The position numbers were made by a program, and so were the translations under genes. From contig CAJQHR010000003.1 of NCBI GenBank assembly GCA_905478225.1, positions 1 to 64,000 of the forward strand: a stretch of DNA of 64,000 nucleotides, in the 5' to 3' direction. The DNA is from an uncultured Crocinitomix sp. Lineage in GTDB: Bacteria; Bacteroidota; Bacteroidia; Flavobacteriales_D; Crocinitomicaceae. Positions 1 through 64,000 of the stretch are shown here, piece by piece. The stretch's first letter is position 1. Each line of letters starts with the position of its first letter. The notes under the pieces were generated by a model. The model was not told the DNA's origin. It did no database searches and saw only the letters and a list, made by a program, of their open reading frames with translations.

Positions 1-250
1 TGGCATTACGCTCTGTGTCTCCATTTAAACGCTTTTTACCCGCTTCAATAAAGTCCTTGCTCCAACGATAATAAAGTGCTGGTGCTATGCCTTCTTTACG
101 ACAGATTTCTGAAATAGATTCTTCTCCCTTTAATCCTTCAAGGACGATTCTGATTTTCTCTTCAGAACCAAACTTTCTTCTGGTTTGTCGTCTGATGTCT
201 TTTACAACCGCCTCGGCTGTTCTTTTTCTTGGTCTTCCTACTTTTCCCAT
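1..250 (-). CDS. IS3-family transposase OrfA (partial)
   Basis: This is the N-terminal 83 codons of an OrfA-type DNA-binding subunit of an IS3 transposase, which binds the element ends and is normally fused to OrfB by programmed frameshifting. The translation starts MGKVGRPRKRTAEAVV and contains the characteristic helix-turn-helix segment EEKIRIVLEGLKGEES followed by EICRKEGIAPALYYRW and FIEAGKKRLNGDT. It is cut by the window edge at base 1, so neither the leucine zipper nor the frameshift site is visible. Family assignment rests on recall of this very conserved HTH_Tnp_1 pattern and is firm; the subgroup is not determined. Confidence 0.85.
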   Translation of the reverse strand, partial: MGKVGRPRKRTAEAVVKDIRRQTRRKFGSEEKIRIVLEGLKGEESISEICRKEGIAPALYYRWSKDFIEAGKKRLNGDTERNA

Positions 251-279
251 TATTATTTACTTTTTAAGATTTGATAAAG

Positions 280-301
280 CCTTGAAAGACGTCTTTCAAG
301 G
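280..301. repeat. Perfect 22-bp palindrome in the IS leader
   Basis: The bases read CCTTGAAAGAC followed directly by GTCTTTCAAGG, a perfect self-complementary 22-mer. It lies between the inferred end of the IS (about 360) and the OrfA start (250). By position it could form an RNA hairpin that shields the transposase gene from transcription or translation coming in from outside, as known for several IS elements, or it could be a protein-binding site. The function is inference. Confidence 0.7.
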
Positions 302-361
302 TAATAAACTGTTACTTAACTTTATCTCTTAAGTGGTAAACATTAGGCTGACATTTTACAG

Positions 362-616
362 TTACTTTCTTCTCTCATACTGTTCTTTTATCTTGTTCTG
401 AACTTCTATTGGTAATTGACCAATCCCTTTCTCCAGTACCTTCTTACCATTTTCTAGGATTGATTCCCGATACTTTTCATAATTAATAAACAGGTTAATT
501 AATGATGTAGTCGTATCAAAGATTTTATCTGGTGGTAAATGATAACCTAATTCTTTAGTAAAATCAAGTAAACTACTCATCAGTTCACCGTGTAATTGAC
601 CGGTTGATTTTTTCAT
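362..616 (-). CDS. Hypothetical protein, second gene of the Rep fragment
   Basis: An 84-residue, charged, probably helical cytoplasmic protein beginning MKKSTGQLHGELMSSLLDFT and ending in the basic string KEQYERRK. I do not recognise the family. An upstream in-frame ATG exists at 646, but the start at 616 is chosen because it is preceded by a strong ribosome-binding site (AAGGAG, 6 bases before the ATG). That site directly follows the double stop (TAA TAA, 633-628) of the extended Rep frame, so the two genes look like one operon. The stop codon lies one base from the inferred IS end, so the C-terminus may have been changed by the insertion. A role in copy control or plasmid/phage replication is only a guess from context. 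Confidence 0.55.
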   Translation of the reverse strand: MKKSTGQLHGELMSSLLDFTKELGYHLPPDKIFDTTTSLINLFINYEKYRESILENGKKVLEKGIGQLPIEVQNKIKEQYERRK

Positions 617-630
617 ATTATTCTCCTTTA

Positions 631-999
631 TTATTTGATTCCCCATAGTGAGTCCTGATTGTGATACTCTTTATTCAGATACGATATACATCGAGTAGAT
701 TTTGATTTCTCAAATAATCTGAAATCCGTATTACCCTAATCCTTGAGTAACTTGGGAAGTTTCTTGTATGATTTAATAATCTTGTTTGTTTTGATAACCA
801 TATGGATGTGTGGTTTTCTATCTGATGTATACTCTCTTACCCAAAACAGTTCTTCAATTAGGTAGTGGTTACTGAAATGTTCCATCTTTCTATTGATTGT
901 CTCATCGGATAACTTGTTTTTGAATGTGGTAGTCACATAGAAATTATAGTTCTTATTTGATAACCATTGTGTTAGTTCATCTTGTTGTTTACTGTTCAT
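631..999 (-). pseudogene. HUH-type replication initiator, split by an in-frame amber codon
   Basis: The first 87 codons contain an HUH-like metal-binding motif (KPHIHMVIKT, about residues 63-72) after a beta-strand-like FYVTTTFKNK segment. An in-frame TAG lies at 738-736. The same frame then continues for 34 codons as GNTDFRLFEKSKSTRC, then ISYLNKEYHN, and ends in TAATAA. The YLNKEY string has the spacing of the catalytic-tyrosine motif (YxxK) of small rolling-circle Rep proteins, so the amber codon separates two motifs that belong in one enzyme. The known family role is nicking of the double-strand origin to start rolling-circle replication. The gene is either a fresh pseudogene or depends on suppression; the pseudogene is more likely given the decay elsewhere in the window. 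Confidence 0.6.
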
Positions 1000-1066
1000 C
1001 TTGTTGTTATTGGGTATAAGAATATCAATCCCATTACTGGGTTCATTCCTTATAAATAATTCTTAA

Positions 1067-1080
1067 TTAGTACCTACTAA
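1067..1080. other. Short palindrome upstream of rep (candidate nick site)
   Basis: TTAGTA-CC-TACTAA is a perfect 6-bp inverted repeat with a two-base centre, lying about 70 bp upstream of the rep start. Rolling-circle origins are often small hairpins close to rep. The stretch from 1000 to 1273 has no other gene that I can see; it also holds the imperfect inverted repeat GAATTTCTC...GAGAGATATTC near 1153-1180. Assignment as an origin is speculative. Confidence 0.2.
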
Positions 1081-1273
1081 CTGTAGGATTTGGATTGTTC
1101 ACTTACACCAATAAGTATTGGATTTAAACGATAAACGATAGAAAATCACAGAATTTCTCAAAATATTTTCTGAGAGATATTCAATCGGGGAGTAAGGGAT
1201 TGAAGGTGTTTGGAGATAATCCTAAAAAGTGGAGTAGGGGATAACGTTATGTGAGTTTGTTATAAATGAGGAG

Positions 1274-1606
1274 TTACATAGGTTCTATATGAACCTGACC
1301 TACCTCAACAATATCTTCTCTATTCATTCTTTCCTCTCTAATCTTACCTTTTTTGTAGATAGAGTGAATATGATTGTTCTTAAAAGTACTTCCTCGAGGT
1401 GTTTTTAAACCCTCTTCATTGAAGATTTGAGATGTCTTTCTATACCCTATAGGGGTAAGAAAATGGTGTTTATATCCACAAATTCGGTTGAATAAATACT
1501 GTTGATATTCACTATAATTTGACTCCCACAATTTGGTAGTAGTTACTGAAAATGAGAATCTTACAATGAGTTTTAAGGGGTAAGGATAACCGGTTGTTTC
1601 TGCTAC
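1274..1606 (-). pseudogene. Recombinase-like small protein lacking its 5' end
   Basis: From a TTG at 1531 the frame encodes 85 residues ending in VGQVHIEPM. The core IFNEEGLKTPRGSTFKNNHI resembles the 'LN..G..TPRG..W....V' segment of the recombinase domain of large serine recombinases and related mobile-element proteins, here followed by HSIYKKGKIREERMNRED. The frame stays open upstream of 1531 and reads YPYPLKLIVRFSFSV, which looks coding, until a TGA at 1609-1607 inside the end of glmS. No credible start codon is present. The 5' end therefore appears to have been cut off where the mobile patch joins glmS. Family assignment is tentative. Confidence 0.45.
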
Positions 1607-3444
1607 TCAACAGTTACAGATTTGGCTAAATTCCTTGGTTGATCTACGTTACATTCGCGCATCACCGCAATATGATACGAAATGAGCTGGAATGGGATAG
1701 TTGCTAAAATTGGAACAACAAATTCATCAGAATTTGGAATTTCAATCACATGGTCTGCAATTTCCCGAACCGTAGTATCCCCTTTTGAAACAATAGCAAT
1801 TAGCTTCCCCTTACGGGCCTTAACTTCTTGAATATTGCTCACTACTTTTTCATAATTTTGCCCTTGGGTAGCAATTACAAAAACAGGCATGTTTTCGTCA
1901 ATCAATGCAATTGGACCATGCTTCATTTCAGCCGCCGGGTATCCTTCTGCGTGGATATAACTGATTTCTTTTAATTTCAATGCGCCTTCTAAGGCAATTG
2001 GGAATGAACTTCCTCTTCCTAAATAAAGTGCATTTGGAGCGTCCTTATAAATCGCAGATACTTCGCGGATATAATCGTCGCTTTTTAAGAGTTGCTCAAT
2101 TTTACTTGGCAACGCTTCCATTTCATCCAATAGGGTTTGGAATTTTTTATCTTCAATTGTACCCCGTTTCTTTCCGATAGAAAGTGCCATCATAGCTAAT
2201 AAAACCAATTGCGTTGTAAATGCTTTGGTTGAAGCCACTCCAATTTCTGGGCCGGCATGGGTATAAGAACCTGCATCCGTCACGCGTGAAATAGTTGAAC
2301 CTACTACATTCACAATTCCTAGTAATGTGGCTCCTTGTTCTTTCGCCATTTTTAGTGCAGCCAACGTATCCGCCGTTTCACCCGATTGCGAAATTGCAAT
2401 CACAACATCATCTTTTCGAATAATTGGATTACGGTATCTAAATTCACTCGCGTATTCAACCTCAACAGGAATTCTTGCCAAATCTTCAAAATAATACTCA
2501 GCCACTAAAGCCGCGTGCCATGATGTTCCACAAGCAATAATTATAATTCGATTTGCTTTCGCAATTTGATCTTCGTAGTCTTTTATTCCACCCAATGAAA
2601 CCCAACCCTCTTTGGCGTTTAAACGGCCCCTAAAACTGTCGTGAATAGCGCGTGGTTGTTCATAAATCTCTTTCAACATGAAATGCTCGTATCCACCTTT
2701 CTCCAATTCTTCTAATTGCATTTCAAGCTCTTGCACATAAGGAGAAACCTCTTTATTGCTAATACTAAATATGCGAAGTCCGTTATAGCGATCGATAATT
2801 GCAATTTGCTCATCCTCTAAATACACTACATTTTTAGTGTATTCAATAATTGGCGTGGCATCTGATGCTAAATAATATTCATCCTCACCCATTCCAATAA
2901 CAAGCGGACTACTTTTTTTAGCAGCAATTATTTTATTTGGTTCTTCTGGCGAAATGACCACAATTGCATAGGCGCCGTGCACCTCATTTAATGCAATTCG
3001 AACAGATTCTGCCAATGAAGCACCACTTTTTTCTTTAATATCTTCAATTAAATGAACCAGTACTTCTGTATCTGTTTCACTTTTAAATACGTGCCCACGT
3101 TTAATCAGCTCTTTTTTAAGAATATCATAATTCTCAATAATACCATTATGTACGAGCGTAATTGAACCATCTCCTGAGGTGTGCGGATGCGCATTAATAT
3201 CATTTGGTAAGCCATGCGTTGCCCAACGTGTATGACCAATTCCTACAGTACCGTTCGTAGGATTGTCTGCAACAAAATTTGTAAGATCAAGTACTTTTCC
3301 TTGTCTTTTAAAGACGTTTAATTTCCCGTCTTCTAACAATGCAACCCCCGCACTGTCATAGCCACGATATTCTAATCTACTTAATCCTTTGATTAAAATT
3401 GGGTATGCTTTTTTATTCCCAATGTATCCAACAATTCCGCACAT
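1603..3444 (-). CDS. glmS: Glutamine--fructose-6-phosphate aminotransferase
   Basis: This 613-residue cytoplasmic enzyme makes glucosamine-6-phosphate from fructose-6-phosphate and glutamine, the first step toward UDP-GlcNAc for peptidoglycan and lipid A. The N-terminal MCGIVGYIG gives the catalytic Cys2 of the class II glutamine amidotransferase domain (about 1-220). Two SIS sugar-isomerase domains follow, with CGTSWHAAL near residue 305, SQSGETADT and STKAFTTQ, and the canonical C-terminus LAKSVTVE. It is full length. The start lies 6 bp after the DUF4270 stop, making it the third gene of a glgA-like/DUF4270/glmS operon. The mobile patch abuts its 3' end. Confidence 0.97.
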   Translation of the reverse strand: MCGIVGYIGNKKAYPILIKGLSRLEYRGYDSAGVALLEDGKLNVFKRQGKVLDLTNFVADNPTNGTVGIGHTRWATHGLPNDINAHPHTSGDGSITLVHNGIIENYDILKKELIKRGHVFKSETDTEVLVHLIEDIKEKSGASLAESVRIALNEVHGAYAIVVISPEEPNKIIAAKKSSPLVIGMGEDEYYLASDATPIIEYTKNVVYLEDEQIAIIDRYNGLRIFSISNKEVSPYVQELEMQLEELEKGGYEHFMLKEIYEQPRAIHDSFRGRLNAKEGWVSLGGIKDYEDQIAKANRIIIIACGTSWHAALVAEYYFEDLARIPVEVEYASEFRYRNPIIRKDDVVIAISQSGETADTLAALKMAKEQGATLLGIVNVVGSTISRVTDAGSYTHAGPEIGVASTKAFTTQLVLLAMMALSIGKKRGTIEDKKFQTLLDEMEALPSKIEQLLKSDDYIREVSAIYKDAPNALYLGRGSSFPIALEGALKLKEISYIHAEGYPAAEMKHGPIALIDENMPVFVIATQGQNYEKVVSNIQEVKARKGKLIAIVSKGDTTVREIADHVIEIPNSDEFVVPILATIPFQLISYHIAVMRECNVDQPRNLAKSVTVE

Positions 3445-3450
3445 AAAATT

Positions 3451-4824
3451 CTAATATTCCGTGTAAGTAATTTCTAATCTTGGTCTATCCTTTAAGCTCG
3501 TATTTGAACCATTAAATATAATGCGTTCAATAGATGAAGCAAAGAATCCTGACGCATAAACTCGGTATCCAACATTTTCTAAGTCACCATTTAAGATGGC
3601 CTGAATTTCTTGAGTCATTAAAAAACGAAACTCTTTATTTTCCTCATCATAGGTAACTGTGTTTCCTGATACTGCTGTCCCGAAACTATAATCGAGAATA
3701 AATACCGATTTTTTTTCATCTTCAACTCTACCCAAGAAAATTCGTGTTGCCGGATCATATGGATCGGTTTGAAAATCTTGAATAGGTAAAATCAACTGAG
3801 CATTGTTTATGATTTTAGGTTCAAATTCACCATCAACATTTGTGTAAAAATCAGTGATGTGAGGGAATTCAATAAAACCACGAACAGATCCACCTTGCAA
3901 ATAAAAGGCCTCTTCACCTAAAGTTTGATCTGCTAATGCGTCTGCTACAACAGTTCCAGTGCGGTCATAATCTATTTTATTATAGCGAGCCGTAGTTGTA
4001 TTGATTCTAAAATCAAATTCCTCTGCTTCACCTTCACCATTCGTATAATACAAAGTCAATCTCGATAATATATCCTCCAAGTTAAAATAGAGTACCGTTC
4101 CTGTTCCAGGTGCTTCGCCTCCAACAGCAACTTTAACATATAATCCTTTAAAAGTTGTGGTTTGAAAGTTCGATCCCATTTGCCCGTCTAGTGCATCCGT
4201 AATTAAACCTTCTCCTACTTCGGTGTCCAAATTAATTCTCAGTTGTGGCGAAAGTGTATCTGCACCAACAATTGAATTGGCTACAAAGTCCACCTTAATT
4301 TCAGTCCCTTCAATTGCATCTAGCACTAAGTTATTACTGGCATCAATTAAAGTTGGAGTATCACTTGTATAATAATCTTGATCTTCTCTCGTCAAGACAT
4401 CATCAATTTCATAAACTTCAACCACAATGTCTTCAATATTTGCATAATAATTGATTGAGGTATAGCTTAATGCCAACACCACAGAATCCATATTGAATTC
4501 TCCTAAATCAGTAAATTGAGGATCTAAATTTTCAGGCACTATTTGTGTTACAAACCCACAATTTACTTTCCCAAAAACCGGATCGTTATAAGCGCCTAAC
4601 AGGCCCACACTCGTTTCGTCACTCTCCATTTCAACAATCTCCTCTGAATAGGTTTTGATTGTAAAAGTATCCTGCACTATCACATTCAAGTTCCCGTTTT
4701 GTAAATCGGCACCAATTCCTGTCTCCTCTTTTTTACATGCAATTAATACAAGAACTAAGGCAAAAAAAGTGGCGGAAAGTTTGATAACTTTCCGCCCTGA
4801 ATCTATTTGTTTTTTTATTGTCAT
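3451..4824 (-). CDS. DUF4270 family lipoprotein
   Basis: A 457-residue predicted lipoprotein: basic N-terminus, hydrophobic segment SATFFALVLVLIAC with the lipobox cysteine at about residue 30, then an acidic beta-rich body. The early motif IGADLQ(N) and the overall length match DUF4270, a Bacteroidota family usually encoded between the glycogen-synthase-like gene and glmS, as here. Its function is not established; the genomic link to glmS hints at an envelope or amino-sugar-related role. It begins one codon after the stop of the upstream gene (3 bp gap), implying translational coupling. The protein ends LEITYTEY. Confidence 0.85.
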   Translation of the reverse strand: MTIKKQIDSGRKVIKLSATFFALVLVLIACKKEETGIGADLQNGNLNVIVQDTFTIKTYSEEIVEMESDETSVGLLGAYNDPVFGKVNCGFVTQIVPENLDPQFTDLGEFNMDSVVLALSYTSINYYANIEDIVVEVYEIDDVLTREDQDYYTSDTPTLIDASNNLVLDAIEGTEIKVDFVANSIVGADTLSPQLRINLDTEVGEGLITDALDGQMGSNFQTTTFKGLYVKVAVGGEAPGTGTVLYFNLEDILSRLTLYYTNGEGEAEEFDFRINTTTARYNKIDYDRTGTVVADALADQTLGEEAFYLQGGSVRGFIEFPHITDFYTNVDGEFEPKIINNAQLILPIQDFQTDPYDPATRIFLGRVEDEKKSVFILDYSFGTAVSGNTVTYDEENKEFRFLMTQEIQAILNGDLENVGYRVYASGFFASSIERIIFNGSNTSLKDRPRLEITYTEY

Positions 4825-4827
4825 TTG

Positions 4828-5646
4828 CTAAACAGCTGTTTCTTCAAAAATTTGGTCGTAAAACTCATTTACACGTTTAACGCAAGATTCTTCAGAATAG
4901 TATTCAAGAGATATGGTATCTGAATCTTTAATTGCCTTTGCAATTTCTGAATCAATTGTTTCACTTCCCTGAATCACTCCGTCACAAACTTGAATTGCTT
5001 TTTTAGTTAATGTTACAAAATCAACGCCTTTTAAGTCGGCGATATCTGCATCATCAAAGCCGTCAAATTTAAGCTTTTCGAGGAATTTGGAATCCCAATT
5101 TTTGTTAAAACCATTATCATAAACAGAATAAACAACTTTTGCATCTGTAAAATGAGGATCGTCTTGATACAATTTCTTGATGTATAATGGCGTTAATGCC
5201 GTCATCCAACCATGACAATGAATAATGTCTGGTTTCCATCCTAATTTCTTAACTGTTTCTAAAACTCCTCTTACAAAGAACATAGAACGTTCGTCATTGT
5301 CCTCGAAGTAGTTCCCTTCATCATCACTAACAGTCGCTTTACGCGTGAAAAAATCCTCATTATCAATAAAATAAACTTGGATTTTAGCCTGTGGCACTGA
5401 GGCTACTTTAATGATTAAGGGATGATCCACATCATTAATGATAAGGTTCATTCCCGATAAACGAATGACTTCGTGTAATTGGTGTCTTCTTTCGTTGATA
5501 CATCCATACCTAGGCATAAATGCTCTTATCTCTTTTCCTCCCTCTTGAATGCCCTGAGGCAATTTTCGAGCCGCCGCCGCAATATCTGATTGTGGTAAAA
5601 AAGGTGAAATTTCCTGAGAAATGTATAGTACTCTTTTCTTCTCCAT
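4828..5646 (-). CDS. Short glycogen/starch synthase-like protein (GT5 N-terminal domain)
   Basis: 272 residues starting MEKKRVLYISQEISPFLPQS, matching the N-terminal ADP-glucose-binding half of GT5 glycogen synthases (ISQEISPF in place of the usual SaE.aPf..tGGLaDV; PDIIHCHGWMTAL near residue 145). Full synthases are about 470 residues, and this one lacks the second Rossmann domain with the KxGGL-type nucleotide loop. Short versions like this are common in Flavobacteriia and annotated as glycogen synthase; whether they are catalytic is uncertain. It is the first gene of the operon with DUF4270 and glmS, and its promoter is visible just upstream. I call it glgA-like without assigning the symbol. 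Confidence 0.75.
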   Translation of the reverse strand: MEKKRVLYISQEISPFLPQSDIAAAARKLPQGIQEGGKEIRAFMPRYGCINERRHQLHEVIRLSGMNLIINDVDHPLIIKVASVPQAKIQVYFIDNEDFFTRKATVSDDEGNYFEDNDERSMFFVRGVLETVKKLGWKPDIIHCHGWMTALTPLYIKKLYQDDPHFTDAKVVYSVYDNGFNKNWDSKFLEKLKFDGFDDADIADLKGVDFVTLTKKAIQVCDGVIQGSETIDSEIAKAIKDSDTISLEYYSEESCVKRVNEFYDQIFEETAV

Positions 5647-5672
5647 AAAAAATGTAAGCTAAAATTCGAGTA

Positions 5673-5703
5673 CAAAAATACGAAAAAAAAGGCAGATATT
5701 CAA
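5673..5703 (-). promoter_or_regulatory. Promoter of the glgA-like/DUF4270/glmS operon
   Basis: On the minus strand TATTTTTG (5680-5673) matches the Bacteroidota -7 consensus TAnnTTTG, and a TTG at 5703-5701 sits 20 bases upstream, the expected -33 distance. It is placed 27 bases before the first ATG. Confidence 0.65.
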
Positions 5704-5714
5704 TTGTAAACTAT

Positions 5715-6611
5715 ATGTTTGTGGGCTTCTCTAAGTATTTTGATGTGATTATAACCGAGAACCAAAGTGAAATTATTGAGGCGATCAAAACAGCCAAAAT
5801 CCAAAAGTTGGATGCTATTGTCGGTTTTGTAGCAACAATGGGCGCTTTACACGAGGGGCATACAAGTTTGATTGAACTTGCTAAAAACCAGTGCGATATA
5901 GTAGTTTGCAGCGTTTTTGTTAACCCCTCTCAATTCAATAATCCAGACGATTTAGCGACTTATCCTCGCACGATTGCCGAAGACAAAAAACTCCTTGAAA
6001 ACGCGGGTTGTGACATTCTTTTATTACCTACTGTGAGTGCCGTATATCCGGACGGAATTTTACCATATAAGATAGATTTAGAGGGCTTAGATGAAGGAAT
6101 GGAGGGCACTTTTAGGCCAGGACACTTCACAGGAGTATGTATGGTTGTGCAGCGTTTTTTAGAAATGGTACAACCAGATAAGGCTTATTTTGGCAAAAAA
6201 GACTATCAACAACTCGCCATTATTCAAAAAATGGCAGCGGTAAGAGCATTGGATGTCGAAATAGTTGGCGCACCAATAAAAAGGGCCAAAAATGGCTTAG
6301 CATTAAGTTCAAGAAATGCTTTGTTAAATGAGGCTCAATTAGCAAATGCCCCACAAATTTATAGAGCACTAAAATCTGGTTTGCAGTTTTCGCTTTTAAA
6401 TAAAAACGCGGACGCTATTGTAAATCACATTGAAGCTCAATTTCTTGATACTGAAATGGAACCTGAATATGTAGCCATAGTAGATAATGTCACACTTGCC
6501 CCTGTTGCAGTGGTTGATGAAAATTGTACCGTTTGTATTGTCGTGTTTTCTGCACAAGTCCGTTTGCTCGACAACATGCAATTTTCTAAGGTATTAGCTC
6601 CAAAATCATAA
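5715..6611 (+). CDS. panC: Pantothenate synthetase
   Basis: The enzyme condenses pantoate and beta-alanine with ATP in coenzyme A biosynthesis, in the cytoplasm. Visible signatures: FVATMGALHEGHTSLI (the HxGH-type nucleotide motif), VFVNPSQFN, the FRPGHFTGVCMVVQRF block and KDYQQLAII. The length of 298 codons is slightly long for the family. The ATG at 5715 overlaps a sequence that fits a -7 box (TATGTTTG, 5714-5721), so translation may really begin at the GTG at 5745, giving MIITENQSEIIEAI, which fits PanC N-termini better. panD, which often follows panC in flavobacteria, is not here; metK comes next. Confidence 0.93.
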   Translation: MFVGFSKYFDVIITENQSEIIEAIKTAKIQKLDAIVGFVATMGALHEGHTSLIELAKNQCDIVVCSVFVNPSQFNNPDDLATYPRTIAEDKKLLENAGCDILLLPTVSAVYPDGILPYKIDLEGLDEGMEGTFRPGHFTGVCMVVQRFLEMVQPDKAYFGKKDYQQLAIIQKMAAVRALDVEIVGAPIKRAKNGLALSSRNALLNEAQLANAPQIYRALKSGLQFSLLNKNADAIVNHIEAQFLDTEMEPEYVAIVDNVTLAPVAVVDENCTVCIVVFSAQVRLLDNMQFSKVLAPKS

Positions 6612-6695
6612 CTGTAAATCAAAATATTCTCGATTTAAAACGAGACGATTCACAATTATTTCTACGGTGGGCCCGCTTACCTTTGTCATTTTAAC

Positions 6696-6703
6696 TATTT
6701 TTG
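6696..6703 (+). promoter_or_regulatory. -7 promoter element of metK
   Basis: TATTTTTG fits TAnnTTTG and lies 30 bases upstream of the metK ATG. A clear -33 TTG at the right spacing is not seen. No SAM riboswitch fold was recognised in the 120-base leader region. Confidence 0.5.
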
Positions 6704-6733
6704 CACCTCATTTAAATACTGAAATTTAAGACT

Positions 6734-8008
6734 ATGTCATATTTATTCACATCTGAGTCCGTTTCAGAAGGACATCCTGATAAGGTAGCAGATCAGATTT
6801 CTGACGCAATTATTGATAACTTTTTGGCTTTTGACCTCGAATCAAAAGTCGCTTGCGAAACCCTTGTAACAACAGGACAAGTGGTTTTAGCAGGAGAAGT
6901 AAACACCAGTACTTATCTTGACGTGCAAAAAATTGCCCGTGATGTAATCAATAAAATTGGTTATACAAAAAGTGAGTATATGTTTGACGGAAACTCTTGT
7001 GGCGTATTTTCTGCCATTCACGAACAATCACCTGATATTAATCAAGGTGTAGATCGCGCAACTAAAGAAGAGCAGGGTGCGGGAGACCAGGGAATGATGT
7101 TTGGATACGCAACTGATGAAACTGAAAACTTCATGCCTTTGGCTCTAGAGCTTTCACACAGATTGTTGATTGAATTGGCTGAGTTAAGAAGAGAAAACAA
7201 AGACATTGACTATTTAAGACCTGATGCAAAATCACAGGTAACAATTGAGTATTCTGACGATAATGTTCCTCAAAGAATTGATGCCATTGTTGTTTCTACA
7301 CAACATGACGATTTTGTAAGCACTGGGAATAAATACGCGGATGACGAAAAAATGTTGAAAAAAATTGATGCGGACATAAAAAACATTTTGATTCCAAGAG
7401 TGATGGCAAAATTGCCGGCTAATATTCAAGCTTTATTCACTGATGGAATTACTTATCACATTAATCCAACTGGAACATTTGTAATTGGCGGTCCACATGG
7501 AGATACCGGTTTGACTGGAAGAAAAATTATTGTGGACACATACGGTGGAAAAGGAGCGCACGGCGGTGGAGCTTTCTCTGGAAAAGACCCTTCTAAAGTA
7601 GATCGATCTGGAGCATATGCCACACGTCATATTGCAAAAAACTTAGTTGCTGCAGGATTGTGTAAAGAAGTATTGGTTCAAGTATCCTATGCAATTGGAG
7701 TTGCAAAACCAACAAGTATTAATGTTGAAACTTACGGAACTGCAAATGTTGATTTAACAGATGGAGAAATCTCTAAAAAAGTAGAAGAATTATTTGACAT
7801 GAGACCTTATTTTATCGAACAACGATTAAAATTAAGAACTCCCATTTATTCTGAAACTGCTGCATACGGTCATATGGGAAGAACTCCTGAAATTAAAACA
7901 GTTGCGTTTACTTCTCCAGATGGAAAAACGACTTCACAAGAAGTAGAAACGTTTACTTGGGAAAAATTAGATTACGTAGATAAAGTTAAAGCCGCTTTCG
8001 GACTGTAA
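6734..8008 (+). CDS. metK: S-adenosylmethionine synthetase
   Basis: This 424-residue cytoplasmic enzyme makes S-adenosylmethionine from methionine and ATP. Diagnostic strings are [16 protein letters not shown] near residues 9-24, the flexible-loop region [37 protein letters not shown], and the phosphate-binding [20 protein letters not shown]. Length and ends are normal. It has its own promoter and a strong terminator directly after the gene, so it appears monocistronic. The intact reading frame across more than 1.2 kb is evidence for good base accuracy in this part of the assembly. Confidence 0.97.
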
Positions 8009-8028
8009 CTTTTCATCAAACGATATAT

Positions 8029-8084
8029 AATCCCGCTAAAAGTGTATTTCGAGGACCTCAATGTACGTTTTAGCGGGATTTTTT
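8029..8084 (+). terminator. Rho-independent terminator of metK
   Basis: AATCCCGCTAAAA (8029-8041) pairs perfectly with TTTTAGCGGGATT (8068-8080), with a 26-base loop and a T run to 8084. The arm contains the ATG at 8061, so that codon cannot be the start of the next gene on an independent transcript. Confidence 0.85.
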
Positions 8085-8090
8085 ATACCT

Positions 8091-8531
8091 ATGAATTTTA
8101 TAGCTTGGGGATTAATTGGATTATTCGGCGGCTCGTTTATTGCGGGTTCACTTATCCCCATGCCATCAGAAGGGCTGGCTATTGGCGCCTATGAACTCAA
8201 TTATGATTTTTGGACAGTTTTAATCGTTGCAACGCTAGGGAATTTTTTAGGCGGACTCACCAATTATTGGATTGGGTATAAGAGTAATTCAGAAGGCTTA
8301 AAAAAGCACTTTAAACTAAGTGAAGAAAAAATTGCGAAGTGGGAAAGACACTTTAGTAAGGGGGGCGTGTGGTTAGGACTGCTATCATGGATTCCTTTTT
8401 TAGGTGACCCCATGGTTGCGGTATTAGGTTTTTTTAAGGTGCCGCTGCGCGCATTAAGTGTGTTGATGCTGATCGGGAAATTTGGGCGGTATTTTGTTGT
8501 GTTGTGGTTGTATCAAGTTAGCTTGGGATAA
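8091..8531 (+). CDS. YqaA family (DedA/VTT-like) inner-membrane protein
   Basis: From the ATG at 8091 the protein has 146 residues: a membrane segment IAWGLIGLFGGSFIAG, the LIPMPSEGLAIGAYEL motif, GNFLGGLTNYWIGYK, and FLGDPMVAVLGFFKVPL. This pattern fits YqaA-type small relatives of the DedA/SNARE-associated (VTT) superfamily. The transport or lipid-scrambling function of that superfamily has not been shown for this branch. The upstream in-frame ATG at 8061 is rejected because it lies within the metK terminator hairpin. The next gene is convergent. Confidence 0.75.
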   Translation: MNFIAWGLIGLFGGSFIAGSLIPMPSEGLAIGAYELNYDFWTVLIVATLGNFLGGLTNYWIGYKSNSEGLKKHFKLSEEKIAKWERHFSKGGVWLGLLSWIPFLGDPMVAVLGFFKVPLRALSVLMLIGKFGRYFVVLWLYQVSLG

Positions 8532-8553
8532 TTGTTCCAAAAACAACCTCAGC

Positions 8554-8958
8554 TCATTTAAAAACTTGGCGTTCCATTTCTTTTTGCCAGGTCACTAATG
8601 TGTATTTATCTCCGAAACCACTTTTGTTTTCTTTAAATCCTTGGTCATAACAAAAGTAAAATGTTTCCCCGGTCAAATTCGTCCAAAAATGCGTGAAAAA
8701 TCGTGGATTAAACCCTTTTTCCAGCATAATTTCGCTGGCTATTTCCGTTCCATTCCGCGTGTTGTATTTTGCTAAAATTGCTCGGTTTTTTCGCAGTATT
8801 TCATCCACTTGGCTCTTAAAATAAACCTTGCCACTTTTCTTGTGTTCAGCATAATGATGTTCTGACTTACAATAGCCCGAGCAAAAGAGACGATCGCGCC
8901 TGCCCTTAACGGTTTTATTGCAATTTTCGTTTTTACATATTTTGATATTATTGATCAT
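8554..8958 (-). CDS. Zinc-finger protein with YFCYDQG signature (paralogue A)
   Basis: A 134-residue protein with an N-terminal cysteine cluster: C-x4-C (CKNENC), then GRRDRLFCSGYC (C-x3-C), suggesting one zinc site. A basic helical stretch DEILRKNRAILAKYN and a C-terminal region EKGFNPRFFTHF...FYFCYDQGF follow. It is clearly related to the protein at 56435-56815. I recall this family as widespread in Flavobacteriia without assigned function. The FCS.YC-type finger with nearby basic residues suggests nucleic-acid or protein binding, but that is inference. The first finger half is longer (x4 rather than x2) than in the paralogue. Confidence 0.7.
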   Translation of the reverse strand: MINNIKICKNENCNKTVKGRRDRLFCSGYCKSEHHYAEHKKSGKVYFKSQVDEILRKNRAILAKYNTRNGTEIASEIMLEKGFNPRFFTHFWTNLTGETFYFCYDQGFKENKSGFGDKYTLVTWQKEMERQVFK

Positions 8959-9002
8959 ATAATAATATATTTACACGTTTAAATATACGCTTAAATATTT
9001 AG

Positions 9003-9311
9003 AAAGCGCGTTCTAAAAGGAAAATAAAAAATTCTGACCCGAAGCTCGATCAAATATCAGTTAACTACGGTAAAGGGCGAAAAGACCATATGACTATTTT
9101 GAGTGAAAAGGTATTGGTTAACCTGCGACAGTATTTTAAAGAATGGCGGCCAAAGACTTATTCATTTCAAGGGAAAGTTGGTGATAATTATAGGGCGAAA
9201 AGCATTCGTAAAATTTTAATGAATGCATCCAATAAGGCAAGGATAAATAAGAATGTTACTGAATACATTTTAATCCATTTCCCCTCTTTTAATGGACATT
9301 ACCTGCATTAA
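9003..9311 (+). pseudogene. Tyrosine recombinase (XerD-like integrase) relic
   Basis: The open frame reads SDPKLDQISVNYGKGRKDHM, then TILSEKVLVNLRQYFKEWRP, then SIRKILMNASNKARINKNV. This is the middle of a Xer-type integrase (GKGRKDR, LR.YW...RP, ..A..KAGI.K.VT). The catalytic box HxLRHSFAT is degraded to EYILIHFPSF and the frame stops at 9311 before the second catalytic histidine and the tyrosine. The N-terminal domain is absent. It is a dead remnant, useful as a marker that the following region was once mobile. The first ATG is at 9090, but coding resemblance begins upstream of it. Confidence 0.7.
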
Positions 9312-9445
9312 ATATGCAGCGTCTTTATTAAAGGATTAGAACAATACAACGGAATTTAAAGGATTAAACTAGGAGTTTTTTGCTTATAAAATTACATTTT
9401 GTTTAATATTTTGAATATTCTGTTAAACAAAACTAAGTTTTTTTT

Positions 9446-9453
9446 TAACTTTG
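9446..9453 (+). promoter_or_regulatory. -7 promoter element for the small membrane-protein pair
   Basis: TAACTTTG fits TAnnTTTG. It lies 31 bases before the ATG at 9484, which also argues against a TTG start at 9451 that would fall inside the box. Confidence 0.5.
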
Positions 9454-9483
9454 TCCCACAAACAAAAACAATTATATAAAAAA

Positions 9484-9651
9484 ATGAAATTTTTAGAAAA
9501 ATATTACCCGGTTATACTTGCATTTTTAAGTTTTCTTTTATCCGTTTACTTATGGTTCAATGGCCAGAAAGATGAAGGTATGTTTGTTGGAATATGGGTT
9601 CCATCTATTTTAGCTTTAGGAATATTCATCAGATTAGTAAAAAACGATTAA
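9484..9651 (+). CDS. Small membrane protein, 55 aa
   Basis: The protein starts MKFLEKYYPVILAFLSF and has two likely membrane spans (about residues 8-24 and 34-50) linked by the polar string NGQKDEGMF, ending in KND. Similar tiny two-helix proteins are common in Bacteroidota. Function is unknown. The start at 9484 is chosen over the upstream TTG because of the promoter position. The following gene starts 2 bases after the stop, so the two are surely co-transcribed. Confidence 0.6.
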   Translation: MKFLEKYYPVILAFLSFLLSVYLWFNGQKDEGMFVGIWVPSILALGIFIRLVKND

Positions 9652-9653
9652 AA

Positions 9654-9812
9654 ATGGGAAACACAGAAATTTTTATAATAGGATCATTAATCTTTGTTAC
9701 TTATATTTTCTTTTTATTAAGAATGGTATCCAAGCAACACAAAATTCAAAAGAATGAAGAGAATACAATTCTTAAAACTGAAAGTCAAGTGAAAAAAAAT
9801 CAAAAAGACTGA
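9654..9812 (+). CDS. Small single-span membrane protein, 52 aa
   Basis: MGNTEIFIIGSLIFVTYIFF forms one N-terminal membrane helix. The remainder is a short charged tail, RMVSKQHKIQKNEENTILK and onward, ending QVKKNQKD. There is no recognised family. It begins 2 bases after the preceding stop codon. The pair may work together at the inner membrane; that is inferred from gene order only. Confidence 0.5.
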   Translation: MGNTEIFIIGSLIFVTYIFFLLRMVSKQHKIQKNEENTILKTESQVKKNQKD

Positions 9813-10336
9813 ATGAAATCTCCGGACTTTTTAAAACTAAAATCAACTTTGGCTTTTTACCTCCAGAATATATATTTTGTGATTTAGTTGTTTTGAAGAT
9901 TTTACATGGAATGCCAATTACAATAAATGTAAACTTGGGGAATTATCAAATTCTTCAAATACAGCTGTTGCTCTATTGAATGCAATACTTGCAGCAGCCC
10001 ATTCCAAATCTTTAGTTTGAATAACGTTCTGTGATTAACTTGCCAAGATAGAAAACAACAAACAACATATTAAGTAAATAAAATTCCATCCTTTTTGCCA
10101 TCAATCTTCCCTCCCATTTCGTTTGCAAAATCCTGGGATGTCGTCACGCCGGAACGAACAACTCCATGAGCTTGGGCAGTATTACGGCTAATATGGTTCA
10201 TAAATCTGAAGTACCGCTCTTAGTTTTTTATGCCTAACGATTACAGTTTATTTCAGGTTAGTACACATAATAAAGTTCACTGGTTCTATGTTCAACATGC
10301 TTCACCGGCGTATTTAAAAATGTCTATCTTTACTTA
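9813..10336. other. Non-coding or decayed stretch of about 520 bp
   Basis: No convincing gene is present. On the minus strand a 43-codon frame (10201-10070) reads MNHISRNTAQAHGVVRSG, then VTTSQDFANEMGGKIDGKKD, and stops. It looks like natural protein sequence and could be a gene remnant, but I cannot name it. The end of the stretch (10320-10336) contains TATCTTTA, a possible -7 box for the CAP-domain gene. Confidence 0.4.
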
Positions 10337-10951
10337 ATGGTTATGAGTAAAAAAATCTATTTAACGGCATCAGTCATTTTAGTGATAATCAGTAGCACGC
10401 TGATATCAAGCACAGTTGCTTACATTGAATCTAATGATAAGAAAGTCATTGAAGTGACTCATTCAGAAGAAGAATTAAAGTTGTTCAAATTAATCAAGGA
10501 TTATCGGTCAGAAAACGATCTTTCAGAGGTGCCGTTATCCACATCCTTGACCTTTGTTGCACAGCAACACTGTATTGATTTACACGAGAATAAGCCCGAT
10601 TTACCAGCAACATGTAACGCACATAGTTGGTCCGAAAATGGCGCTTGGTCAGCTTGCTGTTATACCCCTGATCATAAAGAAGCTAATTGTATGTGGAATA
10701 AACCAGCTGAATTGACTAATTATGAAGGTTATGGATTTGAAATTGCAGTTGGAAGCAGCGAACCCATTTATGACGGTTATTTCATGACGGCAGACTATTC
10801 ATTCGAAGCTTGGAAGAATAGTTTTCATCACAACAATGCCATTTTGAATCTGGACGTATGGGCCAACACTGAATATAAAGCCATGGGTGTTGGCATCTAC
10901 AAAGGTTTTGCTTCAGTTTGGTTTGGTAGGGAAACTGATCCTGAAAATTAA
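10337..10951 (+). CDS. Secreted CAP-domain protein
   Basis: 204 residues with an N-terminal membrane/signal segment (KKIYLTASVILVIISSTLIS) followed by a CAP (SCP/PR1-like) domain from about residue 45 to the end. Features are LIKDYRSENDL, the cysteine-rich NAHSWSENGAWSACCYT block, CMWNKPAEL, the YEGYGFEIA string, and AMGVGIYKGFASVWFG at the C-terminus. CAP domains are extracytoplasmic and of varied function. The start could be the second Met (10343). The gene stands alone in an accessory stretch between decayed genes and is itself intact. Confidence 0.75.
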   Translation: MVMSKKIYLTASVILVIISSTLISSTVAYIESNDKKVIEVTHSEEELKLFKLIKDYRSENDLSEVPLSTSLTFVAQQHCIDLHENKPDLPATCNAHSWSENGAWSACCYTPDHKEANCMWNKPAELTNYEGYGFEIAVGSSEPIYDGYFMTADYSFEAWKNSFHHNNAILNLDVWANTEYKAMGVGIYKGFASVWFGRETDPEN

Positions 10952-11027
10952 CGAATGCCCTTATTTGGTAATGACAGCATGAATGGATTTATTCAAACCG
11001 GCTATACACTATTAAGACGCACTTAGC

Positions 11028-11413
11028 ATGGAAGCTAATAATCAAAAAGATCGCTTAGAAATTGACAAATTAACAGGTCAATTTTTTAATGTATTTGACA
11101 ACAAAAACAATCGTACTCCTCAACTTGATAATCTGAGAACTATTTTCATTAAAGAAGGAATAATAATTAGCAATAACCATGCAGCACCTTTAGTCTACAA
11201 TTTGGATAATTTCATTAAACCAAGAATGGAAAGGGAATAGCAAGAGGAGCAAAGAAATTATTTGGAAATGTTGCTCAACGATTTTGCTTTTATGAAAAAT
11301 CTGGAAAAATAAATGGCAAATACTTTAAAACTGAAGGAGCGAAAACAATTCAATTTATTAAAGTAAATGAAGTATGGAAAATGTCAAGCTTTGCCTGGAG
11401 TGATAAAGCATAA
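11028..11413 (+). pseudogene. NTF2-like (SnoaL/DUF4440-type) protein, frameshifted
   Basis: The first 70 codons encode an NTF2-like N-terminus (DKLTGQFFNVFDNKNNRTPQ, then LVYNLDNFIKPRM) and stop at 11240. The missing second half is present in another frame immediately after: KKLFGNVAQRFCFYEKSGKI, then GAKTIQFIKVNEVWKMSSFA, ending WSDKA at 11411-11413. Together they make a normal fold of about 125 residues, so a frameshift near 11230-11240 has broken the gene. The catalytic or binding role in this broad family is unknown. It ends 4 bases before the DUF1826 start, suggesting a former operon. Confidence 0.75.
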
Positions 11414-11417
11414 ATGT

Positions 11418-12116
11418 ATGATAGATTTAACGCAGGCCGAGAATCAAATTCACAATGTCAAAAATTTTCAACACCTTATTTCAACGCCGTTTCAAGGCGC
11501 CATCAATGCCCTATGTTGGTCGCGTAACCTCATAGGTGATTTTGCTGAGATTGTTGAAAAAGTAGCGCTAGATGGAAATATGGCAATACTTGATCAGGAG
11601 GAATTGCGTGAACTTCAACTGAGTGAACAGGGGCAGCTTGCACGCGAAGTTCTATTAAATGACTTAAAGGTTTTACAAGAACATGGTGCATCTCCAATTC
11701 TCAACGTCATCAAGTGCTATGAACGAGATGATGTTTACCCATCTTTTCCAACGGATGTTTATTCTTTTCATGTCGACCGTTCACCTATTCCAACCGAAAC
11801 ATTTTTATGCACTTACCATGGTAAGTCAAGCGAAATATTGCCAAATTCAAAAGCCACGCAAAAAATACTGGTTCCTAAAATTCGTGCTGAACTCAAAAAA
11901 CTATATGGCGGAGCAGAAGAAGGCTTTGAAGCATTTTTAAGTGAATTCTTCTTTGATCTTCATTATCAAGCCGAACCTGATGCTTACCCAATTAGCTTAG
12001 GTCAGGGTCACCTATGGAAATTGGCGATTGATCATCCTGAAAGTCCAGTACTCCCATGCGTTCACCGTGCGCCAATGGAAAAAGATGGAAAGAATCGCTT
12101 GCTGATGATCTGTTAA
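11418..12116 (+). CDS. DUF1826 family protein
   Basis: 232 residues from the ATG at 11418 (MIDLTQAENQIHNVKNF). Recognisable DUF1826 features: RNLIGDFAEIVEKVALDGN, PSFPTDVYSFHVDRSPIPTE followed by TFLCTYHGKSSEILP, and the C-terminal SLGQGHLWKLAIDHPESP with CVHRAP. Conserved His, Asp and Cys residues suggest metal binding or an enzyme, but no function is established to my knowledge. An in-frame ATG at 11367 is rejected because it lies within the end of the frameshifted NTF2-like gene. The family is much better known from Proteobacteria and cyanobacteria, so horizontal transfer is possible. Confidence 0.75.
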   Translation: MIDLTQAENQIHNVKNFQHLISTPFQGAINALCWSRNLIGDFAEIVEKVALDGNMAILDQEELRELQLSEQGQLAREVLLNDLKVLQEHGASPILNVIKCYERDDVYPSFPTDVYSFHVDRSPIPTETFLCTYHGKSSEILPNSKATQKILVPKIRAELKKLYGGAEEGFEAFLSEFFFDLHYQAEPDAYPISLGQGHLWKLAIDHPESPVLPCVHRAPMEKDGKNRLLMIC

Positions 12117-12239
12117 ATTTAACTCAGGTTTTAGCTTTTGCCAAAACAAATCAATAAGAATATTTAACGAATAATAAATCATCTCCTAATTCTTAAAACG
12201 GAATAGATCAAAGAACCTTATTACTGATAGATTTGAGTA

Positions 12240-12827
12240 ATGAAATGGCTTAAAAAAGGAGTGAAATACATTGGAATTGCGATAGCAGTTTTTATGCTTT
12301 TTAACGCAATAAGCATTTATCAATACTCCTTAAAATATTCTGAGAAAAAGAGTGATGTGGCTATCGTACTTGGAGCAGGAACGAGTGATGGAATACGCTC
12401 GCCTGTTTTTACTGAAAGAATAAATCATGGCATCTACCTCTACAAAAAAGCGCGGATAAATAAAATAATATTCACTGGCGGTAAAGGCGAGAATCAAACT
12501 CTTTCAGATAGTCAAATCGCAAAAGAATATGCAATTGAACAAGGAGTGCCTTCAAATGATATCTTTATTGAAGAACACTCAATTTACACCTATGAGAATC
12601 TGGCAGAAGCAAAATTAATAATGGACTCGCTTCATTTTTCTTCAGCACTAATCGTAAGCGATCCTATTCATATGCAAAGATCAATGGAGCTTGCCATTTC
12701 TGCTAAAATTGATTGTGAATCTTCCCCTACTCAAACATCCATGTATAAAAGCACCTTTCCAAAACTTAAATTTTTAGCCTATGAAACCTTCTTTTATACA
12801 CTTGGAAAACTAACGTTTCAACATTAG
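12240..12827 (+). CDS. YdcF/SanA-like (DUF218) membrane-anchored protein
   Basis: 195 residues with one N-terminal membrane helix (GVKYIGIAIAVFMLF) and a DUF218 domain. The domain shows SDVAIVLGAG near residue 40, FTERINHGIYLYKKARINKI, the IFTGGKGENQTLSDSQ loop and IVSDPIHMQRS. The family includes SanA, ElyC and YdcF, which are linked to envelope integrity and peptidoglycan precursor metabolism in Proteobacteria; the exact activity here is unknown. The start at 12240 gives a normal length. It stands alone, with about 120 bp on each side. Confidence 0.8.
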   Translation: MKWLKKGVKYIGIAIAVFMLFNAISIYQYSLKYSEKKSDVAIVLGAGTSDGIRSPVFTERINHGIYLYKKARINKIIFTGGKGENQTLSDSQIAKEYAIEQGVPSNDIFIEEHSIYTYENLAEAKLIMDSLHFSSALIVSDPIHMQRSMELAISAKIDCESSPTQTSMYKSTFPKLKFLAYETFFYTLGKLTFQH

Positions 12828-12958
12828 TTAGAATCGAAAATCAAAAGATTTAAAACAGCGTAAACCCAAGACCGCTTCTCGTCGAAAGCTAATCTACATA
12901 TTTTTTCTTTGTTCAAAAACTCTTTTAAAATGGTACATTTGAAGATACAATTTGAATT

Positions 12959-13360
12959 ATGCAAGAGATCTACGTTAATCGAGAAATAAGAAATACACTA
13001 ATAGATTTAGCCGTGAAAAATAAAACGGTTACCTACGCTAGATTAAACACAAGTTCAGATTCAGGATATGATTTTCGAGATCCGGACGAAAGAGATAGTT
13101 TTGCTGAAGATATCGAAGCCATTTCAATGAGTGAAGTGAAAAATGGAAGACCACCAATTGGTTGTGTGGTTGTTTATAAAAGTGGGTCAGTTAGCAAACC
13201 TATTCTCGAGAGCCTTTACAATATGTGTAAGGAACTTTATGATTTATCTCCAGAAACTACAAAACCAAACTCCAAGTTTTTCAAAGACCTGCAAGCAAAA
13301 TGTCATGCGTTTTGGTCGGTCAGAGAAAACTATCGCGCATTCGGACCAAAAAAATGGTGA
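12959..13360 (+). CDS. Conserved hypothetical protein, 133 aa
   Basis: A soluble protein beginning MQEIYVNREIRNTLIDLA. The segment NKTVTYARLN, then FAEDIEAISMSEVKNGRPPI followed by GCVVVYKSG, resembles a widespread unnamed domain with the pattern 'iTYgeLa ... is..E...GRP.lsalVv.k'. I recall that domain in defence or phage contexts but cannot assign a function. The C-terminus is Trp/Arg-rich (AFWSVRENYRAFGPKKW). It has no operon partner. Confidence 0.55.
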   Translation: MQEIYVNREIRNTLIDLAVKNKTVTYARLNTSSDSGYDFRDPDERDSFAEDIEAISMSEVKNGRPPIGCVVVYKSGSVSKPILESLYNMCKELYDLSPETTKPNSKFFKDLQAKCHAFWSVRENYRAFGPKKW

Positions 13361-13479
13361 AAGGAGTACAAGACTTTTAAGAATGAATTTTCGTTAGGCT
13401 TTTTAAAACGCAAATAAAACGAATTAATAGTTATTTCTATTTAAATAAGACTAACCTTGCTCTACTTAAACAATTAGTT

Positions 13480-13986
13480 ATGAAATTTAGTAGTACAATA
13501 ATTGTTCTGTTTACCTTATTATTTTCAAGCGTTTCTTTTTCCCAAACGAAAGACTCAACTTGGACGGACGAAACATTCGTAGGATTAATCCTTTCGAAAA
13601 ACGAAAAATCAATACTGATTTCCGTTGGTGATAAAATTACGGTTAAGACATCAACCTATAAATGCAGAGGAGTTCTTGACTCCCTTGCTGAGGGGAAAAT
13701 TTATATGGATAACAAAACCATATTAGCAGAAAATATCGACAACATTAAATATGCCACGTCAGATCGAAAAAAAGCCGGAAAAGGCTTTTTAATTAGTGCT
13801 CCAATAAGCCTTGTTACAGGCTTAGGATTTGGATTTTGATATTTAGGCACTGGTGGAGAATGGACTAATCTTACAGCCATAGGCATACTGATATACGCAC
13901 CGGTAGCTGTAATTACAGGTTTGACATTGCTTAAAAGGAAAAAATATAAACTAAAAAATGGCAGGGAAATGACAATTGCTTATTGA
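13480..13986 (+). pseudogene. Secreted/membrane hypothetical protein with an in-frame TGA
   Basis: Codons 1-119 encode a signal peptide (MKFSSTIIVLFTLLFSSVS) and a small beta-rich domain ending ISAPISLVTGLGFGF. The TGA at 13837-13839 then interrupts a frame that goes on for 48 codons: YLGTGGEWTNLTAIGILIYA, then PVAVITGLTLLKRKKYKLKN, ending GREMTIAY at 13984-13986. The continuation supplies the second membrane helix and a basic tail expected after the first glycine-rich hydrophobic segment. The TGA is therefore read as a nonsense mutation, possibly from TGG. The family is unknown. Confidence 0.65.
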
Positions 13987-14019
13987 TAAATAGCGCCATT
14001 AAACGTGAAATTCAAGGTT

Positions 14020-14335
14020 TTATAAAATTGCCTTCAGCTTTTCCTTTAGTACCATTTTAGATGTGGCTCCGACCTGCTTGTCCAATACTTCTCCATTTTT
14101 AAGGTATAAAACGGTTGGCATATTTCGAACACCAAACTTCGCAGTTAATCCGAGGTTAACATCAACATCCACCTTTCCTATTAACGCCTGCTGCTCAAAT
14201 TCAACAGCCGTAGTCTCAATTGAGGCACTCACTCCTTTGCAAGGACACACCATGCCGCATAAAAATCAATCACCACCGGTTTTGAGCTTTTGGCGATCAG
14301 TGTTTCAAAGTTTTTATCTGTTATTTCTAGTTCCA
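14020..14335 (-). pseudogene. Thioredoxin, frameshifted at the active site
   Basis: From the ATG at 14335 the frame reads MELEITDKNFETLIAKSSKP, then VVIDFYAAWC, and then shifts. The downstream frame reads PCKGVSASIETTAVEFEQQA, then NLGLTAKFGVRNMPTVLYLK, to a stop at 14020. These are the two halves of a classical thioredoxin of about 105 residues, with FYAAWCxPCK interrupted by loss of one base in the codons between the two cysteines (about 14244-14250). The cis-Pro motif MPT is intact. The protein is non-functional unless the indel is a sequencing error. The gene diverges from the HxlR regulator at 14462. Confidence 0.8.
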
Positions 14336-14461
14336 TAATTATTTCGCTTTTTCTACAAATATCTTAAATAAGTCTTATTTTTGAAAGTAGTTATCTAAAA
14401 CTAACCTAGTATGTATAATTAGACCTTTAATGATTAACAGCTAATTATAAAAAGGTAAAAT

Positions 14462-14812
14462 GTGAAAAAATTTCAAATCAGATCTGTATCTCCAGTCGAT
14501 TATACCATGCAAACCATTGGAGGAAAATGGAAACCCATTGTCATCTATTTGATCTCTAAAGACATCAACCGATTCGGACTTTTAAAACGAGGCATTTTTG
14601 GAATTAGCAAACAAATGTTAACCAAGCAACTCCGCGAACTTGAGGCAGATGGTTTAATAACGCGGAAGATTTATGCTGAGATTCCTCCACGCGTTGAGTA
14701 CTTCATAAGTGAAAAAGGTTATTCTATTTTTCCTGTGATTGACTCTATGTTTGCTTGGGGAGAAAAACACATGGAATTTGATGACAATAAAAATGTAAGT
14801 TTTAAGGAATGA
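14462..14812 (+). CDS. HxlR family winged-helix transcriptional regulator
   Basis: 116 residues starting at GTG 14462. The hallmark IGGKWKPIVIYLISKDINRF and the wing region ISKQMLTKQLRELEADGLIT are present, followed by RVEYFISEKGYSIFPVIDSM. HxlR regulators usually sense thiol-reactive or electrophilic compounds through a cysteine just before the GGKWK helix (CPVxY). Here that position reads SPVDY, so redox sensing by that residue is not possible. The divergent broken thioredoxin gene was probably its target. It appears intact. Confidence 0.85.
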   Translation: MKKFQIRSVSPVDYTMQTIGGKWKPIVIYLISKDINRFGLLKRGIFGISKQMLTKQLRELEADGLITRKIYAEIPPRVEYFISEKGYSIFPVIDSMFAWGEKHMEFDDNKNVSFKE

Positions 14813-14899
14813 GTATTGTTTAAAAAAAAGAATAATGATGGAAAAAGCGTCAAATTATATAGACGGATTTACACTTACTATTCCATGAAAAATTGCTAA

Positions 14900-15316
14900 A
14901 TGAGTCCAAAAAAGAATTATCTATTTCGAAAAATCACGCTCTTTGTGATTGGGATAACGTTAATTCTATTTCTCTTTCTCCCGCAATACGCCTATTGGAA
15001 CCCAACAACCTGCGAGCAGTAGGAAGAAATCTACTTTTACGAAGACCAATTCACTTTAATCGGTTTACCTCCATTTTATATTTTCTTTGCAATCATGCTA
15101 TCCAGCAAAAATGCCCTTTTAAAAACCGTCTCTAAAGTGATTCTCTTTCTGCTAGCTATACTCTATTTTTGTTTCGGACTAATTGCTGGCACTAATGCTC
15201 CAGATTTTGCCCCAGGGCCAGGGGCACTTCTACTGCTATTAATTTTACCTGAGCTTGTCTACCTTCATTATATGGACATGTGGATCAAATACAATAAAGA
15301 AAATTCCATTACATAA
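14900..15316 (+). pseudogene. Four-span membrane protein with an in-frame amber codon
   Basis: From the ATG at 14900 the frame reads MSPKKNYLFRKITLFVIGIT, then LILFLFLPQYAYWNPTTCEQ, and meets TAG at 15020-15022. It then continues EEIYFYEDQFTLIGLPPFYI, with three further hydrophobic helices, to TAA at 15314-15316. The hydrophobic pattern continues smoothly across the stop, so this is one gene of about 138 codons broken by a nonsense mutation. Translation from the internal Met near 15095 would give only the last 73 residues. I do not recognise the family. Confidence 0.65.
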
Positions 15317-15352
15317 AACCGCCGAGTAACACTTTTAAAATAAACGGAATTA

Positions 15353-17230
15353 ATGTATCTTGTCGCCCTATCTAAGATGAAAATTATGGAAGCCAATAAA
15401 ATGCTGAATTATATTAAAGATGTATTAGAAAATATGCCGTCAGGTTGGCTCGACTTAACCACCCACAGATTAGATATTTATGAGGAAAGATTGGCGAAAA
15501 CTCAATTCTTAGAGCAATTCGAGGCATTATATGAGGCTAATAATTCTAGCGCATCTGCATTAAGTGAATTACCCACAGCTTATGATTATATTAGGTTAGG
15601 CCATCCATTATCTTGTATTCTGGAATGGGTAATTGCAAGCTTAAATAATACAAATCCAACTAATGTCATTAGTTTTTCTTCGAAGACAATTCCTATTTTG
15701 GCCATTCTAAGAAAAAACTTATTAGCCAATAAAAATACGCGAATTGTTTATTCAGAGGATTTACCTGATTTTTTTGACGCCCAAATACTTAGAGAAGTAT
15801 ACAGCTATGAATTTGAGTTAAAGAAAGTGGGGGATGTTGAAACCGATACTGAGTTTAACGGCAGCACCATTTTCATTTCGCATGATGATCAAATGCACGC
15901 TTTAAATCTTACTTCCAATATTGACTTTTATATCGGTTTTCATACGCACCTTGGAAGTATTCTATTGGTAAACGGAGAACAAAACGAAGCTTATGTTTCA
16001 GAAATTCAACATGTAAGAAGAAGAGAGACAATTGCCATGACACCGGCCAATTCTTTAGACGCTATAAAACTACTCATGGATAGATCTTCTGTACATTCAA
16101 TTAAGTGTGATGTTGAGGGAAACAAAGCGAGTGTTTTAAATTCAATTAAAACAATTACAGGTACGCAGACCAATCCATTAGTTGCTTCGAGCGGATTATC
16201 CATGCAGTACGCCATTATGATGGGGCTAATTCATGATGCGTTGGAAAATCATAAAGGAAAAGCGATCAAAATTGTTGTGCCTCCAAATTGTTACGGTGGC
16301 ACCAATGACCAAGCACGTCGTGTTGCTGCTTGCCTTGATAACGTTGAAGTGGTAGATTTACCGGTTGATGGTGATCATGATATGGTTCAGAGTATTGACG
16401 TGGTTTTAGCTGAAATTGCTGCCGCAAATGCTGTTCCTTATATCATTGCTGAAATTCCTACAAACCCAAGAGTTGAAGTTCCTGAACTCATAGAACTGAG
16501 AGCAGTTTTAAGTCAAACTCGCAAAACTGGGACAGGTGAAGTTGCTATTGATCCTGTTTTTATTTTAGATCAAACATTTTGCCCAAACGTGCTCTTTTTA
16601 GGTGAGGGTGAAATACTTTCAACCGTTCGAACTATTTCATACGTGAGCGGATCTAAATTTCCAAGTGGTGGACAATGCACTGCCGGCTATTGTGTAGGAA
16701 ACACAAAAACAGAAGCCTTGATGGATAAAATTGAAAAGCATTTAATCCTTTGCGACAACCAAGCTCGAAATCTTCAAATGGCAATTTTGGCCAAACAATT
16801 GCCTTCAATGAATCAAAGAATTAATGACGCTTATAAAAACACCCGTGAATTTGTAAACTTCATTCAAGAGACGTTGCCAACTGCTAAAATCAATTTTGTT
16901 TCAGAAGAATTGGCCGCACAAGGATTTACGCCGTCCGTGTTTTCATTAGATCTGCCAACCAAAGGAAATTCAGATGAAGAACGAGAAGCTTATAAAAGAG
17001 CCTTAAATCATAAATTGATCCGTTTAATGATTACTGAAATTCCGAATGAAAGTAAATATTGTGTGAGTTATGGGCAGCTAAAAGGTTGTTATTGGACTAT
17101 TCCTGCAACATCTACGCAGGGAACGACAAAGGAAGGGGACAAAGATTATATAGCACGCGTGGCGCTTTCTGCAAATATGGACTTGGAGCATCATAAAAAG
17201 GTCTTCGCAGATTTTGTTTCGGGTATTTAA
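15353..17230 (+). CDS. Cys/Met-metabolism PLP-dependent enzyme, long form
   Basis: A 625-residue protein whose C-terminal two thirds belong to the cystathionine gamma-synthase/beta-lyase fold type I family. It has AEIPTNPRVEVPELIELRAV, the aspartate of FILDQTFCPNVL, and the PLP lysine in SYVSGSKFPSGGQCTAGYC (Lys435 counted from 15353). An N-terminal extension of about 220 residues, beginning near NMPSGWLDLTTHRLDIYEER, is not found in the classical 380-400-residue enzymes but occurs in a flavobacterial branch. Substrate specificity cannot be read from the sequence; methionine/cysteine transsulfuration is likely. The true start may be 15377 or 15386. It is intact, unlike its upstream neighbours. 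Confidence 0.8.
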   Translation: MYLVALSKMKIMEANKMLNYIKDVLENMPSGWLDLTTHRLDIYEERLAKTQFLEQFEALYEANNSSASALSELPTAYDYIRLGHPLSCILEWVIASLNNTNPTNVISFSSKTIPILAILRKNLLANKNTRIVYSEDLPDFFDAQILREVYSYEFELKKVGDVETDTEFNGSTIFISHDDQMHALNLTSNIDFYIGFHTHLGSILLVNGEQNEAYVSEIQHVRRRETIAMTPANSLDAIKLLMDRSSVHSIKCDVEGNKASVLNSIKTITGTQTNPLVASSGLSMQYAIMMGLIHDALENHKGKAIKIVVPPNCYGGTNDQARRVAACLDNVEVVDLPVDGDHDMVQSIDVVLAEIAAANAVPYIIAEIPTNPRVEVPELIELRAVLSQTRKTGTGEVAIDPVFILDQTFCPNVLFLGEGEILSTVRTISYVSGSKFPSGGQCTAGYCVGNTKTEALMDKIEKHLILCDNQARNLQMAILAKQLPSMNQRINDAYKNTREFVNFIQETLPTAKINFVSEELAAQGFTPSVFSLDLPTKGNSDEEREAYKRALNHKLIRLMITEIPNESKYCVSYGQLKGCYWTIPATSTQGTTKEGDKDYIARVALSANMDLEHHKKVFADFVSGI

Positions 17231-17263
17231 TTATTCTTCAGATAATTTACGATAAACTGATTT

Positions 17264-17824
17264 TTAGTTGATTACAAAGCGATATTCAACTCCTCTAATA
17301 TTAACAATCTTTAAACTTGAATCTGCTTCTAATTTTTTACGCAATTTTGAAATAAACACATCCAAAGTTCTACCCACGTAATCGCCTTCATCTCCCCAAA
17401 CAACGTTTAAAATATATTCTCTTTTCTGGGTTTTATTTTCATTTGAAGAGAGCAAGCAGAGCAGATCTGATTCTTTACTCGACAATTCAATCGATTGTGC
17501 TTTCAAGGGAAGTGTCATCCCTTTTAGATCAAATTGAAATAGACCAATGTGAATTAAATCGGTATTTACTTTTGCCTTTTTCTTTCTCCCAAAAAGATAA
17601 AAAATCACATAGGCGCCAACGATTAAAAATAGAATTGCGAAAATGGATATTACGGTGGCACTTATACGCGTCTCTTCAAGAACCATATTTTCAACCATGG
17701 TAAAGTAGAACACATAGCAGTCCAACGGCAATTCTCTCAACTCGCAAATAACGCCACATAACACGATTCGCCAATCGGTACGCTTTTCGCGTTCTTTTTT
17801 TTGGAGACATATTATCCATTGCAA
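17264..17824 (-). CDS. Membrane-anchored winged-helix DNA-binding protein
   Basis: 186 codons. A single membrane helix (about residues 53-78, TVISIFAILFLIVGAYVIFYLFG) is followed by a C-terminal OmpR/PhoB-type winged helix (residues 92-186) with LSSKESDLLCLLSSNENKTQ, VVWGDEGDYVGRTLDVFISK, and IRGVEYRFVIN. Bacteroidota have many such one-component sensors with a periplasmic N-terminal part of 100-200 residues. Here that part is very short, the only start is a TTG, and a stop lies just upstream, so the 5' end is probably truncated. The regulated genes are not evident. Confidence 0.65.
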   Translation of the reverse strand: MQWIICLQKKEREKRTDWRIVLCGVICELRELPLDCYVFYFTMVENMVLEETRISATVISIFAILFLIVGAYVIFYLFGRKKKAKVNTDLIHIGLFQFDLKGMTLPLKAQSIELSSKESDLLCLLSSNENKTQKREYILNVVWGDEGDYVGRTLDVFISKLRKKLEADSSLKIVNIRGVEYRFVIN

Positions 17825-18011
17825 ATCGGTTAATAGTGACTATTTCAAAGTTACTAAGTCACCTATGATAAAGGGATTTTAATTGAATTATTTTTGAGTC
17901 AGAATATCAAACCTTCACAGGATATATAGCGTATGTTAGTGAAGGACATATTTTAAGAATTGTTTTAAATGTAAAAAAGAACTTGTTTGAGTTGTCTTAA
18001 TAAAATTGATT

Positions 18012-18527
18012 TTACTCTTCAAACCAACTTGCATACATGCGATAATTTTTCGCAATTCGCATCACTTCACCTTTAAACATTTCGGTACTTAAATCCTTCA
18101 CTTTTTTGGCCGGAATACCTGCCCAAACACTTCCGGATTGAACATGCGTGCCTTCTAAAAGCACAGCACCTGCAGCAATGATACAGTTCTCGTCAATGAC
18201 ACAGTTGTCCATTACAATTGATCCCATTCCAATAAGGACATTGTTTGCCACTGTGCATCCATGTACGAGTGCATTATGTCCAACAGAAACGTTATTACCC
18301 AAGGTCGTTTTGGTTTTTTCGTAAGTGCAATGAATCACAGCGCCGTCTTGAATGTTAACATTATCGCCCATAGTAATTGTGTTTACATCTCCGCGAATAA
18401 CGACGTTAAACCATACTGAGCAGTTTTCACCCATATGGACATCCCCAACGATAGTAGCGTTCTCGGCCAACCAACACGTTACGGGTATTTTTGGTGTATT
18501 GTTTCTGCAAGATTTTATAAGTGCCAT
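18012..18527 (-). CDS. Gamma-carbonic anhydrase-like hexapeptide protein
   Basis: 171 residues with left-handed beta-helix repeats from about residue 20 to 140. The three zinc-ligand histidines of the gamma-carbonic anhydrase family are present, in AVIHCTYEK and in VSVGHNALVHGC. The C-terminal SGSVWAGIPAKKVKDLS and a helical tail (MRIAKNYRMYASWFEE) match the YrdA/PaaY/CaiE-type subfamily. It is cytoplasmic, and members form trimers. Carbonic anhydrase activity in this subfamily is variable and not guaranteed. It is an intact standalone gene. Confidence 0.88.
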   Translation of the reverse strand: MALIKSCRNNTPKIPVTCWLAENATIVGDVHMGENCSVWFNVVIRGDVNTITMGDNVNIQDGAVIHCTYEKTKTTLGNNVSVGHNALVHGCTVANNVLIGMGSIVMDNCVIDENCIIAAGAVLLEGTHVQSGSVWAGIPAKKVKDLSTEMFKGEVMRIAKNYRMYASWFEE

Positions 18528-18553
18528 AAGTGGATTTTAATTGTGTGTTTACA

Positions 18554-19024
18554 TCAGCATATTATCTTAATATATTTTCGGTAGCGGTGATTGATTCGAA
18601 CGTTATGTTCCCAACCTTTAACAACCCGTAATTGCCTTTTAAGGCGTTACAGCCAGACAATATGACGGTAAATTAGTTTTTTACGGATGGCCTCAAGTTC
18701 TGCATTTTCAATGGGTGTTTCAGCAAATTCATTGGTAACATAACCCTTAATCATGGCGCCCCAACTCCGGCTAGAATTAACAATTCCACCCCAAATTTTT
18801 CTAGTTTCCCAAGTTCTATCATAAGCCGAGTTATTTTTAAACCCCACATAGAATGCCACCGCAATGCCAATTAGTGTAAGCGGCACCCAGGGAATTTTTA
18901 ACCACTCATATTGATGAAATGAATATAAGGTGACTATTAATGCTGAATAGGCGATAAAAATGATCACTGGAATCAGCGAAAATCGTGCAATATCTATGGG
19001 GTTGAATATTCGTTGTACGTACAT
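18554..19024 (-). pseudogene. Bestrophin-like ion channel, nonsense-mutated and truncated
   Basis: The first 125 codons match the N-terminal third of bacterial bestrophins: FRSAYDRTWE-like NNSAYDRTWETRKIWGGIVN, then SSRSWGAMIKGYV and KKLIYRHIVWL. An in-frame TAA at 18649-18647 is followed by continuing homology, RLKRQLRVVKGWEHNVRI, the equivalent of the family's 'LR..L......WEH'. The frame then ends at 18554. The remaining roughly 150 residues of the usual 300 are absent. Bestrophins form pentameric anion or cation channels in the inner membrane; this one cannot. Confidence 0.8.
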
Positions 19025-19040
19025 TTGCTGTTGGATTTAT

Positions 19041-19571
19041 TTACGTGTGTATTTTAGATATAAGAAAGTGAATTCGAATACTAGTCGTTTGATTGAATAA
19101 AGTTAATTTAAAATCGGCTTTTGCCGTTTCGTAATAATATACTGTAAAATTATCATCTAAGACTTCCTCGGTTGCCGATTCTCCTAAAAAACGGTCAAAT
19201 TCAGAATAATTATCGAGGTAGTTACGGCTTCTTAAAAAGACCTTAAATTCATTTAATACTATGGTGTTTGGCACAATAAGTTCGGTGCTATCTGCAGGAA
19301 AGTAGAAATAATTATCCTCTTCCTCAGCGATAACTTCAACAGGCATTTTTGCAATTTCGTTTTCTAATATATCACTCGTTACACCTAAATAAATGTTCTT
19401 GAATTGTTTGTCCGGAAAATTCAAAAAAGCAGGGTAGGGATGTACCGTGTTTTCTTGCATTTTGCTTGTGTTATTCTCTTGAATATCTGTCTTGTTATGA
19501 TCACTGCAGGTATAGAAAACGAGGCTGGATATGCAGCAAAAAATAAGCGAGTAGTAGCGGGTAAAATTCAT
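19041..19571 (-). CDS. Lipoprotein of unknown function
   Basis: From the ATG at 19571 a 176-residue lipoprotein is encoded: YYSLIFCCISSLVFYTCSDH gives a lipobox ending at Cys18. After a polar linker there is a domain with FKNIYLGVTSDILENEIAKM, then EEDNYFYFPADSTELIV and DNFTVYYYETAKADFKL. No family is recognised; the domain looks like an alpha/beta 'ligand-binding' lipoprotein body. The upstream Met (19610) is rejected because the signal peptide starts at 19571. It lies 60 bp downstream of exbD on the same strand and could be the last gene of that cluster. Confidence 0.6.
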   Translation of the reverse strand: MNFTRYYSLIFCCISSLVFYTCSDHNKTDIQENNTSKMQENTVHPYPAFLNFPDKQFKNIYLGVTSDILENEIAKMPVEVIAEEEDNYFYFPADSTELIVPNTIVLNEFKVFLRSRNYLDNYSEFDRFLGESATEEVLDDNFTVYYYETAKADFKLTLFNQTTSIRIHFLISKIHT

Positions 19572-19632
19572 TGAGAATGAAGGTATAAAAAAAACCGCGA
19601 ATGGAATCAAAACGGGGCTGAAACATCAAACG

Positions 19633-20085
19633 TTATTTCACCTTATCTGCCGAGTAATTAATTTTAATGGCATTAATATCTCTTAATTCTTCCTTTACAT
19701 CTGATACAAGGCGCATACCTACATCTTCGTGCACTTTCAATGAAGTTACGATTTTAACAACGGTTTTACCTTCACGTACTTTTAATAATTTCCATTCGCC
19801 CACTGCACGTGTGTTTGGTGCAAGTCGATCGTCTAATTGAATTCTTGGCTCTGTTCCCACAGCGGCATCAATTGGAAATCCAATATAAATAAAGTCTACG
19901 TCATCTTTATTTTCAATAGGGACAGCTTGGCTTGCTTCTGGCTTTACAACCTCAACCTGCATATCCACTTCCTTCATTGTTGTCGCAACCATGAAGAAGA
20001 ATAAAAGCATAAAGATAATATCAGGTAAAGCTGATGTGTTTACACCAGGAATTCCCTTTTTCCCTCCTTTTCTAAACTTTGACAT
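19633..20085 (-). CDS. exbD: ExbD/TolR-type biopolymer transport protein
   Basis: 150 residues with one N-terminal membrane helix containing the essential aspartate (Asp22 in SALPDIIFMLLFFFMVATTM). A periplasmic domain follows, ending in VKEELRDINAIKINYSADKVK. Together with ExbB it forms the proton-driven motor that energises TonB-dependent outer-membrane transport (or a TolQR-like machine). It starts 2 bases after the stop of a second, longer ExbD. Two ExbD paralogues in tandem are usual in Bacteroidota. Confidence 0.88.
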   Translation of the reverse strand: MSKFRKGGKKGIPGVNTSALPDIIFMLLFFFMVATTMKEVDMQVEVVKPEASQAVPIENKDDVDFIYIGFPIDAAVGTEPRIQLDDRLAPNTRAVGEWKLLKVREGKTVVKIVTSLKVHEDVGMRLVSDVKEELRDINAIKINYSADKVK

Positions 20086-20087
20086 AA

Positions 20088-20804
20088 TTAGCGATCAATT
20101 TTTGATTCTATAATTCTTTCAGGAACTAAAACACGCAGTTTTGCAATATATTCCTGATCATCTGGATTTTGCTCCTTCAGTTCGAAATAATCAGGAAAAC
20201 CTAATCTTTCGCACTCAAGCACGCGCAATTCATTTACAACTTGCTTTAATATGTTTTGTATCTCCATATACAATCCATAAGACGTTCCTCCTTGATTTTT
20301 CAACTGGATGATTGCCTGCTTATTCATTTCCTTGTATGATCCACCATCTATACTTTTACACAAGATCATTTTGGTTTCCCATTTGTTCTTTTCCGTTTTA
20401 AAGACAATGTTTTCCGGATCTTTTTCAAGTAAAACATTCAGCTTATTGATTTCAGTATTGCAAATGTTTACATCAACGTCAGTGTAATTTGGCATGTTTA
20501 TATCTACATCCTTATTGACTTTGTTGATCGTGTAAAAATCAAGAACTATATCATAAAGTTCATCAATTTCAATCCATTTGTTTTCCACCAATAATTGGTC
20601 ATTTGAGTTGGCCATAATTTCCAACACATTCCGCTTATTAATTTCAATATTAATATCTGGCGGATTCTCCAATTTAATTGGAAGTTGCCGACCAATACCT
20701 GCATCAACCTCCATGGTAGTTGTAACCAAGAAGAAAATTAGTAGCAAGAAGGCAATGTCTGCCATTGATCCTGCATTAATTTCTCCAACTTCTCTTCTAG
20801 CCAT
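20088..20804 (-). CDS. ExbD-type protein, long form
   Basis: 238 residues: the membrane helix with the proton-carrying aspartate (Asp16 in GSMADIAFLLLIFFLVTTTM) is followed by a periplasmic part much longer than in classical ExbD. The extra part includes VDVNICNTEINKLNVLLEKD and CKSIDGGSYKEMNKQAI, which look like an insertion of about 80-100 residues. The C-terminus, KLRVLVPERIIESKI, lies 2 bases upstream of the shorter exbD start. The pairing of one long and one short ExbD with ExbB is typical of the phylum. The role of the insertion is unknown. Confidence 0.85.
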   Translation of the reverse strand: MARREVGEINAGSMADIAFLLLIFFLVTTTMEVDAGIGRQLPIKLENPPDINIEINKRNVLEIMANSNDQLLVENKWIEIDELYDIVLDFYTINKVNKDVDINMPNYTDVDVNICNTEINKLNVLLEKDPENIVFKTEKNKWETKMILCKSIDGGSYKEMNKQAIIQLKNQGGTSYGLYMEIQNILKQVVNELRVLECERLGFPDYFELKEQNPDDQEYIAKLRVLVPERIIESKIDR

Positions 20805-20812
20805 AATTCAAT

Positions 20813-21286
20813 TTATTTACTGAAATAACCAACTAAATTTCTAACTCCTTGAAATGCAATTGCAGCAATAGCAACAAACACTAATGTATAGGTTGTTTTA
20901 ATTCCTAAACCACCCCACCATAGTGTGCCTTTTGTTGTGCCCTCAAGTTCCATAATTTTACCTGATGTCTCTACATTGATAAAAGCAATGCTGAGCAATA
21001 CTAATAATCCGAAAACTGCAATCCCAATTGCCGTTGGGATAAAACGTTTTGGATTTGTAGCAATTGCGTAAACTGTGAATATGGCAATTGCACCAATAGC
21101 AATGTAAAGAATCCACATTGAAAATGACACAACATTGGATACTGCACTTCTATCAGCTATATCTTGTTCTGTTACAGGATCCAGCTCCTTACTATAACCC
21201 ATTGCTAAAAATGCAAGGATAACTCCGATTATAATGATAACCGCAACACCAAATTTTAAAATGAGTGATGTTATTTTACTGTCCAT
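20813..21286 (-). CDS. Membrane protein of the ExbB/ExbD cluster
   Basis: 157 residues with four predicted membrane spans (for example ILKFGVAVIIIIGVILAFLA, SFSMWILYIAIGAIAIFTVY and IGIAVFGLLVLLSIAFI). It lies between exbB and the exbD pair in the same orientation, 8 bp before the next gene. Homologues occur at this place in many Bacteroidota ExbBD operons without an assigned function. A stabilising or accessory role in the motor complex is inferred from position only. Confidence 0.7.
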   Translation of the reverse strand: MDSKITSLILKFGVAVIIIIGVILAFLAMGYSKELDPVTEQDIADRSAVSNVVSFSMWILYIAIGAIAIFTVYAIATNPKRFIPTAIGIAVFGLLVLLSIAFINVETSGKIMELEGTTKGTLWWGGLGIKTTYTLVFVAIAAIAFQGVRNLVGYFSK

Positions 21287-21340
21287 AATTATCTATATTT
21301 TTTGTGATAAACTAAGTGAATTGAATTGCTTTAAAGCAAT

Positions 21341-22192
21341 TTACTCTGCCACTTTGTGTTTGATCAAAATATCAACCAATGAAATTGAAGCATCTTCCAT
21401 ATCACTTACTAAACTATCGATTTTCGCCAAAAGATAATTGTAAAAGATTTGTAGAATGATTGCTACAATCAAACCGAATACAGTTGTTAATAATGCTACC
21501 TTAATACCACCTGCAACTACTGCTGCTGAAATGGCTCCTGCATTCTCAATCGCATCAAATGCATCAATCATACCGATTACTGTTCCCATGAACCCTAACA
21601 TTGGAGCCAAGGCAATGAATAATCCAATCCAAGACATTCCTTTTTCCATCAATCCCATTTGAACACCTCCGTATGAAACGACTGATTTTTCAACCATTTC
21701 AATTCCTTCTTCAGATCGGTCTAAGCCTTGATAGAATATGGATGCGACGGGTCCCCGTGTATTTCGGCAAACTTCTTTTGCTGCGTCAACACCTCCTGAA
21801 GCTAGAGCATCTTCAATGCTTTCTAATAACTTCTTAGTATTAGTTGTTGCTAAGTTTAGGTATACAATACGCTCGATAATTAAGGCTAAACCTAAAATCA
21901 AACATAAAAGTACAATACCCATAAATCCAGCTCCACCTTCAATGAAACGTGTTTTCAACTCAGTAGAAAGAACAAATCCTTCTTCTTTGTCGTCGCCACC
22001 TGTTGCTGATGTATCCTTATCATCACCTGATGTGTTAAGTGGTGGTGGCGCAATATCTTGTAAAGAGTCTACTGCCATAGAATCTACTGCTTCAATTATA
22101 TCTTCAACTGCGTCATCCTGAGCAAATACTGCTGTTGATGTTCCAAAGGTTATAAAACCTGCAAAAGCGACTAATGCTAATACTTTTTTCAT
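21341..22192 (-). CDS. exbB: ExbB/TolQ/MotA-type proton channel protein
   Basis: 283 residues: an N-terminal signal-like segment (KKVLALVAFAGFITFGTS), an acidic linker, then the MotA/TolQ/ExbB channel domain with three spans. The domain shows IVLLCLILGLALIIERIVYL, IGLFIALAPMLGFMGTVIGM and AVVAGGIKVALLTTVFGLIV. The last two carry the conserved Gly/Thr motifs of the proton path. It is the first gene of the exbB-X-exbD-exbD cluster. Upstream on the minus strand TACTTTAG resembles a -7 box. The cluster follows tatD-ansA, a conserved Bacteroidota arrangement. Confidence 0.92.
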   Translation of the reverse strand: MKKVLALVAFAGFITFGTSTAVFAQDDAVEDIIEAVDSMAVDSLQDIAPPPLNTSGDDKDTSATGGDDKEEGFVLSTELKTRFIEGGAGFMGIVLLCLILGLALIIERIVYLNLATTNTKKLLESIEDALASGGVDAAKEVCRNTRGPVASIFYQGLDRSEEGIEMVEKSVVSYGGVQMGLMEKGMSWIGLFIALAPMLGFMGTVIGMIDAFDAIENAGAISAAVVAGGIKVALLTTVFGLIVAIILQIFYNYLLAKIDSLVSDMEDASISLVDILIKHKVAE

Positions 22193-22372
22193 TGTTATTT
22201 GTTTAATAAAATTTATTTAAAAGTTGTGCTTCTTTTTTTCGTTTACCAAAGCAAGTTGCTAAAGTACAAAAATTTATAATTTAATTTAATTCAGTCCAAT
22301 ATTTTTGGCAAAATCCTCCATTTAATTCCAACAGTAGGCGTTTTACTTGCTATTATTTAACCTTTTGTTAAT

Positions 22373-23410
22373 CTACGATTCTGTGTAGGTCAATTCTCCA
22401 CACAAATTTATGGTTAGTCGCCTCTTCTTTTCATCCAGACTGATATCTTCTCCTAAAACAAACATCATTTTAGTTAAAGCGGCCTCGGTTGTCATATCTG
22501 CTCCACCAATTACACCAGCTTTTGAAAAGATTTGGCTGGTTTCGTATTTTCCGTAATCGACTTTTCCTGTTACGCATTGTGTCACATTTAACACAACACC
22601 GCCACTTGTTATGTAGTTCGTGAGTAATTTTTCAAATGCCGGATTTGAAAATGAATTTCCTGCGCCAAAACTTTCAATAAGCACTCCTTTTGTTTGATTG
22701 ATATCAAATAATGGAGCTATTGACCCAATTGGCATTCCTGGAAACAACTTCACCAAAGCTAAATCGGTGCAAAAGTTCGTTTTTAATTCAAGCGCTGGCA
22801 ATTTTGATCGAAACAGTGCTTCGCTATTAAATGCGATATACACTCCTGCTTCTGCCAAATTGCGATAATTTGCGCTGTCAAATGCTTCGAAATTTTCTGC
22901 ACTTATCTTTTGTGATCGATTTCCTCTGTAAAGTGAGTATTCAAAATAAAGGGCTACTTCTTGCACTATTGATTCTCCATTTGCATCCAACATGCCAGCA
23001 ATTTCTATTGCTGTAATAATGTTTTCCTTCCCGTCTGTCCTAATTTGACCAATAGGAAGTTGAGAACCAGTTAAAATTACTGGTTTCTTGAGTCCTTGGA
23101 GCATAAAACTTAAGGCTGAGGCCGAATAGGCCATGGTGTCAGAACCGTGCAAAACGACAAAACCGTCGTAGTTAACATACTTGTCAAAGATCGTGGTTGC
23201 AATCTCCGCCCAAATAGAAGGACTCATCTCAGACGAATCTATAGGTTCGTCCATTGAATAAGCTTCCAATTCATAATCAAACTGTTTTAACTCCGGCACA
23301 CTATTATATAAGTGTTCAAAGTCAAAAGGTTTTAAGGCTCCGGTTTCAGGATCGTTTATCATTCCGATCGTTCCGCCAGTATAAATGATTAGAACCTTTG
23401 GGTTTCCCAT
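22373..23410 (-). CDS. ansA: Type I (cytoplasmic) L-asparaginase
   Basis: 345 residues without a signal peptide. The N-terminal IIYTGGTIGMIND holds the catalytic threonine, and FVVLHGSDTMAYSASALSFM the second catalytic threonine with its Asp. GAGNSFSNPAF and VTQCVTGKVDYGKY follow in the C-terminal domain. It hydrolyses asparagine to aspartate and ammonia. Lack of a signal peptide points to the cytoplasmic type I enzyme. It lies downstream of tatD on the same strand (67 bp gap), probably one transcript. Confidence 0.9.
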   Translation of the reverse strand: MGNPKVLIIYTGGTIGMINDPETGALKPFDFEHLYNSVPELKQFDYELEAYSMDEPIDSSEMSPSIWAEIATTIFDKYVNYDGFVVLHGSDTMAYSASALSFMLQGLKKPVILTGSQLPIGQIRTDGKENIITAIEIAGMLDANGESIVQEVALYFEYSLYRGNRSQKISAENFEAFDSANYRNLAEAGVYIAFNSEALFRSKLPALELKTNFCTDLALVKLFPGMPIGSIAPLFDINQTKGVLIESFGAGNSFSNPAFEKLLTNYITSGGVVLNVTQCVTGKVDYGKYETSQIFSKAGVIGGADMTTEAALTKMMFVLGEDISLDEKKRRLTINLCGELTYTES

Positions 23411-23477
23411 TACAAAAACAAATTAACAATTAATTAAATAAAAAGTACTGACAAATTGAGTTAACGGCTACTATCGT

Positions 23478-24254
23478 TTATTTTACCGTTGAGAAGAGTT
23501 CAAGTGCATTCTTACTTGTAACCTCTGCTATGGTTTCGATAGAGGTGTTTTTTACCTCGGCTAACTTACTTGCTATTCGTGTTACGTATTCACTTTCGTT
23601 TCGTTTTCCTCGAAAAGGTGTTGGTGCGAGGTAAGGTGAATCGGTCTCTAAAATTAAGTGATTCAAATCAATTTCAGCAATAACTTTGTCTAATCCGCTA
23701 TTTTTAAAGGTTAAAACACCACCTAATCCAAGCTTAAAACCTCCATAGTTGATAATGTGTTGGGCTTGTTCAACGGTTCCTGTAAAGCAATGAAAAACTC
23801 CTGTCAGGTTTTCGTCATTAAGTCGATCAATTATTGCCAATGTCTCATCAAACGCGTCGCGAACATGAATCGCAATGGGTAATTTTTTTTCTTTTGCCCA
23901 CTCAATTTGTCGCGCAAATGCCGCTTCTTGAATTTTTAAAGTAGACTTGTCCCAGTATAGATCAAGTCCAATTTCTCCTACCGCACAGTATTCGTTTTGA
24001 TCGAGGTTACTTTTAATTACCGCCAAATCTGCTTCCCAATTTTCGGTAACTGAACAAGGGTGCAATCCCATCATTGCAAAACAATTATTTGGAAATGCTT
24101 GCACTAAATCATGCATTGGACCAATTGATTCTAAATCGATATTGGGTAAAAGCATCTTTGTAACACCAGCAGCAATAGCTCGCTCTACTACAATAGTTCG
24201 GTCTTCGTCAAATTGTTCCGTAAATAAATGGGTGTGCGTATCAATGAAATTCAT
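23478..24254 (-). CDS. TatD family metal-dependent deoxyribonuclease
   Basis: From the ATG at 24254 a 258-residue TIM-barrel hydrolase is encoded: IDTHTHLFTEQF (metal ligands), MMGLHPCSV, AVGEIGLDLYWDKS, PIAIHVRDAF, VFHCFTGTVEQA and ILETDSPYLAPTPFRGKRN. These are the complete TatD motifs. Family members have 3'-5' exonuclease/DNase activity linked to DNA repair or degradation. The upstream Met at 24275 is rejected because the family starts immediately before IDTHTHL. It is followed by ansA and the exb cluster. Confidence 0.92.
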   Translation of the reverse strand: MNFIDTHTHLFTEQFDEDRTIVVERAIAAGVTKMLLPNIDLESIGPMHDLVQAFPNNCFAMMGLHPCSVTENWEADLAVIKSNLDQNEYCAVGEIGLDLYWDKSTLKIQEAAFARQIEWAKEKKLPIAIHVRDAFDETLAIIDRLNDENLTGVFHCFTGTVEQAQHIINYGGFKLGLGGVLTFKNSGLDKVIAEIDLNHLILETDSPYLAPTPFRGKRNESEYVTRIASKLAEVKNTSIETIAEVTSKNALELFSTVK

Positions 24255-24375
24255 GATGGTAAAGATAATGGGCAATTATCAATTAAGTTTGATGTGATCA
24301 GATGTATTTTATCATTACACTAAATCATTACAAGGGAAAAACTTAAGACTCTTGCTCAAAACTCAATTCTGTTAT

Positions 24376-25257
24376 CTAATGCCAATCAGGGCAAGTGTCG
24401 CAACCATTTTTTGTTTTGAGATAGAAAAGCACCCCTCCGAGTAACTCCCATTGGCCATAGACAAATTTTTGTTTCGCGAATAAATCATCCACAGGTGCGG
24501 TTCTATTTTTTGGCAAATGTATAAAGCCTCCCGACCAGTTTGAAGCTAAAAAGAAACGGCTAAAAAAGTCAAATCTAACACCGCCATGCGCAGAAAAACC
24601 ATAACCGGATAATCCAAAGTTAGTGTGATAAATTTCGCCGTCCCAATTAAAATCAGTCTGTGTAACAACAGGGCCGAGTCCGAATCCTGCACGGCGTTGG
24701 ATCGCAAATTTACGATCATTCGTTTTGAATAGTGGTGCGGTGTTACTGAGTTGAAAAGAGATATAATTTAAACCATTGGTGTTTTCATAGTGTAAATCAT
24801 CATATCGAATTGGAATTAAACCATCCTCGTCTGTATATTCTCCAATAAGTTGACTTGTAGTGGTTGTGCCCGCATCACCATTTATATAGAGGTTTTGATT
24901 CTTCTTCATGACATATTTCATGTGATCATATCCGATAGAAATGTCCCAACGGAATTTATAGTACCAGCCTACACGAATATTGAACTGCGGAACACTTATG
25001 GTGGCAGGATTAATATAGGTAGCAAACTCACGAGAAGGTCGATCCGAAGCCGCTAACTTTTTTACTGTGAAATCATATTCTGGACCATAAAAATTAACGT
25101 TGCTCTTGGAGTAAATCGAACGATTATATCCCCAGTAGACATACATAGTGTTTTTTTGTGTCCCAAATTTTTTCTTGAACGAATAATTTTGCCCAAATCC
25201 TTTTGAACTCACTAGCATTAAAATGCAAAGAGATATGAGTGATAAAAATGACTTCAT
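24376..25257 (-). CDS. Predicted outer-membrane beta-barrel protein
   Basis: A 293-residue protein from the ATG at 25257 with a signal peptide (MKSFLSLISLCILMLVSSKG, cleavage near FGQ). The body alternates aromatic and polar residues and glycine (for example FNIRVGWYYKFRWDISIGYD, AGFGLGPVVTQTDFNW, YGFSAHGGVRFDFFSRFF), as expected of an outer-membrane barrel. It ends in a short tail with two cysteines (NGCDTCPDWH). No specific family is recognised. The upstream Met at 25347 is rejected because the signal peptide starts at 25257. Confidence 0.65.
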   Translation of the reverse strand: MKSFLSLISLCILMLVSSKGFGQNYSFKKKFGTQKNTMYVYWGYNRSIYSKSNVNFYGPEYDFTVKKLAASDRPSREFATYINPATISVPQFNIRVGWYYKFRWDISIGYDHMKYVMKKNQNLYINGDAGTTTTSQLIGEYTDEDGLIPIRYDDLHYENTNGLNYISFQLSNTAPLFKTNDRKFAIQRRAGFGLGPVVTQTDFNWDGEIYHTNFGLSGYGFSAHGGVRFDFFSRFFLASNWSGGFIHLPKNRTAPVDDLFAKQKFVYGQWELLGGVLFYLKTKNGCDTCPDWH

Positions 25258-25451
25258 ATTGCTATTATAAATCAATTTGAAAGATTCCGTTACCAAAATT
25301 ACGAAAATGTACACAGGTTTGTTAATTATTCGAGATATGAATTGCACAGGATATTGTTCGTTTTTAAATAATTGATTAATTTTAAAAGTTCAACTTCTCT
25401 TTCTAACCCCTTTTAACTAAAAGTCAAAAACTTGACTTTATATATCATGTT

Positions 25452-25814
25452 ATGGCAGATCATATTGAATTGGGAAAAGAGGGTGAAATTATTGCCGTTG
25501 ACTACCTCCAAAAAAAAGGATTTCAAATATTGGCGCGTAATTTCCGTTTCAAGCGGGCTGAGGTGGATATTATTGTTTTTAAAAATGACCTTTTAAGAAT
25601 TGTTGAAGTAAAAACGAGGCAAAGTCATTACTTAGCAGGCCCTGAAATTACAGTAACAAAGAAAAAACAACGGGCTATTGTAAAGGTCGCAAACGCCTAC
25701 ATTGAAGACAACACCTTTATTGGTGAAACGCAATTTGATATCATTTCAATAGTTCTGAATAAAAATGGGCTGTCAATTGAGCATTTAGAGGATGCTTTTT
25801 ATCCTGTACTTTAA
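25452..25814 (+). CDS. YraN/UPF0102 family putative endonuclease
   Basis: 120 residues matching UPF0102: HIELGKEGEIIAVDYLQKKG, then ARNFRFKRAEVDIIVF and IVEVKTRQS. The E...D..E-x-K arrangement is the catalytic core of Holliday-junction-resolvase-like restriction-fold nucleases. Nuclease activity has rarely been tested in this family. It is a standalone cytoplasmic protein of normal length. A convincing ribosome-binding site is not seen, as usual in this phylum. Confidence 0.88.
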   Translation: MADHIELGKEGEIIAVDYLQKKGFQILARNFRFKRAEVDIIVFKNDLLRIVEVKTRQSHYLAGPEITVTKKKQRAIVKVANAYIEDNTFIGETQFDIISIVLNKNGLSIEHLEDAFYPVL

Positions 25815-25940
25815 AAATACTTTATAAAATACGTAATTCACAGGCAGCTTCTAAACCGATTTAGTTAGCAACTAAACGTTTTAGATTGTGTTTTGGCACA
25901 GAATTTGGACAAATGGGGAAAAGCATTTAACAATTCCCAT

Positions 25941-26474
25941 ATGGTTAGAACATTACTCATTGCATTTATTCTTGGTCTTTCTTTTAACTCTTTTTCAATG
26001 CGGAAGAAAAAGCAGTTAGCATTAATTGAATCCTGTAAAATTCTTTCAGAAAAACGCTCAATTTTTGCAGGAACTTCTATGCCCGTTACTATGTCATTCG
26101 CTTTGGAAACAGGAGAGGTGGTATATTCAAACAAAGGAGCTCGCTTTGGTTTTAGAGATTTTAATATTTCAATATCCGGCTCGGGAAAAAGAAAGTGGTG
26201 CGGCAAAAGAAAAATGACTTTGGGCTCATATTATAATGCATTAAATGACCCCTATATTCACATCAACGCCCAAATGATCGAAAAACCCGAAATTTCTTAT
26301 TCCATATCCATTCCAATACATTTTAAAGGACGCTATTCATTAAGTTATAATGGGTCAACGGGAGACTGCGGTGCACGTGGGCATGACGCGAACAACGTTG
26401 AAGTCTATGTTTCACGAGTTGATTTTCCAAGAGGCGAAAATAATTTATTGCATATTCAACGAATTTTAGGCTAA
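25941..26474 (+). CDS. Secreted protein, paralogue of the gene at 29914
   Basis: 177 residues from the ATG at 25941, where the signal peptide VRTLLIAFILGLSFNSFS starts. The body shares a pattern with the protein at 29914-30825: a Cys near the start, IFAGTSMPVTMSFALETGEV compared with IYPGNVVEMTINTKM, a (N/Y)DP(Y/F)(I/V) motif (NDPYIHINA against YDDPFVNLT), and a (I/L)PI followed by GS-G (GSTGDCG against GSNGYDP). It ends about where the other begins its glycine-rich C-terminal domain, so it is a shorter or truncated version. The family is uncharacterised to me. The earlier Met at 25893 is rejected. Confidence 0.5.
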   Translation: MVRTLLIAFILGLSFNSFSMRKKKQLALIESCKILSEKRSIFAGTSMPVTMSFALETGEVVYSNKGARFGFRDFNISISGSGKRKWCGKRKMTLGSYYNALNDPYIHINAQMIEKPEISYSISIPIHFKGRYSLSYNGSTGDCGARGHDANNVEVYVSRVDFPRGENNLLHIQRILG

Positions 26475-26591
26475 TAATTGATTGAAAGACTGTCTTTAGT
26501 GGTTTGTAGCGGGTTTTAAAAATTAGGGATAAATACGTATAATTCTGAGATACTTTTGATTAAATTTACAGTCGAACTTAAATTATTAGCT

Positions 26592-28874
26592 ATGAACAAA
26601 AATTACACTTTAAAACATGTGTTTCTAATAATCGCAATCTCTATTGTGGGATTTGTGCATTCTCAAGAAACTTTCACTTTTACAAATTGTGGGGCAACAG
26701 GTCAGGATGGTCCTGACGCAGGCGCCGTAACTGCTGAGTATGTTGGGACTACGCTTGAGGGTGATGTTACCGAAACAGACGGAATTCAATACTGGACGGT
26801 TCCTGCAACTGGTGAATACTCAATTCAGGTTTCTGGAGCACAAGGCGGTGACGCTGGTGGGCTTGGAGCAAGAATGTATGGAGAATTCGATTTGGTTTCT
26901 GGGCAGGAATTAAAACTATTAGTCGGTCAAGCAGGAGCTACTGATGACTTCCAACATGGAAGTGGCGGTGGCGGATCGTTCGTTGTTTATTCAATAGATG
27001 ACATGCCACTAATTGTTGCCGGTGGTGGCGGTGGTCATGGAAAAGGGTCACCAGGAATTAATGTGAATACACGTGGTGCAATCACTGAAGCTGGTCAAGC
27101 AGGAGGTGTTTCTGGCGCTCCTGGTGGCACAGGTGGTGGCGGTGGAGCTGCTGCAAGTGGCTTAACTGGCGGTACTGCAGATACTCCTGGAGCAGATTCG
27201 CCTGGGTCGACATGGGCAAGTGGCGGTGGCGGCTTTTTCACAGAAGGAGGTGCTTGTTCGGCTGGCACGGTGCCAGGTGGGAGAGCTTTTGTAGATGGTG
27301 GACAAGGTGGTGAACCTGCATTGGGCGGTTCAGGAACACATTCAGAAGGTGGCTTTGGCGGCGGCGGTGGCGCAGGTGATAGAGGCGCTGGCGGCGGCGG
27401 ATATTCTGGCGGCGGCGGCGGAACAAGTAACAATGATGGCGGCGGTGGCGGCGGTTCATACAATGACGGCGTAAATCAAACGAATACAGCTGGCGTGAAT
27501 CCTGGCCACGGATCAATTATTATTATACAATTATGTTTGCCGCTAACGGTAACGGTGTCTTCAGAAGAAATTTGTTTAGGAGAAACGTTTACGTTAGACG
27601 CTGAAGGAGAAGGAGTAATTACTTGGGATGGTGGCGTTACAAATGGCGAACCATTTGAACCGGATGCTGCAGGCGTAACAACTTATACCAGTTCAAGTGA
27701 TGACGATTTGGATTGTGGATTTACCGTTGATATTGAAGTTTTTGAATTACCAGAAGTAACGGCTTCAGTTGATGAAACTGAAATTTGTTTAGGTGAATCA
27801 GTAACTTTTACTGGTGGTGGAGCTACAACTTACGAATGGGGTCCTATTGATATCGTTGATGGAGAACCTATTGAATTGGACGAATCAGGAGTATTTGTTG
27901 TGACTGGAACGGATGATAATGGATGTGAAAATGAAGCGGAAATAGAAGTTACTGTGTTTGAGCTACCAGTAGTTGAAGCAACTGCAGACGCAACTGAATT
28001 GTGCGAGGGTGATGAACTAATATTAACTGGAGAAGGTGCTGAGGATTATGATTGGGATATGGGAGTTACAGATGATGAAGCTTTTGTTCCAGACATAGGT
28101 ACTGAGACATATACAGTAACAGGTACAGATGATAACGGATGCGAAGATACAGATGAGATTGAAGTAACGGTGTATGAATTACCAACAGTAACCGCTTCGG
28201 CTTCTGAAACGGAGGTTTGTTTTGGATATGAAGTTACCTTCAATGGTGATGGAGCTGAAGTTTATGAATGGGATATGGGAGTTACAAACGACGAACCAAT
28301 TGCAATGGAAACAGCCGGAACAAATATTTTCACGGTAATAGGAACAGATGATAATGGATGTGAAAATACAGCCAGTGTTACTGTTGAAGTCTTAGACGAA
28401 ATTGTTGTTACTTCTACTTTAACTGATGAAATTCTTGGTGGCGACGGTGCCATTGATGTTTCTGTTTCTGGAGGTGCACCTGGTTATACTTTTGATTGGG
28501 ATAATGATGGTACTGGAGATTTTGATGATACAGAAGATTTGACTGATTTAGTTGGCGGTCTATATACGCTTGTTGTTATGGATGATAATGGATGTACGAC
28601 AACAGTTGTGATTGATTTAACAAGCCAAGTATCTATCTCAAATATTGAGCTGGCCAAAATAGTTCTTTATCCAAATCCAACTACGGATAACATTATTATT
28701 CAGTCTCCAGAAGCCTTTGTTTATAGCATTGTTACTATTAACGGAAAAACGATTCTTAACGGCAACGGTGTTAAAAACGAAGAAATTTCTTTAAGCGAAT
28801 TTGCAAAAGGAATTTATTTCGTTAATTTAACAATTGAAGACCAAACTAAAACGATCAAAGTGATCAAGCAATAA
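26592..28874 (+). CDS. T9SS-secreted glycine-rich adhesin with Ig-like and SprB-like repeats
   Basis: 760 residues from the ATG at 26592. Order: signal peptide (HVFLIIAISIVGFVHSQ); a glycine-rich domain (about 90-310) dense in GGGG runs; four Ig-like repeats of about 72 residues (315-605) sharing E(I/L/V)C.G...T..G and GTDDNGCE; a SprB-like repeat (GGAPGYTFDWDNDGTG, DDNGCTTTV); and a type A T9SS sorting domain (679-760) with VLYPNPTTDNI and KTIKVIKQ. It is expected to be exported by the Sec and type IX systems and anchored at the cell surface, with an adhesion role inferred. A terminator follows. Gene-level base composition rises to GC-rich in the glycine segment simply because of Gly codons. 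Confidence 0.85.
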   Translation: MNKNYTLKHVFLIIAISIVGFVHSQETFTFTNCGATGQDGPDAGAVTAEYVGTTLEGDVTETDGIQYWTVPATGEYSIQVSGAQGGDAGGLGARMYGEFDLVSGQELKLLVGQAGATDDFQHGSGGGGSFVVYSIDDMPLIVAGGGGGHGKGSPGINVNTRGAITEAGQAGGVSGAPGGTGGGGGAAASGLTGGTADTPGADSPGSTWASGGGGFFTEGGACSAGTVPGGRAFVDGGQGGEPALGGSGTHSEGGFGGGGGAGDRGAGGGGYSGGGGGTSNNDGGGGGGSYNDGVNQTNTAGVNPGHGSIIIIQLCLPLTVTVSSEEICLGETFTLDAEGEGVITWDGGVTNGEPFEPDAAGVTTYTSSSDDDLDCGFTVDIEVFELPEVTASVDETEICLGESVTFTGGGATTYEWGPIDIVDGEPIELDESGVFVVTGTDDNGCENEAEIEVTVFELPVVEATADATELCEGDELILTGEGAEDYDWDMGVTDDEAFVPDIGTETYTVTGTDDNGCEDTDEIEVTVYELPTVTASASETEVCFGYEVTFNGDGAEVYEWDMGVTNDEPIAMETAGTNIFTVIGTDDNGCENTASVTVEVLDEIVVTSTLTDEILGGDGAIDVSVSGGAPGYTFDWDNDGTGDFDDTEDLTDLVGGLYTLVVMDDNGCTTTVVIDLTSQVSISNIELAKIVLYPNPTTDNIIIQSPEAFVYSIVTINGKTILNGNGVKNEEISLSEFAKGIYFVNLTIEDQTKTIKVIKQ
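27535..28405 (+). repeat. Four tandem Ig-like protein repeats
   Basis: Four consecutive units of roughly 72 codons, each beginning LP.V.A/V and ending in a (F/Y)E or LD linker. Shared elements: (E)ICLGE or equivalent, a central W-containing strand, and DDNGCE near the end of units 2-4 (unit 1 has DDLDCG). The second to fourth units also share nucleotide identity around GGAACGGATGATAATGGATG, pointing to duplication within the gene. Boundaries are approximate. Confidence 0.7.
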
Positions 28875-28901
28875 AATATTGAGCTAGTCTCAATTATCCA
28901 G

Positions 28902-28940
28902 CCCCGTCTTTTCGCTAAGTGCGAATCGACGGGGTTTTTT
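28902..28940 (+). terminator. Terminator after the T9SS adhesin gene
   Basis: CCCCGTC (28902-28908) pairs with GACGGGG (28928-28934), with an inner TTCGC/GCGAA stem, and is followed by six T residues. It is a strong intrinsic terminator. Confidence 0.88.
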
Positions 28941-29057
28941 ATTCATAAGTAGTTCAGACGTATCTAACTGAGATAAAATTTGTTCAATAGAAATTTCGAC
29001 CAAATAAGTTAAATTATACTGGCCACTATTTTTCAGGATGATCACAGCCCTTTTTCG

Positions 29058-29065
29058 TACCTTTG
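29058..29065 (+). promoter_or_regulatory. -7 element in front of the broken NDH-2 gene
   Basis: TACCTTTG fits TAnnTTTG and lies 16 bases before the ATG at 29081. The promoter survives although the gene it serves is dead. Confidence 0.4.
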
Positions 29066-29080
29066 GTAAAAATTATTCCA

Positions 29081-29806
29081 ATGAATATCCCAACGATAGA
29101 TTTGCCACGTATAGTGGCAATTGGCGCGGGATTTGCCGGACTAAAATTAGCCAGACAAATCAATTCAAACAATTAACAAGTTGTTCTCATTGATAAAAAC
29201 AACTATCATACTTTTCAACCCCTTTTATATCAAGTGACCTCGGCAGGTTTAGAACCTGATTCGATTGCTTATCCAATTCGTAAAACATTGCGAAAAAAGA
29301 AGAATACGTTTTATCGCATGGCAGCTGTGCAAAAAATTGACTCTGTTAACCAATCGATAAAAACGGATATTGGTAATTTGAAATATGATAAGTTGGTGAT
29401 TGCAACTGGTGCAGGAAATAATTTCTTCGGAAATCAATCAATTGCTGAAAACGCCATTCCAATGATGTCTTTAACGGAGGCTTTGGATCTAAGGAGCAAA
29501 ATACTACAAAATTTTGAGTTAGCATTGAATACCACCAACCCTGTAGAGCGTGAAAAATTAATGAATTTTGTAATTGTTGGTGCTGGGCCTACTGGTGTTG
29601 AATTAGCTGGAGCCTTGGCGGAATTAAAGAACAAAATTTTACCGAAAGACTTTCCGGATTTAGACCTGCGATTAATGAAAATTCATTTGATTGAAGCGTC
29701 CGATACAGTCTTGTCTGCAATGAAAGAAAAATCATCAAAAAAGGCACATGAGTATTTGAAAAAACTCGGAGTTCATATTTGGACGAATACATTTGTAGAA
29801 GATTGA
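29081..29806 (+). pseudogene. NDH-2-type NADH dehydrogenase, interrupted and truncated
   Basis: The frame from ATG 29081 reads PRIVAIGAGFAGLKLARQIN (FAD-binding GxGxxG), is stopped by TAA at 29174-29176, and continues QVVLIDKNNYHTFQPLLYQV, TSAGLEPDSIAYPIRKTLRK and VIVGAGPTGVELAGALAE (NAD-binding). It ends at 29806 in TNTFVED. Type II NADH dehydrogenases are about 420-440 residues and this frame is only about 240 codons, so the C-terminal membrane-anchoring part is missing as well. The family role is to oxidise NADH with quinone reduction at the inner membrane. The gene must be non-functional. Confidence 0.85.
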
Positions 29807-29913
29807 TCATTCGTCCATATAAAAAGAGGGCTACAAAGACAAAAACAAAAAAAAATGCCGCGTAAGTATTGAACGGAACAATTTTTGATGCATTATTGTG
29901 TTAGAAAACAGAA

Positions 29914-30825
29914 ATGGTGAAGCAATTTTTCATAATCCTTAGTTTAAGCTTTTTAAGCATGTCCCTTATTCGACCGGGACAATTGCGGAAAATTGTCAGC
30001 TGTAGTATTGAATTTGGTCCATCTGAAATTTATCCAGGAAATGTGGTTGAGATGACTATCAATACCAAAATGAAGGATTCGTCTGTGATTAATTCGAATG
30101 AATCTAACGTCACCATTAATTTCGCAGATTATATTTTTGAGTTAGAAGGAGGCGCCGTGGTACATGAAAAAACGCGGACTAAAATGCTGATTAAAATTGC
30201 AGATGATGCGTATGACGATCCTTTTGTCAATCTTACCATTCGTCTAAGACGCAAAAAATCAATTCAATGGCAAAGGAAATTGCCCATTTTATATGATGTA
30301 AGGCAAAAGGTAGTTTTTCGTGGCTCAAATGGGTACGACCCTCGCGCGAATAGTGCCAACGGGTATAAGAAAATTCCAATTTCAAAACGAATCAATCTTG
30401 AATTTATAGACAACACACAAACACTTACAAACAACAGCGATCCTGCAATTGTTGGAGGAGATGGACCCGACTTAGATGTGCATATTTCAATCGTACCGTC
30501 AAAAGAACGGGGTAAATTTCTTAAAGTTGAAATCCGAAGTGAAGATGGCATTCTATTAGAAAAGTATTTGAAAGTAGGAGTAGGTTGGATTGAAATTCAA
30601 ACCCAAGGCGGTAAAGGCGGTATTAGCAAATACGGCGGTAAAGGCGGAAAAGGGGGTGATGTTACTGTTTTTATTACAAAGGAGGCGCGCCCTCATTTTG
30701 ATCAAATTTTTATAGAAAACTTCGGAGGTGAAGGTGGCGAATTATGGCGTCCGAGAATTGATGGACAGCAACAAGGTCCTTTTGGAGATAATGGAGAAGT
30801 CACCATTTTGGACTGGGAGAAATAG
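29914..30825 (+). CDS. Secreted protein with C-terminal glycine-rich domain
   Basis: 303 residues: a signal peptide (VKQFFIILSLSFLSMSL), then a domain of about 150 residues related to the protein at 25941-26474 (SEIYPGNVVEMTINTKM, AYDDPFVNLTIRLRR, LPILYDVRQKVVFRGSNGYD). A middle region GGDGPDLDVHISIVPSKERG follows. The C-terminal glycine-rich segment is GGKGGISKYGGKGGKGGDVT, then NFGGEGGELW and GDNGEVTILDW. The GGKGG repeats recall surface or collagen-like stretches. No T9SS sorting domain is seen. Function is unknown. The gene is intact between two dead genes. Confidence 0.55.
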   Translation: MVKQFFIILSLSFLSMSLIRPGQLRKIVSCSIEFGPSEIYPGNVVEMTINTKMKDSSVINSNESNVTINFADYIFELEGGAVVHEKTRTKMLIKIADDAYDDPFVNLTIRLRRKKSIQWQRKLPILYDVRQKVVFRGSNGYDPRANSANGYKKIPISKRINLEFIDNTQTLTNNSDPAIVGGDGPDLDVHISIVPSKERGKFLKVEIRSEDGILLEKYLKVGVGWIEIQTQGGKGGISKYGGKGGKGGDVTVFITKEARPHFDQIFIENFGGEGGELWRPRIDGQQQGPFGDNGEVTILDWEK

Positions 30826-30949
30826 GCACACAATCCAATTAAATAGCTATAAGCTTATGCGCCCAGTTAATAGTTATTTCACGGATTTATTTACAGAATA
30901 CCCAACTTATTTCAGCATTCTCACGTGATATGGTTAAGAACCTAACCCT

Positions 30950-32810
30950 ATGATTCGTTTTGTCTTTAGTTTATTTGCTTTTTCGGCGCTTTGTTTTCAA
31001 TTCGTTACAGCTCAATCATATGAGTGGGCTTATGTTGGCAAGGCTTCGGAATCCTCTTTAGTTCATGATGTAATAGCAATGCATAACTATGTTTCATAAC
31101 GGGCTCTGGATAATGAAGGCAATATAATTCGAGTTGGAATTTACAAGAGTAACTAAAGATTTCGATCCCGGTCAGGATGAATATCTCTTAACTGACCCAG
31201 GTCTATTTGGTTTTTCTGGATTCATTCAAAAAATAGATCTTGATGGCAACCTTATTTGGGCTAAATCCATGGGTGTTTCTGAGTGTTCTAGGACACATCA
31301 TGTCGCATTAGACACGGATGGAAATATATTTGTTTATGGCGAATTTAAAGACTCTGTAGATGCTGATCCAGGAATTGGAGAATTTAGGCTGTATTCGCCA
31401 AATATAAATAGCCAACTTTTTATTTTGAAATTGGATAGCGAAGGGGATTTTGTTTGGGCAAAAAGTTTAGATGGTGCTGCTACAGACACAAGGAGTATGA
31501 AGTTGGACCTATCGGGAGATATAGTTTTTACAGGCACATTTACAGATTCAATCGATTGTGATCCAGGTCCTGGTGAGTTCTATCTTGGTTTAGATGTGCC
31601 TGATGAAGTTTATACTAGGAGATTTGTTGCCAAATGGAGTAATGATGGGGAACTAATATGGGCGAAACTCTTGGCATATACGCCAGCATTTGAACTTTCA
31701 TATGATTGCAGCGATTTGGATAATTTGGGGAATATCTATTTGGTAGGGTTTTTCTTCGGATCCCATGATTTTGACCCCGGAGTAGGGGCTTATGAATTGG
31801 TTTCAACTGGAGGTTTTGCAGGGTTTATACAAAAGTTAGATGCTGATGGTAATTTCATATCCGCGCAAATGTTACGGGGGGATACAGACGGGGAGTTTTC
31901 ATATAATTCAATTATCAATACAATAGACGTTGAATCTCCAGATAATATAACAATTGGGGGCGAATTTATAGGGAATTTGAATGGGTAAAAGGATTTAGAG
32001 GAGATCATCATGTCTTAGGGACTGATGTTTTATCAGGACCAGAAGGTGCTATTTATGCTGCCGGAACTTTTGTCGGTAAGGCAGATTTTAATCCTGGTGA
32101 TGGCGAATTAGAGCTTGTTTCAAGGCTTGATACGTGTTTTTTCTCCCCTTATTTAGTCAAGCTTTCCGAATGTGATATTATTCCATATACGGCAGTCGAT
32201 ACTGTAAATGCTTGTTTCGAATATTATTGGGAAGCTTCGGATGTGACCTATACTAGCTCTGGCACTTACATTGCCGCGGTTGATAGCGATTCTAGCTGCG
32301 ATTCACTAGTAGCAATTAACGTTAACATTACAATTCCATTTTTCATTCTTGCAATATTTCTAGATGGGACTACATTAACTGCATCTATGGATGTTGTGGC
32401 CTATCAGTGGGAGGATTGCAATGATGATTATGCACCTATTGACGGAGCAACTGATCAATCTTTTAATATTGTCACTGAAGGCAGTTATGCAGTCGTACTC
32501 GATAATGGTATTTGTACCGATACTTCTGCCTGTTATGTCTAACCTGTTTCATCTTTTAATTTTTTAAGCCTATCCGTTTCTCCAACTATTTCCTGATCCA
32601 ACTGAGGGAGAATTGCATATTATGCTAATTGCAATTGCGCCGCATGCGTCAGTTATTATTTGGTCAATTTCGGGTCAACAAATTGCGAAGTACAACTTTG
32701 AAAATGAAAAGGACTTAGCGTTTGATTTTGATGCGGCACCAGGTCCATATATTGCAGAAGTTAAAATAGGAAATGATGCATCTGTATTTTTGCAATTTGT
32801 CAATAAATAG
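30950..32810 (+). pseudogene. T9SS-secreted propeller-like repeat protein, heavily broken
   Basis: Pieces of one large secreted gene in several frames. A signal peptide IRFVFSLFAFSALCFQFVTA is followed by in-frame stops at 31097 and 31154. After a frame change come SBBP/propeller-like repeats with recurrent (D)FDPG or DADPG motifs and 'W(A)K' strands (GFIQKIDLDGNLIWAKSMG, FILKLDSEGDFVWAKSLDG) to a stop at 31986. Another frame follows (AAGTFVGKADFNPGDGELEL, then an Ig-like piece to 32542), and a final frame holds a T9SS sorting domain (DPTEGELHIMLIAIAP, IIWSISGQQIAKYNFEN, VFLQFVNK). At least two nonsense and three frameshift mutations make it a clear pseudogene. Confidence 0.85.
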
Positions 32811-32919
32811 GCTTTCTTAAGATTCGATTAATTTTTATCGGAAGTCTCGTTTTTTAATCGATCACTCAAAATCGACGACTCCAAGTGAATAATATGGCAA
32901 AATGTGCACAAAAATTCCC

Positions 32920-32927
32920 TATTTTTG
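32920..32927 (+). promoter_or_regulatory. -7 promoter element of ileS
   Basis: TATTTTTG fits TAnnTTTG and ends 25 bases before the ileS ATG at 32952. It also shows that the upstream in-frame ATG at 32904 cannot be the start on this transcript. Confidence 0.55.
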
Positions 32928-32951
32928 CAGGGTATAATTATTGAAATTGAA

Positions 32952-35900
32952 ATGAGTCAGAAATATCCTGTATATCCGGGGCTTAATTTGCCTAACGTAG
33001 CCGAGAAAGTATTGAAAAACTGGGAAGAAAATCGCGTTTTTCAAAAGAGTATTGATACACGTGAAGGAAATCCACCCTTTATTTTTACAGAGGGTCCGCC
33101 TTCTGCGAATGGAATGCCAGGTATTCACCACGTAATGGCGCGCTCAATTAAGGACATTTTTTGCCGCTATAAAACCCTTAAAGGTTTTCAAGTAAAACGT
33201 AAAGCCGGGTGGGATACGCACGGACTGCCTGTGGAATTGAAAGTGGAGAAAGAATTAGGTATTACTAAAGAGGATATTGGAACAAAAATATCCATTGAGG
33301 ATTATAATAAAGCATGTCGTGAATCGGTAATGCGTTATACGGATGAGTGGAATAAACTCACCGAAAAAATGGGCTATTGGGTAGACATGGACGATCCTTA
33401 TATTACTTATGAAAGTAAGTATATGGAGTCGGTTTGGTGGCTTTTAGGTCAAATTTATAATAAGGATTTGATGTATAAAGGTTACACGATTCAGCCCTAT
33501 TCACCAAAAGCCGGAACAGGACTAAGTTCGCACGAGATTAATCAACCCGGCGCTTATCAGGATGTAAAAGACACGACTTGTGTAGCTCAGTTTAAATTAA
33601 AAACGGGTGAAACTGTTCCGTTTGACAATGCAAATTTAGAGCATGTATATTTCTTGGCTTGGACTACGACTCCTTGGACCTTGCCTTCGAATACGGCGCT
33701 AACTGTTGGACCAAAGATTGACTATGTATTGGTCAAATCTTGGAACCAATATACGCACGAACCAGTGGAGGTTATATTAGCCAAAAATTTGGTTGGAAAG
33801 CAGTTTACAAAAAAATATATGGCGGTTGAATCTGCAGATGAATTGGTTTATACCAAAAGCGATAAAAAAATCCCTTTTCAAATCATTGGCGAATGTAAAG
33901 GAGCAGATTTAGAAGGCATCAAATACGAGCAATTATTAGATTATTGCCAACCTTATGAGGGTGCAGATAAAGCATTTGTTGTCATTCCTGGAGATTTTGT
34001 AACAACAGAAGATGGAACCGGAATAGTGCACACAGCTCCTACTTTTGGAGCAGATGATATGCAAGTTGCAAAAGCAGCCGGTGTTGCGCCTCTATTGATT
34101 TTAGACGAGAATGAAAATCCAGTTCCTCTAGTTGATTTACGAGGACGCTTTAGAGCTGAGGTTGCCGATCCTATTTTTGGTTTAGGTGGTGAATATGTAA
34201 AAGCAGAATATTTAGAGCCCGGTGAAGACGCGGCAGAATTAGCCATCCAGCGTGAAAATCTAAAAGATATAATTGCCGATTTGAAAGTATATATGAGTGT
34301 GGATGATCGAATCACACTCAAGCTTAAAATTGAGAATAAAGCATTTAAAATTGAAAAATACGAACACTCCTATCCGCATTGTTGGAGAACTGATAAACCA
34401 ATCTTGTATTACCCTTTAGATTCATGGTTTATTAAAGTTACTGATAAGCGCGAACGCCTAGTGGAGTTAAATAAAACAATTAATTGGCAGCCTAAATCTA
34501 CTGGTGAAGGTCGCTTTGGAAATTGGTTGGCATCAGCAAATGATTGGAACCTTTCAAGGTCTCGTTATTGGGGAATTCCAATTCCAGTTTGGACCTCTGA
34601 AGATGGAACAGAACAAATCTGTATTTCATCTATTGAAGAATTACAAACAGAAGCTCAAAAAGCAGTTGATGCTGGAATTATGGATGCAAATCCATTAGCT
34701 GATTTTGTTGCAGGGGACATGTCTGATGACAATTATAATCAAGTTGATTTGCATAAAAATTATGTGGATCAAATCATCTTGGTATCTCCTACAGGAAAAC
34801 CAATGCAGCGTGAGGCTGATTTGATTGATGTTTGGTTTGATTCAGGTTCTGTTCCTTATGCACAGCACCATTATCCGTTTGAAAATAAAGAATTAATTGA
34901 TGACCGTAAAGGTTTTCCGTCTGACTTTATTGCAGAGGGAGTTGATCAAACACGGGGTTGGTTTTATACGCAACACGTTATTGCAGCATTAGTATTTGAT
35001 TCTGTTGCCTATAAAAACGTCATGTCTAATGGATTAGTCCAAGACAAGAACGGCTATAAAATGGCAAAGAGTAAAGGGAATGCGGTTGAGCCATTTGGGA
35101 CTTTGGCGAAATACGGGGCTGACGCCACACGTTGGTATATGGTTACCAATGCACAACCTTGGGACAATTTAAAGTTTGATGAAGAGGGAATTACTGAAGT
35201 ACAACGTAAATTCTTTGGCACATTATACAATACCTATTCATTCTTTGGATTATATGCAAGTATTGATAATTTCTCGTACGCTGAGCCAGAGATGGCAATC
35301 AATGATCGTCCAGAAATTGACCGTTGGATCCTTTCAAAGTTAAACACTTTAATTGGTTCAGTAGATGGATCGTTTGAAGCTTATGAGCCTACCAAAGCAG
35401 GACGATTAATACAAGCTTTTGTCAATGACGAATTGTCCAATTGGTACGTGCGCTTATGTCGTCGTCGTTTTTGGAAAGGAGATTATACAGCGGATAAAAT
35501 TTCTGCGTATCAAACCTTATATAGATGTTTGGAAACGGTCGCAATTTTAGGCTCACCAATAGCTCCGTTTTTCTGCGATCAATTATTTCAAGATTTGAAT
35601 ATTGTTTCAAAAAGACATGAATTAGAGTCGGTTCACTTAGCGAATTTCCCAACGGTGAATGAAGCAGAAATTGATTTGTATTTAGAAGAGAAAATGGGCA
35701 TTGCTCAAAAAGTTTCTTCTATGGTATTGAGTTTAAGACAGGGCGCTAAATTAAAAGTGCGTCAACCATTGCAAAAAATTATGGTGCCTATTTTAGATGC
35801 TGATTTTGCAAGACGACTAGAAGATGTTAAACACATTATACTTTCTGAAACCAATATCAAGGAAATTGATATGTTGGAAGATACGGAGGATGTTTTGGTT

Positions 35901-36422
35901 AAAAAGATTAAGCCGAATTTTAAAACAATCGGCCCTAAATATGGCAAACAAATGAAAGCGATTGCTGGCATGGTTGGTCAATGGACGGGTACAGATATTT
36001 CAGAACTAGAAGCGAACGTCGGATGGAAAGGCGAAATTAATGGCGATTCAATTGAATTAGATTTAGCAGATTTTGATATTGTAACAGATGATATTCCAGG
36101 GTGGTTAGTGGCGTCAGAAGGGCGAATGACCGTTGCATTGGACATTACATTAAATGACGAACTTAAAAGGGAGGGAATTGCAAGAGAGTTGGTTAGTCGT
36201 ATTCAGAACTACCGTAAGGAATCGGGCTTAGAAGTAATGGACCGCATACAGTTAACATTTGACACGAATGAAATTGTAAAAGCAGCTATTGAAACCAATC
36301 AAGAATATATTAAAGCTGAGGTTTTAGCTGATGGTATTGGATTTGATTCTTTAGAAGCTAGCAATCACTTATTGGCCGATTTGGAAGAAGGCGATACGGT
36401 GATTGGATTGGTAAAGGTTTAG
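32952..36422 (+). CDS. ileS: Isoleucyl-tRNA synthetase
   Basis: 1156 residues from the ATG at 32952 (MSQKYPVYPGLNLPNVAEKV). The class I HIGH signature is present as ANGMPGIHHVMARSIKD (about residues 50-70) and the KMSKS loop as NGYKMAKSKGNAVEPFG (about residues 700-710). The CP1 editing domain lies between (AWTTTPWTLPSNTALTVG). WDTHGLPVELKVEKELGI and the long C-terminal anticodon-binding region match the Bacteroidota form of about 1150 residues, which resembles the eukaryote-like IleRS clade more than the E. coli type. It charges tRNA-Ile in the cytoplasm. The intact 3.5-kb frame argues for good sequence quality beside the dead genes upstream. Confidence 0.96.
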   Translation: MSQKYPVYPGLNLPNVAEKVLKNWEENRVFQKSIDTREGNPPFIFTEGPPSANGMPGIHHVMARSIKDIFCRYKTLKGFQVKRKAGWDTHGLPVELKVEKELGITKEDIGTKISIEDYNKACRESVMRYTDEWNKLTEKMGYWVDMDDPYITYESKYMESVWWLLGQIYNKDLMYKGYTIQPYSPKAGTGLSSHEINQPGAYQDVKDTTCVAQFKLKTGETVPFDNANLEHVYFLAWTTTPWTLPSNTALTVGPKIDYVLVKSWNQYTHEPVEVILAKNLVGKQFTKKYMAVESADELVYTKSDKKIPFQIIGECKGADLEGIKYEQLLDYCQPYEGADKAFVVIPGDFVTTEDGTGIVHTAPTFGADDMQVAKAAGVAPLLILDENENPVPLVDLRGRFRAEVADPIFGLGGEYVKAEYLEPGEDAAELAIQRENLKDIIADLKVYMSVDDRITLKLKIENKAFKIEKYEHSYPHCWRTDKPILYYPLDSWFIKVTDKRERLVELNKTINWQPKSTGEGRFGNWLASANDWNLSRSRYWGIPIPVWTSEDGTEQICISSIEELQTEAQKAVDAGIMDANPLADFVAGDMSDDNYNQVDLHKNYVDQIILVSPTGKPMQREADLIDVWFDSGSVPYAQHHYPFENKELIDDRKGFPSDFIAEGVDQTRGWFYTQHVIAALVFDSVAYKNVMSNGLVQDKNGYKMAKSKGNAVEPFGTLAKYGADATRWYMVTNAQPWDNLKFDEEGITEVQRKFFGTLYNTYSFFGLYASIDNFSYAEPEMAINDRPEIDRWILSKLNTLIGSVDGSFEAYEPTKAGRLIQAFVNDELSNWYVRLCRRRFWKGDYTADKISAYQTLYRCLETVAILGSPIAPFFCDQLFQDLNIVSKRHELESVHLANFPTVNEAEIDLYLEEKMGIAQKVSSMVLSLRQGAKLKVRQPLQKIMVPILDADFARRLEDVKHIILSETNIKEIDMLEDTEDVLVKKIKPNFKTIGPKYGKQMKAIAGMVGQWTGTDISELEANVGWKGEINGDSIELDLADFDIVTDDIPGWLVASEGRMTVALDITLNDELKREGIARELVSRIQNYRKESGLEVMDRIQLTFDTNEIVKAAIETNQEYIKAEVLADGIGFDSLEASNHLLADLEEGDTVIGLVKV

Positions 36423-36677
36423 AGAGAAATAGCTCATTATCAAGAATTAATTTTGGTTTTTTGGGAAAAATTAGTCGCAGAATAATTTAATAGTGTGATC
36501 TCATTTTCATCAAATAAACCAGAATTCAAAGTTGGGGAAATCCATGAGTGTATGATCAGCAGGGAAAAGTTCGGTTGGACATTATTTCACAATCAGAAAT
36601 ATTTCATTTATACTGCTGATTGTGCTACTCTTATATTGGGTAGTGATAGTATTTGCAACTTCAAAAAAAGAAAATAA

Positions 36678-36923
36678 ATGGAAAAAAAGGCAGCTCTTAT
36701 TTTTGTGTTATTCTTTTTTTTAGCTTTTAGTTATAGACAAGTCCAAAAAGATAGTTTAACTATTTATGGAACATTTGATGAGGCATTAGATCAAATTGCT
36801 AATTCGTCTGATCAATTAGGTACTTCTTTTGATTTATTCAAGAAAAAAGGCTCAACTATCAGAAATTTGGTTGAAATTAAAAAGGATTTCTTCTTCAAAA
36901 AAATGATTAAAACAATGACTTAA
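36678..36923 (+). CDS. Possible small exported protein
   Basis: 81 codons starting MEKKAALIFVLFFFLAFSYR, which looks like a signal peptide or membrane anchor, followed by a mostly polar, lysine-rich body (GTFDEALDQIANSSDQLGTS, KKDFFFKKMIKTM). No family is recognised. It may be a real small gene or a remnant in a decayed spacer. Confidence 0.35.
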   Translation: MEKKAALIFVLFFFLAFSYRQVQKDSLTIYGTFDEALDQIANSSDQLGTSFDLFKKKGSTIRNLVEIKKDFFFKKMIKTMT

Positions 36924-36965
36924 TATTTTTTTAAATAAAACTTTCAATTTTTTCTAAAACTTTAA

Positions 36966-37019
36966 TGTGGTACTTCAGCTAAAATAAGAATTCAGTTCCA
37001 TTTTAGCTGAAGTACCACA
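36966..37019. repeat. Perfect 20-bp inverted repeat upstream of the SpoU gene
   Basis: TGTGGTACTTCAGCTAAAAT (36966-36985) and its exact reverse complement (37000-37019) are separated by 14 bases containing GAATTC. No T run follows on either strand, so it is not an ordinary terminator. The right arm ends 15 bases before the -7 box of the next gene and covers the place where a -33 element would sit, so it could act as an operator. It could also be a miniature palindromic element. Confidence 0.8.
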
Positions 37020-37033
37020 ACGCAAAACAAAAC

Positions 37034-37041
37034 TATCTTTG
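37034..37041 (+). promoter_or_regulatory. -7 promoter element directly before the SpoU gene
   Basis: TATCTTTG fits TAnnTTTG and ends 5 bases before the ATG at 37047, so transcription from here would give a leaderless or nearly leaderless mRNA. Confidence 0.5.
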
Positions 37042-37046
37042 TAATT

Positions 37047-37583
37047 ATGAGTAATTCACGCAAAAAATTAAAACTGGATGAATTGGGCCGAATTACGGTA
37101 GATGAATTCAAGGAAGCTCAGAAAACTCCCCTCATTATTGTTTTGGATAATATTCGTAGTTTAAATAATATAGGTTCTGTCTTCAGAACGTCAGATGCAT
37201 TTCGAATAGAGAAGGTTTACCTCTGTGGAATTACTGCACAGCCTCCTCACCGCGACATTCATAAAACGGCGCTTGGAGCAACAGAGTCGGTGGATTGGGA
37301 ATATGTAGAAGATACAACTGATTTAGTTTTGCGCTTAAACGAAGATGGTGTCGATACCTATGCGATTGAGCAAGCCGAGGACAGCATCAAACTCAATGAT
37401 TTTAATCCAATGCCAGGAAAGAAAACCGCAATTGTGATGGGGAATGAGGTAGAAGGTGTGCAGCAAGAGGTGATTTATGCGTGTAAAGGCGTAATTGAAA
37501 TTCCGCAAATTGGAACCAAACATTCTTTAAATATATCAGTTTGCACTGGTGTTGTAGTTTGGGATTTGTTTAGTAAAATTTAA
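37047..37583 (+). CDS. SpoU/TrmH family RNA 2'-O-methyltransferase
   Basis: 178 residues with the three SPOUT motifs: IIVLDNIRSLNNIGSVFRTS (motif 1), AIVMGNEVEGVQQ (motif 2) and IPQIGTKHSLNISVCTGVVV (motif 3). These form the knotted SAM-binding site that methylates a ribose 2'-OH in tRNA or rRNA. The start MSNSRKKLKLDELGRI agrees with homologues, although the -7 box lies just before it. The N-terminal RNA-binding domain of RlmB is absent, so the substrate is uncertain. The downstream Rossmann gene starts 2 bases after the stop, so the two share a transcript. Confidence 0.88.
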   Translation: MSNSRKKLKLDELGRITVDEFKEAQKTPLIIVLDNIRSLNNIGSVFRTSDAFRIEKVYLCGITAQPPHRDIHKTALGATESVDWEYVEDTTDLVLRLNEDGVDTYAIEQAEDSIKLNDFNPMPGKKTAIVMGNEVEGVQQEVIYACKGVIEIPQIGTKHSLNISVCTGVVVWDLFSKI

Positions 37584-37585
37584 GC

Positions 37586-38233
37586 ATGAAGGCAATACTA
37601 ATTGGAGCAACAGGATTAATAGGACGCGCATTATTGCATGAGCTATTACAAGATGATGCTTATTCAGAAATAAAAGTGCTTACCCGAAGAGCAACAGGAG
37701 TTGAACATGCCAAACTAACCGAAGAACTCATTAATTTCTATCAAATAAAATCTAGTATTATTGTACTAAAAGCTGATGTGTTATTCTCAACCTTAGGGAC
37801 GACAATTAAAACCGCCGGAACAAAAGAAAGGCAGTGGGAAATTGACTTTGACATGCAGTTTAATACCGCTGAGTTGGCAAGTAAAGCTCGAACTAAAAAG
37901 CTTGTATTGCTGTCATCAGCCGGAGCAAATTCAAAATCCAATGTTTTTTATTCTCGCATGAAAGGGGAATTAGACGAAGCCGCAAAAGCCCTTGATTTTA
38001 AGCATGTCAGTATCATTCGCCCTTCAATGTTGGCTGGCAAGCGTGAAGAATTTCGTTGGGTTGAAAAAATATTCACGCCAATTATGTACGCTTTTTCTTG
38101 GGTGCCTGGCATTCGAAAATACCGCCCAATAAAAGATGTGATTGTTGCAAAAGCCATGATCAACGCTTCAAAAGGGCAAGAAAAAAAATATGCGATTTAC
38201 GAATTGCAAGGCGTTTTTGATCTCGCAAAATAA
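37586..38233 (+). CDS. NAD(P)-binding Rossmann protein (HTATIP2-like oxidoreductase)
   Basis: 215 residues starting MKAILIGATGLIGRALLHEL (GxxGxxG). ADVLFSTLGTTIKTAGTKER, then KKLVLLSSAGANSKSNVFYS and the MKGELDEAAKALDFKHVSII-RPSML block, are as in the atypical SDR family that includes human HTATIP2/CC3 and bacterial NAD-dependent epimerase-like proteins. The Y-x-x-x-K pair is seen as YSRMK. The substrate is unknown. It is translationally close to the SpoU methyltransferase gene. Confidence 0.78.
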   Translation: MKAILIGATGLIGRALLHELLQDDAYSEIKVLTRRATGVEHAKLTEELINFYQIKSSIIVLKADVLFSTLGTTIKTAGTKERQWEIDFDMQFNTAELASKARTKKLVLLSSAGANSKSNVFYSRMKGELDEAAKALDFKHVSIIRPSMLAGKREEFRWVEKIFTPIMYAFSWVPGIRKYRPIKDVIVAKAMINASKGQEKKYAIYELQGVFDLAK

Positions 38234-38250
38234 TTGCGATTCTCTTTCTT

Positions 38251-38783
38251 CTAGACTTCCATTGATAAAAACGGAGTATCGGCAATTATACTCTTAATTT
38301 CATTTCGGTTGTAACCAACTCCTAATGCTAGACCCGCTCAAACACCCCAGCCATACATATCTCAAAAGTTTGTACAAATTGTTGTCTACAAAAGTCAATC
38401 ATGGCTTTCATATCATCTTGAAAATGTGGATAGATGTACATGTTATTGTCAATTTCAAATTCAGAGCTTTCTCCAAATCCACGATAGTCGTAGGTCACAA
38501 CTTTATATCCCATATTGTGAAAAGCATCAACTCGGCGCAAGTAATCTGCCATATTGCCTTCGCCGTTATGGCTAATCAAAATGAGACGAGTTGTTCTTTC
38601 AGCCGCAGGGAAATACCAAGCTTTTAATTTTGCGCCATCTGACGTTTCAACTGAATGGGCTTCATACTTCATGTTGTATTTATCAGGCAACTGTTTGTAG
38701 GTGCGAGACGGATTTAAAGCAAACGTAGATGACATTCCTAAAAATGTCAATAAGAGTAGGGTAAACAATGGTTTATAATTCAT
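38251..38783 (-). pseudogene. Secreted alpha/beta hydrolase, frameshifted and truncated
   Basis: From the ATG at 38783 a signal peptide (NYKPLFTLLLLTFLGMSSTF) is followed by an alpha/beta-hydrolase N-terminal half: GAKLKAWYFPAAERTTRLIL, ISHNGEGNMADYLRRVDAFH, and VVTYDYRGFGESSEFE. The frame then ends in junk at 38328. In another frame the homology resumes as YGWGV, a TGA, then AGLALGVGYNRNEIKSIIAD and TPFLSMEV, and ends at 38251. One frameshift, one nonsense codon and loss of the C-terminal half (with the catalytic Asp and His) make it dead. Confidence 0.8.
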
Positions 38784-39022
38784 AGTATAAATGTTAGTTG
38801 ATGTAAAGTGTTGAAATTTAGTTAATTTCAATATTTAATAAGTGATTCATCTTTTTTTTTGATTCTGTTTGAGCAGCTTAAGGCAATAGTCGTAACAATT
38901 TGAAAATGCAGGACGGAGTGGGCAACAGTCAATGGTCGAATTCGGATTGCTGTTAAGACCAAATTTCCAAAATTCCAAACATCAAAAGTATCGAATCATC
39001 AGATCATCAAAAAACAGCCAAC

Positions 39023-41023
39023 CTAAACCAATCCACCCAAATCAATGTCCGCCAAATTGGGAACGGTAACTTTCAAACTAGGCGTACGTTCCATTTCACG
39101 TTTTATAGCAAAAATAGCGCCCTCATTCCTAGCCCAGCTTCGACGAGCAATTCCATTATTCACATCCCAATGCAACATCATTTTTAAACGACGATCTGAA
39201 TCTTCACTACCATCCAGCAACATTCCAAATCCACCATTTATAACCTCACCCCAGCCAACGCCACCACCATTGTGTATTGAAATCCATGTTGCTCCGCGGA
39301 AACCATCTCCAATTACATTATGAATTGCCATATCGGCAGTGAATTTTGATCCGTCATAAATGTTAGACGTTTCACGATAAGGTGAATCCGTCCCAGATAC
39401 ATCATGATGATCTCGGCCTAAAACAACAGGGCCAATTTTACCGGCTTTAATTGCGTTATTGAATGCTTCTGCAATTTTTATGCGTCCTTCTGCGTCAGCA
39501 TATAAAATACGGGCTTGAGAACCTACCACTAGTTTATTTTTCTGGGCGCCTTTAATCCATTGAATATTATCAGCCATTTGCTGCTGAATTTCAGCGGGTG
39601 AATTATTTTTAATTTCTTCCAAAACATCACATGCAATTTTATCAGTTATGGCTAAATCTTCAGGTTTTTCTGAAACACAAACCCATCTAAACGGTCCAAA
39701 TCCATAATCGAAACACATGGGTCCCACAATGTCCTGTACGTATGAAGGATATTTAAAATCAATTCCATTTTCCGCCATTATATCTGCTCCAGCACGGCTT
39801 GCTTCCAATAAAAAAGCATTGCCATAGTCGAAGAAGTAGGTTCCTTTTGCGGTATGTTTGTCAACTGCAGCTGCATGTTTACACAATGTGGCTTGAATTT
39901 TTTCTTTGAACAAATCAGGTTGATTCGCCATCATTTCATTCGACTCTTCAAAAGTCAAACCTACGGGATAATAGCCTCCAGCCCATGGGTTGTGTAATGA
40001 GGTTTGGTCAGATCCCAATTCAACAAAAATCTCTTCCTGATCAAATTTTTCCCAAACATCAACCACGTTGCCCTGATAGGCGATTGAGACCACCTCTTTA
40101 TTGGTTTTTGCGGTTCTTACGCGTGCACATAATTCATCTAAATCACTGATTACTTCATCCACCCATCCCTGCGAATGACGCGTTTCTGTTGCCTTACGAT
40201 TCACTTCTGCAGTCACAGAAACTACACCAGCAATATTACCAGCTTTCGGCTGTGCACCGCTCATTCCACCTAGTCCAGCGGTTAAAAATAATTTCCCAGC
40301 AGTGGTGCCATCTCCCGGTAGTTTTCGGCAAGCATTTAAAACAGTAATCGTTGTTCCATGTACAATTCCTTGTGGTCCAATGTACATATAAGATCCGGCA
40401 GTCATTTGTCCGTATTGACTCACACCAAGTGCATTCATCTTTTCCCAATCATCCGGCTTTGAGTAGTTCGGTATTACCATTCCATTGGTGACTACAACCC
40501 GCGGGGCATCTTTATGAGAGGGGAATAATCCCATGGGATGACCAGAATACATGGTTAAGGTTTGCTCTTCTGTCATTTCAGACAAATATTGCATACACAA
40601 TAAGTATTGCGCCCAATTTTGAAAAACGGCACCGTTACCCCCGTAGGTAATTAATTCATGCGGATGTTGTGCTATGGCATAATCCAAATTGTTTTGAATC
40701 ATGGCCATAATAGACTTGGCTTGTTCTGATTTCCCGGGGTATTCACTAATTGGGCGGGCGTACATTTTATAATCTGGACGATAGCGGTACATATATATTC
40801 TACCGAACGTTTTTAATTCTTCTGCAAATTCAGCTGCTAATTCGGCATGCTGCGATTTAGGGAAATAGCGCAACGCATTTTTTAATGCGAGTATTTTTTC
40901 TTCTTTTGAAAGAATATCTTTCCGTTTTGGTGCACGGTTAATTGTTGGATTATCTTCTTTTTTTGTGGGAATTTCATTTGGAATTCCTGCGCAAATTGCT
41001 GCTTTTATTTCTTCAACCGTCAT
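39023..41023 (-). CDS. hutU: Urocanate hydratase
   Basis: 666 residues from the ATG at 41023 (MTVEEIKAAICAGIPNEI). Urocanase motifs: TYGGNGAVFQNWAQYLL, MTAGSYMYIGPQGIVHGTTI, TAGLGGMSGAQPKA (NAD binding), DYGFGPFRWVCVSEKPEDL with the conserved Cys near residue 440, and HNGGGVGWGEVINGGFGMLL. It converts urocanate to imidazolone propionate in histidine degradation, using tightly bound NAD+. The length is the longer form found in Bacteroidota. A TTG start at 41041 is rejected because it overlaps the -7 box. No other hut gene is nearby. Confidence 0.95.
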   Translation of the reverse strand: MTVEEIKAAICAGIPNEIPTKKEDNPTINRAPKRKDILSKEEKILALKNALRYFPKSQHAELAAEFAEELKTFGRIYMYRYRPDYKMYARPISEYPGKSEQAKSIMAMIQNNLDYAIAQHPHELITYGGNGAVFQNWAQYLLCMQYLSEMTEEQTLTMYSGHPMGLFPSHKDAPRVVVTNGMVIPNYSKPDDWEKMNALGVSQYGQMTAGSYMYIGPQGIVHGTTITVLNACRKLPGDGTTAGKLFLTAGLGGMSGAQPKAGNIAGVVSVTAEVNRKATETRHSQGWVDEVISDLDELCARVRTAKTNKEVVSIAYQGNVVDVWEKFDQEEIFVELGSDQTSLHNPWAGGYYPVGLTFEESNEMMANQPDLFKEKIQATLCKHAAAVDKHTAKGTYFFDYGNAFLLEASRAGADIMAENGIDFKYPSYVQDIVGPMCFDYGFGPFRWVCVSEKPEDLAITDKIACDVLEEIKNNSPAEIQQQMADNIQWIKGAQKNKLVVGSQARILYADAEGRIKIAEAFNNAIKAGKIGPVVLGRDHHDVSGTDSPYRETSNIYDGSKFTADMAIHNVIGDGFRGATWISIHNGGGVGWGEVINGGFGMLLDGSEDSDRRLKMMLHWDVNNGIARRSWARNEGAIFAIKREMERTPSLKVTVPNLADIDLGGLV

Positions 41024-41038
41024 ACCGAATAATTTGTG

Positions 41039-41046
41039 CAAATTTA
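41039..41046 (-). promoter_or_regulatory. -7 promoter element of hutU
   Basis: On the minus strand TAAATTTG (41046-41039) fits TAnnTTTG and lies 15 bases before the ATG at 41023, implying a very short leader. Confidence 0.5.
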
Positions 41047-41121
41047 AGCATTATGTGCATTTTTTTGGATGGAAGACTTGGATATTTAATTTAGTTATGC
41101 GGTATTTCCACCAAGACACTT

Positions 41122-41129
41122 TATATTTG
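41122..41129 (+). promoter_or_regulatory. -7 promoter element of the lipoprotein gene
   Basis: TATATTTG fits TAnnTTTG and lies 23 bases before the ATG at 41153. Together with the hutU promoter it marks a compact divergent promoter region. Confidence 0.5.
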
Positions 41130-41152
41130 ACCGTATCAATTAAAAATCATTT

Positions 41153-41986
41153 ATGTCGATTCAAACATTGTTTAAGGTTTTACCGATAACATCACTCGTA
41201 CTTTTATTGTTGGTTTCAAGTTGTGGTGGAGAGAAAGAAAGAAAAACCTGGATTGAGGATTTAGAGCAAAATCAAAACAATTCTAACTCCAGTTCAACTG
41301 CTAACAATATTCCTAGTTTGGTTGGAGATTGGATGCAAGTAAAGATGGAATTTGCATCTCCTTTCAACGGTGGGAATATTGCAAATGTAGATTTTGAAAA
41401 TCAAGTTGTTTGGTCATTTACTGAAGATAGTGTTCAAATGTTTGAATATCCACAATATCAAATAACTCATGGGCCATATAGCTGTAAAGACAATACGGTG
41501 TCATTTAGACAGGTGAATGATGGACCCGAAGTAGTCAATGTGTTTGAGCAGATTGGCGATACGATTAGATTCACAAATACCCAAGGTCCAATAACAAACT
41601 TCATTTACTTTCTCCCTTTTGAGGCGGATGATGATCTAGATATGCTTAAAACCAATAAAGTGAATTGGGATTATGTATTTCAAGAAGATTGGGAATTTTA
41701 CAATGCCCGCCAACATCCAGGATTCGATACAACGACTTTTACTGATTTTACGCCGCCATCTACATTGAATAAAAAGTCATTGTTTTCGTCTAAATTTGAT
41801 GTGAACGGTGATATGTTGACATATCAATCTGAATCGGGAGATTATGAGTTGAAATTTTTAGAATTACATGAGTGGTTAGATACGTTCTACTTTTCTTTAG
41901 AAGTTATAAATGCAAACGAATCTTTAAATAAAGCCTTGCAATATTATAGACTTGGGGATGTTGCTCAACCATTTAATGTTAAATAA
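41153..41986 (+). CDS. Lipoprotein of unknown function
   Basis: 277 residues with a classical lipoprotein signal, TSLVLLLLVSSCGGEKERK (lipidated Cys at about residue 24), then a Ser/Asn-rich linker (QNQNNSNSSSTANN). The body starts at a lipocalin-like SLVGDWMQVKMEFASPF and has FENQVVWSFTEDSVQMFEYP and later a Trp/Phe-rich second half. The 'GdW..' opening hints at a lipocalin-like or calycin fold, but no family can be named. It is transcribed divergently from hutU. Confidence 0.65.
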   Translation: MSIQTLFKVLPITSLVLLLLVSSCGGEKERKTWIEDLEQNQNNSNSSSTANNIPSLVGDWMQVKMEFASPFNGGNIANVDFENQVVWSFTEDSVQMFEYPQYQITHGPYSCKDNTVSFRQVNDGPEVVNVFEQIGDTIRFTNTQGPITNFIYFLPFEADDDLDMLKTNKVNWDYVFQEDWEFYNARQHPGFDTTTFTDFTPPSTLNKKSLFSSKFDVNGDMLTYQSESGDYELKFLELHEWLDTFYFSLEVINANESLNKALQYYRLGDVAQPFNVK

Positions 41987-42012
41987 AGCTTACCCATAAT
42001 TAGAACTACCTT

Positions 42013-42546
42013 CTAACGTCCAAAATTATATCCAAAAGAAAATCCAGCGCCTGGCATAAATGGCATTCTATCTCCAGAATTTGCTAAATAAGTAGCACTA
42101 AGGCGACCTTTTAGATTAAAGCCTCCGTCAGAAATAATGTTAAAACCTATAAAGCCTCCGGCACCCGATCCTTCGTAGTTTGGAGTTACACCTCCAAATA
42201 ATACCCCGCTTAAATTATAATAATAATGCTGTGTATACTTATACTGCGCACCAACTGTTAAAAAAACGTTTTCACCTCCTATATTAATTGAAGGAGCTAT
42301 TGTATAGTATTCATTCTCGAACCCCAAGCCATTTTGATTCTCGAACCCCAAGCCAACACCTGCTGAAGCATGAAGTGATACGAATGAATTTTCAGTTTTT
42401 AGAAAGTTATAGTTATAACCGATTCCAGTAACCCCTCGATCCCATAAGCCTGATTCTATAGAAATAGTATGTGGTTTAACATTGTCTAATTGTGCAGTTG
42501 CATTTAAACTTAAAATTACAACGATTAAAGTGATTAATTTTTTCAT
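42013..42546 (-). CDS. Small outer-membrane beta-barrel protein
   Basis: 177 residues from the ATG at 42546: a signal peptide (KKLITLIVVILSLNATAQ) and an 8-strand-like barrel body, with GLWDRGVTGIGYNYNFL, FLTVGAQYKYTQHYYYN, GGFIGFNIISDGGFNLKGRL and the terminal AGFSFGYNFGR ending in an aromatic-rich strand. A short internal duplication gives GLGFENQNGLGFENEYY. Function is unknown. The reading frame is open upstream into the remnant at 42547-42781 with no stop between; the Met at the signal peptide is the sensible start. Confidence 0.65.
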   Translation of the reverse strand: MKKLITLIVVILSLNATAQLDNVKPHTISIESGLWDRGVTGIGYNYNFLKTENSFVSLHASAGVGLGFENQNGLGFENEYYTIAPSINIGGENVFLTVGAQYKYTQHYYYNLSGVLFGGVTPNYEGSGAGGFIGFNIISDGGFNLKGRLSATYLANSGDRMPFMPGAGFSFGYNFGR

Positions 42547-42781
42547 CAAAGTGATTACTTGGTCAATTTCAATGTCAATCTTTTCCTGAGCCGCCTCAAT
42601 ATATTTGATTTTCGCGGGGGCTATTTCTACTGTTTCGATCTGATAATCCTGAATAGCATTCAATGCGGCTAATTTTTCAGGTAGTTCTTTCTGGAAGGTT
42701 TTAACTATATCCTGAATTTCACTTTTAGAAACTTTTTTTGACGCAGGCTTTTTTTGAAAACAATTTTTTTATAAAACCCAT
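42547..42781 (-). pseudogene. Small coiled-coil gene frameshifted at an A7 run
   Basis: The ATG at 42781 gives MGFIKKLFSKKACVKKSF and a stop. Adding one A to the run of seven A (about 42740-42755) instead gives MGFIKKLFSKKKPASKKVSK, then SEIQDIVKTFQKELPEKLAA and IETVEIAPAKIKYIEAAQEK, a charged, probably coiled-coil protein. That second frame runs without a stop into the signal peptide of the barrel gene. It is either a mutated small gene or one expressed by slippage on the A run. The family is unknown. Confidence 0.45.
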
Positions 42782-42874
42782 ATCACATTGAATTATTGAG
42801 TGTTAAAACAAACGGGAAAAGCCATTGCTCAACTATATTGGCATAAGTAAGGACCCTGAAGCTCTCGAAGAGCC

Positions 42875-43591
42875 CTATCGTCTATTCATCAATACAATGA
42901 TCCAATAAACCAACGTAGCAACAGCAGCAAGTGCGGCAACAACGTAAGTCATGGCGGCCCATTTAAGTGCATCTTTGGCACCATCATGCTCATCTACAGT
43001 TACAATTCCGTTTACCTCAATCCATTGCAAGGCCCGTTTACTTGCATCAAATTCTACTGGTAATGTCACTAATGCGAATAACGTAATAGCAGCCTGTGCG
43101 GCAATAATCATGTAAATCATGAATGGCGCAATATCGCCAAGTGCACCGCCTAAAAATGCCATTCCAATAACCACAATATTTAAAACCATGCCACTTGCAT
43201 TTTGAATTGGCACTAATTTAGAGCGCATATTTAATGGTTTGTAAGCTCGGGCGTGTTGTACGGCATGACCACATTCGTGCGCCGCGACAGCAACAGCAGC
43301 TGCATTGGCTTTGTTGTATACTGCCTCACTCAAATTTACCGTTTTGTGAATCGGATGGTAATGATCTGTCAATTGCCCTTTTACCGCAATTACTTTAACA
43401 TCATAAATTCCGTTGTCCTTTAACATCCGCTCTGCTACTTCTCTACCAGTCATTCCGTTAGTCATTCTAACTTTAGAATATTTGGCAAACTTACGTTTTA
43501 ACATACTGCCAACTAACCAACTGATGAGCATAAAAACTCCACCAATAATCATTGGACCCCAATAATAGGTCATCATTCCCCCACCTTGCAT
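42875..43591 (-). CDS. YugP-type zinc metallopeptidase (membrane)
   Basis: 238 residues with an N-terminal membrane helix (MIIGGVFMLISWLVGSM), the zinc motif HECGH at residues 105-109 (AVAAHECGHAVQHARAYKP) and further hydrophobic helices including ASGMVLNIVVIGMAFLGGAL. DASKRALQWIEVNGIV near residue 190 is typical of the Zn_peptidase_2/YugP family. It is an inner-membrane protease-like protein of unknown substrate. It is encoded 22 bp after a BI-1-family gene on the same strand, so co-transcription is likely. Confidence 0.88.
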   Translation of the reverse strand: MQGGGMMTYYWGPMIIGGVFMLISWLVGSMLKRKFAKYSKVRMTNGMTGREVAERMLKDNGIYDVKVIAVKGQLTDHYHPIHKTVNLSEAVYNKANAAAVAVAAHECGHAVQHARAYKPLNMRSKLVPIQNASGMVLNIVVIGMAFLGGALGDIAPFMIYMIIAAQAAITLFALVTLPVEFDASKRALQWIEVNGIVTVDEHDGAKDALKWAAMTYVVAALAAVATLVYWIIVLMNRR

Positions 43592-43613
43592 AATTGTTTT
43601 TTTTAATGTTTAA

Positions 43614-44330
43614 TTAACCTCTATTTCCTACAAATCTTAAAATTGACAAAAACAAGTTGATAAATAAGATATAAAGTGTTAAACCACCAAGAAGTTCTCG
43701 TTTTTTGCGATCGTCTCCGGTTATTGATACATCAGATGCAATGGCCTTCATTCGCTGCATTTCCCATGCTGTCAAACCTGTGAAAACTACAAGTCCTAGC
43801 AACGAAATCACCCAACTGATCATGTCACTTCCTAAGAAGACATTAAGAATAGAAGTGATGATTATACCAAAAAAAACCATATAGAGCAAACTCCCCATTT
43901 TACTTAAATCTGTTTTGGTGAAATATCCAAGAAGGGCCATTGAACCAAAAGCTCCAGCAGTAACAATAAATGTTAAAAATATTGACGAACTGGTGTAAAT
44001 TAAGAAAATCGAGGCAAAGCTAATTCCAATCAGAAAGGCGTATAAAAGATAGAGAACAAATACAGTTCCGTATGAGAATTTATTGACTCTTGCCTGAATC
44101 AGCAACACTAAAGCTAAAGGTGAGAAAATAATGACATAGCCTAATGGAGATAACCCCGTTTCAGTGTACATCATTTCAATATACCACCTTTGTGTAGATG
44201 CATACCAGGAAATTAAGCCAGAAACTGACAATGCTAAAAACATGTATTTATAGACATTGGCGAAAAAATCACGTGATAATTCAGCTACTTTCGATTCGCT
44301 ATCAATGACTTCATAATTGTTGTATTCCAT
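43614..44330 (-). CDS. Bax inhibitor-1/YccA family membrane protein
   Basis: 238 residues with seven hydrophobic spans, for example GYVIIFSPLALVLLIQARVN, FVLYLLYAFLIGISFASIFL, and IVTAGAFGSMALLGYFTKTD. The conserved C-terminal region is GLTAWEMQRMKAIASDV, then LLGGLTLYILFINLFLSILR. This is the UPF0005/YccA-YbhL pattern. Family members are pH-sensitive calcium-leak channels or FtsH-interacting proteins, and the role here is not known. It is the first gene of a pair with yugP. Confidence 0.9.
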   Translation of the reverse strand: MEYNNYEVIDSESKVAELSRDFFANVYKYMFLALSVSGLISWYASTQRWYIEMMYTETGLSPLGYVIIFSPLALVLLIQARVNKFSYGTVFVLYLLYAFLIGISFASIFLIYTSSSIFLTFIVTAGAFGSMALLGYFTKTDLSKMGSLLYMVFFGIIITSILNVFLGSDMISWVISLLGLVVFTGLTAWEMQRMKAIASDVSITGDDRKKRELLGGLTLYILFINLFLSILRFVGNRG

Positions 44331-44447
44331 TTTAATTTATTTTGTAATCAAATTTAATAAAAATATAGTTCTAATTTTGTTAAATAAATTAGAACAAAAA
44401 CCCTACCATATGGGTTTTACTGACATTTTGGCTTAAAAAAATAAACT

Positions 44448-45413
44448 ATGATAGTAGTAACAGGTGCTGCCGGTTTCATTTCGTCATGTTTGGTAGCAGA
44501 GTTGAATCAACTCGGACATCATGATATTATGGTGGTGGATGACTTTTCTCGTGAAAATAAAGTGAATAATTTGGATGGGAAATCAATCGTGGCAAAGGTT
44601 CCACGAGCTGAATTTTTCGCATGGGCAAAAGACTTTGCAAGCGAAATAAAATTTGTTTTCCATTTGGGTGCTCGTACCGATACCACTGAATTTGACAAAA
44701 GTATTTTTGACGAATTGAATGTGGAATATTCTCAAAATATGTGGAAGTTATGCACTATGCATAGCATTCCATTAGTTTATGCAAGTAGCGGAGCTACATA
44801 CGGAATTGGCGAAAATGGTTATTCTGACAGTCATGACATTTTGGGTCAATTAAAGCCTTTAAACCCATACGGCGAATCAAAAAATGAATTTGATAAGTGG
44901 GCGTTGAAGCAGGGAAAAGCGCCTCCTTTTTGGGCGGGTTTAAAATTCTTTAACGTTTACGGTCCTAACGAATATCACAAAGGACGGATGGCTTCTGTAA
45001 TTATGCACGCCTTTAATCAGATTACAGCTTCAGGCGCTATGAAATTGTTTGCTTCACATAATCCACACTATAAGGATGGGGAGCAACTGCGCGATTTTGT
45101 ATATGTAAAAGATGTGGTAAGTGTTTGCACTTTTTTAATGCAAGAAAAACCCGTAAGCGGACTCTATAATTTAGGGACGGGAACAGCACGTACATTTTTA
45201 GATTTGACCAAGGCAACATTTAAGGCCATGGGCATTGAACCCCAAATTTCATTTGTACCTACTCCTGAGGATATTCGTGATAAGTATCAGTACTTTACAG
45301 AAGCAGATATTCATAAATTAAAATCTGCAGGTTATACGAAACCATTCTATTCTTTGGAAGATGGAGTGACAGACTATGTCAAGAATTACTTAATGGAGCA
45401 TAATTATTACTAA
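44448..45413 (+). CDS. rfaD: ADP-L-glycero-D-manno-heptose 6-epimerase
   Basis: 321 residues of the extended SDR family: the Rossmann start MIVVTGAAGFISSCLVAEL, VFHLGARTDTTEFDKSIFDE, the catalytic YGESKNEFDKW (Y-x-x-x-K), FFNVYGPNEYHKGRMASVIM and RDFVYVKDVVSV. These are the signatures of RfaD/HldD, which epimerises ADP-heptose for lipopolysaccharide core synthesis. The usual GAAGFIGS reads GAAGFISS here, a Gly-to-Ser change at the third glycine that could weaken cofactor binding. No other heptose genes lie nearby. An HTH gene follows closely. Confidence 0.88.
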   Translation: MIVVTGAAGFISSCLVAELNQLGHHDIMVVDDFSRENKVNNLDGKSIVAKVPRAEFFAWAKDFASEIKFVFHLGARTDTTEFDKSIFDELNVEYSQNMWKLCTMHSIPLVYASSGATYGIGENGYSDSHDILGQLKPLNPYGESKNEFDKWALKQGKAPPFWAGLKFFNVYGPNEYHKGRMASVIMHAFNQITASGAMKLFASHNPHYKDGEQLRDFVYVKDVVSVCTFLMQEKPVSGLYNLGTGTARTFLDLTKATFKAMGIEPQISFVPTPEDIRDKYQYFTEADIHKLKSAGYTKPFYSLEDGVTDYVKNYLMEHNYY

Positions 45414-45422
45414 ATTGTGAGC

Positions 45423-46445
45423 ATGGATGTAAATCAAGACGTACAACAACGAATTTTTGACTCAATCAAGAAGCAGCTACCGAAGAATGAAAAAATAGCC
45501 GTAGTTCTTATGAATACACTCTTCTTAAGCCAAGATGCTGTATATCGCAGATTGCGAGGAGATGTCCCTCTAAGTATTTACGAAACGAAAACCTTGTGCG
45601 AGGCCTATAATATTTCTTTTGACGAAATAGATACCTATAAAAAAGGAATTGTAAACTTTAATTACATACCTCTGGATCGGATTGGGCTGAATTTTGAAAC
45701 TTGGGTGATTGGTTTGAGAGATGCGTTGAAGCAGATTAAAGCAATGGAGGACACAAGTATGATTATGAGTGTGAACGACACACCTATTTTTCAACTTTTT
45801 AACTTGCCGCATTTAACGCGATTTAAGTTTTTCTTTTGGGCTAAAACCTATTTAAAAATTCCTGCTTACGAGAACGAATTATTCAAAAGGGAGAAGATTG
45901 ATAAGAAAGTGTTGATGATTGGAATTGAGGCGCATAATATTTACAATTCCATTCCTAGTACTGAAATCTATTCATTAGAAACCTTACGCGGGACGTTGCG
46001 TCAAATCCAGTATTATTTTGATGCCCGATTATTTGAAGATCTTCATTACACCCTTGAATTGATTGATAATTTAATGGATTTAATTGGACATCTAAAAGCA
46101 CAAGCCGAGATAGGTAGAAAGTTTGCTTTTAGAAATGAACCGCCATCTTCAGGCAACGAATTGCATATGTATTTTAACGAAACTTTTATTTCGGATAATA
46201 CATATCTTGTTAAATCAAATTCAGGTTCAGCCGTGTTTTTTTCGCATAACATTATGAATTATCTCAATACAACTGACCCTTATTATATTCAAGAGTCAGA
46301 ATTTGTATTGGATAATTTAAAACAAAATTCTAACCTCATATCAGAGGTGAATGCGAAAGACCGCAACCGTTTTTTCGGTGAGCTAGTGCGCAATGTGACT
46401 AATTTCAAAAAGAAAGTAGAGCTAGAGTTGGAGCAATTAGGTTAA
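45423..46445 (+). CDS. HTH protein of the flavobacterial BetR-like type
   Basis: 340 residues from the ATG at 45423. The N-terminal 70 residues look like an HTH domain: LMNTLFLSQDAVYRRLRGDV, then PLSIYETKTLCEAYNISFDE. The long C-terminal part is rich in aromatic and helical residues (FETWVIGLRDALKQIKAM, TRFKFFFWAKTYLKIPAYEN, SETFISDN-like NETFISDNTYLV). I recall many such proteins in Crocinitomicaceae-like genomes with no assigned ligand. A transcriptional role is inferred. It begins 10 bp after the rfaD stop, so they are probably co-transcribed. Confidence 0.6.
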   Translation: MDVNQDVQQRIFDSIKKQLPKNEKIAVVLMNTLFLSQDAVYRRLRGDVPLSIYETKTLCEAYNISFDEIDTYKKGIVNFNYIPLDRIGLNFETWVIGLRDALKQIKAMEDTSMIMSVNDTPIFQLFNLPHLTRFKFFFWAKTYLKIPAYENELFKREKIDKKVLMIGIEAHNIYNSIPSTEIYSLETLRGTLRQIQYYFDARLFEDLHYTLELIDNLMDLIGHLKAQAEIGRKFAFRNEPPSSGNELHMYFNETFISDNTYLVKSNSGSAVFFSHNIMNYLNTTDPYYIQESEFVLDNLKQNSNLISEVNAKDRNRFFGELVRNVTNFKKKVELELEQLG

Positions 46446-46456
46446 TTCTTCTTGCC

Positions 46457-48172
46457 TTAGAAACTCGGACATGAAATAGTTCTATACTTCTTCACTCGAA
46501 TCGTTTTATCTTTTGGATATTTAATAGTGAAAGAAATTTGATACGATTTTGATTCACCCGGATTTAAGTTTAACAACCACGTTAATTTACCTGTTGTTTC
46601 ATTGTACTTTGCATCAGAGATTTCGTTAATCGTAATTGAAATGTCACTGTCTTGTGAGATTGGAATTTGGTCATATAAGCTTAACCTAACAGGGATGTCG
46701 CGGTTATTTTTAGCGATTATTTTATAAGTGTAATTGTCTTTCCGATTACTACCAATTACTTTTTTATCACTGAATTCTTGCACCAATTTTCTTGAAACCG
46801 GAATTTTATTGTCACGTCCAAACGAAAGCCGAAGCGTATCCGAGACATTGCTTGTGTTGATATAAGATTGACCTACAAAGGCATCAGAGAAATAAACTTG
46901 TGTTGGTCCTGGTACAAGGTCTAAACTTTCCCATCCAACAATATTGGCCAGTAAAAAGCCATCTTTATCTAATTTTGGCACCGCTTTATGAGAAAACGTG
47001 GCGGTAAGATTATGCTCAGTAATATCCACTAAATAAGGCTTCGCATCACTTGGAATAGAGTATTCCTTTTCAATTTCAAACGTAGTTGACAATTGCGAGA
47101 CTTCAATATTCGTGAAAGTAATATTGTCTTCAGGGTTTGCCACTGTTCCTTGCTGTTGTTGTTCAAAATTATCCGTAGCATATAGACCATCTAAATTTTG
47201 ATTCATTTGCGGAGCAGCGTTCCAGTTTTGGTAGTATTTTGTATACGCTCGGTTACTCGGAACAACATATTCATTTCCGTCATAAGCATCATTCGCTTGA
47301 TTCATTAGTGAACTATAATTCATATACCAAGGCGCTAATTCAGGCGCCGAAGCAGAAATATTCGGGTCAGATGTGGATAAGAACAATTGTACATTAGACC
47401 AATCATTTCCTGTGTTATTATAAACTTTTGCTTTGTATTTTAATGAGATTTTATCTTTGATATTGTTTGCGCGTAAATCGTAATTTGCCTGCCATCCGCA
47501 ATTCGAAACCATGTATTTTAAATCAAGCACTGAATTTTGATCCGTTTCAGAGTCTACAATAACAACAATTTGGTTACTCTTAATTGTTTCTTTATAATTC
47601 AGTTCAGTCAATTGATTTTGATAGCGATACTTTAAATTGTTTTTTTCGCGAATGCGCAAATCGTAAGCAGTCATGGTTTTATTAATTTCCATCACGTGTT
47701 TGCGATAATAGGCCGCCATGGCGCTTAATTCTTCAACAGTCAGGTTTTGTTGTTCTCCTTTAATGGATTTGTTCTGTTCCAATAGCTGCCGCTCAACTTG
47801 ATACGCCGACTTTTCATTTTGCAAATCAACGACCTCATCATTTATGAGTTGAATGGAATCTTTAATCGCTCTAATTTTCGGATTGCGTTCAGTAACGCTC
47901 AAGTAGTCAATCTCTGAACTCACCGAAACAAGACTCAAAGGCGTTTCGCTAGAAAACTGAATGCTTTTATTATCAGCAACTGTACTAATTTGAGTGAACA
48001 CAAGTTTGTTTCGCCCCTTTTTCAAGTTTGTACTAGCTTTCCGGTGAACTTCGCCCCCCGTTAAAAATATTGTAACGGCTTTGATACTACTATTAATTTT
48101 AGTCGTTAGAATCTCTTGAGAAAAACTAATCAGGTTAGTCGTAAAAATTAGGAATGTAAAAAGATATTTCAT
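46457..48172 (-). CDS. DUF4139/DUF4140 (MuiA-like) exported protein
   Basis: 571 residues with a signal peptide (KYLFTFLIFTTNLISFSQ). The DUF4140 N-terminal domain is recognised from SSIKAVTIFLTGGEVHRKAS, then LKKGRNKLVFTQIS. A coiled-coil region follows around VDLQNEKSAYQVERQLLEQN, and then the DUF4139 domain with VSNCGWQANYDLRANNIKDK, VYNNTGNDWSNVQLFLSTSD and the C-terminal LTWLLNLNPGESKSYQISFT. It is related to the 'mucoidy inhibitor MuiA' group. The envelope function is unknown in Bacteroidota. It appears intact and has its own transcript. Confidence 0.85.
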   Translation of the reverse strand: MKYLFTFLIFTTNLISFSQEILTTKINSSIKAVTIFLTGGEVHRKASTNLKKGRNKLVFTQISTVADNKSIQFSSETPLSLVSVSSEIDYLSVTERNPKIRAIKDSIQLINDEVVDLQNEKSAYQVERQLLEQNKSIKGEQQNLTVEELSAMAAYYRKHVMEINKTMTAYDLRIREKNNLKYRYQNQLTELNYKETIKSNQIVVIVDSETDQNSVLDLKYMVSNCGWQANYDLRANNIKDKISLKYKAKVYNNTGNDWSNVQLFLSTSDPNISASAPELAPWYMNYSSLMNQANDAYDGNEYVVPSNRAYTKYYQNWNAAPQMNQNLDGLYATDNFEQQQQGTVANPEDNITFTNIEVSQLSTTFEIEKEYSIPSDAKPYLVDITEHNLTATFSHKAVPKLDKDGFLLANIVGWESLDLVPGPTQVYFSDAFVGQSYINTSNVSDTLRLSFGRDNKIPVSRKLVQEFSDKKVIGSNRKDNYTYKIIAKNNRDIPVRLSLYDQIPISQDSDISITINEISDAKYNETTGKLTWLLNLNPGESKSYQISFTIKYPKDKTIRVKKYRTISCPSF

Positions 48173-48455
48173 TTGATTGGTTTGAATAAAGATATGTTAA
48201 AGGCTCATCTTTTAAACAATGGATGAAGGCTAAAGTTACACCACCAAGTTCTTTTCTGAAAGGGGGAATTAGTTTACGAGGCTTTTAGTGAGGCTAAACG
48301 TTGAATCGAATGAGGGAAAGTGGAGAGGGGGGGAGTAAATTCCAAATTTCGAAAACTCAAATTCTAAATTCTAAATTCTCAAATTTCAAAAGGCCAAAAG
48401 ATAAAAAACAGGACGTTTTAATCGAATGATTTTTTTAGAAAGTCGTATCGAGAAG
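48173..48455. repeat. Intergenic region with a short AAATTCT tandem repeat
   Basis: There is no gene here. Bases 48359-48379 are three exact copies of AAATTCT, flanked by the related strings AAATTCCAAATTTC and CTCAAATTTCAAA. Similar AAATTTC-type strings occur after rnhB (61456-61469, 61642-61653), so this may be a low-complexity spacer family of the genome. It is too short and too simple to be a CRISPR. Confidence 0.4.
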
Positions 48456-49469
48456 TTAAACCCATACCTTGGAGCCTTCTGAGCAGTTTTTACAAATTTC
48501 AATTTGTTTTCTATCTGTAAAAACTTTTTTACGAAATTCCTGATAAATCCCAGACTTCCATGTTGTATTGAAACTGCAAAGTTGAAGGTCGCCCATTTCA
48601 TGTTTGGCGTCTTTATCGAAACAACAAGGCACAATTTTTCCGTCCCATGTAAAAACACACGAACTCCACATTCGCCAGCACTTATTTTTGAATTTATTTT
48701 TTAGTTTAAATGTGCCGTTTTCATTTTTTTTATACCGCGAATGTGCTTCATTTTCTGGAATTAAATCATTCCCTGTTTCATAATCATAGACTTGAACTGT
48801 TTTTAGTCGAACCTCATTTACGCCCAATTCCTTGGCAAACACTTCCAGTTGCGCAATTTCATGTTCATTGTGTTTTGTTACTAAAAATTGAAATACAACC
48901 ACCGGATTTTGACGGTTTAATCGTTTTTTTGCTGCCATCAAATTTTTAGTTCCCGCAATGACTTTGTCCAATTTGCCATTGACGCGGTATTGTTCATAAG
49001 TCTGTTGAGTTAAGCCGTCAATCGATATAATTATTTCACTTAAATCAGACGTAATAATTTCCGCTGCAATTTCGTCACTTATAAAATGTGCGTTTGTTGA
49101 GGTAACAACATAAATGTTTCTTTGGCGCGCTTCTTTCACCAAAGTCAAAAATTCGGGATGAATAAAAGGTTCTCCTTGAAAATAATAATTGATATGCTGC
49201 AATTGTTTACCTACTTGGTCGAGGATTTTTTTATTTAGCCCCACATCCAAATTTCCAGTGTCGCGAGTAAATTGACGCAATCCACTCGGGCATTGCGGGC
49301 ATCTTAAATTACAAGTTGTCGTAGGTTCAATAGAAAGGGCCATTGGTTTTCCCCAATGAATCGGCTTTTCAAATAAGTTTGATAAATGGAATGAGATTTT
49401 GAGCAAGAACAAATTCCAAATTCTTTTGAAAGTAATGGTTTTTAATATTTCCTTCGTCCGTAGTTTCAC
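48456..49469 (-). CDS. Radical SAM/SPASM domain protein
   Basis: 337 residues. The radical-SAM cluster ligands are Cys53, Cys57 and Cys60 (IEPTTTCNLRCPQCPSG), followed by YYFQGEPFIHPEF and the TIM-barrel strand IIISIDGLTQQTYEQYRVNG. A C-terminal SPASM-like domain has multiple cysteines (CWRMWSSCVFTWDGKIVPCC and QIEICKNCSEG) for auxiliary iron-sulfur clusters. Such enzymes modify peptides or small molecules by radical chemistry. No precursor peptide gene is visible nearby, so the substrate is unknown. It is intact. Confidence 0.85.
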   Translation of the reverse strand: MKLRTKEILKTITFKRIWNLFLLKISFHLSNLFEKPIHWGKPMALSIEPTTTCNLRCPQCPSGLRQFTRDTGNLDVGLNKKILDQVGKQLQHINYYFQGEPFIHPEFLTLVKEARQRNIYVVTSTNAHFISDEIAAEIITSDLSEIIISIDGLTQQTYEQYRVNGKLDKVIAGTKNLMAAKKRLNRQNPVVVFQFLVTKHNEHEIAQLEVFAKELGVNEVRLKTVQVYDYETGNDLIPENEAHSRYKKNENGTFKLKNKFKNKCWRMWSSCVFTWDGKIVPCCFDKDAKHEMGDLQLCSFNTTWKSGIYQEFRKKVFTDRKQIEICKNCSEGSKVWV

Positions 49470-49567
49470 AAAAATCGATCTCGGGTAAAATTACAGGAAT
49501 AAATCAACCTTTTCCTAAATTTGGGTTTTAACTTTAAACCACGCGGATCCATTCCATTGGGCGTGAC

Positions 49568-49975
49568 TCAATTTTTAGTTTGATCGTTTTGTAATGCTTT
49601 CGGATCAAAATGTTGGAATAAATTCATCCATATCACGCGACTCAATCGAAACGTAAGTGGCATTGTTCCTACAATAACTAATAAAATTGCAGCGATATAA
49701 ACGACATATGTTGCGCTGGGAAATAATACAAGGATAGCCACACCAATAGCTACAGAAAATGCAATTGCCAAACCATAGCTCACATACATGGCGCCATAAA
49801 AAAAGCCCGGTTCTTTTTCAAAGCGATACTCACATTCAGAACATTTTTCATGATTCTTCCCAAAATTTTTCAAGTCATAAGGGTTGTTTGTTAAATGAAA
49901 GTCTCCCTCATGACACCTTGGACATTTTGAATTTAGGATACTGTATAGTCTTTTCCCTTTTAAATTCGAGAGCAT
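49568..49975 (-). CDS. DUF983 membrane protein
   Basis: 135 residues: an N-terminal zinc ribbon made of two CxxC pairs (SKCPRCHEGDFHLTNN and HEKCSECEYRFEKEPGFFYG) followed by two membrane helices (LAIAFSVAIGVAILVLFPSA and TYVVYIAAILLVIVGTMPLT). This is the DUF983 arrangement, of unknown function, often near respiratory or cytochrome assembly genes elsewhere. It is divergent from the sulfatase gene, with 47 bp between. Confidence 0.88.
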   Translation of the reverse strand: MLSNLKGKRLYSILNSKCPRCHEGDFHLTNNPYDLKNFGKNHEKCSECEYRFEKEPGFFYGAMYVSYGLAIAFSVAIGVAILVLFPSATYVVYIAAILLVIVGTMPLTFRLSRVIWMNLFQHFDPKALQNDQTKN

Positions 49976-50022
49976 AAAACACTGGATTTAGTGCAAAGAT
50001 AAATCAATGAATGTAGTTAGAC

Positions 50023-51951
50023 GTGATTTTCGTCATAATAGTAGATTTGAAATCTTTAGAAATTGATAGTTTTGTTGCTGTGAAAGGTCATCTCAAATTT
50101 TTTGGAAAACTACTCGCCATCTGGCTCATCTTTTTTCTTTTTCAACGGCTGTTATTTGTTTTTCATTTTTTTGGAGATTTTAGTGGAAGTTATGGTGAAT
50201 TATTTTTAATGCCGTATCATGGGTTAAGGCTAGACCTTTCCGCATTTGCCTACCTTTCTGGTATTGCTTTTATATTAAGCGTTCCTAGTTTTTTTATAAC
50301 GAGCGAAAAAGGTTTAAGAATAATAAATGGTGCGATTCGTGTTTATTTTTGGTTAATTGTGATTTTGGTATCGCTTATGATGTCGGGGGAAATTGTCACC
50401 TATATCGAATGGAAAACCAAACTGTCATCTAAAATATTTATCCACTTTGGCACACCATCTGAGATTTTTAGAACCGCCACGGCAGCTTACACCTTCTGGT
50501 ATTTTTTCTATTTCATAATTCAAATCGGATTCGCCTATTTAGTATATAACCGCTGGTTTAAGAAAAATCTAATCATTCCTATCATCCAAAACATTTCAAA
50601 ACGCCTACTTTTTGGAATAACCTATTTATTAGTGGGTGCTTTCGTATTGATTTTAATGTTTCGAGGAGGTTTGCAACAAATCTCTGTGAGCGCAACAGAT
50701 GGCTATTTTTCTAAAAAACAAATTGTGAATGACGTCACTGTGAATCCAGTTTGGAATTTTATTCATACGTGTTTCGTGCATTTTAAAGTCGATTTATCTG
50801 TGTATTATCAAAATCTCGACCCACAAGTATCTGATAAGTTAACCGCCGGGCTTTATGAAAATGATGGAATTGATTCCGTTAAAATTTTTAATCAGAATCA
50901 ACCAAACATTGTTCTTGTCACTTTAGAGGGGTGGTCTGGACAGATGATTGAAGCATTAGGCGGAGAGCCCGGAATCACACCGCGTTTTAATGCGTTGTGT
51001 GAAGAGGGGCTGCTGTTTACTAAAATGTATGCAACCGGAGGAACTTCAGAAACAGGAATCACATCTATTATGAGCGGTTATCCAACGCTTTCCGGGATTT
51101 CGATCTCAACAGAGTCCTCAAAATGTCGTCAACTGCCCTCATTAAATCAATCTCTTGGGGAATTGGGTTATAATTCATTTTATTCCTTTGGCGGATCATT
51201 GTCATATGGCAATATTGGCGGTTATTTAACAGATGTTGGCTTTGATCGAATCGTAGATGAAGACGACCTTGATTTAGAGCCAACGGGTAAACTTGGTATT
51301 CATGATGAAGCTATATTTCCCTATTTTTTGAGTGAAATTCAACGTGCGAAACGGCCTTATTTTTATGGAGTGTTCACACAAAGTACCCATTCACCTTACG
51401 ATATGCCTACTGATCCTTTCCCTGGTTATAACAATGATGGTTATGTCACGAGCATGCATTATGCAGATGAACATTTAGGGAAATTAGTTGAAGGCATTCG
51501 CAACTTGCCAGATTTTGACAATACAATCGTGATTTTCATCTCAGATCATGGTCGTGCAAACATTTACAATGAAGATACCTTTGACGAAAAGTTCTTTCAC
51601 ATTCCCCTATTAATTTGGGGTGGAGCATTAAAGAATGAATATGTGGGTCAGACTATTGATCGAGTGGGTTCACAAGCCGACCTCGCTAAAACATTACTCA
51701 ATCAAATGAGCATAAACTCAGATGATTTTCATTGGAGTAAAGATTTATTGGACCCTTCTACACAAGCATGGGCCCTTTGTACTTCAACTACTTCTTACGG
51801 ATGGAAAAATGCAGATGGATATACAGTCTATCACATGATAGATCAAATTTTGCTTAATTCGCCCTATTCCAATCAAAAAGAGATTGATTTTTCATTAAAA
51901 AAGTGTCGTGCAATTCTTGAATCCATGTATCGAGAATACATTAAGTTATAG
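50023..51951 (+). CDS. LtaS/EptA-like membrane sulfatase-fold transferase
   Basis: 642 codons. Five membrane spans lie in the first 235 residues (for example HLKFFGKLLAIWLIFFLFQR and LRIINGAIRVYFWLIVILVS). A periplasmic alkaline-phosphatase/sulfatase-fold domain (about 290-580) follows, with NIVLVTLEGWSGQMIEALGG, the catalytic threonine region MYATGGTSETGITSIMSGYP, and the metal-site IVIFISDHGRANIYNED near residue 505. Relatives transfer phosphoglycerol or phosphoethanolamine to lipids or glycans. The start is a GTG at 50023; a GTG at about 50080 (VKGHLKFFGKL) is a reasonable alternative. Confidence 0.85.
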   Translation: MIFVIIVDLKSLEIDSFVAVKGHLKFFGKLLAIWLIFFLFQRLLFVFHFFGDFSGSYGELFLMPYHGLRLDLSAFAYLSGIAFILSVPSFFITSEKGLRIINGAIRVYFWLIVILVSLMMSGEIVTYIEWKTKLSSKIFIHFGTPSEIFRTATAAYTFWYFFYFIIQIGFAYLVYNRWFKKNLIIPIIQNISKRLLFGITYLLVGAFVLILMFRGGLQQISVSATDGYFSKKQIVNDVTVNPVWNFIHTCFVHFKVDLSVYYQNLDPQVSDKLTAGLYENDGIDSVKIFNQNQPNIVLVTLEGWSGQMIEALGGEPGITPRFNALCEEGLLFTKMYATGGTSETGITSIMSGYPTLSGISISTESSKCRQLPSLNQSLGELGYNSFYSFGGSLSYGNIGGYLTDVGFDRIVDEDDLDLEPTGKLGIHDEAIFPYFLSEIQRAKRPYFYGVFTQSTHSPYDMPTDPFPGYNNDGYVTSMHYADEHLGKLVEGIRNLPDFDNTIVIFISDHGRANIYNEDTFDEKFFHIPLLIWGGALKNEYVGQTIDRVGSQADLAKTLLNQMSINSDDFHWSKDLLDPSTQAWALCTSTTSYGWKNADGYTVYHMIDQILLNSPYSNQKEIDFSLKKCRAILESMYREYIKL

Positions 51952-52032
51952 CTGAAAACAACATGTTCTTCGCCGATAAAATGTAATTTACAACACTTCA
52001 CTCAATGGATTTCTACATTCATTTTATTTTCG

Positions 52033-52040
52033 TACTTTCG
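52033..52040 (+). promoter_or_regulatory. -7-like element of the PA-domain gene
   Basis: TACTTTCG differs by one base from TAnnTTTG and lies 28 bases before the ATG at 52069. It is a fair candidate only. Confidence 0.35.
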
Positions 52041-52068
52041 TAGCTAGATAAATTTAAAATTTGAAAAC

Positions 52069-53793
52069 ATGAAAAAAATTGTACTTTTTATTAGCCTATG
52101 CCTTTTGGCAACTGTGGGTAGTGCTCAAGTTATTTTCTACGTTCAGGCACCTTCGCCGAATGAGGGAAATTACGACTTTACTTTTGCTGATTTTATGGCG
52201 GCTGATTGGAGCGTTCCAGATATGGATGACCCTGCTAACAGTATCTTATCAGAGATGGTGCTAATAGATGACGGTTCTGGTCTTGATGATCCTACTGCTT
52301 GTTCTGCAGCTGAGAATGATTTAACTGGTAAAATTGCTGTTGTATACAGAGGTTCTTGCGAGTTTGGATCCAAAGCATTAGCGTGTCAAAACGCAGGTGC
52401 TATTGGATGTATTATCATTAACAACCTTGGCGGAGCTCCTGTAGCTATGGGTGGCGGTGCTGATGGTGCTGCTGTTAATATTCCTGTTGTAATGATTTCA
52501 AATATTGACGGTGCTTTATTGCGTGCTGAAATTAATACTGGAGCATCAGAAGTATTTATCGGAAGTAAAAATGGACTATATGCAAACGATATAGGATTTA
52601 CTGCTGCGGATCATTTCAGAGCACAAAGTTTTGGTAACTTATCTCAACTTTCTCAAGATGCTTCTGAATTTGAAATGGAAGTAGGAACATGGGTAAGAAA
52701 TTACGGTTCAAACGATCAAACAAATGTAACATTGACGGTTACTGTTGGTCTTGAAGGATCAGATATTTACTTTGAAACATCCGACCCAATTGGTACTCTA
52801 CCTTCTGGAGACAGTGTTTTTGTTCCACTACCTACTTTTTCTCAGGATAGTTATGGGAATGGTTACTACCATGTGGACTATGAAGTTGAAGCAGATGCTA
52901 TAGATGAATCTGATTATGATAACATTCGTACAGCAGACTTTGTGATGGGTGACGATTTGTTTTCAATGTCAGCACTTGACATTGTAGATTCGAAGCCAGT
53001 TAATAATACAAACCAATTTAACGGAACTACTGATAACTTATATAGCTGTTTATTTTTCCAAGATCCCAATGCGAGTAGAATTGGTGTTCAGGGTATGAAT
53101 TTCTCAGCAGGTACTTCTCAAAATCCTGACGCAACTTCTTTAGATGGTCAGTTATTTGAGATCTATGTGTATGAGTGGTTAGATGAATGGGAAGATTTAA
53201 ACGATCCTGGATTTGCTTTAGCTTCTTTAAATGATGTTGCAGATGCTGAGTACATCTATACTGAAAACTTACAAAGCGAAAACGTATATGTGCCATTAGA
53301 AGAGCCAATGTTATTAGAAGATGATCAAAAATATCTTTTCTGTGTTCAAATTTATGGGACAGATATCTATCCTGGATATGATACGAAAACAGATTACAAC
53401 TGGAACGTTGAAACCTATGCAATGCCAACTTCTCCTTTATATTTAAGTGGAGCATGGTATGCACTAGGATTTGGAACGGATAGAAATCCATCTTTATCTA
53501 TTCAAATGTTTAACGCTGAAGAATTAAATTTAGTTGAATTAACTACAACTGATTTACAAGCATTCCCTAACCCTACTAACAGCATTGTACACATTCCAAT
53601 GAATGTGGTTGAAGGAAACATTGCAATGACAATTGTTGATGTAAACGGTAAAGTAATTGATACACAAAACGTAACAATGACAAATAACCGTTTAGACGTA
53701 GACGTAACAGCATTTGCTGCTGGTATGTACGTTATCAACCTTGCATATGCTGATGGAACTACTGGTTCTGTTAATGTAATGGTAACGAAGTAA
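52069..53793 (+). CDS. T9SS-secreted protein with a PA domain
   Basis: 574 residues: a signal peptide (KKIVLFISLCLLATVGSAQ); a protease-associated (PA) domain at about 60-165 with LTGKIAVVYRGSCEFGSKAL, then AGAIGCIIINNLGGAPVAMG and NIPVVMISNIDGALL; a beta-rich middle; and a C-terminal T9SS sorting domain (about 495-574) with LQAFPNPTNSIVHIPMNV, IVDVNGKVIDTQ and AAGMYVINLAY. No protease catalytic domain is evident, so it may be a surface-binding protein rather than an enzyme. Export through Sec and the type IX system is implied. A good terminator follows. Confidence 0.88.
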   Translation: MKKIVLFISLCLLATVGSAQVIFYVQAPSPNEGNYDFTFADFMAADWSVPDMDDPANSILSEMVLIDDGSGLDDPTACSAAENDLTGKIAVVYRGSCEFGSKALACQNAGAIGCIIINNLGGAPVAMGGGADGAAVNIPVVMISNIDGALLRAEINTGASEVFIGSKNGLYANDIGFTAADHFRAQSFGNLSQLSQDASEFEMEVGTWVRNYGSNDQTNVTLTVTVGLEGSDIYFETSDPIGTLPSGDSVFVPLPTFSQDSYGNGYYHVDYEVEADAIDESDYDNIRTADFVMGDDLFSMSALDIVDSKPVNNTNQFNGTTDNLYSCLFFQDPNASRIGVQGMNFSAGTSQNPDATSLDGQLFEIYVYEWLDEWEDLNDPGFALASLNDVADAEYIYTENLQSENVYVPLEEPMLLEDDQKYLFCVQIYGTDIYPGYDTKTDYNWNVETYAMPTSPLYLSGAWYALGFGTDRNPSLSIQMFNAEELNLVELTTTDLQAFPNPTNSIVHIPMNVVEGNIAMTIVDVNGKVIDTQNVTMTNNRLDVDVTAFAAGMYVINLAYADGTTGSVNVMVTK

Positions 53794-53810
53794 GCTTAAT
53801 AATTATATTG

Positions 53811-53842
53811 AAAGTGCCTCGTGTAAACGGGGCGCTTTTTTT
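53811..53842 (+). terminator. Terminator after the PA-domain gene
   Basis: AAAGTGCCTCGT (53811-53822), loop GTAA, and ACGGGGCGCTTT (53827-53838) form a 12-bp stem with two G-T pairs, followed by T residues to 53842. Confidence 0.85.
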
Positions 53843-54007
53843 ATTCCGCAGTGTTTCTGTTTTACATTTTATTGAGCTATTTTGTGCGTACTAACACGGA
53901 TTTTTTACGTGTTTAGACGAGTATTCAACAATTATTTATAAATTGGTCAATTGGGTTCTGTCGCATTAATTTTTTGCATAGAGGTTTTAATTGTGGGAGT
54001 CTTTACT

Positions 54008-54301
54008 CTATTTCTTATCGAGACATTTTATAGTCCTACTGGATACAATTCCACCCGTTAACCCACTTATTAAAAAGTCTCCCAATTTGAATTTCTCTTC
54101 CATTTCAAAAGTTCCGTCTGCTGGAGTGTCTACATTTTGTCTGCCAATTGGTACAAGCCCCCAAAAAAGCCAAAATTGTTTTCCTTTGTCGTAGGCAAAC
54201 TCTTTACCTGGGTCCGAATTGTAATCACCCACAGTTGTTTTGGTGGTCATACATGATGTTACGAATACTGCCATTAAGGCAATTAAAATCACTTTTTTCA
54301 T
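54008..54301 (-). CDS. Bor/Iss-like small lipoprotein
   Basis: 97 residues with a lipoprotein signal (KKVILIALMAVFVTSCMTT, Cys at residue 17), followed by a compact domain with KQFWLFWGLVPIGRQNVDTP, then EEKFKLGDFLISGLTGGIVS and SSRTIKCLDKK. This resembles small Bor-type lipoproteins that occur widely in Bacteroidota, of unknown function there. It is intact; the neighbouring intergenic regions are long on both sides. Confidence 0.65.
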   Translation of the reverse strand: MKKVILIALMAVFVTSCMTTKTTVGDYNSDPGKEFAYDKGKQFWLFWGLVPIGRQNVDTPADGTFEMEEKFKLGDFLISGLTGGIVSSRTIKCLDKK

Positions 54302-54612
54302 TTTGTAATTTGTTTTTAGTGAATGAATTTTTTTCGCTTTGGTAATTTTTGTAAATATATAATTTTTTCCGTGGTAAGCTTATTAAAAATAACATTGTGC
54401 ACGAAAATTGTTAACATAAATCGATCTCCTGGGGCGATTTATTTCACCCTGGATGAGTAATCTATTCGCCCATTTAAGCTTCAAAAGGAGCAGACCCTAA
54501 AAATGGTTCTAAAAGATAAAAAAGGATAAAATAAGAAAAGGGTAGAATGGGTAAAAGCAAAGAAAAGCGAAGTGAAACTCAGAAAATCTGACCCCTAATC
54601 TGACCCCTCTTG
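54302..54612. other. Intergenic stretch between the Bor-like gene and tRNA-Asp
   Basis: No gene is seen. The end has a doubled CTGACCCCT string (near 54587-54608) in a purine-rich run of unknown meaning. Otherwise it is AT-rich spacer. Confidence 0.4.
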
Positions 54613-54651
54613 GAAAAACAAAACCCCTAAGATATTGATACATCTTAGGGG
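54613..54651 (-). terminator. Terminator of tRNA-Asp
   Basis: Read on the minus strand, CCCCTAAGAT (54651-54642) pairs with ATCTTAGGGG (54633-54624) around an 8-base loop and is followed by TTTTGTTTTT. It lies downstream of the tRNA in its direction of transcription. Confidence 0.8.
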
Positions 54652-54686
54652 CTTCTAGACCTTCAGCCATAAAGGACTTTTCTTAG

Positions 54687-54763
54687 TGGCGGTCTGGACG
54701 AGACTCGAACTCGCGACCCCCTGCGTGACAGGCAGGTATTCTAACCAACTGAACTACCAGACC
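54687..54763 (-). tRNA. tRNA-Asp (anticodon GTC)
   Basis: The minus strand folds as a standard cloverleaf: a 7-bp acceptor GGTCTGG/CCAGACC, a D arm with GTTCAGTTGGTTAGAAT, an anticodon stem CCTGC/GCAGG with loop CTGTCAC (anticodon GTC, at + 54727-54729), and a T arm GCGAG-TTCGAGT-CTCGT. The discriminator is G (54690), and CCA appears to be encoded (54689-54687). It is a single gene with its own terminator. Confidence 0.97.
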
Positions 54764-55048
54764 AATAAATTTTACTACTGCTTCTCACTTGAAGCGGGTC
54801 AAAAGTAAGTATATTTTTTATTACAACAAGCAAAAAAATAAAAAAAGTACAATTATTTTTTTCCAGACTAAACAACCGTTTCAGGGATACTGCTAGGGAT
54901 TTTGATGGAGCTTTCATTTTCAGGTTATTTATACCTTATTAATTTGATTAGGTAATTCTGTCCTCATCACATTACTAAATCATTTGTAACATTGTTAAAA
55001 CCTAAATTTTTAGATAAGGCAACCTATAATTCGAAACAACAAATCTAA

Positions 55049-55301
55049 AGCCTTTCGCAAACTGCGAATATTAGCTTTAATAAACGCTTTGCAACCTTGG
55101 AAGAGCTGCAAGCTTATGAAACTGACACTATGCTTGGCCTTTTGACGAATCCAGCCGCACAAGCTTTAATCGGTGATTGGAAACCCATTTGGGGACCATA
55201 TACATGTTGCAAGCTACAGGAACAGAGCCAAGTTATACCCATGAGGTATTGGAAGTGATTGCTGAATTATTGAGAGTATTCGATACTTTTTCTAAATAAT
55301 C
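55049..55301 (+). pseudogene. Decayed gene fragment of unknown family
   Basis: One frame reads LSQTANISFNKRFATLEELQ, then AYETDTMLGLLTNPAAQALI and GDWKPIWGPYT. Right after it another frame gives MLQATGTEPSYTHEVLEVIA, then ELLRVFDTFSK and a stop. The two look like neighbouring pieces of one protein separated by a frameshift near 55200, without a start codon. I cannot name the family. The rest of the 54764-55447 gap shows nothing else. Confidence 0.5.
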
Positions 55302-55447
55302 GTAAAAAACACAGACTATTAGGCCATGTGTGTTTGAACTAGAAAATTTGAGTTTAAGGCCTGAGAAGTTCAAAAGTTGGGAGTTTACATGGGTAAACGA
55401 CTAAATTTTGGGCAAACATAAGACAGAAATCGGAATTCATAGTCAAA

Positions 55448-56374
55448 CTAAATAATCTTTTGACGTTTAACAAGGTATTGCTGTAAGACAAAGGCAATAC
55501 CTTCTTGAATGTCTGCTTCAACAAAATCAATTTTGAATTGCGTACATTTTAGCTTTAATTCGCTTGTGACTTTTGCAACTTGTTCCTGAAATTGTTTTTT
55601 GATTTCACCGGGATGAAGTTTAATTTTTTCACCCGACTCAAGATCAATAAAAGTAGTGGGTTTGTTTGGATAGTCCAAATTCATTTCAGTGGCTTTATCC
55701 ATAACATTGAAGAGTAATACTTCGTGCTTATTATGCTTTAAATGCAAAAAGGCGTCTGTCAACTCATCTAACGATTCGTTGCTAAAAAAATCTGAAAATA
55801 TGATAACGAGTGATCGTTTATGGTTGTTTTCTGCAACTTGATGCAAAATTTTTGAAAGGGACGTTTTTACTTGAAGATGCTCTTCTTGTTTCACCATTAA
55901 TTTCTCCAACTCATCATAAATCATTCTATGGTGCGAGGGAGATGTTTTTAGAGGGGTGTCTAATTTGATCTCATTTTCAAATACTGTAATTCCAACTCCG
56001 TCGCGTTGTTTTTTAAAAATCTCCATTAAAGAGGCAATTGAGTAGATGCTAAACCCTAATTTATTGATTGGATTTTTTTTATCGATTTTAGGGAAATACA
56101 TGGAGGAAGAAATGTCTAAGATGACGCGGCATCTTAAATTGGTTTCTTCTTCATACCGTTTGACAAATAATTTATCTGTCTTTGCATAAAGTTTCCAATC
56201 AATATGCCGTGTTGATTCTCCTGGATTATATAGGCGGTGTTCGGCAAATTCAACTGAAAAACCATGAAAAGGAGAGCGGTGTAAACCCGTAATAAATCCT
56301 TCAACCACTTGTTTAGCAATAAATTCCAAATTTCCAAACTTGGCAAGCTCCTGTATATCTATTTTTCCGTACAA
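55448..56374 (-). CDS. DUF58 domain protein
   Basis: 308 residues. The DUF58 signature is complete: VVEGFITGLHRSPFHGFSVE, FAEHRLYNPGESTRHIDWKL, then YAKTDKLFVKRYEEETNLRC. It is followed by a vWA-like fold with RVILDISSSMYFPK (a DxSxS metal-site motif) and later HKRSLVIIFSDFFSNESLDE. Such proteins usually work with a MoxR-type AAA ATPase and other vWA proteins at the membrane; no moxR gene is adjacent here within the window. The start at 56374 gives MYGKIDIQELAKFGN, as in homologues. It is divergent from the zinc-finger gene. Confidence 0.9.
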   Translation of the reverse strand: MYGKIDIQELAKFGNLEFIAKQVVEGFITGLHRSPFHGFSVEFAEHRLYNPGESTRHIDWKLYAKTDKLFVKRYEEETNLRCRVILDISSSMYFPKIDKKNPINKLGFSIYSIASLMEIFKKQRDGVGITVFENEIKLDTPLKTSPSHHRMIYDELEKLMVKQEEHLQVKTSLSKILHQVAENNHKRSLVIIFSDFFSNESLDELTDAFLHLKHNKHEVLLFNVMDKATEMNLDYPNKPTTFIDLESGEKIKLHPGEIKKQFQEQVAKVTSELKLKCTQFKIDFVEADIQEGIAFVLQQYLVKRQKII

Positions 56375-56434
56375 ATCTGTATTTTAGTGAAAGATAGTAA
56401 TCTTATTCAAAATGTTTATCTTTAGAGGTGAATT

Positions 56435-56815
56435 ATGATTAAAGATACCCCAAAAAATAATCGAGTTTGTGAGTGTTGTGGAGATGTCATAACAGGAAGA
56501 AGTGATAAGCGGTTTTGTTCTGACTATTGTCGAAACACACAGCACAATCAACTCAATAGAGATAGTTCAAATTATATCAGAAAAGTAAATAATATTTTAA
56601 GACGAAACCGTAGAATTTTAGAGCGTTTCAACCCAAATAGAAAATCAAAGGTAATGGGCGCAACGTTAATGGAGGAGGGGTTTAATTTTGCCTATTATAC
56701 GAACATCTACGAAACTAAAAAAGGGGCGCGCTATTATTTTTGCTATGATCAAGGTTATTTAAAAATTGATGATGAATATTACGCCTTGGTGGAACGCCAA
56801 GAATATGTCAAGTAG
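56435..56815 (+). CDS. Zinc-finger protein with YFCYDQG signature (paralogue B)
   Basis: 126 residues with an N-terminal finger made of CECC and FCSDYC (NRVCECCGDVITGRSDKRFC, then SDYCRNTQHN). A basic helix NNILRRNRRILERFNPNRKS and LMEEGFNFAYYTNIYETKKG follow, then ARYYFCYDQGYLKID and LVERQEYVK. This is the canonical form of the family whose divergent paralogue is at 8554-8958. Function is unknown. Its TAG stop overlaps the start region of yidD (the GTG at 56815), so the two are translationally coupled. Confidence 0.75.
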   Translation: MIKDTPKNNRVCECCGDVITGRSDKRFCSDYCRNTQHNQLNRDSSNYIRKVNNILRRNRRILERFNPNRKSKVMGATLMEEGFNFAYYTNIYETKKGARYYFCYDQGYLKIDDEYYALVERQEYVK

Positions 56816-57078
56816 TGATGATGAAATATATTAATTACATATTCATTTTTCCAGTTAAAATCTATCAATGGATTATTTCGCCCATTTTTCCCGCGCAATG
56901 TAGATATACACCTACATGCAGTAATTATACAATTGAAGCCATTAAAGAATGGGGGCCAATTCGTGGAACTTGGAAAGGGATTAAACGAATTGCTTCTTGT
57001 CATCCTTGGGGTGGAATGGGGCACGATCCTGTTCCGAAAAACCCTAAAAAAAATAAGTCCAATAAAAAAGGAGCGTAA
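56815..57078 (+). CDS. yidD: Membrane protein insertion efficiency factor YidD
   Basis: 87 residues in the UPF0161/YidD family: YINYIFIFPVKIYQWIISPI, then FPAQCRYTPTCSNYTIEAIK and SCHPWGGMGHDPVPKNPKKN. The RY.PTCS.Y and CHPwg..G.DPVP motifs are diagnostic. It assists the YidC/Oxa1 insertase at the inner membrane. The start is ambiguous: GTG 56815, ATG 56818 or ATG 56821; the last two avoid overlap with the upstream stop. It is usually next to rpmH, rnpA and yidC, and is separated from them here. Confidence 0.92.
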   Translation: MMMKYINYIFIFPVKIYQWIISPIFPAQCRYTPTCSNYTIEAIKEWGPIRGTWKGIKRIASCHPWGGMGHDPVPKNPKKNKSNKKGA

Positions 57079-57096
57079 ATTATACGCTCCTTTTTT
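57066..57096. terminator. Bidirectional terminator between yidD and dsbD
   Basis: GGAGCGTA (57070-57077) pairs with TACGCTCC (57083-57090) around a 5-base loop. It is flanked by A residues on the left and TTTTTT on the right, so it can act on both convergent genes. The stem includes the yidD stop codon. Confidence 0.8.
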
Positions 57097-57113
57097 AAAT
57101 ATTCATTATTCAA

Positions 57114-59606
57114 TTATAAGGCCACAAATTCTGGCGTAATAATGGTCGCATTTTTAGATGATTCGAATTGCTTTTTGGCAAAATTCAACCAATCTTTAAA
57201 TAATTCCGCTTCAGAGTGAGAGCTGTAATCTGCTAAACCAGAAATGTTATTTCCTTTATGGTCAAGCACAACATACATTGGTTGTGTAGCTTGCTCATAT
57301 TCTTCGATTTGCATTTTCATCCATTTGTCACCCGTAGTTTCCATTGGGTCTCCGTTGGATTTTAGTTCACCTTTATATTTTGCAGGCAAGTCCGTTCTGT
57401 CATCTACATACAAAGAGGCAACAATAAAGTCCTCAGCCATGATTGGTGCAACAGTTGGGTCTGCCCATACATATTCTTCCATTTTACGACAGTTAACACA
57501 TGCCCAGCCTGTAAAGTCAAGTAAAACTGGCTTGTCAACTTCTTTCGCATATTCCATGGCATCTTCAAAGTCTCTCACGGTGTAAATGTCATGTCCGTGT
57601 GGGTGCGTTGATTCTGGCCATCCGTCAGGGACTTTTGGCGCTTCGCCATGAATGCCGTATGGCGATTCTGAATAAGTCATTGGAGGAGGGAATCCTGAAA
57701 TCATTTTTAAAGGTGCTCCCCACATTCCTGGTATCAAATAGATGATAAACCCAACAACCAATGTTGCTAAAATTCCTCGTCCAACAGAGAGTTTTTCAAT
57801 TGGGCTGTCATGCGGAAATTGGATTTTCCCTAAAAGATAAATGGCTAATACTATAAATATTCCAATCCAAAGTCCTAGGAATAATTCTCTTTCTAAAATG
57901 TGTAATTGCAATACCAAGTCTGAGTTCGATAAGAATTTCAATGCAAAGGCAAGCTCTAAGAATCCTAATACAACTTTAACCGTGTTCAACCATCCACCTG
58001 ATGAAGGTAAAGAGTTTAACCATCCTGGGAATGCTGCAAATAATCCAAATGGCAATGCTAATGCTAATGAAAATCCTAACATGGCTACAATTGGACCAGA
58101 GAGTCCACCTGATGCTGATTGTACCAATACACTTCCTACAATTGGTCCTGTACATGAGAAAGATACCAATGCTAATGTAAATGCCATGAAGAAAATTCCA
58201 ATCATTCCGCCTCTGTCGGCTTGTTTATCAGCTTTGTTTACCCATGACGCCGGCAATGTAATTTCAAATGCACCCAAGAAAGAAATAGCAAACACCACAA
58301 ATAAGATGAAGAATACAAGATTCACCCATGGGTTTGTTGCCATGTCATTCAGTATTGTTGGTCCGGCAATTGCGGCAACTAGCACTCCGAGTATCACATA
58401 AATGATAATGATACAGACGGCATAAAATATAGCCTTTCGTATTCCTTGTGCTTTGGTCTTAGATTGTTTCGTGAAGAAGCTTACCGTCATTGGAATCATT
58501 GGGAATACACATGGCGTTAATAACGCAATGAATCCTCCAAAAAACGCCAATATGAAAATGATCCAGAGTGAATCTTCTTCGGATCTTACTTTATTGTCAA
58601 TAGCATCTTTAAGGTCAAACGATAAGTCCATGACCTCCGTGTTTCTATAGTCGTTTTCACATCCCATGAGGTAAATGTCAAGGGCGGCTTCAAGGTTTGG
58701 TACATTAGCCGTGTCTTTAATTGAGACTTCTTGCTTAATGGTTGCTAAGTATTTGTAGCCCTTAGTTTCAGCTCCTGTGTTTTCAGATACTGTTAGACTA
58801 TAGTCTTCCGCAGATGCAACTTGGTCATTCTCTTTTAAACTGAATACTGACTTATATCCATTCGGATTATCAAATGCATACATTGCGAAAACAGAATCGA
58901 TTTGAATTTCAACCGTTAATAGGTAGTTTTTTTCATCCGTACGCTGTGCATCAAAAACCCTTACAATAACTGGGTCAAAAACTTCATCATAATTAGAGCC
59001 TTCGCAAGTGCTTAAAAGTGCAAATAATGCCGAGTCAACTTCAACGTTGTCCTCTGTCAGCTCAGGGTCGTCTCCCTCATCTGGCTCACCACCCTCATCT
59101 AAAACAACGGCCTCATCAACCCCATCTTCTAAATTATTAGTTCCTTTAACAGTTATATCAAAATCAGTGTAAGCAGGCGGAAAACAAACCGTTTTACATG
59201 CCATTGAGTAGACTTCAACATTTAAAACAAAATCCTTTTTAGATTTAATCTTAACTTTTTGTTTAAATGTGGCTTTCGAACCATCAAAAATCTTTTCGGG
59301 ATATCCGTCATTGTCTTTTTCAGATGCACCGTACTCTCTTGTTTTACCAATTAATTCATAAGAGTCAGTAGGCTTGAATGTTAACTCTGTTCCTTGCGAA
59401 ATTCCAAGAGGTGGCTGCTCCTGAGCGTAAATATGCCAGTGGTCGTACTGTCGAGCAACAATGACAATTGTAGCTACATCACCCTCATATTCAACCGAAT
59501 GTTCCCATTTAATAACTTCGTCAACCGACGCAGGCATTTCATCATCTTGAGCAAATGAATAAGTAGCAAATAAGGCCAGGAAAATGAGTGAAATTTGTTT
59601 AAGCAT
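57114..59606 (-). CDS. dsbD: DsbD-type thiol:disulfide interchange / cytochrome c biogenesis protein
   Basis: 830 residues from the ATG at 59606 (signal peptide LKQISLIFLALFATYSFAQ). The N-terminal DsbD-alpha-like domain has cysteines in VYSMACKTVCFPPAYTDFDI. After an acidic linker come eight membrane spans with FGGFIALLTPCVFPMIPMTV and ALVSFSCTGPIVGSVLVQSA (the cysteine pair of the electron conduit). A C-terminal thioredoxin domain reads PVLLDFTGWACVNCRKMEEY, with CVNC in a WACVNC context. It moves electrons from cytoplasmic thioredoxin to periplasmic proteins. The upstream Met at 59732 is rejected because it precedes the signal peptide. Confidence 0.9.
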   Translation of the reverse strand: MLKQISLIFLALFATYSFAQDDEMPASVDEVIKWEHSVEYEGDVATIVIVARQYDHWHIYAQEQPPLGISQGTELTFKPTDSYELIGKTREYGASEKDNDGYPEKIFDGSKATFKQKVKIKSKKDFVLNVEVYSMACKTVCFPPAYTDFDITVKGTNNLEDGVDEAVVLDEGGEPDEGDDPELTEDNVEVDSALFALLSTCEGSNYDEVFDPVIVRVFDAQRTDEKNYLLTVEIQIDSVFAMYAFDNPNGYKSVFSLKENDQVASAEDYSLTVSENTGAETKGYKYLATIKQEVSIKDTANVPNLEAALDIYLMGCENDYRNTEVMDLSFDLKDAIDNKVRSEEDSLWIIFILAFFGGFIALLTPCVFPMIPMTVSFFTKQSKTKAQGIRKAIFYAVCIIIIYVILGVLVAAIAGPTILNDMATNPWVNLVFFILFVVFAISFLGAFEITLPASWVNKADKQADRGGMIGIFFMAFTLALVSFSCTGPIVGSVLVQSASGGLSGPIVAMLGFSLALALPFGLFAAFPGWLNSLPSSGGWLNTVKVVLGFLELAFALKFLSNSDLVLQLHILERELFLGLWIGIFIVLAIYLLGKIQFPHDSPIEKLSVGRGILATLVVGFIIYLIPGMWGAPLKMISGFPPPMTYSESPYGIHGEAPKVPDGWPESTHPHGHDIYTVRDFEDAMEYAKEVDKPVLLDFTGWACVNCRKMEEYVWADPTVAPIMAEDFIVASLYVDDRTDLPAKYKGELKSNGDPMETTGDKWMKMQIEEYEQATQPMYVVLDHKGNNISGLADYSSHSEAELFKDWLNFAKKQFESSKNATIITPEFVAL

Positions 59607-59743
59607 AATATTTTGTGATAAGTGTAGCCCCAAATGTAATATAAAAGAAATATAAACACCTGTATGAATATTGCTTATTGTTGAAATTCTAAAAAGCAAA
59701 AAAAGATGGGAAATCCCGCCTTTTATATACAAAAAATCGTCTA

Positions 59744-60027
59744 TTATATGTATCTTATGTCAATAATCTTATCAATTGGAATCCAAAGTCCGCCTTTGAT
59801 GCAAATAAATTTATTACCGGTTGCCCAAATTGTGGTCTGTACAGATTTTGATTCTGAGTCTGAATGAAAGTCTATATTGAATTTAACTTTACTTAATTCC
59901 CTAATCCTGTGGCATATTTTAGTTTTTTAAGCAGTATTGGATTTTGTTTAAAACGCACATCATTTTTGAAAGAAAAATTCGCAATAGCCTCTTTTTCTGC
60001 TAATAGGGGACTTATTGTATCTTGCAT
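59744..60027 (-). pseudogene. Small conserved Bacteroidota protein, frameshifted
   Basis: The ATG at 60027 gives MQDTISPLLAEKEAIANFSF, then KNDVRFKQNPILLKKLKYAT and GLGN, and stops. A second frame goes on with KVKFNIDFHSDSESKSVQTT, then IWATGNKFICIKGGLWIPID and KIIDIRYI, ending at 59744. The second part ('tIWa...kyi.lKgg..IPI..Ii') matches, from recall, the C-terminus of a small Bacteroidota protein family of about 90 residues. A single indel near 59888-59900 separates them. Function is unknown. Confidence 0.6.
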
Positions 60028-60203
60028 AGCTAAAAGTTTTTAGGGGCTAGAATTCACTACTTGATAAGTTTTGGAAACGAATAAATAGAGGAGTTTTAGC
60101 TCGGTTTGAATACATAATTTAGAAAAAAAACCGAGAAAGCAAAAATTAACTATCATATTCGGACAAATTGTTAGAGAGTAATCGATTTTCAGATTTCTTG
60201 CAC

Positions 60204-60244
60204 AAAAAAAACGTCCTGATCAGCAAAGCCGTCAGGACGTTTTT
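60204..60244 (-). terminator. Terminator of the 60262 gene
   Basis: ACGTCCTGA and its complement TCAGGACGT (60211-60219 and 60232-60240) form a hairpin with a T run on the minus strand (60210-60204). A shorter T run lies on the plus side. Confidence 0.82.
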
Positions 60245-60261
60245 AAAAGTTTGTTTATTGG

Positions 60262-60639
60262 TTAGTCCACCATAATGAAAGTGGTCATAAATTCATTTCT
60301 TTCCATATCTGTGCCATTGACACCGATTTCATTAATTTCTAAATTAACGAATAATCGCATAATTACTCTACGAGCCATTTCGTTATCTTCAACTAACGTG
60401 ATGTTAACTGTATTACCCCCAGTACCTGCTGCTACAACTGTCACTGTGAAGTAACTTTCGTAATATGCTGCGTTGCTGGTAATATCCTCAGCTGTATGAG
60501 TTGGGCTAAATATAAAGTTAAAACTTGTAGTTGCCTTTTTATTGTAACTATCAGTTGCATCAGTAAACGCAATGGTAGATTGTCCAAATGTAAATGCAGC
60601 CATCATAAGCCCTGCTACTAATCCTAAAATCTTTTTCAT
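60262..60639 (-). CDS. Secreted hypothetical protein, 125 aa
   Basis: A signal peptide (KKILGLVAGLMMAAFTFGQ) is followed by a small domain: AFTDATDSYNKKATTSFNFI, AAYYESYFTVTVVAAGTGGN, TVNITLVEDNEMARRVIMRL. It ends in MTTFIMVD. It looks like a single beta-rich secreted domain, possibly dimeric or fibre-forming, but no family is recognised. It has its own terminator and long upstream spacing. Intact. Confidence 0.65.
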   Translation of the reverse strand: MKKILGLVAGLMMAAFTFGQSTIAFTDATDSYNKKATTSFNFIFSPTHTAEDITSNAAYYESYFTVTVVAAGTGGNTVNITLVEDNEMARRVIMRLFVNLEINEIGVNGTDMERNEFMTTFIMVD

Positions 60640-60825
60640 GTGTTATCTTTTTTGTCGTTTCTTAAATAGCTAACCGCCTGTTTTATCTTCTCGTTTACAA
60701 ACCTTAGACGCAATTAGTGTGCCAAAGGTTGTTGTAAATATATAAAATATCGATATATCCACCCGCTTTAAAAGCTTATTATTCTAAATTTGTTTTAGCG
60801 GAAACTTGGAATCATAATTAATAAA

Positions 60826-61440
60826 ATGGGACTTAAAACGTATTTTGAAAAAGGAAAAATTGAAGCCGGCTGTGATGAAGCGGGAAGAGGCTGCTTGGCA
60901 GGTCCAGTGGTCGCAGCTTCCGTAATTCTACCTAAAGGATTTAGAAATAGCGCGCTCAACGATTCTAAGCAACTCTCAGAAAAGAAACGCGAAATGCTTG
61001 CTCCCATAATAATGGATAAAGCTATCGCTTATGGAATAGGCGTTGTAGATCATTTAGAAATTGACAAGATCAATATTTTAAATGCCTCCTTCGAAGCCAT
61101 GCACCGAGCTATTCGCGCCCTAAGCACTACACCAGAATCCTTGCTGATAGATGGGAATCGTTTCAATCCCTACGCCGGAGTTCAACATCATTGTATCATT
61201 AAGGGGGACGCAAAATACATGGCTATTGCGGCTGCATCTGTTTTAGCAAAAACGTTTAGAGATCATTTAATGGCTGAATATCACGCCGAGTATCCGCAAT
61301 ATGATTGGAATCAAAACAAAGGATATCCCACGAAAAAACACCGCCAAGCTATTTTTGATTTTGGAGCCACACCGCTTCACCGAAAGTCGTTCAAACTGCT
61401 GTCGGATGAGCAACTCAGGTTGTTTGATGACGTTAGGTAA
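60826..61440 (+). CDS. rnhB: Ribonuclease HII
   Basis: 204 residues with the active-site acids in EAGCDEAGRGCLAGPVVAAS (Asp17, Glu18), LLIDGNRFNPYAGVQ (Asp near 108) and KGDAKYMAIAAASVLAKTFR (the family's GD.....SIAAASILAKv.RD). RNase HII removes RNA from RNA-DNA hybrids, including single ribonucleotides in DNA, in the cytoplasm. Length and both ends are normal. It is transcribed alone; a 400-bp spacer with palindromic strings follows. Confidence 0.95.
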   Translation: MGLKTYFEKGKIEAGCDEAGRGCLAGPVVAASVILPKGFRNSALNDSKQLSEKKREMLAPIIMDKAIAYGIGVVDHLEIDKINILNASFEAMHRAIRALSTTPESLLIDGNRFNPYAGVQHHCIIKGDAKYMAIAAASVLAKTFRDHLMAEYHAEYPQYDWNQNKGYPTKKHRQAIFDFGATPLHRKSFKLLSDEQLRLFDDVR

Positions 61441-61849
61441 TAGGTGTAAGGGAAATTTGAAATTTCAAAAAAAAACAAATTCCAAAAAAATAAAAAAATT
61501 GAAAATTGCACCCTTCGACAAATCCTCATGGCAGCAGCTTGTTTCAAACTCGTTCGTGTTTTAAATCCTGTTTGAGATCAGTGAAGGCCAGATATATCTG
61601 CGTGATCCGCGTTCTATTGACTGAGCGCATAGTTAATGAAGTTGAAATTTCAAAATCTGAAATCCAAAAAACAAATTTAAATCTAACGAAATAACACAAT
61701 ACTTCATACACAACAAAACCTAAACCGAGTAACTTAATGAGCATTGATAATTGTTAATTGCACATTGCTTTGTGCATATCATCTCAACTTTAAGGAAATT
61801 CTCGGTGTTTTATGGTTTAAATTTGATAGTTAAATCTTGAATCAAAATA
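61441..61849. repeat. Spacer with palindromic and repeat-like strings
   Basis: There is no gene. TTTGAAATTTCAAA (61456-61469) is a perfect palindrome, repeated in part as TTGAAATTTCAA (61642-61653). CAGATATATCTG (61589-61600) is another perfect palindrome, followed by CGTGATCCGCGTTC. Strings like CTGCGTGATCCGCGT are familiar from dispersed intergenic repeats in Bacteroidota, but only one copy lies in the window. Confidence 0.4.
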
Positions 61850-64000
61850 GTGAAGTTTGTACGCGTAATATTAGTTTTGGTATTGGTAGGTGCATTTGCT
61901 TTTTTAGCTTATGATCTCTATGAGAAGCAAAAAAACAAATATTCTTTCCTTTCATTTGAATTAGAAAACAGTTCAAACGCCATTGTTGTTCCCAATATTG
62001 ATCGTTTACTCCAAAAAATTAATACCGCCGAACAAATTGAAGGACTATCAGGTAATACTGCACTCGAAAGTGGATTTGGACTTGTACTTCAACATAAAAA
62101 ACACGATTTTAACAATGCGTTTGGTTCCTCATGCTATTTATCATTCAATGCGACAGATTTTAGTATTGTATTTTCTAATTCGGATTTGGCCTTTGATGCC
62201 GTTCTAACTGTGTTAAAAGATGTTTTAAAAGTTGACGCCTCGTATTCGAATAACACACTGCAAATAAATGACAGGAGTTACAACGCTGAGCAACATGGTG
62301 TTTTTACGATTTTTAGCACCCAGCCCATTCATCCTGTTTTTACCGCTAATAGCTATTTGGCTACAAACGCAGATTTTTTCGTGCTGAAAGACAGTGTTCA
62401 AATCGATCGGTACATTTTGGCGAATAATAAGCAGTTTAAGGTTTGGAATGAAGTGGCGGACCCTGTTCGTGGAAACCCTATAGAGCACTCGGCTTTTATT
62501 AAAAATATTCCGGCAAGTTTTGAATCGGCTCATTTATATGGAAGTGCTCGTTTTTTGGAAGATAAAAACAGCTTTTTTGCTGAATCAGGTGAAGAGGATT
62601 ACAGTTGGGTGGATGAAGGAGTGTTGATTTTTAAGAAGGGGGATTATGAGATAATGCTTGGCATGCAAAACGACGAGCGCGACCTAAAATTGATTCTAGA
62701 AGAACAAACACTAAATGCAAAAGGTGATACGGTCCAAATCGACTTTTTGAATGTCAAAAATTTTGAAATTATGCCTTTTGAGACGGACTTTAATTGGACT
62801 GAATCAATACCCGCCTTAACTGCAGAATTAACGGTGTATACTGAGTTTGATAATTTCAATATTTTAGCCAATAATATGGCAGCTATGCAGTGGTATTTGT
62901 CTGAAGTTCAAACAGGTAATTTATTAGAAGAAAATTCAGTCATGTTTGAGCATTATAGCTTGTCGGCCCCTATGCGAAGTCATTATGTGCATTTGGAGAA
63001 TAATATAGACGTAATTCAAGTTGAAACAGGAACATGGACGAAAAAAACCAAATGTACCAAAACGTTCACAAATGCCTCTTTAACTGAAAACGCCGTGCAA
63101 ATTCAAGGACAAGATGTAGATTTCCCAATTAATTTTTCACCACTTAATATTCAGCCATTTGTGCAAAATAATGCCCATAAATTGCTGATTTCTGATGAGA
63201 CAAAAGTAGCCTGCTATACCGCCGAGGGAGAATTGGAGTGGGAGCGAGCTTTGCAAAGCAGTTTGATTTTTGCACCTGAATTGATCGATTTGCAAAATAA
63301 TGGAGAATTTGAGATCGCTTTATTTGCTAAATCTAATTTCACTGTGCTAAATGGCAATGGAACAGATGTTCCTGGTTTAAAGCGAAAATTTGCAAATCCT
63401 ATTTCAGGCGGTATTTGTGTTAACTATGATCAAAAATATGACTACCGCTTCTTTGTCGTGTCTGGAACTGAAATTATTTGTTTAAATGAAAAGGGCGAAA
63501 CTGTAACGGGTTGGCAATTTACAAATACTGACGTGCAATTGTCGGGTGAGGCGGCCTACACAAAAATTGCTGGCGTAGATTTTCTGACATTTAAAGCAAT
63601 AAATAATAACCTGTTTGTTTTAAACCGCCGCGGAGAGCGGAAATATGGAGAGGCTGTGCAATCCAAACTTCCAAATGAATCGAACTTTGTAACTGGAAAA
63701 AACGAGGGTGTTTTGCATAAACTGGGATACTCAAATCAGTACATTTATAACCGCTATTTAAAGGATGGTTATACTGATTCAATAAAATTAGACAAACGTG
63801 CCAATGCGATAGCCGCAAGTTGGGTTATGTTAGATGAACCTACGCTCTTGATCGAAGAGCCAAATAGAATTGTGCTTTTTAACGAGTTTGGTTATTTGAA
63901 GCAAGAAATTCTTAAACCACAAGAAGCGCAAGTATTTTTGGGAATAGAAAGCACCCTAGAGATTCACTATGTTTTCTACAATAATTCTAATAATAGTTTA
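61850..64000 (+). CDS. Large membrane-anchored protein of unknown function (partial)
   Basis: At least 717 codons from a GTG at 61850, open to the window end. One N-terminal membrane helix (VRVILVLVLVGAFAFLAYDL) anchors a long extracytoplasmic body. The second half has repeated beta-strand units of propeller type, such as KLLISDETKVACYTAEGELE, KSNFTVLNGNGTDVPGLKRK and GTEIICLNEKGETVTGW, in the style of PQQ/WD-like propellers. I recall a similar large protein next to rnhB in other Bacteroidota but no function for it. The absence of any stop over 2.1 kb, starting with a convincing anchor, makes it a real gene. The C-terminus is unseen. Confidence 0.7.
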   Translation, partial: MKFVRVILVLVLVGAFAFLAYDLYEKQKNKYSFLSFELENSSNAIVVPNIDRLLQKINTAEQIEGLSGNTALESGFGLVLQHKKHDFNNAFGSSCYLSFNATDFSIVFSNSDLAFDAVLTVLKDVLKVDASYSNNTLQINDRSYNAEQHGVFTIFSTQPIHPVFTANSYLATNADFFVLKDSVQIDRYILANNKQFKVWNEVADPVRGNPIEHSAFIKNIPASFESAHLYGSARFLEDKNSFFAESGEEDYSWVDEGVLIFKKGDYEIMLGMQNDERDLKLILEEQTLNAKGDTVQIDFLNVKNFEIMPFETDFNWTESIPALTAELTVYTEFDNFNILANNMAAMQWYLSEVQTGNLLEENSVMFEHYSLSAPMRSHYVHLENNIDVIQVETGTWTKKTKCTKTFTNASLTENAVQIQGQDVDFPINFSPLNIQPFVQNNAHKLLISDETKVACYTAEGELEWERALQSSLIFAPELIDLQNNGEFEIALFAKSNFTVLNGNGTDVPGLKRKFANPISGGICVNYDQKYDYRFFVVSGTEIICLNEKGETVTGWQFTNTDVQLSGEAAYTKIAGVDFLTFKAINNNLFVLNRRGERKYGEAVQSKLPNESNFVTGKNEGVLHKLGYSNQYIYNRYLKDGYTDSIKLDKRANAIAASWVMLDEPTLLIEEPNRIVLFNEFGYLKQEILKPQEAQVFLGIESTLEIHYVFYNNSNNSL

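Follow-up and report, generated by a model that had tools for sequence, protein, structure and literature searches.

A minus-strand frame near the start of this contig reads like a small replication gene of the HUH type, with an amber codon between its metal motif and its tyrosine motif. A gene arranged in this way raises the question of whether the codon has destroyed the gene or is read as part of it. The preliminary description of the locus had left two readings side by side, that of a very young pseudogene and that of a Rep made only by amber suppression, which would limit replication. We asked what kind of protein the frame encodes, what its closest relatives carry at the position of the amber, and in what genetic surroundings the gene lies.

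A Rep frame with a single internal stop

The window, the whole 64,000-nucleotide stretch of DNA analysed here, begins with the first base of contig 3, so the amber lies 736 bases from the contig start. The Rep gene (631-999, minus strand) has 122 codons plus a stop, with the in-frame TAG at codon 88 (736-738, minus strand). Read from 999 to 634, the frame runs MNSKQQ...KPHIHMVIKT...LLKD up to the TAG and GNTDF...YLNKEY...GIK after it. The HIH motif (H64 and H66) is at 802-810 and YLNK (Y107 and K110), a candidate nicking tyrosine motif, is at 670-681, beyond the amber; both are on the minus strand. No other internal stop precedes the end of the frame, which is closed by a TAA at 633-631. A second TAA (630-628) overlaps AAGGAG (628-623), the ribosome-binding site of the next gene, whose ATG is at 616-614. 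On re-reading the frame, we found everything that had been reported of the letters themselves to be correct: HIH, the TAG at 738-736, YLNKEY, and the double stop over the ribosome-binding site. Beyond that description, the Rep gene turned out to sit inside an element that starts at the glmS stop and is truncated by an insertion sequence.

Motifs and predicted fold point to a minimal HUH Rep

We compared the joined 122-residue protein, with X at the amber, to profile collections. The best curated match was PF23343 (REP_ORF2-G2P; 24.9 bits, E 2.6e-5, residues 22-110), which covers both sides of the amber yet stays under the curated cut-off of 27.8 bits. Joining the two halves for a search against Rep profiles, as had been suggested, gave a match of the expected kind, though not at a score that counts as membership. 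The intact Rep of the relative introduced below (L038) scored 24.1 bits, also below 27.8. Against phrog_7769 the joined protein matched at E 3.4e-4 over residues 14-111. The part before the amber alone gave 21.4 and 20.4 bits in the Pfam and PHROG searches, and the part after it alone matched no profile in either. Because PF23343 also found matches in control genomes (7 of 14 at E up to 1, 3 of 14 at 0.001), weak scores alone mean little. We regard the Pfam and PHROG matches as weak and do not assign the Rep to PF23343.

The intact L038 Rep was modelled with AlphaFold2 from an alignment of two rows. The model, of moderate confidence (mean pLDDT 72.6, pTM 0.67), has strands at residues 18-26, 50-57, 63-70 and 89-97 and a helix at 98-111. 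The HUH metal motif, H64-I-H66, falls on the core strand 63-70. Y107-L-N-K110 falls on the helix 98-111, after the fourth core strand, and has the form YxxK, which we take to be the tyrosine motif of Rep proteins. When the model was compared to the PDB with Foldseek, the best match was 2X3G, the Rep ORF119 of SIRV1 (E 1.5e-4); no other of the 1612 matches reached E 0.001. VIA-align gave the same structure a Z of 10.6, with an rmsd of 2.8 Å over 103 residues at 20% identity, and the next row a Z of 7.4; below 2X3G, viral Reps were mixed with unrelated folds at similar scores. BFVD returned 201 matches at E 0.001 or better. Among the best 50 of these, 43 had no name, and the seven named ones were a putative Rep, two microvirus replication initiators, an ORF2/G2P-domain protein, a parvovirus non-structural protein and two rod-shaped-virus proteins. 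The HUH Rep assignment of the preliminary description, made from motifs, thus holds on profile matches that cross the amber, sub-cut-off in Pfam and weak in PHROG, on a Rep-like fold with 2X3G as its best match, and on the placement of H64/H66 and Y107/K110. A minimal HUH Rep is well supported by motifs and fold, and nicking activity would be expected of it.

A two-row profile of the Rep found 0 matches among PDB sequences at E up to 10; the match to SIRV1 ORF119 is one of fold. Where PMC4187194 treats 2X3G, it describes a superfamily II Rep fold with a catalytic tyrosine, and the relevant lines of PMC6668415 give it a canonical HUH fold and report nicking and joining in vitro. ORF119 resembles the window Rep in size (about 120 aa), in consisting of a lone nuclease domain, and in fold. 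It comes from a linear virus (a rudivirus), whereas the window Rep is bacterial and belongs to an element integrated beside glmS. A second likeness is to clusters of HUH Reps from unnamed integrated elements, one of which is described in PMC6668415 as occurring mainly in Bacteroidetes. The shared features are an integrated Rep and, probably, the phylum, since L038 comes from a Vicingaceae bacterium (Bacteroidota). The gene order and the glmS that the window genome has in common with L038 suggest that it too belongs to the Bacteroidota. Among the few neighbouring ORFs scanned, none matched a virus structural family.

The closest relative has a tryptophan codon at the position of the amber

A scan of genome contigs found one close relative of the Rep, L038, in Vicingaceae bacterium AH-578-N02 (JAOKCF010000013.1). 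Its Rep (5001-5369) is 95% identical to that of the window over all 122 residues, is open throughout, and has Trp at codon 88, from which the window TAG differs by a single base. The gene likewise lies behind glmS, where the ORF before it is the same as in the window and the one after it is related. Scans of viral_contigs with the Rep protein and with the two-row alignment found no relative, and tblastn of the Rep against phages and plasmids gave nothing below E 4. At E 0.001 the Rep was found only in its own genome among nine genomes of the genus, as was phrog_7769 among 399 genomes of the order. PF23343 had four matches in 240 genomes of the family, one of them above the cut-off (L035, a 345-aa frame). 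Two further searches produced candidates that we rejected. At E up to 0.1, 31 of the 240 family genomes had matches to the Rep; the best besides the window's own (E 0.0013) contained internal stops, and these matches were taken as chance as a group. Among 395 genomes of the phylum (query A1), the hits were the window's own genome and G737, the latter inside an unrelated 477-aa ORF.

That the frame is real, beyond chance, is indicated by the open copy at 95% identity, by the Rep-like fold of that copy, and by the pattern of substitution. Between the window and L038, pS in the Rep is 0.150 and pN 0.017, synonymous change exceeding nonsynonymous about ninefold. In the part after the amber, 2 of 81.7 nonsynonymous sites and 4 of 20.3 synonymous sites differ; small though these numbers are, they put constraint there at much the same level as ahead of the amber. 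A tail unconstrained along the whole window branch would be expected to have about 7 nonsynonymous differences (arithmetic on half of the divergence) against the 2 seen, and the amber therefore looks young. In the one relative found, codon 88 is a sense codon within a full frame, as a nonsense mutation in the window would predict; the ancestral sense state rests on this single sequence (n=1). The earlier suggestion of a very young pseudogene is supported by this codon and by the constraint in the tail, small numbers notwithstanding, and the comparison it had called for, with relatives for a sense codon at this place, found that L038 has a Trp codon and does not end there.

The Rep gene lies in an element that begins at the glmS stop

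When the window is aligned with L038, the DNA changes abruptly from a diverged glmS end to a nearly identical element (91% over window positions 429-1598), and the change falls at the stop codon of glmS. This sharp change argues that the boundary of the element is the 3' end of glmS in both copies. The core at the glmS 3' end, ACTGTTGAGTAG (1603-1614, minus strand), marks this boundary and is the likely attachment core. In glmS itself 413 of 613 columns are identical and pS is 0.78; with glmS so much more diverged than the Rep, the element must have spread horizontally. A literature search found no paper on glmS-end elements in Bacteroidetes or Flavobacteria. On its other side the element is truncated by the end of an insertion sequence (1-360, minus strand), which we take to be IS3-like. 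It includes a tnpA piece at 2-250 (HTH_Tnp_1, PF01527; E 7e-11) and ends at 360. Sequence resembling this end is also present at another of the glmS loci, L076.

Downstream of the Rep gene is an ORF of 84 aa (362-616, minus strand), with a diverged relative behind the L038 Rep (5387-5656); none of its family matches is significant (best phrog_21564, E 0.012). Beyond this ORF, L038 has a 58-aa ORF and an excisionase-like HTH_17 gene. Directly upstream of the Rep, a segment conserved in L038 (1020-1056, minus strand) contains the inverted repeat CCCA-gtaa-TGGG (1030-1041), a possible nick-site hairpin; its folding is no stronger than that of shuffled sequence (z -0.8 and -1.0). Farther upstream, between the Rep and the ORF nearest glmS, lies a conserved noncoding segment (1113-1275, minus strand) that is a candidate origin or recombination sequence. 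Folding of the 150-nt noncoding segment gave z -1.8 to -2.5, and, as 3 sequences showed no compensatory change, we do not claim an RNA structure. Two Rfam candidates were discarded: CRISPR-DR36 just upstream of the Rep (1022-1056; 27 bits, gathering 38), present in a single copy and so not an array, and CbSR14 in the first 1.7 kb (21.4 bits, gathering 172).

A second copy of the segment at 1113-1275 occurs elsewhere in the L038 genome (G422:C2:1469-1626, L106), 84% identical to the L038 version. It lies 1.5 kb from a contig start, and no Rep was recognised within the 12 kb examined around it. L038 also has direct repeats of 165 nt (6900-7064 and 10202-10366, 90%), whose start resembles, by eye, an inverted and degenerate glmS-end core; they are perhaps the boundaries of further insertions.

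The amber is read most simply as an ordinary stop

Constraint past the amber is equally expected under functional readthrough, by which full-length Rep would be made at a low level through a suppressor tRNA or near-cognate decoding, limiting replication. This would fit the conserved tail, with the counts given above, and the lack of any further internal stop. Against it, none of the 30 tRNA genes found has a UAG-reading anticodon (ARAGORN names all anticodons), in a list that is incomplete, with no Ile or Ala(UGC) gene named and 150 of 277 first-look candidates scored. TAG is moreover an ordinary stop in the window: of the 31 ORFs at least 200 aa long, 11 end in it, including glmS and the two genes that come next, and the other 20 end in TAA. 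L038 has a sense codon at this position, and the element is truncated by the insertion sequence anyway. With no UAG tRNA found, with TAG common as a stop, and with a strand and a helix lost from the 87-residue product, suppression is a formal possibility, and we consider readthrough very unlikely. The proposal that the Rep is made only by amber suppression is accordingly disfavoured, and the suppressor tRNA genes that it had called for did not appear among the tRNAs of that incomplete list.

Least credible is that the gene truly ends at the TAG and that its 87-aa product, which has the metal motif and lacks the tyrosine, serves a separate purpose, such as repression by binding the origin. Such a product would still contain core strands one to three of the model; L038, however, has no stop there, conservation continues past the amber, and the best profile matches extend beyond it. 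As modelled, the 87-aa product lacks the last core strand (89-97) and the tyrosine helix and should not nick.

The TAG could instead be a sequencing or assembly error, or a variant of a minority strain, with the gene intact in most cells. It is a single base away from the L038 codon, the contig end is near, and the frame shows no other damage. Set against this are the open state of the other two small ORFs of the element and the quality of the genome, rated 98.5% complete with 0.17% contamination, both weak arguments where one base is concerned. We judge an error or variant improbable, if less so than readthrough.

We conclude that the amber is very probably a recent loss-of-function mutation in a decayed integrated element at the glmS end, one that an insertion sequence has also cut, and that it calls for no special decoding. 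The conservation that persists in the remainder of the frame makes a recent origin of the mutation probable. By this account, a small mobile element integrated at the 3' end of glmS, and the window copy has since decayed. The intact 122-aa HUH Rep, judging from fold and motifs, would bind its metal with H64 and H66 and use Y107 to nick an origin close to its gene, thereby starting rolling-circle-type copying of the excised element. In the window genome codon 88 would then have turned to TAG, leaving the 87-aa product, and the IS3-like insertion, as we presume it to be, would additionally have removed the rest of the element. The amber itself is thus ordinary, the mark of a mobile element dying in place. 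Its surroundings are more useful: they hold a minimal HUH Rep for which one close relative is known and whose fold, among solved structures, comes nearest to the Rep of an archaeal virus, and they point to the glmS end as an integration site.

Possible remains of a split serine recombinase

The ORF nearest glmS (1274-1606, minus strand) stays open for 110 codons, starting just beyond the glmS stop, and resembles the C-terminal part of a serine recombinase; there is no ATG where its conserved part begins. The L038 copy (4430-4729) scored 18.0 bits against the Recombinase domain, below the cut-off of 21.1. An hhalign comparison of the C-part profile with a serine recombinase of the family was very weak (probability 1.3%) and located the match at residues 206-232, and the AlphaFold2 model of the C-part was uninformative (pLDDT 37). 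Relatives of the C-part were found in 8 of the 240 family genomes, the window's own included, giving with L038 nine loci with a match. One of these, L080, was then dropped as chance (internal stops, E 1.9e-4). Phages, plasmids (searched with the L085 C-part) and viral_contigs contained no relative.

In the window, L038 and L076, the C-part ORF lies behind the glmS end at an equal distance (41 nt to the reference codon) and in the same frame. At the core of the window that frame ends in a stop, and L076 has a stop within its C-part. At L082, L083, L084 and L085, an exact inverted glmS-end core, TAYTCNACNGT, precedes the C-part, in frame and within an open stretch; in shuffled sequence, the core with one mismatch or fewer occurs in 2.6% of cases per 120 nt. 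No core is visible near the C-part at L074, owing to an assembly gap. In G121, ACGGTTGAATA occurs twice in direct orientation, at glmS and, 5.9 kb away, beside the C-part; its ORF beside glmS, of 418 aa, is not a recombinase N-part. In G114, a Resolvase N-part (102.8 bits; L087:11837-12190) points toward the glmS end, and the frame entering the core there continues the N-part after one frameshift. G114 is the only one of the 240 family genomes with a close N-part at E 1e-8, and at this threshold the N-part is absent from the other genomes with a C-part (G000, G115, G121, G141, G189 and G197). This search comprised the 240 family genomes and, of the L038 genome, the stretches examined. As a separate observation, the gap in G114 (L074:1486-2092) lies inside glmS, holds a C-part fragment and looks like a scaffolding artefact.

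Inverted in-frame cores, together with an N-part at the glmS end of G114, are the remains expected if a recombinase gene that contains the core had brought about integration. We tentatively suggest that glmS-end elements of Bacteroidota carry a serine recombinase gene containing the attachment core and that integration would split it, placing the N-part (Resolvase) and the C-part (1274-1606) at opposite ends and switching the recombinase off. The data searched contained no intact recombinase gene and no complete pair of element ends; these gaps, the lack of an N-part in the searched C-part genomes other than G114, and the 418-aa ORF of G121 speak against this reading, and we hold it to be doubtful. 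If it were true, the small HUH Rep would copy the element only while it is free.

The arrangement recalls the 'suicidal' (SSV1-type) split integrases of archaea (PMC8371274), in that the attachment core at the glmS loci appears to lie within a recombinase frame and N- and C-parts occur apart. That source states that self-disrupting recombinases occur exclusively in archaea. The archaeal enzymes are of the tyrosine type, whereas the glmS-end recombinase looks like a serine recombinase, an unrelated enzyme, and its hosts are bacteria.

Apart from these recombinase-like ORFs, the glmS-side islands of two genomes share a gene for a repetitive, secreted-looking protein (LLPLTSYSQKV... near its start), found at L038:7128-7370, L081:4330-4659 and L086:10364-10693.
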